Position numbers and translations under genes: made by a program. From a virus: 31,879 nucleotides of DNA. The notes beneath the pieces are model-generated. The model was not told the DNA's origin. It made no database searches and was given only the letters and a program-made list of their open reading frames with translations. Positions 1 to 31,879 of this stretch are shown one piece after another. Location of the stretch: positions 1-31,879 of IMG/VR virus record IMGVR_UViG_3300037258_000027. The stretch is one strand, 5' to 3'. The number at the start of each line of letters is the position of its first letter. The first letter of the stretch is position 1.

Positions 1-1
1 C

Positions 2-91
2 CGAAGGCCGTCGGGCAAGGATTCACTTCGACTTCGGCGCAAGCTCGCCGGGTGGGACGATGAGTTCCTGGCAAGCCTCATCAGCGCATGA
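2..91 (+). CDS. 3' end of an upstream gene, possibly small terminase subunit (partial)
   Basis: The reading frame is open from the left edge to a TGA at 89-91 and encodes a basic, helical-looking C-terminus ending GWDDEFLASLISA. A small terminase gene normally precedes the large subunit, and overlap with the next start is common. A competing frame ends with a TGA at 61-63 that overlaps the next ATG as ATGA, the pattern used elsewhere in this operon, but its peptide looks less protein-like and has poorer third-position GC. Only about 29 codons are visible, so the identity rests on position alone. Confidence 0.3.
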   Translation, partial: RRPSGKDSLRLRRKLAGWDDEFLASLISA

Positions 92-1751
92 ATCTTTCAC
101 CCGATTCGCCTGCCTGGCCGCCAAGCGGCACCTGGACGACCTGAAGCGGGCCGAGCGCGGCTGGGACTATCAGTTTTCCGGCTGGCACGCCGCCGACGTG
201 TGCGATTTCATCGAGAAGTTGCCGCACGTCGAGGGCGAATGGTCGACCGCGACGATCACGCTCGAGCCGCCGCAGATCTTCATCCTGGTGGTGATCTTCG
301 GCTGGCGCCGCCGTGAGGATGGACTGCGGCGGTTCACCGTCGCCTACCTGGAGATGGCGCGGAAAGGTGCCAAGAGCACGCTCACCGCCGGCGTGGCGCT
401 GTATTGCCTGTGCTGCGAAGGCGAGAAGGGGCCGCAAATCATCGTCGGCGCCACCACGGCCGAGCAGGCCGGGAAGGTCTTCAAGCCCGCCAAGGGGATG
501 GTGGACCGTACGGCGGACCTGCGCGACGCGTTCGGATTGCGGGCGTTCTCGCGTTCGATCACCTGCCAGGATAACGGCGGCTACATCCAGCCGATCAATT
601 CCCGCGGCAAGACGCAGGACGGCTGGAACCCGCATGTCGGGATCCTGGACGAGCTGCACGCCCATCAGACGCGTGCGCTGTTCGACGTGATCCGGTCGGC
701 GTTCGGGTCGCGTAAGAACCCACTGCTGTGGCAGATCACCACGGCGGGCTACAACATCGCCGGCGTCTGCTACGAGCAGAGGACCTTCGTGACGAAGGTG
801 CTGGAGCGGGTGCTGGCAGCCGAGCACTATTTCGGCATCATCTTCACCCTGGACGAGGGCGACGACCCCTTCGACCCCAAAGTCTGGGTCAAGGCCAACC
901 CGATGCTGGGCGTGACGCCGACTCTGGCATCGATGCAGGATTACGCGTCCGAGGCCCGCGCCAGCCCCTCGGCCGAGGGGGAATTCAAGACCAAGCGCCT
1001 GAACGTCTGGCTTAACGCGGCAGACGCGTGGCTGAACATGGCGCAGTGGATGGCCTGCGGCGATCCCACGCTGGACTGGCAGGATTTCGAAGGTCTCGAG
1101 TGCTACGCCGGCGGCGACCTGGCCGACAAAGATGACATCACCGCCCTGGTGCTGGTGGCGATCGCCGGCGATGGCCGGCTGCTATGCAAGCCACGCTTCT
1201 GGCTGCCGGAGGCGGTCCTGGCGCGGCCGGACCATGCCGAGGGCCGGGGGCCGGCGCCCTATCGCACCTGGGCGGCGCAAGGCGCGCTGGAGCTGACGCC
1301 CGGCGACTGGGTGGACCACAACCAGGTGGAAGCGGTCGCGCGGGAATGGATCGTTCGGTTCTCGCTCCGAAAACTGGTGTTCGATCAGTTCGCGGCGGCG
1401 CTGGCCATGGCCAGCCGGCTGAATGAGGACTTCGCGTCGCCGGATCGGCCGATCGCCGAGATCCTGCACAAATCGGCGGCCAAGGTCGCGGATCCGGCGA
1501 AGGAGTTGGAGGCCCGCGTGAGGGCCGGCCCGAACCGGCTGCGGCATGACGCCAACCCGGTAATGACCTGGATGGCGAGCAACGTGGTCGTGTCGCGCCG
1601 AATTGACGGTACCATCCTGCCGAAAAAACCAGCGGAGAACAGTCCGCTCAAGATCGACGGGATCGACGCAGTGGTGAACGGCATGAAGCCGATGCTCTTC
1701 CCGGACGAGGAAAGCGCATACGCCGATGGGCGCGGCCTGCTCACGATCTGA
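60..1751 (+). CDS. terL: Phage terminase large subunit (HK97/Terminase_1 type)
   Basis: This is the motor ATPase and nuclease that packages DNA into the prohead and cuts the concatemer. A Walker A-like RKGAKST sits at about residues 101-107. A Walker B stretch ILDEL is at about 195-199, with a following His-rich segment. The nuclease domain begins at GGDLADKDD (about 351-359), whose Asp residues should bind metal. The 563-residue length is normal for the family. The ATG at 60 is preceded by a GGTGGGA-like ribosome site, though the conserved part begins near FACLAAKRHLDDL at about residue 16. The portal gene follows within 15 bp. The HK97-like class suggests cos packaging, but that is inference. 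Confidence 0.95.
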   Translation: MSSWQASSAHESFTRFACLAAKRHLDDLKRAERGWDYQFSGWHAADVCDFIEKLPHVEGEWSTATITLEPPQIFILVVIFGWRRREDGLRRFTVAYLEMARKGAKSTLTAGVALYCLCCEGEKGPQIIVGATTAEQAGKVFKPAKGMVDRTADLRDAFGLRAFSRSITCQDNGGYIQPINSRGKTQDGWNPHVGILDELHAHQTRALFDVIRSAFGSRKNPLLWQITTAGYNIAGVCYEQRTFVTKVLERVLAAEHYFGIIFTLDEGDDPFDPKVWVKANPMLGVTPTLASMQDYASEARASPSAEGEFKTKRLNVWLNAADAWLNMAQWMACGDPTLDWQDFEGLECYAGGDLADKDDITALVLVAIAGDGRLLCKPRFWLPEAVLARPDHAEGRGPAPYRTWAAQGALELTPGDWVDHNQVEAVAREWIVRFSLRKLVFDQFAAALAMASRLNEDFASPDRPIAEILHKSAAKVADPAKELEARVRAGPNRLRHDANPVMTWMASNVVVSRRIDGTILPKKPAENSPLKIDGIDAVVNGMKPMLFPDEESAYADGRGLLTI

Positions 1752-1765
1752 CCGGAGGCTGGGCG

Positions 1766-3103
1766 ATGGGCTGGTGGTCAAGGATCGCGAATTACGCAAT
1801 CCGGCGCTCAGGCGAGGCAGATACCGGGCTCTGGAGCGGCGGCACCACGGACTGGGGGGAGAACGGCACCGGAATCCCCGTCACCAGTGTGACGGCGATG
1901 CAGCACACCGCAGTCATGGCGTGCGTGTCGATCCTGGCGGGCGACGTGGCAAAAATCCCGCTCGATCTGTTTCGCCGTTTGCCGAATGGCGGCAAGGAGG
2001 CCGCGAGGGGTCATTGGCTGCGTCCGCTGTTGCGTGATCCGAACAACTGGCAGACCGCACTCGAATTCAAGGAAATGATGCAGGCATCGCTGCTGCTCCG
2101 CGGGAATGCCTACGCGGTCGCCGTGCGGCATCTGACCGGTCCAAAGAGCGGCATTCCGCGCTACCTGGTGCCGATTCATCCAGACCGGTGCATAATCTGG
2201 GAAGCCCCGTCCGGCGAGTGGTTCTATGTCGTGACGCGGAACGGGCTGCACGAGATGGCGGTCCTGCGCGAGATGCCGTGGTTCATCTCGTCCGAGGATG
2301 TGCTGCACATTAAATGGCTCTCCTCGTGGAATTCACTGCTCGGCTCCAACCGCATCGCGATGATGCGGGAATCGGTCGGCCTGAGCATGGCGCTGGAGCA
2401 ACATCAGGCGCGGTTCGCCGGCCAGGGCGCGCGTAGCGGCGGCATCCTCACGACGGAGCAAAAGCTCATAAAGGAAGTTCGTGAACAGCTTGCCGCTGAC
2501 TGGAAAAAGCAACGTGCCGGTCCACGCAATTCGGGCAACACGACAATCCTTGAGCAGGGTCTGAAGTGGCAGCCTCTCGGCCTCTCGATGGTGGACTCGC
2601 AGTTCATCGAATCGCGCGGCTTCCAGCTCCGCGACATATGCCGCGCGTTCGACGTGCCGCCATACAAGCTGGCGATCGAGGGCGAGAACGAAGGCCCGGC
2701 GATGGTCCAGATGGGCCAGGAATACCTCAACGGTCCGGTGTCGGGGCATTGCGAACGTTGGAAGGCGAAGTGCGAGAACTTCTTCGGCATCGACGGCGAA
2801 GACCTGTTCCTCGAGTGGAATTATGAGCACTTCCTCAAAGCGGACCTGATGAGCCGCTACACCGCGCGTCGTCAGGCGGTCGGCTCCTCTTGGATGTCGG
2901 CCAACGAAGCGCGGCGTGGCGAGGGGCTGCCGGACGTGCCGAACGGCGACACCGTACTGCAGCCGGCGAACATGATAGCGCTCGGCTCGAAGCCCATCGG
3001 TGTCACCGGCGGTCCCGGGAGCGACATGACGGGGGTGCCGGCCCCTGGCGGCGATGGCGACCCGCTACGTGACCCCACGACGGATGTGGCGCCCGGTTCT
3101 TAA
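1766..3103 (+). CDS. Phage portal protein (HK97 family)
   Basis: The portal forms the dodecameric ring at one capsid vertex through which DNA enters and to which the connector binds. The 445-residue protein has the family layout: a short basic N-terminus, then a conserved block around AVMACVSILAGDVAKIPLDLFRR split over residues about 48-72, then LLLRGNAYAV near residue 110. The later signature includes FDVPPYKLAIEGE followed by the EYLNGPVSGHCERW stem region. The acidic, Gly/Pro-rich C-terminus (GGPGSDMTGVPAPGGDGD) looks disordered. A GGAGG lies about 10 bases before the ATG. It sits directly between terminase and prohead protease, the standard order. Confidence 0.95.
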   Translation: MGWWSRIANYAIRRSGEADTGLWSGGTTDWGENGTGIPVTSVTAMQHTAVMACVSILAGDVAKIPLDLFRRLPNGGKEAARGHWLRPLLRDPNNWQTALEFKEMMQASLLLRGNAYAVAVRHLTGPKSGIPRYLVPIHPDRCIIWEAPSGEWFYVVTRNGLHEMAVLREMPWFISSEDVLHIKWLSSWNSLLGSNRIAMMRESVGLSMALEQHQARFAGQGARSGGILTTEQKLIKEVREQLAADWKKQRAGPRNSGNTTILEQGLKWQPLGLSMVDSQFIESRGFQLRDICRAFDVPPYKLAIEGENEGPAMVQMGQEYLNGPVSGHCERWKAKCENFFGIDGEDLFLEWNYEHFLKADLMSRYTARRQAVGSSWMSANEARRGEGLPDVPNGDTVLQPANMIALGSKPIGVTGGPGSDMTGVPAPGGDGDPLRDPTTDVAPGS

Positions 3104-3117
3104 AAGGAAACCGCGAA

Positions 3118-4308
3118 ATGGCCGACACGCGGCTGCTAAGCATTGAGGAATTCCGCGCACAGGCCAAGGTCGGCGCAGGCGCCAAGGCCGCCGTGTTCCG
3201 GCCGCAGGTCGGCACGTTCAAGGCCTTCGATCCCGCGCGCCGGTCCTACCGCTTCTGCTTCTCCGACAGCGGCGAGGACCGCATGACGGATACGATCGAC
3301 GCGAAGGGCTGGCAACTCGATAACTTCCTGCGTGCCCCGACCGCCTTATTTGCCCACGACAGCAATGCGCCACCCATCGGCCGTGCCGCGAATGTCGCGG
3401 TCGAGGGCGAGCGCCTGATGGGTGACATCGAATTCGCACCGCCGGAAGTCTACGAGTTCGCCGACACGATTTATAAATTGGTCGGCGGACGCTTTCTCAA
3501 TGCGGTATCGGTCGGGTTTCTGCCGGTCGAGCACCAATGGTCGAACGATCCGGAGCGAGAGTGGGGCATCGACTTCATCGCACAGGAATTGCTGGAGATC
3601 AGCGTCGTCCCGGTGCCTGCCAACCCCCGCGCGCTCATCGACGCGCGCGCAAAGGGGATTGATACCCGCCCGCTGGTTGAATGGGCGGAGAAGATGCTGG
3701 ACGGGCGCGTGGCCGTCGAGCGCGCCGAGTTGGACCGGCTGCGACAACTCGCGGCCGAGCCGCGGCGCCGGCGCCCGGCGGCGCAACCCAATGGAGGCAA
3801 TCGCGTGGCAGATCCAGTTGACGATAAGGTATTGCGGGCTGCGGTCCGTGCCGAGTTCCGCCGTCTCCGCCTCCGTGGCGGCACACCGAAGCGGCGCGAT
3901 TCGCAGGACGGCGATCCGAAGCCGGGTGATCTGCCCGAGGGTCACGAAAAGGCCATGCGGACCGCCGCAATGCATTTCAAGAGCGCGGCCGATTACTACG
4001 ACGGCGCCGACGAACATCACGCCGCTGCAGCGGACCTGATGGAGAAGGCGATTTCCAATCTCGATAGCGAGACGCCGCCGGACGACCACGAGGATTGCGT
4101 GAGGTCCGCGCAGGCTCATTTTAAGTCTGCCGACGCGCTCGATGATCTCGGCGACGACCACCACGACAAGGGAATGAAGGCGCTGGAGCTCGCCGTGAAG
4201 GCGCTGGATGACGAGCCGGCCTCTGCGCCGCCGGATGATCCCGCGAAGGCAGCCATCATCGCCGCTGCACTCGCGAAGGTCGCCTCCGGGCGACAGAAGA
4301 CCGCCTGA
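3118..4308 (+). CDS. Prohead maturation protease with C-terminal repeat extension
   Basis: HK97-type prohead serine protease (U35/S78 class), which trims the capsid precursor during maturation. Residues 40-190 carry the protease core: the catalytic His is in LFAHDS (H80), the nucleophile Ser in VSVGF (S131), and the conserved LLEISVVPVPANP at about 158-170 closes the fold. At 396 residues it is roughly twice the usual protease length. Residues about 210-396 are an Arg/Pro-rich linker (RRRRPAAQPNGG) followed by two copies of a 48-residue His- and Asp-rich helical unit. No separate scaffold gene is present, so this tail may act as scaffold and be removed on maturation; that is inference. A GGAAACC ribosome site precedes the ATG. 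Confidence 0.93.
   Translation: MADTRLLSIEEFRAQAKVGAGAKAAVFRPQVGTFKAFDPARRSYRFCFSDSGEDRMTDTIDAKGWQLDNFLRAPTALFAHDSNAPPIGRAANVAVEGERLMGDIEFAPPEVYEFADTIYKLVGGRFLNAVSVGFLPVEHQWSNDPEREWGIDFIAQELLEISVVPVPANPRALIDARAKGIDTRPLVEWAEKMLDGRVAVERAELDRLRQLAAEPRRRRPAAQPNGGNRVADPVDDKVLRAAVRAEFRRLRLRGGTPKRRDSQDGDPKPGDLPEGHEKAMRTAAMHFKSAADYYDGADEHHAAAADLMEKAISNLDSETPPDDHEDCVRSAQAHFKSADALDDLGDDHHDKGMKALELAVKALDDEPASAPPDDPAKAAIIAAALAKVASGRQKTA
3943..4230 (+). repeat. Two tandem 48-residue repeats in the prohead protease tail
   Basis: Two in-frame units of 144 bp (3943-4086 and 4087-4230) encode diverged copies. Unit 1 starts HEKAMRTAAMHFKSA and unit 2 starts HEDCVRSAQAHFKSA. Both continue to an acidic segment with a His pair (DEHH and DDHH), then an Ala/Leu/Lys helix and a PPDD end. 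The DNA copies are diverged, so this is an old duplication and not an assembly artefact. His, Asp and Glu spacing hints at helical hairpins that could bind metal or self-associate. Confidence 0.65.
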
Positions 4309-4365
4309 CCCCGTTCCTGGCTTGACCAGGCCCGCGCCGAGCGATCGGCTTCTGAGGATACACAA

Positions 4366-5733
4366 ATGCGACTGTGGGAAGCTCGCGCGGCGCATGCCGA
4401 CGCGCTGAACAAACTCGAGAACGCGGCGAAGGCCGGCAAGGTCGACGACATCAAGGATCTCGAGGCGAAAGCCGACGAGTACGCCCGTCTCGTGCTCGAC
4501 CTGGAGCGGGCGCAGAAAGGCGCCCCTGCCGGCGCCCGGCCGCTTGGCGAACATGCCGGCGTCGCGGAGATCAACCCCGACCAGCGGACCCTATCGCAGA
4601 TTCGCTCGCTCGACCCGCGGGTCGGACGGCTGCGGGGCTTCGACGACTATCTCACCCTTGCGCGCAAGGGCATGGAATTCACGCCGCGCGCCGATACCCA
4701 CTACCGGAGCCTCGGCGAGCAGCTGCAGTCGGTATTCAAGCACTACATGTCGAAGGGTGCCGACACGGACCCGCGTCTCGTGCGCGCGCCGACCGGCGCG
4801 GCGGAAGTCGATCCGACCGGCGGCGGCTTTCTCGTGCAGGTCGATTTCGCGGCGTCGATCTTCATGCTCGCGCATGACATGGGCGAAATCCTGAGCCGCG
4901 TCAGCAAGCTGCCGATCAGCGCCAACTCCAACGGCATCAAGATGCCGGGCGTCGATGAAACAAGCCGGGCAACCGGGTCGCGCTGGGGCGGTGTGGCGTC
5001 GTACTGGGTCGGCGAAGGGACCACGGTCACGCCGACGAAGCCGAAGTTCCGAATCATCGAGTTCGACCTGAAAAAGCTCATGTCGGTGATGTACACCACC
5101 GACGAACTGTTGCAGGACTCGACCGCGCTGACGACGATCGCCAGCCAGGCGTTCTCGGAAGAAGTCATGTTCATGACCGAGGACGCGGTTTTCGAAGGCG
5201 CCGGCGCCGGCCTTCCGCTCGGCGTCATGAACAGCCCGGCATTGATCACGCTGCCGAAGGCGACCGGGCAGGCCGCGGCCACGATCGTCAAGGAAAACGT
5301 GGACGGTATGTGGGCGCGGTGCTGGGCGCGCAGCATGAAGAACGCGACCTGGTTCATCAACCAGGACGCTCTCCCGCAGCTCATGCAGATGAACCAGGCG
5401 GTCGGCACCGGCGGCCAGCTTGTCTATTTGCCGCCCGGCGGCCTGAGCGCGACGCCGTTCTCCACCCTCTACGGCCGCGAGGTGGTGTGGACGGAATACA
5501 ACAACACGCTCGGGACGGCCGGCGACATCCTGCTCGCGGATTTCTCCCAGTACATGCTCGTCGACAAGAACGGCGTACAGGCGGCCACGAGCATGCACGT
5601 CGCGTTCCTGACCGACGAGATGGTGTTCCGCATTACCTATCGCGTGGATGGCAAGCCGATGTGGACGGTGCCGCTGACCCCGTTCAAGGGCAGCAATACG
5701 AAGTCGCCGTTCGTCGCGCTCGCGAACCGCTGA
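4366..5733 (+). CDS. Major capsid protein (HK97 fold)
   Basis: This protein forms the icosahedral shell. The first 110 or so residues are charged and coiled-coil-like (ALNKLENAAKAGKVDDIKDL), as in the cleavable delta domain of HK97-type capsid precursors. The conserved start of the mature domain follows a TDPRLVRAP...DPTGGGFLVQ region near residues 130-155. Typical family segments are SRVSKLPIS, FDLKKLMSVMYTTDELLQD and GLPLGVMNSPALI. The C-terminus DEMVFRITYRVDGKPMW is the usual P-domain/A-domain end. At 455 residues it is slightly longer than HK97 gp5. The ATG has a TGAGGA site 10 bases upstream. It directly follows the protease that should process it. Confidence 0.96.
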   Translation: MRLWEARAAHADALNKLENAAKAGKVDDIKDLEAKADEYARLVLDLERAQKGAPAGARPLGEHAGVAEINPDQRTLSQIRSLDPRVGRLRGFDDYLTLARKGMEFTPRADTHYRSLGEQLQSVFKHYMSKGADTDPRLVRAPTGAAEVDPTGGGFLVQVDFAASIFMLAHDMGEILSRVSKLPISANSNGIKMPGVDETSRATGSRWGGVASYWVGEGTTVTPTKPKFRIIEFDLKKLMSVMYTTDELLQDSTALTTIASQAFSEEVMFMTEDAVFEGAGAGLPLGVMNSPALITLPKATGQAAATIVKENVDGMWARCWARSMKNATWFINQDALPQLMQMNQAVGTGGQLVYLPPGGLSATPFSTLYGREVVWTEYNNTLGTAGDILLADFSQYMLVDKNGVQAATSMHVAFLTDEMVFRITYRVDGKPMWTVPLTPFKGSNTKSPFVALANR

Positions 5734-5805
5734 TCCGAGTCGCGGTACGGTCCCAACCGCACCGACGACTGCTTGAACCGCTTTGGGTTGCAGGAGATTG
5801 CCACA

Positions 5806-6288
5806 ATGGCGCGTCAGTTCTCGATGCCTTACCAGATTCCGCCCGTGTCCCTGTTGCCGCCCGCGGCGGACGCCGCAGGGCGAACCGGCTCCTACCGCGA
5901 TATGCGCAACGCCCTGAAGGCCTGGGTGGTATGCCGCGTCAACCAGGGCAACGCGGCGACGGTGGAATTCACCGTCCTGCAGGGCCAGGGGGTGGCTGGT
6001 ACCGGATCAAAGGCGGTCGGCGTGATGCCGGTCTTCCTCAATGCCAACACGGCATCGAGCGACGCGCTGGTCCAGCAGACGAGCGCGGCCAACTTCACGA
6101 CCGATGCCGGCACGAACGACAAGATTGTGGTCTTCGAGATCACGCCGGAAATGTGCATGGACGTGCGAGGCGGTTTCAATTCGATTGCGGTGCAGACCGG
6201 CGCATCGAATGCCGCCAACATCACCGAGGCCGAACTGTTCATCCTTCAGGCGATCCAGGGCGCGTCCGCGCCGACAACCTACGCCTGA
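5806..6288 (+). CDS. Capsid-proximal virion protein of unknown function
   Basis: I do not recognise a named family. The ATG at 5806 is chosen over an in-frame TTG at 5773 because AGGAG lies 9 bases before it. The 160-residue product starts MARQFSMPYQIPPVS and is then rich in alternating small and hydrophobic residues (VEFTVLQGQ, IVVFEITPEMCMDV, FNSIAVQTGAS), consistent with an all-beta protein. No signal peptide or membrane segment is seen. Its place right after the major capsid gene is where decoration or head-fibre proteins are often encoded, so a capsid-surface role is plausible but unproven. A UUCG-capped hairpin follows it. Confidence 0.72.
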   Translation: MARQFSMPYQIPPVSLLPPAADAAGRTGSYRDMRNALKAWVVCRVNQGNAATVEFTVLQGQGVAGTGSKAVGVMPVFLNANTASSDALVQQTSAANFTTDAGTNDKIVVFEITPEMCMDVRGGFNSIAVQTGASNAANITEAELFILQAIQGASAPTTYA

Positions 6289-6317
6289 TCGGCCTTCCTC
6301 CCGACCGTTCTGTTGAA

Positions 6318-6335
6318 CGGCCGCTTCGGCGGCCG
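6318..6335 (+). other. Stable hairpin with TTCG loop between capsid-accessory genes
   Basis: CGGCCGC pairs perfectly with GCGGCCG around a TTCG tetraloop, giving 7 GC-rich pairs. It is followed only by GTTTGG, so there is no real U-tract. It could be an attenuator or mRNA-stabilising element separating the capsid genes from the next gene, whose ribosome site begins 5 bases later. Confidence 0.45.
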
Positions 6336-6349
6336 GTTTGGAGTTCGCC

Positions 6350-7075
6350 ATGACAACGCGCTCGAAGTATCGCAGCGGCGTCCTCAGCTTCTACGAGGAT
6401 GTCGGGAACGAGTACGTTCTGCCGGTCGCCCCTGTTTATTTTTACGAGGAGTTCCTCGGGCAGTCGGCCGTCGCGATCCCGGCTGCCGGATCGGCGGTTG
6501 ATGGCTGGCCGTTCGTCAAGAAGATCATCGGCTCCGGTCCGCCGACGCTGGCCGGTGTGGCGAACGCCGTCGGCGGCCAGGTCGCCTGCACCTTGACCAC
6601 CACGAGCGAGAAAGAGGATTGCGTCCTCTATTGGGGCGACAACCAGGGGCTCGTTTTCGAGACCCGCGCGCTGCTGTCCGTGCTGCCGAGCGCTTCTGGC
6701 GTGCAGGCGGTGTGGGGCGTTGCCTCAGCATGGATCGATGGCCCGCAGAACAACACCTGTTACCTGGAATTCAGCGCCCAGGCGAATGGCGCGGTGCTGG
6801 TGACTGCCTTCGACGGCACCACGACAACCTCGGTCGCGAGCGGCGTGACGGTCGGGACAACCGATTGGCACCAGTACCGGATTGACGCATCGAACCTGGC
6901 CGACGTTGCCTTCTACATCGATGGCAACCGGGTGAACGCCGACAATTCGATCAACTTCGCGGCCACGGGCACGCTGGCGGTGGTACAGCCATACCTGGCC
7001 ACCTACAAAGCATCGGGGGCCGGCGTGGCGACCCTGGTGGTGGATTACGTCCGCGCCTGGATGAACCGCAGCTAA
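6350..7075 (+). CDS. Lectin/glucanase-like (concanavalin-type fold) virion protein
   Basis: The 241-residue product starts at ATG 6350, preceded by GGAG; an in-frame TTG at 6338 gives a longer version with no better ribosome site. The N-terminus contains VYFYEEFLGQ. The rest has the beta-strand rhythm of a LamG/concanavalin jelly roll: LVFETRALLSVLPS, NTCYLEFSAQANGAVLVTAFDG, DWHQYRIDASNLADVAFYIDGN and a final VDYVRAWMNRS. The strand containing WHQYRID followed by VAFYIDGNRV is typical of LamG-like domains. It may be a head fibre or decoration protein that binds carbohydrate. The fold assignment is inference from pattern only. Confidence 0.68.
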   Translation: MTTRSKYRSGVLSFYEDVGNEYVLPVAPVYFYEEFLGQSAVAIPAAGSAVDGWPFVKKIIGSGPPTLAGVANAVGGQVACTLTTTSEKEDCVLYWGDNQGLVFETRALLSVLPSASGVQAVWGVASAWIDGPQNNTCYLEFSAQANGAVLVTAFDGTTTTSVASGVTVGTTDWHQYRIDASNLADVAFYIDGNRVNADNSINFAATGTLAVVQPYLATYKASGAGVATLVVDYVRAWMNRS

Positions 7076-7089
7076 CGGGGCGCTGATCC

Positions 7090-7452
7090 ATGTTCCTGAT
7101 CGGCATCACCCCCCAGCTCGCGTCGATCGCGGCCGGCGCGTCGCTGTCCGGCGAAGTGGGCCTCGGCGCGTTCACGCTTGTCGGCATCTCGATGCCGGCG
7201 GTCTGGACAACCGCGGCCCTTACATTCCAGACCAGCATCGATGATGCGACCTGGCAGGAATTGTACGACGACGCCGGCAACGAGGTCTCGATCACCGGCG
7301 CTGCCGGGCAGTTTCTCATTCTGCCAAAGTATCCGTCCTATATCTGGCGCGGCGTCAATTTGCTGAAGGTACGCAGCGGAACGTCGGGTTCTCCGGTCAA
7401 TCAGGTTGCCGCCGCGACAGTGACGCTGATCACCAGGTCGGAGATGCTGTGA
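7090..7452 (+). CDS. Small head-region protein of unknown function
   Basis: A 120-residue protein with no recognisable family. It begins MFLIGITPQLASIAAGASLSGEVGLGAF and has alternating beta-like segments (ALTFQTSIDDATWQELYDD, FLILPKYPSYIWRGVNLLKVRSG). It has no export signal. The pattern of a short beta-sandwich with a DDATWQEL segment is seen in phage virion surface proteins, but I cannot assign a role. The upstream ribosome site is weak. Good third-position GC and fit between neighbours support that it is expressed. Confidence 0.62.
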   Translation: MFLIGITPQLASIAAGASLSGEVGLGAFTLVGISMPAVWTTAALTFQTSIDDATWQELYDDAGNEVSITGAAGQFLILPKYPSYIWRGVNLLKVRSGTSGSPVNQVAAATVTLITRSEML

Positions 7453-7518
7453 TGCGCCCCGGCCAATACCTGACGCGCGAGCGGCGCGACATCCCCGGCG
7501 TCACCGAAAGAGGCCGCC

Positions 7519-8208
7519 ATGCGCACAACGCTGCAGGTGACGACGCAGCCGGCGGCCGAGCCGGTCGCACTGGAGATCGTGAAGCGCCATTGCCGGATCG
7601 ATCACGCCTCGGACGACGGGCTGATCAAGGAATACATCCGCGCCGCGCGGGTGATGGCGGAGAACTACCTTAGCCGCGCGCTGGTCACACAAACGCTGCT
7701 CTGGACCGTCCTGCCGGAAGGGGCGGTGCGCCCATCGATGCATTTCCTGCGCGGGCCGCTGGAGCTGCCCCGTGCACCGGTGCGGGCGATCACCTCCCCC
7801 ACGGCCGATCCGGCAACCGGTATCGGCGTAGTGGTGCTGGACGAGCGCGGGAACGCCACCACGATCGCGCCCGCGATGCTGCCCATCGTGCCGCCGGCGA
7901 CGATGCAGGGCTACGTCGCCGACCTGATGCTGGATCCGGCGCGCCTGACGATCGGCCTGGCTACGCCGCTGGTTGATGGTCGCACGCTGCGGGATGTGCA
8001 GCTGCGGCATCTGCAGGTGCAATTCCTCGCCGGGTATGGCGCCCCGGCCCAAAACGATCCGCTCGTGGCGGCGATACCGGGGCCGATCAAACAGGCAATC
8101 ATGCTGACCGTCGCGCACCTCTACGAACATCGCGGCGATGCCGACGCGGAGATGCCGCGGTCCGCCGATTGGCTGCTCGACCCGTTCAGGATCCAGTGGG
8201 TTGCCTGA
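7519..8208 (+). CDS. Head-tail connector protein (phiE125 gp8 / HK97 gp6-like)
   Basis: The N-terminus (AAEPVALEIVKRHCRIDHASDDGLIKEYIRAARVMAENYLSRAL, about residues 13-56) is the hallmark helical domain of phage adaptor proteins that dock beneath the portal. The conserved pattern is 'aLeevKaHLRvd...dDalI..yI.AAr...E.yt.raL'. The 229-residue length fits the phiE125 gp8 class, and a C-terminal helical segment (PIKQAIMLTVAHLYEHRG) is also typical. GAAAGAGG lies upstream of the ATG. The stop overlaps the next gene's TTG start by 8 bp, consistent with coupled translation of the connector set. Confidence 0.9.
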   Translation: MRTTLQVTTQPAAEPVALEIVKRHCRIDHASDDGLIKEYIRAARVMAENYLSRALVTQTLLWTVLPEGAVRPSMHFLRGPLELPRAPVRAITSPTADPATGIGVVVLDERGNATTIAPAMLPIVPPATMQGYVADLMLDPARLTIGLATPLVDGRTLRDVQLRHLQVQFLAGYGAPAQNDPLVAAIPGPIKQAIMLTVAHLYEHRGDADAEMPRSADWLLDPFRIQWVA

Positions 8209-8575
8209 CAATCCGACGATCGGCTCTCTGCGCTGGCCCGTCACGATCGCCACGCGGGAGCAGGCCGCCGCGGCGACCGCGGCATCGGCGGCCACAATCA
8301 CCGAAACGCTGGCCCAGCAGCAAACCGTCCGCGCCGACATTCGGCCGATCGGCCCGATGACTTTCGTCGCCGGCCAGCAGACCGACCGTCCGATCACGCA
8401 CCGGATCTATATCCGCTGGCTCGATTGGATCGACATGCAGCATGTCATCCTGCGCATCACGCAGCGGCTGGATGGCACCAACCGCGTCGAGACTTTTCGC
8501 ATTCGCAAGGTCGGCGAGGTCGATGGCCGCAAGCGGTTCCTGGAGATCCTCGCCGAATTGGAAACGCGCCAATGA
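8201..8575 (+). CDS. Head closure / head-tail joining protein
   Basis: The product (124 residues) begins at a TTG start, giving PDNPTIGSLRWPVTIATREQ, which matches the opening of head-tail adaptors (short N-terminus, then 'IGxLRxrVTI'). The rest fits the phage_H_T_join family: a DIRPIGPMTFVAGQQ segment, then THRIYIRW and ETFRIRKVGEVDGRKRFLEILAEL at the end. There is no ATG in frame near this point, so TTG 8201 decides the start; it lies inside the end of the connector gene. The product would plug the connector channel after packaging. Confidence 0.87.
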   Translation: MPDNPTIGSLRWPVTIATREQAAAATAASAATITETLAQQQTVRADIRPIGPMTFVAGQQTDRPITHRIYIRWLDWIDMQHVILRITQRLDGTNRVETFRIRKVGEVDGRKRFLEILAELETRQ

Positions 8576-9093
8576 TCCGCCTCGCGGTGATCGTCCAGGG
8601 GGGGCGCCTCGAACTCGAGAAGCAACGCCTGCGCGGGGTCGTCCGGTCCGCCGGCAACGAGGTCGCCGCCGCGACGCGCAGCATGATCCGCAACGCGGCG
8701 GGCGGCGGCAGGCGCTACTGGCTCGGTCCGGGGCTGTCCTATCAGGCGTCGGCGCCAGGCCAGGCGCCCGTCAGCCGCACCGGCCGGCTGGACGGCGACA
8801 TCGTGGTGCGGCCGTTCAAATCCGGCGAGGGCGTCGCAGTGCGGGAAAAGCAGTTCTATGCGCTGTTCCTGGAAGCAGGCGCGCAAGGCGGCATCGGCTC
8901 CGGCAAGCGTGGTGTCAAAGGCAAGCGCAATCCCCGCCGCGGACGGGTACGCGTTGGCACGGTTGGCGTTCGCATTCTGTTGCCCCGTCCGGCCCTGCCG
9001 GTGGCCCTGGCGCAGCGCGAGGCTTCCATTGCCGCGCGGGTCAAGGCGGCGATCGAAACCGGCGTGAAGTTCCGGCGGGAGCGCGTGCGATGA
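8572..9093 (+). CDS. HK97 gp10-like tail/neck completion protein
   Basis: A 173-residue basic protein whose ATGA start overlaps the stop of the head-closure gene. The core matches the gp10 family, with an N-terminal helical region (QRLRGVVRSAGNEVAAATRSMI), then PVSRTGRLDGDIVV, then FYALFLEAGAQGG, equivalent to the family's 'tGrLrdSi ... Ya.flE.GT'. The C-terminus is longer and Arg/Lys-rich (GSGKRGVKGKRNPRRGRVRVG). Members act at the head-tail interface or in tail completion. The start is set by the coupling overlap at 8572 and not by the longer open frame upstream. Confidence 0.85.
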   Translation: MIRLAVIVQGGRLELEKQRLRGVVRSAGNEVAAATRSMIRNAAGGGRRYWLGPGLSYQASAPGQAPVSRTGRLDGDIVVRPFKSGEGVAVREKQFYALFLEAGAQGGIGSGKRGVKGKRNPRRGRVRVGTVGVRILLPRPALPVALAQREASIAARVKAAIETGVKFRRERVR

Positions 9094-9671
9094 ACATTGA
9101 CGCGATCGCCACGCAGGTCAAAGCGCTCTGCCCGGTCTTCGCCGGCAGCGTGGCCGGCGCGGCCGGATACGCGAATGGCGTGCAGGACCAGGTATGGCTC
9201 CCGCTGCCGGCGGCCTATGTGGTGCCGCTCGACCAGGATGCCGACGAAAACAGCAGCATGCCAGGCCTGCAGCAGATCGTACATGAGCGCGTCGGCGTGA
9301 TTGTGGTGATCGACACGCTGGACGCCGGCGGCCAACCCGATCCGGCAGACCGGCGCGGGCAGGCTGCCGCAAGATCGCTCGATGTGTTCCGCGCGGCGAT
9401 CTTCCGGGCGATTCTGAACTGGCGTCCAAACGAAGACGGCGGCGACACGGTGACGGCGCCAGCGGCGCGCGGCATCTACTATGTCGGCGGCGGCTTTCCC
9501 CAGGACGGAGCGTTCGACAGGAAGCGGTTCTTCTACCAATTCAGTTTCTGCCTGGACACGACGATCAGCGATAATGACGGCTGGCAGCAACCCACGACGC
9601 CGCTCGCGCAGATCGCAGGGACCATCGAATTGGACGGCACAACCGCCCTGCCGATCAACATCCCGCTTTAA
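9090..9671 (+). CDS. Tail terminator-like protein (Mu gp37 position)
   Basis: The 193-residue product starts MNIDAIATQVKALCPVF at ATG 9090, overlapping the previous stop as ATGA. It has an N-terminal helix, then beta segments (QVWLPLPAAYVVPLDQDADEN, HERVGVIVVID), a helical segment (AAARSLDVFRAAIFRAILNW) and further beta strands (RKRFFYQFSFCLD). This layout is that of small phage tail terminator proteins that cap the tube and meet the head. It lies between the neck genes and the DUF2635/sheath genes, the gp37 position in Mu. No single diagnostic motif is present, so the call rests on shape and synteny. Confidence 0.68.
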   Translation: MNIDAIATQVKALCPVFAGSVAGAAGYANGVQDQVWLPLPAAYVVPLDQDADENSSMPGLQQIVHERVGVIVVIDTLDAGGQPDPADRRGQAAARSLDVFRAAIFRAILNWRPNEDGGDTVTAPAARGIYYVGGGFPQDGAFDRKRFFYQFSFCLDTTISDNDGWQQPTTPLAQIAGTIELDGTTALPINIPL

Positions 9672-9696
9672 CAATCCGCCTGACAGGGACGCAGCC

Positions 9697-9996
9697 ATGT
9701 TCGTCAAGCCTGGCCCGAATACACACGAGCCGGAAACCCTCGGCGCGCTTCGCAAGGTGCGATTCCCGCGCACGCACGCGCTGCTGCCCGAGGAGGGCAC
9801 GGAGGTGCCGGAGGATCAATTCTGGCTGCGCCGCCTGCGCGATGGCGATGTGGTGCGAGCCGAGGCTCCGAAAGTGGCGCCCGCCGCCGGCGAGGCGGCC
9901 GAGAAGGCCGGTGATCTGATCGCGGATGGTCACGAACACACCGCGACGCTCGGTGCCGCCGGAACGCAGGCCGCCGCGCCCGAAGCCGCACATTGA
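9697..9996 (+). CDS. DUF2635 protein (Mu gp38 family)
   Basis: A 99-residue protein starting at ATG 9697 with MFVKPGPNTHEPETLG. Residues 1-53 match DUF2635: an FVKP start, then LLPEEGTEVPEDQFWLRRLRDGDVV. In Mu-like phages this short gene always sits just before the sheath gene, as here. The remaining 45 residues are Ala/Glu/Gly-rich (APAAGEAAEKAGDLIADG) and probably flexible. The function of the family is not established; a role in tail assembly is assumed from its position. Confidence 0.86.
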   Translation: MFVKPGPNTHEPETLGALRKVRFPRTHALLPEEGTEVPEDQFWLRRLRDGDVVRAEAPKVAPAAGEAAEKAGDLIADGHEHTATLGAAGTQAAAPEAAH

Positions 9997-10011
9997 CTGG
10001 GAGGCGCCTGA

Positions 10012-11553
10012 ATGTCCAATTCCATCAACGTTCCGGGGTTCCCGAGCAATAATCGGGTTCCCGGCGTGTTCGCCGTCGTGGATGCCAGCAAGGCGAACAC
10101 CGGCACGATCAATCAGCGGTCGCTCCTGATCGGGCAGATGCTGTCTGGGGGCACCGCGGCCGCCGGCCAGGGGGTCATCTCGGCTGGCGTCGGCGAGGCG
10201 CAGGCGTCCTACGGCGCGGGTTCCCAGCTCGCCATCGCGGTGGAACGCTATCGCGCGCTGGATCCGTTCGGCGAGCTGTGGTGCCTGCCCCTGGCCGACG
10301 CGGAGGGAGCAGCCGCGGCGACCATGAGCATCGCACTGGCCGGCACGGCAACCGCCGCATCCGTGCTGCCGTTGATGATCGACGGGCACGAGGTGCCGGT
10401 CAGCGTGAACAGCGGTGACACAGCGACCGTGATCGGGGGAAACGCCGCCACGGCCATCAACGGCTGGACGTCGCCCGGGAAGAATCCACTGTCCTGGACC
10501 GCGGCCAACAGCACCGGCACGGTCACGCTCACTGCGCGGAACAAGGGCTCGCTCGCCAATTCCGGCAGCATCAACCTGTCCTGGTATGGTCCGGCGAACG
10601 GTGAAGGCCAGTTTGGCACCACCAACGTGCCCGGCGTCACCGCAACCCTGACGCAACCCAGCGGCGGCACGACCGATCCGACCATCGCCACGGCGCTGGC
10701 GAACCTGCCGGATCAGCCATTCGACTTCATTGGCTGCCCCTATGCCGATTCAACCTCACTCAATGCGATCCAGGCGTTCCTGTCGGATGCCTCGGGCCGG
10801 TGGAATTGGTCCGTGCAGTTGTTCGGGGGCGCCTTCACCGCCCGGGGCGGCACACTCTCGACGCGCACCACCTGGTCAACCGCGCGTAACGATCAGCATG
10901 CGGGGGCAGTCGGCCTGTATGGCTCGCCCAGCCCGGACTGGCATTTCGCCGTGGACTGGTGCGCGGTCTCGGCGGTCAGCATCCGATCGGACCCCAGCAT
11001 TCCGGTCGGCGGCCTGACCGCCGGCGCCGCGCTGAACGTGATCGCACCGCAACTTGCCAACCGCGACACGTTCGCCGAACGGCAGACGCTGCTGTTCGAC
11101 GGCATGTCCACATGCAAGGTCGATGATGCCGGTACCGTGCGCATCGACCGCGCCATCACGACCTATCAGGAGAACGCGGCCGGCTCGCCTGACAACAGCT
11201 ATCTGGACCTGGAAACGCCATACCAGCTCATGGCGTATATCCGGCACGTCGAAACGCTGCTGGGCACGAATTACAACCAGGTCAAGCTCGCGGTCGATGG
11301 CGCGCGCATTCCGCCGGGTTCGAAGCAGGTCACGGCGCAGACGATCAAATTCAACATCATCGCCGATTACCAGCAGATCGCGACCAACGGCACGCCGGAC
11401 TGCCCGGCCGGCCTGGTGCAGAACCCGCAGGCGTTCGCAGCCAACGCGCAGGCCGAGAACGCGGGCGGCGGCGTGGTGAAGCTGCTGCTGCCGGTACAGT
11501 TGGCATCGCAGTTGATCTCAGTCGCGCTGAACGTGCAGTTCACCAAGACCTGA
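10012..11553 (+). CDS. Contractile tail sheath protein (Mu gpL-like)
   Basis: At 513 residues this is a full-length sheath protein. The N-terminus (NVPGFPSNNRVPGVFAVVD) matches the Mu L pattern of a short lead followed by 'iRvPgvyaE.d.s.A'. Residues 90-230 form the variable outer domain (LAGTATAASVLPLMIDGHEV and an Ig-like stretch). The C-terminal half carries the conserved sheath core, including DDAGTVRIDRAITTYQ, DLETPYQLMAYIRHVE and a final VALNVQFTKT. Sheath subunits stack round the tube and contract to drive it into the host. GGGAGG lies before the ATG. Its presence makes the particle a myovirus. Confidence 0.96.
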   Translation: MSNSINVPGFPSNNRVPGVFAVVDASKANTGTINQRSLLIGQMLSGGTAAAGQGVISAGVGEAQASYGAGSQLAIAVERYRALDPFGELWCLPLADAEGAAAATMSIALAGTATAASVLPLMIDGHEVPVSVNSGDTATVIGGNAATAINGWTSPGKNPLSWTAANSTGTVTLTARNKGSLANSGSINLSWYGPANGEGQFGTTNVPGVTATLTQPSGGTTDPTIATALANLPDQPFDFIGCPYADSTSLNAIQAFLSDASGRWNWSVQLFGGAFTARGGTLSTRTTWSTARNDQHAGAVGLYGSPSPDWHFAVDWCAVSAVSIRSDPSIPVGGLTAGAALNVIAPQLANRDTFAERQTLLFDGMSTCKVDDAGTVRIDRAITTYQENAAGSPDNSYLDLETPYQLMAYIRHVETLLGTNYNQVKLAVDGARIPPGSKQVTAQTIKFNIIADYQQIATNGTPDCPAGLVQNPQAFAANAQAENAGGGVVKLLLPVQLASQLISVALNVQFTKT

Positions 11554-11583
11554 TCGCGCGGCGCGCAATAAGGAAACCAGCAC

Positions 11584-11961
11584 ATGAGCGGTTCGACTAC
11601 GCGCCGGCTTGCCGGCGTCCTCGCCTTCACGATCGATGGCGACGCCTGGGATGCCGCTGGCGACGGCGAATATTCGCCCAGCACGGTGGCCCGCGAGACC
11701 CTGAAGGGGCAGACGCGCGTCGAAGGCTTCAGCGAGATGCCGCAGCAGGGCTACATTTCGGCGAACCTGCGCGATCGCGGCGACATGACGGTCTACAGTC
11801 TCAATCAGGTGACGAATTCGGTCATCGTCATGCAGCTTGCCAACGGCAAAACCGTGTATGGCTCCGGCATGTGGCAGATCGGAGAAATCGGCGTGCGCAC
11901 CGCGGAGGGCACGTTCTCGATCCGTTTCGAGAGCGACAGCGTGACGGAGAGCGCAGTATGA
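11584..11961 (+). CDS. Tail tube protein (Mu gpM-like)
   Basis: A 125-residue protein of the Mu tube family. Conserved parts are RRLAGVLAFTIDGDAWD near the N-terminus, then EGFSEMPQQGYISANLRDRGDMT and LANGKTVYGSGMW, ending with a strand-rich EGTFSIRFESDS. Hexamers stack to form the inner tube inside the sheath. AAGGAAA lies upstream of the ATG. The stop overlaps the assembly chaperone start (ATGA at 11958), so tube and chaperone are translationally coupled. Confidence 0.95.
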   Translation: MSGSTTRRLAGVLAFTIDGDAWDAAGDGEYSPSTVARETLKGQTRVEGFSEMPQQGYISANLRDRGDMTVYSLNQVTNSVIVMQLANGKTVYGSGMWQIGEIGVRTAEGTFSIRFESDSVTESAV

Positions 11962-12290
11962 CCGATCCCTTCACGCTGCCGGACCTGCCGCCCTCGACAT
12001 ACTGCATCCCGATCGACCCGCCGATCGAATTCCAGGGCGGTAAATTCGATCAGCTCGTGCTGCGCGAGCCGCGCACCGGCGAGGTGCGGATGGCCGATGA
12101 ACTCGTGCGCACGTTGGGCAAGCCATCCGAGCACACGAACCGGAACATACACCTGATTGCCAAAGTGGCCGGCGTCCCGGTGCCGGTGGTCGAACAGGCC
12201 GGCGTCACCCGCACGAACATTGCCATGGCCTATCTCTCACTTTTTTTAGGCTATGGCCCAGTAACTGGCGAGATCTCAGCGCCCAGCTAG
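11958..12290 (+). CDS. Tail assembly chaperone, short (0-frame) product, Mu gp41-like
   Basis: The zero-frame product is 110 residues. It includes FTLPDLPPSTYCIPIDPPIEFQGGKFDQLVLREPRTGEV..., the typical opening of the Mu gp41/FluMu gp41 tail assembly chaperones, and a VVEQAGVTRTNIAMAYLSLFLG segment near the end. The chaperone binds the tape measure while the tube polymerises and is not in the virion. Translation normally ends at TAG 12288-12290. A slippery site at 12242-12248 lets some ribosomes enter the -1 frame. It lies directly between tube and tape measure, the universal place for this gene pair. Confidence 0.88.
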   Translation: MTDPFTLPDLPPSTYCIPIDPPIEFQGGKFDQLVLREPRTGEVRMADELVRTLGKPSEHTNRNIHLIAKVAGVPVPVVEQAGVTRTNIAMAYLSLFLGYGPVTGEISAPS

Positions 12291-12406
12291 CGCGGTTCTA
12301 TCATTGGTCGGAGTCGGACGTTGATGCGCTGACCGGTCACCGCCTGCTGTGGTGGACCGACCGCGCGAACGAGATGACCGAACGGGAGAATCGCCGTGGC
12401 CGGTAG
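11958..12406 (+). CDS. Tail assembly chaperone, -1 frameshifted long product (gp41/gp42-like)
   Basis: A -1 shift at the TTTTTTA heptamer (12242-12248) joins about 97 codons of the 0 frame to 52 codons of the -1 frame, ending at TAG 12404-12406. The total is about 149 residues. The extension is clearly coding: it contains NWRDLSAQLARFYHWSESD and then LTGHRLLWWTDRANEMTERE, an amphipathic, Trp-rich helical tail like those of GpE+E'/gp42 proteins that contact the tape measure. A +1 shift would hit TAA within five codons, so -1 is the only productive shift. The -1 frame overlaps the GTG start of the tape measure gene by 11 bp. Confidence 0.83.
12242..12248 (+). promoter_or_regulatory. Programmed -1 ribosomal frameshift site (T TTT TTA)
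   Basis: The heptamer T-TTT-TTA is in the exact register for tandem slippage in the 0 frame (codons TTT at 12243-12245, TTA at 12246-12248) and is one of the most efficient -1 slippery sequences known. It stands out as a run of seven T in very GC-rich DNA. A weak stem (CTGGCG at 12265-12270 with CGCCCAG at 12280-12286, one bulge) follows 16 nt later and may or may not stimulate the shift. Confidence 0.85.
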
Positions 12407-14435
12407 CCGTGGGTTCTCGATTACCATAAGCGCGGTCGATGAAGCTTCGAAAGCGATCGATGCTGTAAACAGAAATATCGCGGCAATACGATCGCCGTTC
12501 GACCGCGCCGGCAAGTCGCTCGCGAAATTCAGCGACGTTACCGGCATGAAGAAGCTGGCCGGTGGCTTCCGCGACGTTGCCCGCGAAAGTTTTGAGGCAT
12601 TCGAGAACATCGGGCGCGGCAGTGCGGCGCTTGAATCACTGACCGGCGCCGCTGCCGTCGCCGGCGTCGTCAAACTCTCGGACAAATGGGCGAGCTGGGG
12701 GGCGAACCTCAAAGTCTCGGCATCTCGCGCCGGCACGACTGCATCACAGCTCGCGAGGCTTCAGGGCGCCGCCCAACTGGCCGGCAGCTCCGCCGATGCC
12801 ATGACTTCCGGCGTGACGGCGCTGAACGACAATCTGAACAACGCCGCGGCGGGGGTTGCGCCGCAGGCGATGCTGGCGTTCGCCCAGCTCAAGATTTCGC
12901 TCCGGGACGCAACCCTCCAGGTCCGCAAAGGCGCCGACGTGCTGCCGGAACTGGCCGACAAGCTGAAGGCCATCCCGAACCCGGTGAATCGTGCCAAGCT
13001 GGCGCAGATGGCGTTGGGCGGATCAGCCGAGAGCCTGTGGCGGGTGCTCAGCCTCGGCTCCGGCGCGATCAAAAAATTAGAAGACCGGGCCGCGCAACTG
13101 AATGGCACCACCAATCAAAGCGCGGATGCCGCCGACAAGGCGCGCGAGGCGAACGCCGAACTCGGCCTGGCCTTCCAGGGTCTTGAGAACACGATCGGCA
13201 GTCAGTTCGCGCCCGTTATTACGTCCGCGGTGCAGGGCATCACGGCTTTCGTCGAGCAGCACCCGCACGTAACCGCCGCCGCCGCGGCGATCGGCGGGGC
13301 TATAGCGGGCCTGGCTGGCGGTCTTGGCACGTTGCGACTGGCGTGGGTCGCCATCATGGGCGTGCAGAAAAAGGCGGCGGCCGGCGCCGTGGCCGCCGCG
13401 GCCGAGGAAACCGCCGCCGCCAAGGAAGCCGCGGCGGCAGCGCGTATCGAACAGGAAGCCGCGGCGGGTCCGGCCGCCGGCGGCATGGGGCGCGGCGTTC
13501 GGGGCGGGATTGCCGGCTCCTTGGCGGCTCAGGGGCTGACGGTGTTCGGTGCCGTCGAGAAAATGCAGGAGATGAATGCGCCTAAGACCGCCACGCAGAA
13601 CGATGCATGGTGGAAATCCCTGCCTCCCGATTCTCCATATTGGCAGGGTGTCCCGGAAGCGCAGCAGAAGCGCTTTCCCAATTCGCCACTGAATGCCGAT
13701 AATCGCTCGCCGTTTGCGCGGTTGATGGGGTGGGGCAAGTCGGGTGGGACGTCGCCGCCCACGACTGCCTCCGCGCCGGCGCCCGGTGCCGCGCCGATGA
13801 TGAACGGCGATCTGGCAAAACGAGAGGCGGCGGTTCGGGACCGCCTGGGGGCCGATCTCGGACTCACGAAAGACCAGGCATCCGGCGTGGTCAGCAATCT
13901 CGTGCGTGAATCAGGATTACAGGGGGTTAACGAAAAAAATCCCCTCGTGCCAGGATCGAGGGGCGGCTTCGGCTGGGCGCAATGGACCGGGACTCGCCGC
14001 GTGGCGTTCGAGAAATGGGCCGGCGCCAATAAGCTCGATCCGAAGTCGGACGAGGCGAATTACGGTTATCTGGTTCATGAGCTGAAGAGCGGCCAATTTT
14101 CCGGCGTGATGCGAAGCGTGCGCGGCACGTCGGATGCTACCAGCGCCGCAAAGGCTTTCTTCCCGTACGAGAGCGGCGGAGATCCCCGGGTAGCGTCCGG
14201 TGCCGCGGCGCATGCCGCTGCCGCAAGTCAGATCGCGGCACTTCCCTCGGCGCCTCCGGCCCTGGTGGCCGGCGGCACCGGTGGCGGAAACGCCGCTGCG
14301 GGGGCCGTGACGGTCAGGGGCAGCGCCGATCTCAATGTGCGCGTCTCAGGACCGCCCGGCACCACGACCACCGCCAGCACGTCCGGCGATCTTTTTAACG
14401 GCGCGCCAAAGATCGCGCAGGCGATGCAGACATGA
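12396..14435 (+). CDS. Tail tape measure protein with internal tail-lysozyme domain
   Basis: A 679-residue protein starting at GTG 12396, with GGGAGAA upstream. Residues 1-390 are the tape-measure part: a repetitive Ala-rich helical region (KAIDAVNRNIAAIRSPFDRAG, SASRAGTTASQLARLQGAAQ) and a hydrophobic stretch near residues 300-320 (AAAIGGAIAGLAGGLGTLRL) that could form the channel segment. Residues about 470-620 form a phage tail lysozyme-like domain with VVSNLVRESGLQ (catalytic-type Glu about 505), GGFGWAQWTGTRR and a YESGGD segment. It would set tail length and locally open peptidoglycan during injection. At 2.0 kb the gene predicts a rather short tail, if tape length scales as usual. Confidence 0.94.
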   Translation: MAGSRGFSITISAVDEASKAIDAVNRNIAAIRSPFDRAGKSLAKFSDVTGMKKLAGGFRDVARESFEAFENIGRGSAALESLTGAAAVAGVVKLSDKWASWGANLKVSASRAGTTASQLARLQGAAQLAGSSADAMTSGVTALNDNLNNAAAGVAPQAMLAFAQLKISLRDATLQVRKGADVLPELADKLKAIPNPVNRAKLAQMALGGSAESLWRVLSLGSGAIKKLEDRAAQLNGTTNQSADAADKAREANAELGLAFQGLENTIGSQFAPVITSAVQGITAFVEQHPHVTAAAAAIGGAIAGLAGGLGTLRLAWVAIMGVQKKAAAGAVAAAAEETAAAKEAAAAARIEQEAAAGPAAGGMGRGVRGGIAGSLAAQGLTVFGAVEKMQEMNAPKTATQNDAWWKSLPPDSPYWQGVPEAQQKRFPNSPLNADNRSPFARLMGWGKSGGTSPPTTASAPAPGAAPMMNGDLAKREAAVRDRLGADLGLTKDQASGVVSNLVRESGLQGVNEKNPLVPGSRGGFGWAQWTGTRRVAFEKWAGANKLDPKSDEANYGYLVHELKSGQFSGVMRSVRGTSDATSAAKAFFPYESGGDPRVASGAAAHAAAASQIAALPSAPPALVAGGTGGGNAAAGAVTVRGSADLNVRVSGPPGTTTTASTSGDLFNGAPKIAQAMQT

Positions 14436-15409
14436 GCGGTACAGCATCCGGGCTTGGCCCATGGGCGGCCAACCTTCAGCAGGCATCCTGGCGCGGCCAG
14501 CCTTTCGTGGTCAAAAGCTCGACCGTGCGGCGTGGGCGCCGGGTCGCCGTGCATGAATACCCGTTCCGGGATGTGGTCTGGGTCGAGGATCTCGGCCGCG
14601 GCACGCGCACGATCGGCTTCACCGGGTTCCTGATCGGCGACGATGTCTACAGCCAGCGCTCCGCCATGCTGGCGGCGGCGGAGACCGCCGGGCCCGGCAC
14701 GCTGGTGCATCCGTCGCTGGGCATGCTGCAGGCCAGCCTGACCGACTTCAGCGCCGGCGAACGGGCCGAACTCGGCCGCGTGGTCGAGATCGAATTCAGC
14801 TTCATCCAGACCGGCCAGGATCAGCCGCTCTATCCGACGCCGGATGTCTCGACGCAGGATGTATCGAACGCCGCGGCGGATGCGTGCGATGCCGCGTGCG
14901 GGGCGGACTTCCTATCCCATATCCAGACCGTCCTGGCAGCGGGAGAAGCCGTAACGCAGGGGCTGATGGCCACGGCGACCGGCGCCGTGGCGAAGATTAT
15001 CGGGACAGAACCGGCGCTGAGCGTTCTCGCGGGGCAAGCGACGGCGCTTCCCTCGCAGATGTTGAGTCAGGCGCTTGCGCCGATCGGGCAGTCGGTCGGA
15101 ATGATCAGCGACGCAGCAATTCCGAGCGGCGCGATGCTCGGGCTGCCCGGTTATTTCGGAAGCTATTCCGTCGCCGGCCTTACGGCGGCATTGCCCGATA
15201 CGGCCACCATCGAGTCGCAACTCAGCGATGTGTGCGAGGCTCGCGCGGCAGTGATGGACGCCGGGAATACATTGCTGGAAACCGCAGAGTCGGCACCGGA
15301 AAACCTCGCCGGAGCGACGCAGTCGCTTATCGCATCGATAACGACGGTTATACCTTCCCCCAACGATCAGCTCCGGATTTTGACCGGTCTCACGGGATTC
15401 GGGCGATGA
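14432..15409 (+). CDS. DNA circularisation protein (Mu gpN family), N-terminal part
   Basis: A 325-residue protein overlapping the tape measure stop as ATGA. The N-terminal DNA_circ_N domain is clear: LQQASWRGQPFVVKSSTVRRG at residues about 16-36 (split in conservation), then HEYPFRDVVWVEDLGRGTR, IGFTGFLIGDDVYSQR and GTLVHPSLGMLQASL, ending with VEIEFSFIQTG near residue 130. The rest is Ala-rich and helical. In Mu-like phages the same polypeptide normally carries the C-terminal region that is encoded here by the next gene. Despite its family name, gpN acts in the baseplate. It starts 9 bases after the end of the tape measure's lysozyme-containing half. Confidence 0.9.
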   Translation: MSGTASGLGPWAANLQQASWRGQPFVVKSSTVRRGRRVAVHEYPFRDVVWVEDLGRGTRTIGFTGFLIGDDVYSQRSAMLAAAETAGPGTLVHPSLGMLQASLTDFSAGERAELGRVVEIEFSFIQTGQDQPLYPTPDVSTQDVSNAAADACDAACGADFLSHIQTVLAAGEAVTQGLMATATGAVAKIIGTEPALSVLAGQATALPSQMLSQALAPIGQSVGMISDAAIPSGAMLGLPGYFGSYSVAGLTAALPDTATIESQLSDVCEARAAVMDAGNTLLETAESAPENLAGATQSLIASITTVIPSPNDQLRILTGLTGFGR

Positions 15410-15828
15410 TCGGCGATGATGTCGCAACGGCGCAGACCGCCCTCGCGGCGCTGATTCGCCGGGCCGCCTTGGCCGCTCTGGTGCGCGCGTCGGCCCTCTA
15501 CCAGCCGACCAGCTACAACGATGCCATGGCGCGAATCGCGGGGTTGACGGGGCTGCTGGACGCCGAAGCCCTGGCCGCGGCCGACGCCGGCGACGAAGCC
15601 TCCTACACCGCGCTTCGTGGCGCGCGGACGGCGGTCACTGCCGATCTGCTGGCCCGCGGCGGCAGCCTGCCGAAACTCGCCACGGTGACCCGCTCGCGGC
15701 CGATGTCGGCGCTGCTGCTGGCCTGGCAGCTCTACGGCGACGCGACGCGGGTTGATGACCTGGTGGCACGGGTGCAGCCGGTGAATGCGCTGTTCATGCC
15801 GGCGTCCTTCCGGGCGCTGGCGGCCTGA
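15406..15828 (+). CDS. DNA circularisation protein (Mu gpN family), separate C-terminal part
   Basis: A 140-residue protein in a different frame, joined to the previous gene by an ATGA overlap at 15406-15409. Its sequence (ALIRRAALAALVRASALYQP, DAEALAAADAGDEASYTALRG, RPMSALLLAWQLYGDATRVD, NALFMPASFRALAA) is the typical C-terminal region of full-length gpN-type proteins. The summed length of both parts (about 465) equals a normal single protein. No strong ribosome site precedes the ATG, so it probably depends on termination-reinitiation. It is either a stable gene fission or a frameshift that happened to create a new start. Confidence 0.84.
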   Translation: MIGDDVATAQTALAALIRRAALAALVRASALYQPTSYNDAMARIAGLTGLLDAEALAAADAGDEASYTALRGARTAVTADLLARGGSLPKLATVTRSRPMSALLLAWQLYGDATRVDDLVARVQPVNALFMPASFRALAA

Positions 15829-15841
15829 CTGGATGATTTCA

Positions 15842-17020
15842 ATGCCAGGATTCAGCGGCGCGGCCGGCGGCCGGAACGCCAGACAGCCGGACAACACCTT
15901 GGCACTGGTGACCGGCGGGAAGCGCCTGACGGGCTGGCAATCGATCCGCGTCACGCAGCGGCTCGAGGGTGCGCCCTCCGATTTCGACCTGCTGGTGACA
16001 GAGCGTTACCCGGGTGAGTTGTCGCAGGCCGTCGTCCTGCCGGGGCAGCCCTGCAAGGTGACGATCGGGTCCGACGCGGTCGTGACCGGCTACATCGATC
16101 GCTATGCCCCCGCCATCTCGCCGAACCGCCACGAGGTGCGCATCCAGGGCCGCGGGAAGTGCGAGGACCTGGTCGATTGCAGTCTCACGCCGGGCGTGCT
16201 GAACGGCATGACGGTCACCACGTCATCGCTCGTTGCCCTCGCTGCGCAGATCTCCAAGCCGTTCAACATCGAGGTGGTTGACAAAACCGGAAGCGGCATT
16301 CCGGTCAGCATCCCCGGCGGCGCGCCGTTGCAATTCAACGCCACACTGACCGAGACATGTTACGAGGTCATTGAGAAGGTGGCCCGGTTTGCCGGCGTCC
16401 TGCCGTACGAGGACGGGACCGGAGCGCTGATCCTGGCGAGCGTCGGCGCGGGGAGCATGGCGAGCGGCTTCGCACAGGGCGTGAACGTTCAACAGGCATC
16501 CGTCAGTTTCTCGATGGATGGGCGGTTTTCCGAATACCTGCCCTACCTCATGAGCACGAACTTCGTCGGTCAGCAAGGGGTCGGCGGCATGCAATTCACG
16601 CCGGTGCAGGACAAAGGCGTCCCGCGCTATCGGCCGCTTATCATCGTCTCGGAGCAATGGCAGTTTTATCAATCGTTCGCCGAACTTCGGGCGCAGTGGG
16701 AGGCGGCCCGGCGTTTCGGGCGGTCGCAGGCCGTGCGCCTGACTTGCGACAGCTGGCGGGACAGCGCGGGCGCGCTGTGGCAACCGAATTTCTTTGCGCC
16801 GCTCAATCTGCCGACGCTGAAACTCACGCCGTCGGTTCCATGGGTGATCGGCGAGGTGAGCTTCTTGGCGGATAAGGACGGCGGCACGACGGCCGAGCTG
16901 ACGCTGATGGCCAAGGAGGCCTTCACGCCGGAGCCGACAATCCTGATGCCGTTTTTGTGGGACCCCAACAGCGGCGTTGCGCCGGGCGGCGCGGTGGATG
17001 GCGGGAGCGCGCCGGGATGA
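15842..17020 (+). CDS. Baseplate hub protein (Mu gpP/gp44 family)
   Basis: The product from ATG 15842 has 392 residues; GGA at 15831-15833 gives it a ribosome site, while another in-frame ATG at 15833 has none. Family features are NTLALVTGGKRLTGWQSIRV then TQRLEGAPSDFDLLVTERYPG near the start, TGYIDRYAPAISPNRHEVRI, RGKCEDLVDCSL, and a long C-terminal domain ending with GTTAELTLMAKEAF. Hub proteins trimerise at the centre of the baseplate and hold the spike encoded by the next gene. The stop overlaps the spike start (ATGA at 17017). Confidence 0.93.
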   Translation: MPGFSGAAGGRNARQPDNTLALVTGGKRLTGWQSIRVTQRLEGAPSDFDLLVTERYPGELSQAVVLPGQPCKVTIGSDAVVTGYIDRYAPAISPNRHEVRIQGRGKCEDLVDCSLTPGVLNGMTVTTSSLVALAAQISKPFNIEVVDKTGSGIPVSIPGGAPLQFNATLTETCYEVIEKVARFAGVLPYEDGTGALILASVGAGSMASGFAQGVNVQQASVSFSMDGRFSEYLPYLMSTNFVGQQGVGGMQFTPVQDKGVPRYRPLIIVSEQWQFYQSFAELRAQWEAARRFGRSQAVRLTCDSWRDSAGALWQPNFFAPLNLPTLKLTPSVPWVIGEVSFLADKDGGTTAELTLMAKEAFTPEPTILMPFLWDPNSGVAPGGAVDGGSAPG

Positions 17021-17526
17021 ACCAGGAATTACGCCGGATATTGAATGCAATTGCCGCCGGCACGATGACGGCCGCGGACGACAGCGGCACGGTGCAGCGG
17101 CACCAGGTCAAGATCGGCTACATGGAATTACTCGACCAGGTCCCCGTGGTGCAGCAGTTCGGGTTGGCGTCGTGCCCGCCGCTCACCAGCGATGTCATCG
17201 TACTGTTCATCGGGGGCGACCGCAGCAATGCGGTGGTGATCGGCAGCAACAACCAAGGCAAACGGCCGACCGGACAGGCTTACGGCGAGACCAGTCTATT
17301 CAACGCCTTCGGTATGTCGATCTACATTTCGAAGAACGGCATCGTCTTCGACGGCGGCGGCAAGCCATTCCACTTTGTCAACGGCGACGTGCACGTCGAT
17401 GGCGCGGTGCTCGCGGGCTACGGCAGCGCCGATCAGATCGGCCTGCAGACCCACACGCACGAACAGCTCAACGACAGCCACGGCGACACCGAGCAACCGA
17501 CCCAGGCGCCCAACCCCGGGACATAG
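17017..17526 (+). CDS. Baseplate spike protein (Mu gp45 / gpV-like)
   Basis: A 169-residue protein with an OB-fold-like N-terminus (SGTVQRHQVKIGYMELLDQVPVVQQF split at residues about 24-50), then PPLTSDVIVLFIGGDRSNAVVIGS, the Mu gp45 pattern. The C-terminus contains a beta region (YISKNGIVFDGGGKPFHFVNGDVHVDG) and then LQTHTHEQLNDSHGDTEQPT. The HTH motif near the end matches the His pair that binds iron at the tip of P2/Mu-type spikes. The trimer forms the membrane-piercing needle at the tube tip. ATGA coupling with the hub gene suits their 1:1 use. Confidence 0.93.
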   Translation: MNQELRRILNAIAAGTMTAADDSGTVQRHQVKIGYMELLDQVPVVQQFGLASCPPLTSDVIVLFIGGDRSNAVVIGSNNQGKRPTGQAYGETSLFNAFGMSIYISKNGIVFDGGGKPFHFVNGDVHVDGAVLAGYGSADQIGLQTHTHEQLNDSHGDTEQPTQAPNPGT

Positions 17527-17547
17527 AATGCCGCGAGGCCGCTTTGC

Positions 17548-18000
17548 ATGGATATTCTCCTGTCCTGGGATACGCAGCGGTTCCGCGGCGACTGGACTGT
17601 CACGCCGGGCGACGCTGCGATCGATCCCGGCGGCCTGCAGACCGCGGTGCTGATCTCGCTGTTCACCGATGCTGCCGCGACCGATGACTATGAGCCGCCG
17701 GCCGGCGCCGCGTGGGAACGCCGCGGGTGGTGGGGCGATACCTACGAACCGCTGCCGGCCGGGTCCAATTTGTGGCAGCTCAACCGCGCGAAGAAGACGG
17801 CCGCCACGCTTTTGACCGCACAGGATTATTGCTCGGCGGCGCTGCAATGGATGATCAATGCCGGCGTGGTGCGGGCCGTCCAGGTCGCATGCTCATGGCT
17901 CGATCAGGGCACCATGAGCATCGGCGTCAAAATCACGAATCTCGCCGGAAATCAGCAGACCTTGACGTATGCGTGGGCCTGGCAAAGCGCGGGGGGTTGA
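17548..18000 (+). CDS. Baseplate protein, Mu gp46 family (gpW-like)
   Basis: A 150-residue protein with the gp46 pattern: DILLSWDTQRFRGDW at the start, then PGGLQTAVLISLFTDAAA, then ERRGWWGDTYEP and NLWQLNRAKKTAATLLTAQD, followed by a short beta domain. Members connect the baseplate hub to the wedge proteins. It lies between spike and gp47 as in Mu. GAGG is found about nine bases upstream of the ATG. Confidence 0.93.
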   Translation: MDILLSWDTQRFRGDWTVTPGDAAIDPGGLQTAVLISLFTDAAATDDYEPPAGAAWERRGWWGDTYEPLPAGSNLWQLNRAKKTAATLLTAQDYCSAALQWMINAGVVRAVQVACSWLDQGTMSIGVKITNLAGNQQTLTYAWAWQSAGG

Positions 18001-18003
18001 TCG

Positions 18004-19164
18004 ATGCCATACGCCCGCCCGACACTCACGCAGCTCCGCGACGATGTTCTGTCCGATATCAACTCGGCGCAGATCGTGGACAGCGGCGGCGTCATGATCG
18101 TGGCGCTGCTACAAAAGGCGATCCTGCGTTATGTCGCCTACGCGCAGGCCGGTGTCGGCTTCGAGCATTACAGCGAACTGGACTGGATTGCGAGGCAGTC
18201 CGTTCCATGGACCGCAACCGATGAATACCTGGACGGTTGGGCCAACCTGAAGGGCGTCACGCGCGAGCCTGCCACCGCGACCGCCGGCACCACGACCTAC
18301 ACGACCACAGGGCCATCCATCCCGGCCGGGACCGCGATCACGCGCAGCGGGGACGGCTTCGCTTTCACGGTCGTATCGTCGACGGTGTCCGGAACGAGCG
18401 TCACGGCCATAATGCAGGCTCTAACGGCCGGATCGGCCGGCAATTTCGATGCCAACGTCGTGTTTTTGATCTCCAACCCTGTCGAGGGCGTCCTGGCGCA
18501 ATCAACCGCCTCGGCGCAGACCGGCGCGGGCGCAGATCAGGAAACCGACGACAACCTGCGCACACGCATGCTGGAGGCATATGCCGCGCCACCGCAGGGC
18601 GGCGATCGGCAGGATTACATCGAATGGACGTTGGCCGTCGCCGGCGTCACGCGCGCATGGGTGGCGCCAAACCTCGTCGGCAGCGGCACCGTGACGGTGT
18701 TTTTTATGATGGACACGGCGGAGGCCGCCCACGACGGCTTTCCGCAGGGCACGAACGGCGTGGCGACAAATGAAACGCGCGACGCGGCGGCGACCGGTGA
18801 TCAGCTGACGGTGGCCAACGCGCTGTATGTTGAGGAACCGGTCACCGCGCTGGTCTATGCCAACGCACCGGCGGGATCCGCCACGGCGTTCACCGTGGCG
18901 GATCTCGGCGCGAACAACACCACGGCAATGCAAGCGGCGATCACCGCCGCGCTGAAGGACATGTTCGTCCGGCTGGGCTACGTCGGCGGCACTGCGCAAC
19001 CGGAAACCGGCGCGGCGTGGCCGGCGATCGAACCCGATGCCTGGTACGCTGCCCTGGAAGCGATACCCGGCCTCTCCGGCTTCAAGGTCCCCGTTCCATC
19101 GGCGGCGATTGCCGCCAGCGCCGGACAGCTTCTGACGCTGGGCAGCATCACGTTCGTGACCTGA
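18004..19164 (+). CDS. Baseplate wedge protein J (Mu gp47 family)
   Basis: A 386-residue Baseplate_J protein. The N-terminus (YARPTLTQLRDDVLSDINS) and LDWIARQSVPWTATDEYLDGWA are typical. It also shows the conserved SIPAGTAITRSGDGFAFTV strand region and then GADQETDDNLRTRMLEAYAAPPQGGDRQDY with the Arg-rich signature and the GVTRAWVAPNLVG strand. Wedge dimers surround the hub and anchor fibres. GGGGGGT precedes the ATG, and the gp48 gene starts one base after the stop. Confidence 0.96.
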   Translation: MPYARPTLTQLRDDVLSDINSAQIVDSGGVMIVALLQKAILRYVAYAQAGVGFEHYSELDWIARQSVPWTATDEYLDGWANLKGVTREPATATAGTTTYTTTGPSIPAGTAITRSGDGFAFTVVSSTVSGTSVTAIMQALTAGSAGNFDANVVFLISNPVEGVLAQSTASAQTGAGADQETDDNLRTRMLEAYAAPPQGGDRQDYIEWTLAVAGVTRAWVAPNLVGSGTVTVFFMMDTAEAAHDGFPQGTNGVATNETRDAAATGDQLTVANALYVEEPVTALVYANAPAGSATAFTVADLGANNTTAMQAAITAALKDMFVRLGYVGGTAQPETGAAWPAIEPDAWYAALEAIPGLSGFKVPVPSAAIAASAGQLLTLGSITFVT

Positions 19165-19165
19165 C

Positions 19166-19834
19166 ATGACAGCGCCAAATTACAGCGCTGCCGATTTTCT
19201 TCGGGCGTTCCAGGATCATCTTCCGACCGGGGCGGCGTGGCCGCGCGATGCGGACGCGGCGCAGACGCAATTCTTCGCTGCTCTGGTGCTGCAGTATGTC
19301 CGGCTGCATGGCCGATCGGTGAACCTGCTGAGCGACGCCTTCCCCGTAGCGCCGGTGGAACTTCTGCCCGAGTGGCAGAAGACACTGGGGCTACCCGATC
19401 CATGCGCCGGGCCATCGCCGACGCTGCAGCTGGAGCAGCAGCAGGTGAACGCCCGCTTCATCGCGAGCGGAGGCCAGTCGCGCGGCTACTTCGTCGCGCT
19501 CGCTGCCGCTCTTGGTTACACGATCACGATCACCGAATTTGCGCCGTCGCGTTTCGGCCAGCCGTTCGGCGCTCAATTCGGCGGCTCCGCATGGGCCTTC
19601 GCCTGGCAGATCAACGCACCGACTTTCACTGTCGAGAGGTTCACGTTCGGCCGCGATGCGTTCGGCGAGCCGTTTGCGCAGTGGGGCAACACCGTCCTGC
19701 AATGCGAAACCAGACGCCTCGCGCCAGCGCATACCACGCTGTTCTTCAATTACGGGACCGGCATGGCGATGGTGGATGAAGTCGGCGGGGAGATGTTCGA
19801 CGAAGCCGGCAACCTTCTCGACGTGGCAGCATAA
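19166..19834 (+). CDS. Baseplate wedge protein, Mu gp48 family (DUF2313/YmfQ)
   Basis: A 222-residue protein that starts MTAPNYSAADFLRAFQDHLP and continues GAAWPRDADAAQTQFFAALV, the gp48/YmfQ opening. Other conserved parts are LLPEWQKTLGLPDPCAG, VNARFIASGGQSRGYFVALA and YTITITEFAPSRFGQPFGAQ. The C-terminus (ARRLAPAHTTLFFNYG, with RRLAPAHT as the family end block) is followed by a short extension EVGGEMFDEAGNLLDVAA. The protein occupies the outer wedge and carries the tail fibre attachment site. The fibre cassette begins 12 bp downstream. Confidence 0.92.
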   Translation: MTAPNYSAADFLRAFQDHLPTGAAWPRDADAAQTQFFAALVLQYVRLHGRSVNLLSDAFPVAPVELLPEWQKTLGLPDPCAGPSPTLQLEQQQVNARFIASGGQSRGYFVALAAALGYTITITEFAPSRFGQPFGAQFGGSAWAFAWQINAPTFTVERFTFGRDAFGEPFAQWGNTVLQCETRRLAPAHTTLFFNYGTGMAMVDEVGGEMFDEAGNLLDVAA

Positions 19835-19845
19835 CGGGGCATGCA

Positions 19846-21426
19846 ATGCAGGCGATGACAGACCGTGCTGCCGGATGGGCAATGCGCACGCTGGCGGTGA
19901 CTGCCCTGTTGCTGTGGCTGCTGACGGACGGTGCTCTGGCGGCATGCAGTGGCTATGGGGGCGTGCCGTTCAGCTGCGATACGGGAAACACGCCGCAGGC
20001 CGGCGACTACGTCCTGGGTGGCAGCAACACGTCGCCGCAGGCCGGCAAAACGGTGCGGTGGACGTGGGGGCAGATGATCCAGATGGATCACTCCCTTTCG
20101 CCGGTCACGCCGGCCGGCGGTGGATCGGCGCAGACACTGGCGACGTGGACAGGATATCTGGCGGGACAGGCGAACCCGAATCCCCTCATCGCGACACAGT
20201 TTTCGGTCGACCTCGGCAATTACAGCGCGCCGGCGGATTATCCGGCGAGCATCACCGGCGCCGGGTTCGTCGGCGTGCGCGGCTCGCTTGGTGCAGCCGA
20301 CACGACCGCGACAGCCGCCGCGGTGTTCCAAAAGATCGCGACCGGCAACTCCAGCCTTGGCGTCGATCCTGCCTCGGCGGCGATCGCCATCAAAACGCTG
20401 GGCGGTCCAGCGTCGCATGTGACCGCCTCCTACTCCGCGGCACAGGACAATGCGCCGGGCTATACGATATCGAGCGGCGGCTACAACGGCTCGACCGGCG
20501 CGGTCACACTGACCTTGGCGTCATCGCCATCGCTGGCGGTGGGCGACGCGTTCGCGGTTCACGGGCTGACCGGCACGGGGGCCTTTGCCGATGCGGATGG
20601 CGTCTATTTCGTCGCCGGCGCAGGCACATCGGGCACCACGGTCGTTTATGCGATTGCGACCGGGCTGACGATGACCATCACCGGCGGCAGCCTGGCGGCC
20701 GGGGGGTCTTATACGCCCTACCTCGAGGCGGCGCGGGCGGACGCGACTCTTGCCGGCGGCGAGCTGGCGTCCGCCTATGGCATCGTGCCGCAGGCTGGCA
20801 CAAATGCCGGCGTCCCGTACTGGCAGTTGGTCGCGGCCGAGGGGACTATTTCAAACAACACGGACGATCCGCCGTTCGCGTTCAACATCAATCATTTCGG
20901 CGCGCCCTTCCTCGCGTCGTGTGAATATCAGGGCGTCAGCACCGGTCATTGCGCGGCGGCGGTGATGCTGAACCCGAATTCCGGCGGTCCGTTCTGGCGC
21001 GGGGTGTTGATACCGAGCGGGGCGCTGGACCCGGCCGGGACCGCGATGGAAGTGCGTGGACCGGTCAATATCGGCATCGACGTATCGCTGGCCGAGGACA
21101 TGTATGCCTCGGTGCTCTTGCCGAACGATACGCCGACCCGGGCGCTCAATGAGGCGGGATCCGCCGACTGTACGATCTATTATCTGGACGCCAGCGACAT
21201 CGTCAAAATCGGTTCCGACACCTGTTCCGCCGGCACGAGTATCGGTAACGGCACCAGTCCTGTGACCGTCAACGGGCCGCTGGCGGTGACCCAGATCGCC
21301 ACGTATTCCCCGGTCACCGCGCCCGCCGCGCCGGCCAGCGGTTACACGCTGTACGTCGATGTGGCGGACAACAAGCTCAAAGCCATTGCGTCCACCGGCA
21401 CCATCACCACACTGGCACTCCCTTGA
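19846..21426 (+). CDS. Tail-fibre-like protein with N-terminal export signal
   Basis: A 526-residue protein of the fibre region. The C-terminus (PAAPASGYTLYVDVADNKLK followed by AIASTGTITTLAL) is of a kind often found at the end of phage fibres, and the middle is beta-rich (TGAVTLTLASSPSLAVGD, TTVVYAIATGLTMTITGG). Unexpectedly, residues about 13-33 form a signal peptide: Arg near the start, a LAVTALLLWLL core, then GALAAC, which could be a signal peptidase I site (ALA) or a lipobox (LAAC). I considered whether the true start might be internal, but no downstream start has a better ribosome site; GGGG lies before ATG 19846. Whether the product is a virion part or an exported protein is open. 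Confidence 0.7.
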   Translation: MQAMTDRAAGWAMRTLAVTALLLWLLTDGALAACSGYGGVPFSCDTGNTPQAGDYVLGGSNTSPQAGKTVRWTWGQMIQMDHSLSPVTPAGGGSAQTLATWTGYLAGQANPNPLIATQFSVDLGNYSAPADYPASITGAGFVGVRGSLGAADTTATAAAVFQKIATGNSSLGVDPASAAIAIKTLGGPASHVTASYSAAQDNAPGYTISSGGYNGSTGAVTLTLASSPSLAVGDAFAVHGLTGTGAFADADGVYFVAGAGTSGTTVVYAIATGLTMTITGGSLAAGGSYTPYLEAARADATLAGGELASAYGIVPQAGTNAGVPYWQLVAAEGTISNNTDDPPFAFNINHFGAPFLASCEYQGVSTGHCAAAVMLNPNSGGPFWRGVLIPSGALDPAGTAMEVRGPVNIGIDVSLAEDMYASVLLPNDTPTRALNEAGSADCTIYYLDASDIVKIGSDTCSAGTSIGNGTSPVTVNGPLAVTQIATYSPVTAPAAPASGYTLYVDVADNKLKAIASTGTITTLALP

Positions 21427-21797
21427 TGACCAAATTCTCCGCATTCGTTATCGCCGCGCTGCTCGCGCCGGGCGCGGTGGCCCAGACCGCGCCGGCCGCA
21501 AGCCCGACGATGCACGATCTGCACCGCATGTATCTGGCCTGCGAGCAGCACCACCAGGTGCGGGCCGTGGTAACGGGACCGCCGGCGCGCTGGCAGGTCC
21601 ATTGGACCGCGTTGCCCACGTACGAGACGGACGGACCCTGGCATAACTGCCCCGCTGTGAAGGCGGCCTTCGAGAAGGCCGACCAGGCGCTGATTGCTCA
21701 GCGGCAAGCGGCCACGGCGCCGCAAAGGGCCGCGAGGGCGGCACAGGAATCCGCGCTGGAATCGGCAATCGGCACTTTCAGGGCGGCCGGTCACTGA
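21426..21797 (+). CDS. Small secreted protein of unknown function in the fibre cassette
   Basis: A 123-residue protein whose ATG overlaps the preceding TGA (TGATG), so it is probably coupled. A short N-terminus, a hydrophobic core (FSAFVIAALLAPGAVA) and then QTAP give a clean Sec-type signal peptide with cleavage at AVA-Q. The mature part has CEQHHQVRAVVTGPPARWQV, a Trp/His-rich segment with two Cys residues (LACEQHH and HNCPAV) that could form a disulphide, and a C-terminal helix (QAATAPQRAARAAQESALES). I recognise no family. The export signal and Cys pair suggest a periplasmic protein, perhaps a partner of the preceding product. Confidence 0.68.
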   Translation: MTKFSAFVIAALLAPGAVAQTAPAASPTMHDLHRMYLACEQHHQVRAVVTGPPARWQVHWTALPTYETDGPWHNCPAVKAAFEKADQALIAQRQAATAPQRAARAAQESALESAIGTFRAAGH

Positions 21798-21885
21798 AGG
21801 GATTCGGCAGCTCTCCGATCGAAGCGGCCACGATGCAAGCAGCCGTGCGCACGACGCGGCTTCTCTCAAGCCCCGAGGAATCAAG

Positions 21886-22887
21886 ATGGACCGCCTGATC
21901 GCCACGAATTCGGTTCCGTACGCGAACCGTGACGTCGCGCCCGTGAGCGGCACGCCGCAATATGCGACCGACGGCACCCCCGGCGTCACGCCTGCCACGC
22001 TCTGGCCGTCCTACGCATTCAATATGCTGCAAGACGAGCTGATGGCGGTCATCCTGGCGGCCGGGATCACGCCGGACGACACGAACTGGGGGCAGCTGCT
22101 CCAGGCCATTCGGACGCTCGGCCGCATCAAGCTCACGGGCAATCTCAACATTTATGTCGCAACCACAGGCAGCGACACCGCGAACACGGGCCTGACCTCG
22201 GGATCGCCTTTCGCGACCCTGCAGCACGCATGGGACGTGCTGGTGGCCGACTACGACCTGGGCGGTTATACGGCCACGATCAATCTGGCCGCCGGCACCT
22301 ACGCCGCAGGACTGACCGCCGCGCCGCCAACCGTCGGCGGCAGCGTCGTCGTTCTCGGCAATGCCGGTTCCCCCGGCACGGTCACGATCAGCGTCGCTGC
22401 CGGAAACTGTATTTCGATCCTGAACGGAGACAGCGTCACGCTCAACGGCATGACGTTGACCACGGCGGGCGGCTCGCCGAGCGCGTGTGTGAACGCGCAG
22501 AATGGTTCGACGGTGGCATTTGAGAACATCGTCTTCGGCGCGGCTTACTACCATCTGCAGGCCTCGATCGGGTCGCAGGTGGTTGCGATCGGGGACTACA
22601 CGATCTCCGGCAGCGCAGCGGGACACCTGCGAGGCCACGCCACGGGGGTCCTGCAGGCCAGCGGCGTTACCGTCACCCTGACTGGCACGCCCGCTTTCTC
22701 GGTCGCGTTCGCCATCGCGGACGAGTGCGGCGTGGTGGAGGCGACCTCGACCACCTTCACCGGGTCCGCGACCGGCGCGCGATACAGCGCCGTCCTGAAT
22801 GGTGTGGTTCAAACCAACGGCGGGGGCGCCACCTATTTTCCTGGCAGCTCAGGCGGCACCTCGGCAACGGGCGGCCAATACGCCTGA
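21886..22887 (+). CDS. Tail fibre / beta-helix receptor-binding protein
   Basis: A 333-residue protein starting at ATG 21886, with GAGGAA five bases upstream. Residues 1-85 look like a fibre attachment module (PATLWPSYAFNMLQDELMAV, LQAIRTLGRIKLTGNL). From about residue 95 the repeats of short beta-strands and small residues (GSVVVLGNAGSPGTVTISVA, GDSVTLNGMTLTTAGG, SGVTVTLTGTPAFSVAFA) look like a parallel beta-helix, as in pectate lyase and tailspike folds. The opening of the helix resembles the 'tGsDt..gl...spFaTlq.A' entry of tailspikes. No signal peptide is seen, unlike its neighbours, so this is the best candidate for a conventional virion adhesin. Enzymatic activity cannot be judged. Confidence 0.76.
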   Translation: MDRLIATNSVPYANRDVAPVSGTPQYATDGTPGVTPATLWPSYAFNMLQDELMAVILAAGITPDDTNWGQLLQAIRTLGRIKLTGNLNIYVATTGSDTANTGLTSGSPFATLQHAWDVLVADYDLGGYTATINLAAGTYAAGLTAAPPTVGGSVVVLGNAGSPGTVTISVAAGNCISILNGDSVTLNGMTLTTAGGSPSACVNAQNGSTVAFENIVFGAAYYHLQASIGSQVVAIGDYTISGSAAGHLRGHATGVLQASGVTVTLTGTPAFSVAFAIADECGVVEATSTTFTGSATGARYSAVLNGVVQTNGGGATYFPGSSGGTSATGGQYA

Positions 22888-22931
22888 TGCCGCAGCGTCG
22901 GCCGTCGTAACGCAATCCACGGGAACACCCG

Positions 22932-23387
22932 ATGTCAGGCTCTCTCCGCGGCGTCGTTGCCGATCTTGAGCCGATCTGGCTCAACACCAAGGCACCGGGC
23001 GAATCCCGCGGCTTCCCATTCGACATCTCGGCGCTGGTCGATCTCGCAACCGAAACCATCATAAGCCTGTCCGCCGAAGCGGCGCCGTCGGGCGATGGCG
23101 AGTTGCAGCTTTCCTCGGTCTCGCTGGCCGGATCCACGATAACGGTCGGAATCTCGGGCGGTCAGCCGACGCGCGAATATACGCTCCTGGTCAGCGCGAC
23201 AATGGCGGACGGCGAGGTGTTCGATTTCCTGGTGCGGCAGAAGGTCTCCGTGATCTTCGCCACCGATCAGGCGCCGGCCCCGCCATCGTGGGGTTTCGGA
23301 ACGCCGGTCACCTGGAATGCCGCCGCGATAATGGCACTCGATTACTCGCGTCCGCTCGGCAGCAGCATCGTCGCCGGTCTCCTTTGA
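22932..23387 (+). CDS. Small Ig-like protein of the fibre cassette
   Basis: A 151-residue protein with no signal peptide. It opens with SLRGVVADLEPIWLNTKAPG, continues with a strand-rich part (SVSLAGSTITVGISGGQPTR, then EYTLLVSATMADGEVFDFLV) and ends with PVTWNAAAIMALDYSRPLGS. The 'GGQPTREYTLLVSATMADGE' stretch resembles the Ig-like fold of many phage neck and fibre accessory proteins, where an 'sGG..G..Y.v...v.T..G' motif is common. The function is unknown. It is ten bases upstream of the next gene, so the two are very likely co-expressed. Confidence 0.66.
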   Translation: MSGSLRGVVADLEPIWLNTKAPGESRGFPFDISALVDLATETIISLSAEAAPSGDGELQLSSVSLAGSTITVGISGGQPTREYTLLVSATMADGEVFDFLVRQKVSVIFATDQAPAPPSWGFGTPVTWNAAAIMALDYSRPLGSSIVAGLL

Positions 23388-23396
23388 GGTAGCAAC

Positions 23397-23879
23397 ATGA
23401 CGGCACAGGTCAATGTTTCCGGCCGCGATGGTGGGAGCAACCCGATCACGTTGCGCGCAGAGCAAGCGAGCGACTTTTCCCTTGCGATGCACCACGTCGT
23501 CGAAGTTGCGGGCGCGCCCGCCGCGGCCGGCAATGAGCTATCGGTGAAGTTGACGCCGGTCGCGACGGTTGGATCGGCGGCGCTTGAGAATTTCCATGTC
23601 CTCAAGGCTGCAGCGGGCACGCTCTACGCGGTCAACTGCAACGCGACCCAGACCGGATACGTCATGCTGTTCGACGCCGCCGGGGTGCCAGGCGACGGTG
23701 CCGTTACGCCGCGCAAGGTGTGGTTCTATTCAGCGGCGACGCAGCAGACGATCGACAAGGCCTTCAATCCGCCGCTGGCGATGGCGGCCGGGGCGGTCCT
23801 GGTGTTCAGCACCACGGGGCCATTTACCAAGACGACGCCCGGCAGCGGAGCCGCCCAGTTGTCGGGAGAGATGGCATGA
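23397..23879 (+). CDS. Beta-sandwich virion accessory protein
   Basis: A 160-residue protein without an export signal. The C-terminal two-thirds has a recurrent module of alphaproteobacterial phages: AAAGTLYAVNCNATQTGYVM, then FDAAGVPGDGAVTPRKVWF, then PPLAMAAGAVLVFSTTGPFT. I recall the last block (VFSTTGPFTKT) as common among such phage proteins but have no named family for it. The fold is predicted to be a beta-sandwich. The stop overlaps the next start (ATGA at 23876), linking it to a signal-bearing protein whose C-terminal domain has a similar strand rhythm. Confidence 0.65.
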   Translation: MTAQVNVSGRDGGSNPITLRAEQASDFSLAMHHVVEVAGAPAAAGNELSVKLTPVATVGSAALENFHVLKAAAGTLYAVNCNATQTGYVMLFDAAGVPGDGAVTPRKVWFYSAATQQTIDKAFNPPLAMAAGAVLVFSTTGPFTKTTPGSGAAQLSGEMA

Positions 23880-24496
23880 AGAAATGGCTGTTGGCGGCCG
23901 TGTTCCTGGTGACGCTGCCGGCCCTCGCCTGGGCGTATCAGGAGTATCAGACGCAAGGCGGTCAGGCCGTGGGCGCGGCGGTGCTGATGTGGATCAACGG
24001 ATCCAGCCAGGCCGTCCCCGCGAGCGCATCGACGCAACTGCCCACCCAGGACAGCGCGGCTGAAGGTTCTCTCAGCACAATCGCCAGCAGCCAGGGATCG
24101 TCCGCCACCGGCATTTCTCAGCCCGCCGGCGGATCGGGCATCCTCGGGTGGCTCTCCGGGATCTACAAGGCCGTCACCGGCACCCTCACCGTCGCTACCT
24201 TTCCCGGCGGCGTCACCTCGACCGAGGCGAATGGCACGGTCGCGACGGGGGGCACCTATCAGCTCGTGTTCGCCGCGTCGGCTGGGCGCAAGGGGTGCCT
24301 GATCCAGAACACCAGCACGCACACCGGGTATGCGGCGCTTGCGAGCGGCGCACCTTCGGCGGGTTCCTATATCGGATTTCAGGTGCGCCCGAACGGCGGC
24401 ACTTTCGACTGCGCACACGGCGGCGTCGTGGCGACGGACAACGTCTGGTACACCACGCCGGTGACCGGCGATCCGTTGGTGGACGCCGTGCAATGA
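23876..24496 (+). CDS. Exported fibre-cassette protein with GILGWL linker
   Basis: A 206-residue protein starting with a textbook Sec signal: MKKWLLAAVFLVTLPALAWA, cleavage expected at AWA-Y. The next part is low in complexity (NGSSQAVPASASTQLPTQDS), followed by GGSGILGWLSGIYKAVTG, a motif I associate with alphaproteobacterial phage fibre-region proteins. The C-terminal domain (TYQLVFAASAGRKGCLIQNT, then AGSYIGFQVRPNGGTFDCAHGG) is a beta-sandwich resembling phage decoration domains, with one possible Cys-Cys pair. It is coupled by ATGA overlaps both upstream and downstream to the SGNH hydrolase gene, so the three products are likely made in proportion. Confidence 0.66.
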   Translation: MKKWLLAAVFLVTLPALAWAYQEYQTQGGQAVGAAVLMWINGSSQAVPASASTQLPTQDSAAEGSLSTIASSQGSSATGISQPAGGSGILGWLSGIYKAVTGTLTVATFPGGVTSTEANGTVATGGTYQLVFAASAGRKGCLIQNTSTHTGYAALASGAPSAGSYIGFQVRPNGGTFDCAHGGVVATDNVWYTTPVTGDPLVDAVQ

Positions 24497-25809
24497 GCCG
24501 AATTCTTCTTCCGCGGCGCCGGTTGCTGCTGGGCGGCACGGCGGCATTGTGTGCTCCCGCGATCCTCCGCGCCCAGACGCTCGGACCTGGCGCGCCGGCA
24601 ATTCCCGGCATCGTGCCATCCAACCGGTTTGCGCTTCGGCTGCGGTCGCACTGGCCAGCAGCGGTCCCGAGCGCCGGCGTCGCAAATTCGACGCTCTACA
24701 CGCTCGAGGCCGCGCCGAGCTGGGTGAGGTTCGTGTTCACCAACGACGAGACCTCGCCAATCACTGTGTCCGGGGCAGCCGTGGCGCTCAGCAGCACCGT
24801 CAACGACGGCTACACGCCGACGGACCAGACCGGCACGCCGAACACCGCGCTGTTTCAGCCGGTCACGTTCGCGAACCTCGGGGCATCGGTCGATCCGCAG
24901 TTTCAGCCCGGCGGCACGACGCCCTCGATTGTCCAGCGGCCCAACCCCGGCGAGGTCGGGTATCGGCCCAGCCAGATGGTCTCGGATTGGGTCCAGTTCC
25001 GGACCCCCAACCCGCGCACCGACGGCGGGGCGGGCGCTCTTCTCATGTGCCGGACCCTCGGGGCCCTGACTGGCCCCGGCTCCGCCGCAGAGGAAACGCA
25101 GCTCGCCGCCCTGGGCCGAACCCTCGCCTGCTACAACACGTCGTCGAATGGCGCCGCGGCGGTTGCGTCCCCGTTTAGCTTCGCGGGCGCGACCCTGGCC
25201 TACAACACGTCGCCGTTCCAGGTCGATTACATCGCGGCAGCGAGCGGCGCGACCGTGATGGGATGCGGCGACAGCATCGACGATAATTGTGCCAGCTACG
25301 TCAACCAGGCCTGCTTCCGGATCAGCACCCCGGCCTATCCGGTCTCGCCGATCGGGGACAACCGGGCCGGGTCCCAGACCTGGAATTTCCTCGCGACCGG
25401 CTCGGCGATGTTGCAGTCCGACATGCCGATCCGGTGCGTGGTCATCGAGGTATTCAGCCGCAACGACGGCTCGCCGGCAACCCAGGCCCTCGCGGCCGGC
25501 GGCTGGAACGCCGCCATGGCGCTGGCCGACCAGGCGCAGCGGATGGGGGTCAAGGTGATCCTCTGCACGACCGCGCCCTACTACTACAACGACTCATCGA
25601 GCGAGACGTGGCGCGTCTGGTCGAACGGGATGGTGCGGGGTTCCGGCTACCCGTTCCTGGACCTCGACGCGGTGTGGGGCGCGGGCACGAATCCGAATTC
25701 GTACCAATCGCAATTCAACTCCGGCGACAACACGCATCCGAACATGACCGGGCTGAGCGCGGCCTCGATCGTGTTGGCGCCAATCCTCCAACAGGTTCTG
25801 ACCGCGTGA
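24493..25809 (+). CDS. SGNH/GDSL-type esterase with Tat-like signal peptide
   Basis: A 438-residue protein. The leader PRRRLLLGGTAALCAPAILR has the twin-Arg plus hydrophobic look of a Tat signal, with cleavage likely near LRA-Q. Residues about 250-438 carry the SGNH blocks: GCGDSIDD (nucleophile Ser 261), a Gly in IGDNRAG (288), Asn 324 in FSRND, and D-x-x-H in GDNTHPN (Asp 412, His 415). Such enzymes remove acyl groups from polysaccharides or cell-wall sugars. The N-terminal 230 residues are beta-rich (ATLYTLEAAPSW-like, VRFVFTNDETSPITVSG) and may be a binding domain. It starts by ATGA overlap with the previous gene. It could modify the host surface in the lysogen or act from the virion. Confidence 0.82.
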   Translation: MSRILLPRRRLLLGGTAALCAPAILRAQTLGPGAPAIPGIVPSNRFALRLRSHWPAAVPSAGVANSTLYTLEAAPSWVRFVFTNDETSPITVSGAAVALSSTVNDGYTPTDQTGTPNTALFQPVTFANLGASVDPQFQPGGTTPSIVQRPNPGEVGYRPSQMVSDWVQFRTPNPRTDGGAGALLMCRTLGALTGPGSAAEETQLAALGRTLACYNTSSNGAAAVASPFSFAGATLAYNTSPFQVDYIAAASGATVMGCGDSIDDNCASYVNQACFRISTPAYPVSPIGDNRAGSQTWNFLATGSAMLQSDMPIRCVVIEVFSRNDGSPATQALAAGGWNAAMALADQAQRMGVKVILCTTAPYYYNDSSSETWRVWSNGMVRGSGYPFLDLDAVWGAGTNPNSYQSQFNSGDNTHPNMTGLSAASIVLAPILQQVLTA

Positions 25810-25817
25810 GGCGCACG

Positions 25818-27056
25818 ATGAAGAAGCTCGCATTCCTGCTGGCCGGTGTGGTCGGGCTAGCCTCGCCGGCACTCGCCCAGCAATACAACCAGGGCAGCCC
25901 CTACAACGTCCAGACCCAATTCGGGCCCCCGCAGGTGTTCAGCGGCGCCGGAAACTTCACCCTCAACTTCACCGGCACACATTGGCTGCACGCTGTCCTG
26001 TGCGGCGGTGGTGGCCCCGGGGCATGGGGTGGCATCGTGGCCGCGAGCGGCTCCGGATCGGGCGGCGGTGGCGGCGGCGGTGGTAGCTGCATCCCGATCG
26101 ACGGCCCGCTGAGCCAGAGCAACGGCCAATCGGCGTTCGAAGGGCAGGCCTACGCGACCGTCGTCCTAACCGCAGCCTCGGTGGGGGGCACCCAAGCGAC
26201 GCCCGGCGGCTCAGGGGGAGGCACTAGCTCGCTCGCTCAGTTCCAGGTCAGCGGTGCGCCGACCATCGTCGCAACGGGCGGAAACTCGGGATCCCGCGGC
26301 CAGAATGGCGCCGGGTCGGGCGGCGGCGGCGGCGGGGGCGCCTGGGGCGGCTCAGGCGGCAACAGCGGCTCTGCGGCCAGTGGCGCGACCGGTGGCGGGG
26401 GCGGCTCGCCGGGCGGTGGGGCCGGGGGCAGCGCCGGAGCCGGCAGCTACCCATCGCTCAACTTCGCCGGGGCCGGGGGCGCGGGCACGGGTGCGACCGG
26501 GACCGCTGCGGCGGGGATTTGGAACACCTTCGGGGGTGGTCCAGGGGGAGGCTCCGGGGGCGGCTTCGCATCCGGGAACGCGACCAATGGAGGCCAGGGC
26601 GGCCAGACGCCCGTCGCTCAGTACGGGGCGATCACTGGTGGCATCGAGGGGATCAATGGGTTCCTCGGCCCGGCACCTCCGGGATCGGGTGGCGGCGGCG
26701 GGAATGCTTCCGCGACCGCCAGCGGGGGCGCGGGTGGGACCGGGGCCTACGCGGCTGGCGCCGGCGGTGGCGCGGCGGCGATCGCCGCCGCAGAGCCGAC
26801 CCAGTCCGGGTCCGTGTCGGGTGGCAACACCCTGACCGTCTCCTCCGCGACCGGCATCACCAATGGGATGTATATCTACGACCTCACCACCCTGAGCGCG
26901 ATCCCGAGTGGCACAACGATCACGATCTCGGGCACCACCGTGACCACGTCCGCGACCGCGACCAGCGCCAACGGCGATACCCTGGCGTTCTCGGCCTACC
27001 AGCCCGGCAATGGCGGGAACGGCGGCGGCTCGGTCCTCTACGTCTGGCAGTGGTGA
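25818..27056 (+). CDS. Exported glycine-rich fibre/adhesin protein
   Basis: A 412-residue protein starting at ATG 25818 with GTGAGG upstream. It opens with a clean Sec signal (MKKLAFLLAGVVGLASPALA, cleavage at ALA-Q), followed by a short beta region with FSGAGNFTLNFTGTHWLHAV. From about residue 55 to 310 it is extremely Gly-rich (GSGGGGGGGGS-type runs, GAAGGSAGAGS). Polyglycine-II-like adhesin domains of T-even gp38 type and fibre Gly-rich modules look like this. The C-terminus (SGGNTLTVSSATGITNGMYI) returns to beta structure and ends GSVLYVWQW. The 'WLHAVLCGGGG' opening is typical of the Gly-rich fibre domain. The export signal on such a protein is unexpected. Confidence 0.73.
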   Translation: MKKLAFLLAGVVGLASPALAQQYNQGSPYNVQTQFGPPQVFSGAGNFTLNFTGTHWLHAVLCGGGGPGAWGGIVAASGSGSGGGGGGGGSCIPIDGPLSQSNGQSAFEGQAYATVVLTAASVGGTQATPGGSGGGTSSLAQFQVSGAPTIVATGGNSGSRGQNGAGSGGGGGGGAWGGSGGNSGSAASGATGGGGGSPGGGAGGSAGAGSYPSLNFAGAGGAGTGATGTAAAGIWNTFGGGPGGGSGGGFASGNATNGGQGGQTPVAQYGAITGGIEGINGFLGPAPPGSGGGGGNASATASGGAGGTGAYAAGAGGGAAAIAAAEPTQSGSVSGGNTLTVSSATGITNGMYIYDLTTLSAIPSGTTITISGTTVTTSATATSANGDTLAFSAYQPGNGGNGGGSVLYVWQW

Positions 27057-27109
27057 CAGCCCGAGACGGGCAAAGTCTGACGGTCCGGACAACGCGAGGA
27101 TTTCCGAAA

Positions 27110-27310
27110 ATGACGACGCCAGGCGAACCGGTCGATCGACCGACCGCGGAAGAGGTCGCATACCTGCGCCAGCAATATGAGGCATACCGGACGGGCCGCT
27201 GGATCCTGCTGTGGGTGTACCGAGGAGCGGTGGGAATCGGCATGCTCGCCGGCGCCGTCATCACCGTGTGGACCCTGTTGCGCATGACCGCGCCTCTGCA
27301 CCAGCCATGA
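27110..27310 (+). CDS. Small single-TM membrane protein upstream of endolysin
   Basis: A 66-residue protein with a short charged N-terminus (PTAEEVAYLRQQYEAYRTG), then one hydrophobic segment (ILLWVYRGAVGIGMLAGAVI) and a short tail. GAGGA precedes the ATG at 27110. The stop overlaps the endolysin start as ATGA, so it belongs to the lysis unit. It could be a pinholin, an antiholin or an inner-membrane spanin. None can be chosen from sequence alone, because the only visible helix precedes the coupling site. Confidence 0.62.
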   Translation: MTTPGEPVDRPTAEEVAYLRQQYEAYRTGRWILLWVYRGAVGIGMLAGAVITVWTLLRMTAPLHQP

Positions 27311-27984
27311 CGGCCGCGCTCGCCGAAATGGCGACGGCCGCCGGCGCACTGGCCGCCGATCAGCTTGCCGCCGCAATCGGCGCTGCCGCACCTCACCTGA
27401 CGCCGGACGCGGTCGCAACATGGGCGCACGCCTTCGCCACGCCGGCGTGTAGTTCCGGCATCGTCGGGCCGCGCCGCGTCGCGATGTTCATCGGCCAGGT
27501 GTGCGAGGAGAGCGGCGGCCTGTCCGTGCTGGTGGAAAACCTTGATTACACGGCCGAGAGATTGTGCCAGGTCTGGCCGTCGCATTTCCCGACGCTCGCC
27601 TCGGCCGAGCCTTATGCGCACCAGCCGGAGCAGCTCGCGGATTGTATTTATGCCGGCCGCCTGGGCAACGGACCGGCCGGCAGCGGTGATGGCTGGCGCT
27701 TCCGCGGCGAGGGTCCGATCGAGCTGACCGGTCGCGGGCTCATCTCGCAATTCGCCGCGGCGTTTAACATGTCGCCGGATCAGGCGGCAGCGTGGATGCT
27801 GACACCGCCTGGCGGCGCGGCAGCGGCATGCTGGTACTGGACGTTGCCCGCCCACCCCCGGTCGCTCCTGGCGCTGTCCGACACGTGGGACGTGGCCGGG
27901 GTGACCCGGATCATCAACGGCGGCCTGATCAATCTGAATCGACGTGAGGCGCTGTGCACGGCCGCGCTGCGGGCTGTCAGCTAA
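27307..27984 (+). CDS. Endolysin, GH19 chitinase-like lysozyme
   Basis: A 225-residue muralytic enzyme. RVAMFIGQVCEESGGLSVLV (residues about 57-76) carries the family's catalytic Glu in EESGG (Glu 68), and ENLDYTAERL follows. RFRGEGPIELTGRGLISQFA (131-150) matches the conserved 'RGRGLIQLTGR' block, and the C-terminus AGVTRIINGGLINLNRRE is the usual end. There is no signal peptide, so release depends on a holin. The overlapping small TM gene upstream and the TM protein downstream at 28097 complete the lysis set. Confidence 0.92.
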   Translation: MTAALAEMATAAGALAADQLAAAIGAAAPHLTPDAVATWAHAFATPACSSGIVGPRRVAMFIGQVCEESGGLSVLVENLDYTAERLCQVWPSHFPTLASAEPYAHQPEQLADCIYAGRLGNGPAGSGDGWRFRGEGPIELTGRGLISQFAAAFNMSPDQAAAWMLTPPGGAAAACWYWTLPAHPRSLLALSDTWDVAGVTRIINGGLINLNRREALCTAALRAVS

Positions 27985-28042
27985 CCGGCCGCAATGACCG
28001 TTCCGAGCCGGCGCGGCGCCACGCCGGCCGGGCACGTGACCG

Positions 28043-28067
28043 AACTGCCTGAAAATCTCAGGCAGTT
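28043..28067 (+). other. Perfect 10-bp hairpin between endolysin and holin candidate
   Basis: AACTGCCTGA and TCAGGCAGTT pair perfectly around a five-base AAATC loop. No T-run follows on the + strand, so it is not a classic intrinsic terminator. It may act as a processing or stability element, or as a weak terminator separating the structural operon from the genes for the membrane proteins. Confidence 0.5.
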
Positions 28068-28096
28068 GGCAAACACCCTACAACCCGGAGTTCACC

Positions 28097-28534
28097 ATGG
28101 GACGACCGTTCTTCGGCTTCAGTGCCGAGGGCTATTTCCGGCCGCACAATATCTTCGGCGTCATGCCGCGTGATCCTTTTGGGATTGCCCTGCACATGGC
28201 GGTGACGATCATCGTTGCCTTGATCCTGCTGCTGTGGATTGCCTCGGTGTCCCATGCGCAGGGGGTTGCTGGTACAGCCCCTTCCCTCTCACCGGACGCA
28301 ACGATGATCCTGGCGCGCCTTGGTCTTGGCCGGTATGCGGCTGGCTTTGCCTCCCTGGTGTTCGTTGGAGGGTTTGTCGTGGCGCACGTCGTGCCGTGGC
28401 TGCCGGTGCCGATGGCTGCCCCCGTCACCTTCTGGGCCGCCTTTTATGCGCGGTCCTATGCGGTGCTGAACTTCATCGCGGGGAATTACGGGAAGGCGCT
28501 GAATGTGTCGGCACCGACGAAGCCGGCGGGCTGA
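28097..28534 (+). CDS. Three-TM membrane protein, holin candidate
   Basis: A 145-residue protein starting at ATG 28097, with CGGAG upstream. Hydrophobic segments are at about residues 30-52 (HMAVTIIVALILLLWIA), 82-103 (FASLVFVGGFVVAHVVPWL) and 105-125 (APVTFWAAFYARSYAVLN). The basic C-terminus (GNYGKALNVSAPTKPAG) fits a cytoplasmic tail. Three helices and the position after an endolysin suit a class I holin, although it is longer than most. No family motif was recognised, so a different membrane role is possible. Confidence 0.6.
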   Translation: MGRPFFGFSAEGYFRPHNIFGVMPRDPFGIALHMAVTIIVALILLLWIASVSHAQGVAGTAPSLSPDATMILARLGLGRYAAGFASLVFVGGFVVAHVVPWLPVPMAAPVTFWAAFYARSYAVLNFIAGNYGKALNVSAPTKPAG

Positions 28535-28600
28535 TCGTGAGCAGCGCGGCCACTCTGAAAGCCTGAAAGCCAGACCCCACGCGGGGATGTCCGCGCACCG

Positions 28601-28642
28601 TGTCCCTTTTTGCCACCTCAAATGAGGTCGGAAAAAGGGACA
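28601..28642. repeat. Near-palindromic REP/MITE-like element
   Basis: TGTCCCTTTTT and AAAAAGGGACA are perfect 11-bp arms. Inside them ACCTC pairs with GAGGT around AAAT, separated by three mismatched bases on each side. The form is that of dispersed extragenic palindromes whose ends read GTCCC...GGGAC. Since it lies 20 bases before the ribosome site of the lipoprotein gene, it could also affect its expression. A search of the host genome for copies would settle whether it is dispersed. Confidence 0.65.
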
Positions 28643-28668
28643 GCCCCCTCGAACCAAGGAGACTCCCC

Positions 28669-29160
28669 ATGCGACGCTTCGTTGCTATCGCTTCCGCGTG
28701 CCTGCTTGCCGTTGGCTTGGCCGCGTGCAGCACCAGCACCACGCCCGCCAGCAGCGCGCCCGTCGCGCCGACCGCAGTCGCCACAGCGGTTCAGACCCTC
28801 CTCGCTGCGGACATCGCCCAGATGCTCCAGGAGGCCAACGCCGCCACCCCGCCGGACATCCAGGCGATCAACTGCGCGACCTTTCTCCAGACCAACATGA
28901 ACGCGCTCAACGGCCAGTTGGGCGCGATGCAGAAGCCGGCCGGCATCCTGTCCGCCCTGGAAGCCGGGAACCTCGCGCTGAGCAACGCCGCCAACGGTCT
29001 CAGCCCGGCGATGCGGACCGCGGCAGAAAATGCCTGCGCACCGTACGCGCAGCACATCGTGGGCAACGGTCTGACCGTCGCGCAGGACATCGCAGCGATC
29101 CTGGCCCCGCTGGGGGTGAAGATCGCGGTACCGGCGACGATCCCGCTGCCTGCCATCTGA
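28669..29160 (+). CDS. Predicted lipoprotein downstream of lysis genes
   Basis: A 163-residue protein with a signal sequence and lipobox: MRRFVAIASACLLAVGLAAC, with Cys 20 as the lipidation site. AAGGAG lies at ideal distance from ATG 28669. The mature part is Ala/Thr-rich, then helical (IAQMLQEANAATPPDIQAIN) with three Cys residues and a C-terminal APLGVKIAVPATIPLPAI. Its location after an endolysin and a holin candidate raises the option of an outer-membrane spanin, but it is longer than typical ones and no inner-membrane partner is certain. It might equally be a lysogenic conversion lipoprotein that blocks superinfection. Confidence 0.76.
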   Translation: MRRFVAIASACLLAVGLAACSTSTTPASSAPVAPTAVATAVQTLLAADIAQMLQEANAATPPDIQAINCATFLQTNMNALNGQLGAMQKPAGILSALEAGNLALSNAANGLSPAMRTAAENACAPYAQHIVGNGLTVAQDIAAILAPLGVKIAVPATIPLPAI

Positions 29161-29170
29161 TCCATCTCCG

Positions 29171-29221
29171 CTGATGGCGGCCGGCTTTCCTGTCGTTCAC
29201 AACGGGAAAGCCGGCCATCAG
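29171..29221. other. Long bulged hairpin between lipoprotein and lipase genes
   Basis: CTGATGG pairs with CCATCAG and CCGGCTTTCC with GGAAAGCCGG, a 17-bp stem with a CGG bulge; the loop contains a further CGTT/AACG pair. Neither strand has a T-run after the stem. It could end transcription of the lipoprotein gene in a high-GC host, or be a structural element of a transferred gene block. Confidence 0.55.
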
Positions 29222-29265
29222 CAACAAGCCAAACCGCCGCCAGCAACGATCTGCGGGAGCGCTTC

Positions 29266-29895
29266 ATGCTCGATCCGTTGTTGCTTCCCCTCGCTCTCGC
29301 CTCCCAAGCCACATACGCAGGAGGCAGGCCGTGGTTCGTCAACGAGACCAACACCTGTCAGGTGTTCAAATCCGCGGTGAACGATCATCCCTGCTACGCG
29401 TTCGAAGGAACTTCCGACTGGCAGGAGTGGATTGTTGATTTCTTCGCGCTCGACGTGAGGTTCTACCAACACCCCAAGGCCGGCCCTGTGCATCTCGGCT
29501 TCTGGCTGGATATCGCCGATGCGGTGCGATTTATCGCCGCTGACCTCATTTCCATCGGCAGGCCGGGATTCTACATCACCGGGCAGTCGAAGGGTGGTGG
29601 GGAAGGCGTCCTCTGCCACGCCGAACTGAAGTCGCTCGGACTTACCCCATTGGCCACGCGAGTCTTCGAACCTCCGAAGGTCGGGACCAGCCAGCTATCC
29701 AGCTATCTCGCAGGGGATGACATCGGGTGGACGCAGACCTTCAACGCCGAAGGATCGGACCTCGTTACTCAGGTACCACCCTGGCCGGAATGGTGTCACC
29801 AAGGCAGAGTGACCCGGCTGCAGGTACCGGACAGCTATGGTATCCGAGCGAAGCATGTGGTGGGGGCGCAGGTGGAGGTGTTGCAGGTGGGATGA
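29266..29895 (+). CDS. Class-3 lipase-like alpha/beta hydrolase
   Basis: A 209-residue protein starting at ATG 29266, with GGGAGCG upstream. The nucleophile elbow is ITGQSKGGGEG (Ser 108), preceded by the family's VHLGFW oxyanion block (75-80) and a helix leading to it. A catalytic Asp is likely in EGSDLVTQVPP (Asp 165) and the His in AKHVV (197). This fits lipase_3 enzymes. Two or more Cys residues (TCQVF, HPCYAF) may pair. It has no clear signal peptide. Third codon positions are somewhat less GC-rich than in the tail genes, which suggests a separately acquired cargo gene. Its substrate is unknown; an acyl ester of lipid or cell envelope is the likeliest class. Confidence 0.82.
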   Translation: MLDPLLLPLALASQATYAGGRPWFVNETNTCQVFKSAVNDHPCYAFEGTSDWQEWIVDFFALDVRFYQHPKAGPVHLGFWLDIADAVRFIAADLISIGRPGFYITGQSKGGGEGVLCHAELKSLGLTPLATRVFEPPKVGTSQLSSYLAGDDIGWTQTFNAEGSDLVTQVPPWPEWCHQGRVTRLQVPDSYGIRAKHVVGAQVEVLQVG

Positions 29896-29897
29896 CC

Positions 29898-30170
29898 TCA
29901 CCGCTTGCGTTGCCGCCGGTCCCAGCAGATGAGCCACCATGGTGAGCCGGCATCCACTTCCTTCCGGCCGGATTGGGCAGTCATCGGCTCAACGCGCAGC
30001 TTCCAGGTTGTCACGCCCAACCCGGCGGTCCCGCTCTTTGACGGGTTGGCCGATAGCACCCGGTAAGCCCGGCGCACACGTGGCCCATCGCCCATGAGGA
30101 TCGTCCCGACAAGGGGAGGTCCATCGATCGTCGGCGAGCGGTAGCGGAGCGTTGGAACGCGGTCACGCAC
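29898..30170 (-). CDS. Small hypothetical protein, opposite strand
   Basis: A 90-residue product read leftwards from GTG at 30170. It looks protein-like: RYRSPTIDGPPLVGTILMGD is followed by RVRRAYRVLSANPSKS and TTWKLRVEPMTAQSGRKE, ending SPWWLICWDRRQRKR. The Arg/Trp-rich pattern suggests a small beta protein that might bind nucleic acid. Its stop lies two bases past the lipase stop, so the two genes converge. No convincing ribosome site precedes the GTG. A function cannot be assigned, and a shadow frame is not excluded because no + strand gene exists here. Confidence 0.5.
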   Translation of the reverse strand: MRDRVPTLRYRSPTIDGPPLVGTILMGDGPRVRRAYRVLSANPSKSGTAGLGVTTWKLRVEPMTAQSGRKEVDAGSPWWLICWDRRQRKR

Positions 30171-30302
30171 TTTGATTTACCTGTCGTTTTCCGAGGCCGG
30201 TTCGCAAGAGCAGCTTTTTTGATTCGACCGCTACGTCACCTCCGGGGCGGTTGCGCAAATCAGATCGCAGCCGCCGAGCTGCTGATCAAAAGCTATTCGC
30301 TC

Positions 30303-30332
30303 GGTAGTGTCTCTCCAAACTGAGACACTACC
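30303..30332. repeat. Perfect 11-bp inverted repeat with 8-bp centre
   Basis: GGTAGTGTCTC and GAGACACTACC are exact inverse copies around an 8-base centre. The arrangement of two 11-base arms and an 8-base spacer equals the geometry of tyrosine-recombinase core sites, and it also fits an operator or short hairpin. It lies 160 bases left of the tRNA-derived att site. Its T-free flanks argue against a terminator. Confidence 0.65.
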
Positions 30333-30373
30333 ATTCGCTCCGGCCCCTCCTGCTGAGGTGGCAAAACCGATAC

Positions 30374-30419
30374 AACGCCCGCTGGGCCGGTCTCGCGACC
30401 GGTCCGGCGGGCGTTTTTT
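30374..30419 (+). terminator. Strong intrinsic terminator
   Basis: Arms of 19 bases (30374-30392 and 30397-30415) pair fully around a TCGC loop with two G-T wobbles, and a run of six T (30414-30419) follows on the + strand. This is the strongest terminator in the window. No convincing + strand gene ends nearby, so it probably stops read-through from the phage late operon before the integration boundary. Confidence 0.87.
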
Positions 30420-30490
30420 GCGTACAGCCTGCGCCGATTATCGTTTGGCAGCATGCCTATTGATGGATTTGGCAGAATCAGACCCACGTT

Positions 30491-30524
30491 GGTAACACGG
30501 GTTCGAATCCCGTAGGGGACGCCA
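30491..30524 (+). other. Phage attachment site (attR-like): 3' end of tRNA-Glu
   Basis: These 34 bases match, from memory, the 3' end of alphaproteobacterial tRNA-Glu: variable loop, the T-arm (ACGGG-TTCGAAT-CCCGT), acceptor strand AGGGGAC, discriminator G and CCA. The 5' half of a tRNA is absent: no GTCCCCT is found upstream, and there is no recognisable D-arm or intact anticodon arm. Phages using tRNA genes leave such a 3' copy at the end away from the integrase, so the intact tRNA-Glu should lie left of the window. Confidence 0.78.
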
Positions 30525-30692
30525 ACGTAATTCAGGCTACGGCCCGGATCGTTCGGGAGTAAGGTGCGCAAGCACGGTGCGATCCTCGTCCGTCAGCACC
30601 TCTATGGTCGTCATCGCCCATACTCCATCAACCGCATCATTCCTGGCATTTCAGTCGCACCTTCACGCCATGCCCGGGTCGCACTGCCTCAT

Positions 30693-30721
30693 TGACAGAA
30701 TGTATCCTGTAGAATACAAAT
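30693..30721 (+). promoter_or_regulatory. Predicted promoter of toxin-antitoxin operon
   Basis: TTGACA (30693-30698) and TACAAA (30716-30721) are separated by 17 bases, a sigma70-like arrangement. It lies just before the toxin start at GTG 30727, so the transcript could be nearly leaderless. A palindrome fills the spacer. Confidence 0.55.
30701..30718. promoter_or_regulatory. Palindromic operator for antitoxin autorepression
   Basis: TGTATCCT and AGAATACA are inverse copies with one mismatch around a GT centre. The site overlaps the region between the -35 and -10 boxes, where a bound HTH antitoxin would block RNA polymerase. This is the usual autoregulation in HigA/HI1420-type systems; binding here is inferred. 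Confidence 0.55.
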
Positions 30722-30726
30722 GGGTT

Positions 30727-31023
30727 GTGATCGACGTGCGCAGAACCGACGCGTTCGCTGCCTGGATCGCGAGACTACGCGACCGGCAGGCCCGGGCCCG
30801 CATCGAGATCCGGATCGTCCGGCTCGCGAACGGCAACGCGGGTGACGTCAAGCCGGTCGGCGAGGGCGTGTCGGAGCTGCGGATCGACTATGGCCCGGGC
30901 TATCGGGTCTATTTCGTCCGCCGCGGCGCGGCTGTGATCGTTCTGCTGGCCGGTGGCGACAAGGGCAGCCAACCCCGCGACATCCGTGCTGCCCTCGCCC
31001 TCGCCCGCGAATTGGAGGAATGA
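30727..31023 (+). CDS. RelE/HigB-like toxin (HI1419 / addiction module killer family)
   Basis: A 98-residue toxin from GTG 30727: the start VIDVRRTDAFAAWIARLRDR matches the family's usual 'MIEVRrTe.F..Wl..LrDr', while an upstream ATG at 30700 would add nine atypical residues and lies inside the promoter/operator. Conserved blocks are ARIEIRIVRLANGNAGDVKP, VGEGVSELRIDYGPGYRVYF and IVLLAGGDKGSQPRDI. These toxins are ribosome-dependent mRNA endonucleases of the RelE fold. The cognate antitoxin gene begins four bases past the stop. It lies outside the phage attachment site, so it belongs to the host or another element. Confidence 0.9.
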   Translation: MIDVRRTDAFAAWIARLRDRQARARIEIRIVRLANGNAGDVKPVGEGVSELRIDYGPGYRVYFVRRGAAVIVLLAGGDKGSQPRDIRAALALARELEE

Positions 31024-31026
31024 CCC

Positions 31027-31323
31027 ATGGCTACCAGAATTTCCCCTTGGGAACCGACCCTCGATACTGAAGCCGACGTCCGCGCGTTCCTCGACGCGGC
31101 GTTCGATGATGGCGATCCCCAGACCATTGCGTCGGCCCTGGGATGGGTCGCGCGTGCCCGCGGTATGGCCAAAATTGCGGAAGCCGCCGGTCTAGGCCGG
31201 GAAAGCCTCTACAAGTCCCTTTCGGAGGACGGCAACCCACATCTCGCAACGGTGATCAAGGCCATGCGGGCCCTTGGCTATCGGCTGGCGCTGGCCGATG
31301 CTCGGCCTGGCGACCAATCATAG
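31027..31323 (+). CDS. HTH antitoxin (HI1420 / addiction module antidote family)
   Basis: A 98-residue antitoxin with GGAGGA eight bases upstream. DDGDPQTIASALGWVARARG is followed by the DNA-binding helix-turn-helix AKIAEAAGLGRESLYKSLSE and by GNPHLATVIKAMRALGYRLA, the full signature of the HI1420-type family. It neutralises the toxin encoded just upstream and probably represses the operon at the palindrome in the promoter. The toxin-first order is typical of this family and of HigBA. Confidence 0.93.
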   Translation: MATRISPWEPTLDTEADVRAFLDAAFDDGDPQTIASALGWVARARGMAKIAEAAGLGRESLYKSLSEDGNPHLATVIKAMRALGYRLALADARPGDQS

Positions 31324-31372
31324 GGCTACAACGTAGACATAGTGCTCATCATCGTCGGCCCCGGCACGCCAA

Positions 31373-31633
31373 CTACTTCGACTGGTCTGCCGCTCCCGCA
31401 ACAATCATCAGCCGCTCTAACATCCGAACCGCCGGGGCGGCGTGTACCATTCGCGCCCGTCCGAGCCATCGCGCCGCGGCGGCGGCGTCACCTTCGACCA
31501 GCATGCGCATCGCCATCACCGCCAAGGTGCGCCCGCGTTGCTCGATCTCCTGGACCTTGCCGAGATCGGCACGGCACCGCCGGCAAACGCTCGCACCATT
31601 CAGGCTGGCCCGGCAGATCGGACAGACCTGCAT
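31373..31633 (-). CDS. Small zinc-knuckle protein with helical tail
   Basis: An 86-residue minus-strand protein. Four Cys residues at 4, 7, 17 and 20 (CPICRASL and VCRRC) form a zinc-ribbon-like pair of knuckles. The rest is helical and Ala/Arg-rich (TLAVMAMRMLVEGDAAAAAR, LERLMIVAGAADQ), resembling a TPR-like or short helical repeat region. Its start lies four bases past the stop of the upstream minus-strand gene, so the two are co-transcribed. Function unknown; possible association with a chaperone is inferred from that neighbour. Confidence 0.72.
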   Translation of the reverse strand: MQVCPICRASLNGASVCRRCRADLGKVQEIEQRGRTLAVMAMRMLVEGDAAAAARWLGRARMVHAAPAVRMLERLMIVAGAADQSK

Positions 31634-31637
31634 CCTG

Positions 31638-31879
31638 TCAGGTTTCCAGGTAAAACAGCAGATCGGCTAGTGCGGTGCGCGCCTGGTCCAGCTCCGCTGT
31701 ATCCCCAGAAGCCTGCGCGTCGCGGATCGCTTCCATCAGGTCGATCATCTCCTGGCGGTCCTCGTCGCCGGCAGAGTCCAACCTTGCCCGCGTCTTTTCC
31801 AGCAATGCCGCGATCGCGTCAGAATCGACCTCGCCCTCTGCTGCTGCTTCCATATCGCTCTCGCCGAACAATGCGCCGA
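31638..31879 (-). CDS. C-terminal part of a larger gene, possibly Hsp70-like (partial)
   Basis: The minus-strand frame is open to the right edge, with no stop, so a start at TTG 31871 is unlikely and the gene continues outside the window. The visible 80 residues include an acidic stretch (MEAAAEGEVDSDAIAALLEK), then TRARLDSAGDEDRQEMIDLM, and end LDQARTALADLLFYLET. The helical pattern of 'edr.e..dl.eai..A...gD...l..A...L.dllfyLE' resembles the C-terminal lid of Hsp70-family proteins. That identification is moderate at best, since no nucleotide-binding domain is visible. Confidence 0.6.
   Translation of the reverse strand, partial: GALFGESDMEAAAEGEVDSDAIAALLEKTRARLDSAGDEDRQEMIDLMEAIRDAQASGDTAELDQARTALADLLFYLET

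Follow-up and report, generated by a model that had tools for sequence, protein, structure and literature searches.

Between the last baseplate gene and the endolysin gene of a contractile-tailed phage lie eight genes, five of which likely encode products that are exported from the cytoplasm, as predicted from their N-terminal signal peptides. These five seem to be additions around a complete virion spike set that carries no such signals. The explanation that we favor, with about an even chance of being correct, is that the five are exported accessory proteins, directed at the receptor and acting in the periplasm or in the lysate. The window, i.e., the whole stretch of DNA analysed here, corresponds to a virus record in IMG/VR that is 31,879 bases long and possibly a fragment. 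Its genes encode, in this order, a terminase (Pfam TerL), portal, tail sheath, tape measure with tail lysozyme, baseplate J and gpI, followed by the fibre region, an endolysin, a lipoprotein and a toxin-antitoxin-like pair; judged by its sheath, tape measure and baseplate gene set, the phage is contractile-tailed. Its host group is the acetic-acid-type bacteria; the closest tail relatives are Acetobacter prophages, with a gpI identity of about 37-43%, and a Telmatospirillum MAG, with 53% across part of gpI. The stretch from gpI to the endolysin is the receptor-binding region, and a codon-usage gene caller placed exactly eight genes in 19846-27056, all of which were judged real. The features, referred to below by their first position, are as follows.

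19166..19834, + strand: gpI-type last baseplate/tail gene, left border, with relatives in 11 viral contigs and three genomes
19846..21426, + strand: predicted exported fibre-like protein, 526 aa, Sec or lipoprotein signal (LAAC)
21426..21797, + strand: predicted exported small protein, 123 aa, two Cys, signal peptide, TGATG-coupled to 19846
21886..22887, + strand: putative virion spike, non-exported, phrog tail-fibre matches, adjoining gpI in relatives
22932..23387, + strand: fibre-tail adaptor of the Gp77 type, non-exported (PF23148, E 5e-12, above the cut-off)
23397..23879, + strand: small, probably beta-rich protein, non-exported, ATGA-coupled to 23876
23876..24496, + strand: predicted exported small beta-domain protein ("QNTS" family), Sec signal, conserved Cys pair
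24493..25809, + strand: predicted exported SGNH esterase, twin-arginine-type signal, blocks GDSI / SRND / DNTHPN
25818..27056, + strand: predicted exported glycine-rich adhesin-like protein, two Cys, Sec signal
27307..27984, + strand: endolysin, right border (phrog_181, E 1.3e-48)
28669..29160, + strand: lipoprotein near the lysis genes, MRRFVAIASACLLAVGLAA^C with an LAAC lipobox; a sixth predicted exported product, located beyond the 19846-27056 stretch

Signal peptides of the Sec or Tat type were called with a rule-based scorer that looks for an n-, an h- and a c-region together with a cleavage site at a plausible start. These elements were found in five of the eight gene products between gpI and the endolysin and in none of the 23 encoded by the head/tail genes upstream (Fisher P = 3e-4; P = 1.6e-7 for at least five of eight at a background rate of 2%), and gpI itself is without a signal peptide. 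As controls, 101 spurious ORFs gave two calls, 100 internal Met positions none and 196 head/tail genes of 16 phage loci two, and these low false-positive rates rule out chance hydrophobic N-termini. The N-termini with their predicted cleavage sites are ...MRTLAVTALLLWLLTDGALA^AC for 19846, which also fits the lipobox LAAC, MTKFSAFVIAALLAPGAVA^QT for 21426, MKKWLLAAVFLVTLPALAWA^YQ for 23876, MSRILLPRRRLLLGGTAALCAPAILRA^QT for the twin-arginine-type signal of 24493 and MKKLAFLLAGVVGLASPALA^QQ for 25818. In all but one of the five genes, codon usage supports a start that includes the signal region. The start of 19846 possibly lies at 19855 or 19882. For 24493 the gene caller favored a downstream TTG start; the ATGA-coupled ATG gives the full twin-arginine signal, which resembles a host Tat signal (L047:4767, 57% over 37 residues).

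A sequence-only reading of this DNA had described export signals in five of eight genes, with AxA-like cleavage points and one possible lipobox, in a cassette that directly follows the last baseplate gene and is tied together by coupling overlaps. All of this was borne out: gpI ends at 19834, and the genes overlap once by TGATG (21424-21428, 19846/21426) and twice by ATGA (23876-23879, 23397/23876; 24493-24496, 23876/24493). The assignment to the receptor-binding region is upheld as well, as is the view that export is unexpected for fibres, which tailed phages normally produce and assemble in the cytoplasm.

In comparison with related loci, the exported genes look like separate modules. The homologue of 21886, which combines a conserved tail-fibre N-terminus with a repetitive body, begins 3 or 11 bases past gpI in 12 relatives and a few bases past it in L066. 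In the window the gap between gpI and 21886 measures 2,051 bases and contains only 19846 and 21426, which appear to form an exact insertion without counterpart in the 13 related loci. The other three exported genes, 23876, 24493 and 25818, sit between the signal-less genes 21886-22932-23397 and the lysis genes. This insertion pattern, together with the Gp77-type adaptor, suggests that the signal-less spike set is complete and that the exported genes are additional to it. In this respect the sequence-only reading was not quite right: the signals look real, but the virion's own spike set is signal-less and the exported genes look like separate modules inserted around it. Nor is export a property of every fibre in phages of this type, as relatives such as L007-L011 and L015 encode signal-less fibres at the corresponding position. 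Elsewhere, exported genes follow the portal gene in L051 and L065 and the capsid gene in L052, lie beside the lysozyme gene in L066 and, in L050, precede the region where the tape measure is expected. A pair consisting of a 23876-like protein and an SGNH protein recurs in L050 and in L065/L051 at other genome positions, and in L054 the exported 23876-like pair is encoded on the other strand from the adjacent head genes, so that these genes behave like morons.

The five exported window proteins gave no significant family match, and defence models did not match them either. The labels "fibre-like" for 19846 and "adhesin-like" for 25818 rest on sequence patterns. 19846 has a fibre-like C-terminus, YTLYVDVADNKLK, and six Cys downstream of ALA, one of which would be the lipid anchor if the product is a lipoprotein; homologues were absent from 299 Acetobacterales genomes and from INPHARED, and single-sequence searches of viral contigs returned no close relatives of 19846 or 24493. 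Neither 21426 nor the non-exported 23397 matched any protein family. 25818 resembles an exported glycine-rich protein of L067 (L067:8541, matching the minor tail family phrog_356) by composition, not by alignment, and had no Pfam match, hence none to the adhesin domain Gly_rich_2 (PF21722), which is matched by the non-exported fibre L068:9971. For 23876 the structure prediction was of low confidence (pLDDT 46), a PDB profile search with the family gave no meaningful match and no member was found in INPHARED.

The QNTS family provided a test of signal conservation of the kind that the sequence-only reading had called for. Of 299 Acetobacterales genomes, 9 matched its profile, as did 1 of 385 genomes drawn from the class as a whole and three viral contigs, counts for which weak genome matches were followed up in part. 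Signals are present in 12 members (window, L050, L051, L052, L053, L054, L065-L070). In an alignment of six QNTS domains, that of the window shares 34-43% identity with the other five, and two Cys are among the few invariant positions. The non-exported relatives L065:14131, which adjoins the capsid gene and has no Cys, and L072:9219, with one Cys, are without this Cys pair; both sit in phage-like contexts. At most QNTS loci a neighbouring gene is also signal-bearing. In L050 and L065 this gene encodes an SGNH protein (the SGNH signal in L051 looks degraded), in L054 a spike-like protein of 571 residues and in L053 a protein of 169 residues; L067-L069 have two such neighbours, one for a glycine-rich protein and one for a protein of 80 residues. 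Conservation of the signal thus extends to the SGNH partner in two loci. The suggestion of a new type of phage cargo was modified in one respect, since the window is not a one-off: the same kind of exported protein occurs in at least 12 phages or phage-like elements, nearly all from Acetobacterales.

An excess of even cysteine numbers is a known sign of disulfides in exported proteins. All 21 exported phage proteins contain Cys, and after the predicted cut the number is even in 19 and odd in two, one of which is cut off by the contig end. The 194 non-exported head/tail proteins contain none in 54 cases, an even number in 62 and an odd number in 78. The difference between even and odd is significant over all proteins (Fisher P = 8e-5) and when each family is counted once (10 of 12 exported even, P = 0.014), P values that are indicative because the protein sets are not fully independent. 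Three further exported proteins, from the phages phiAO1 and phiAX1, have two and four (even) and one (odd). In 24493 the number is odd (seven). The bias fits disulfides formed in the periplasm and hence export, which is rendered likely by this pattern together with the signal conservation in the 23876 family and the insertion architecture.

The esterase had been anticipated, and 24493 was confirmed as an SGNH hydrolase by its catalytic blocks and its modelled fold. The Ser (GDS), Asn and Asp-x-x-His blocks are present as GDSI, SRND and DNTHPN. The AlphaFold model is of low overall quality (pLDDT 43, pTM 0.48) and better in the catalytic half; in a Foldseek search with it the carbohydrate esterase PbeAcXE came out best (E 3e-8), together with many other SGNH enzymes. 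A homologous catalytic unit occurs in SGNH/GDSL tailspikes, fibres and structural-cluster proteins, including those of the L079 prophage, Gordonia phage Kewpiedoll (gp25) and the Arthrobacter phage esterases. Gordonia phages and L080 have signal-less units of this kind, and so does a prophage fibre gene with a product of 702 aa (L079/L034). The L079 and Kewpiedoll proteins differ from 24493 in having no signal peptide, suggesting that a virion-type enzyme was given an export signal.

These virion-type relatives also bear on a second explanation, according to which the exported proteins fold with disulfides in the periplasm and join the particles as these pass through at lysis. We regard such attachment as the main rival, possible but less probable than an accessory role. 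Several exported relatives match virion families: the signal-bearing SGNH protein of L050 matches the head decoration families phrog_9703 and phrog_20658, that of L065 the tail family phrog_15881 as well as Pfam GDSL, and the glycine-rich protein of L067 the minor tail family named above. The best argument comes from the mosaic spikes of L006 and of the sequenced Acetobacter phage phiAO1. In these two, as in the Acetobacter phage phiAP1, the spike has a gene of its own, located after a short fibre gene (188-208 residues) that lacks a signal. Its N- and C-terminal domains are conserved while the part between them diverges, a mosaic that is common among virion spikes, and its signal is intact in L006 and phiAO1 (PhiAO1_380). 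A different exported fibre-like protein is encoded by the Acetobacter phage phiAX1 (PhiAX1_440). These phiAO1 and phiAX1 genes resemble those of the window in bearing signal peptides; they differ in belonging to other spike families, and they are annotated as "hypothetical", with export unnoted. In the record of phiAP1, a phage close to the window's Acetobacter relatives, the spike signal and the body are in different reading frames. The study that describes these Acetobacter phages obtained all of its six phages from mitomycin-induced particle fractions, and phiAP1 was shown to be infectious, whereas phiAO1 and phiAX1 were predicted to be incomplete (PMC8566455). The infectivity of phiAP1 despite its out-of-frame signal and the complete signal-less spike set of the window are the best arguments against attachment to the virion, and the literature searched describes no tailed phage that matures its fibres by export. 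No virion protein analysis was found in PMC8566455, and the papers searched on phages of acetic acid bacteria yielded nothing relevant on tail fibres, secretion or virions.

The deposited start of phiAP1_570 lies downstream of the signal region. This, and the rule-based nature of the scorer, could be taken to mean that the signal-like N-termini are non-functional and reflect internal starts or hydrophobic fibre N-termini. We consider this very improbable in view of the conservation of the signals, with signal-peptidase-like sites, in divergent relatives, the rarity of false positives, the even-cysteine bias and the codon usage across four of the five signal regions.

The position of exported genes inside head/tail clusters is a further point for attachment to particles, as is their persistence under purifying selection in particle-like elements. 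L067-L069 together with L073, L075 and L076 represent an element that occupies one and the same chromosomal site in each of three species; it runs from terminase to lysis genes and has no visible integrase or replication genes. Across the three species, dN/dS was 0.07-0.10 for the glycine-rich and QNTS genes and 0.24-0.33 for the 80-residue protein, and in the more distant comparison dS was raised across the fibre and the exported genes alike. These values link the exported genes to the receptor-binding module and show that they are retained, and the purifying selection also speaks for an accessory role. A candidate explanation, that the exported glycine-rich protein copies the virion fibre tip, was not supported: the fibre C-termini of L067/L069 and L068 differ, and the glycine-rich protein stays 88-94% identical across L067-L069 despite this.

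If the five proteins are accessory, as we favor, they would be made late, alongside the virion genes, a timing suggested by operon position and translational coupling. Four would be exported by Sec, one of them perhaps lipid-anchored, and the SGNH enzyme by Tat; in the periplasm the signals would be removed and disulfides formed. The small beta domain, glycine-rich and fibre-like proteins may bind host-surface polysaccharide and the SGNH enzyme may de-esterify it, either from the periplasm or after lysis has freed the proteins, and the virion would rely on its own separate, signal-less spike set (21886-22932-23397). The likely benefit would be that sibling phages are prevented from reinfecting, or that new particles are kept from being trapped on debris and dying cells. 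A dedicated signal for secretion across the outer membrane was not seen in the exported proteins, which leaves action at the surface before lysis unexplained.

Phages do use host export, as exclusion proteins and exported endolysins illustrate. Llp (T5) and Cor (phi80) are further phage superinfection-exclusion proteins that act outside the cytoplasm. Glo (K139, periplasmic) and Ltp (TP-J34, a lipoprotein) are likewise phage-encoded, exported and envelope-acting. They are, however, small dedicated exclusion proteins, with Ltp encoded in the lysogeny module, whereas the window has several proteins of the spike, adhesin and esterase type among late tail genes. Exclusion proteins are often anchored outside the cytoplasm by a lipid or in a membrane, Glo being periplasmic (PMC3952083), and the lipobox of 19846 and the opposite-strand pair in L054 would suit surface proteins that are expressed by the lysogen and benefit the prophage carrier through superinfection exclusion or adhesion. 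We deem such expression unlikely, and the proposal that the lysogen surface is decorated has lost ground, because the genes lie in a late operon, are translationally coupled with late genes and have no promoter-like site on the + strand within 19100-29300, as judged by the sigma-70 consensus. Exported endolysins such as Lys44 of fOg44 and the SAR endolysins (PMC6116005) are also late phage proteins that use host Sec; they are lysis enzymes, however, and the window's own endolysin is without a signal. Neither group is a spike/adhesin/esterase set among late tail genes. We found no description of signal-bearing phage fibre genes in the open-access literature, which is weak evidence as subscription papers were mostly outside this search.

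More generally, and with similar reserve as for attachment on exit, the receptor-binding apparatus of tailed Acetobacterales phages might in part mature only after export from the cytoplasm, with spike and decoration proteins being secreted, disulfide-bonded in the periplasm and attached to the particle as it leaves the cell, possibly also in vertically inherited particle-forming elements. If the proteins are indeed exported, they would represent either a new extracellular phage cargo, such as soluble receptor blockers and receptor-modifying enzymes set free at the burst, or a new way of assembling the particle. The two possibilities can be tested in culturable vinegar bacteria, for which induced phages with such genes exist (phiAO1, phiAX1). 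Exported, cysteine-paired proteins of the spike and esterase type are a class that phage annotation overlooks.

Lipoproteins recur in these phages, mostly close to lysis genes and several with twin-arginine-type signals, and may possibly function as spanins or exclusion proteins. They, and two further features located 3′ of the lysis genes of the window, are:

window 28669-29160, L006:17101, L051:11243, L065:11143 and L084:44759 (comparison loci), lipoproteins
window 29266-29895, protein with a GQSKGG motif and a borderline Lipase_3 match (E 3e-4, just under the cut-off)
window 30700-31323, a Gp49/RelE-type protein (E 8e-5, just under the cut-off) and an HI1420-type antidote (E 3e-24), which together form a toxin-antitoxin-like pair

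Compared with L006, the spike gene of the Acetobacter phage phiAP1 (LC644972) has its signal-peptide region (L081:8998-9166) shifted out of frame at a short run of G residues; this could reflect a sequencing error, a real inactivation or a variable tract.

A small exported protein (L066:8307-8696 and L067:8314-8556, the latter with a CTAPC motif) is conserved across two differing phage-like elements, in the vicinity of lysis genes and of genes resembling the exported beta-domain gene at 23876.

Two phage-like elements were observed among the comparison loci. One, with a contractile tail and a lysozyme (L051:5190-19501, L065:5641-19501 and L077:1-13804), has no visible integrase, and in two species it is flanked by the same host genes. 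The other (L067-L069, L073, L075 and L076) spans terminase to lysis at a site common to three Acetobacterales species, with no integrase or replication genes visible. This terminase-to-lysis element is under strong purifying selection, has diverged about as much as the host genes flanking it, and is possibly a gene-transfer-agent-like or domesticated element.
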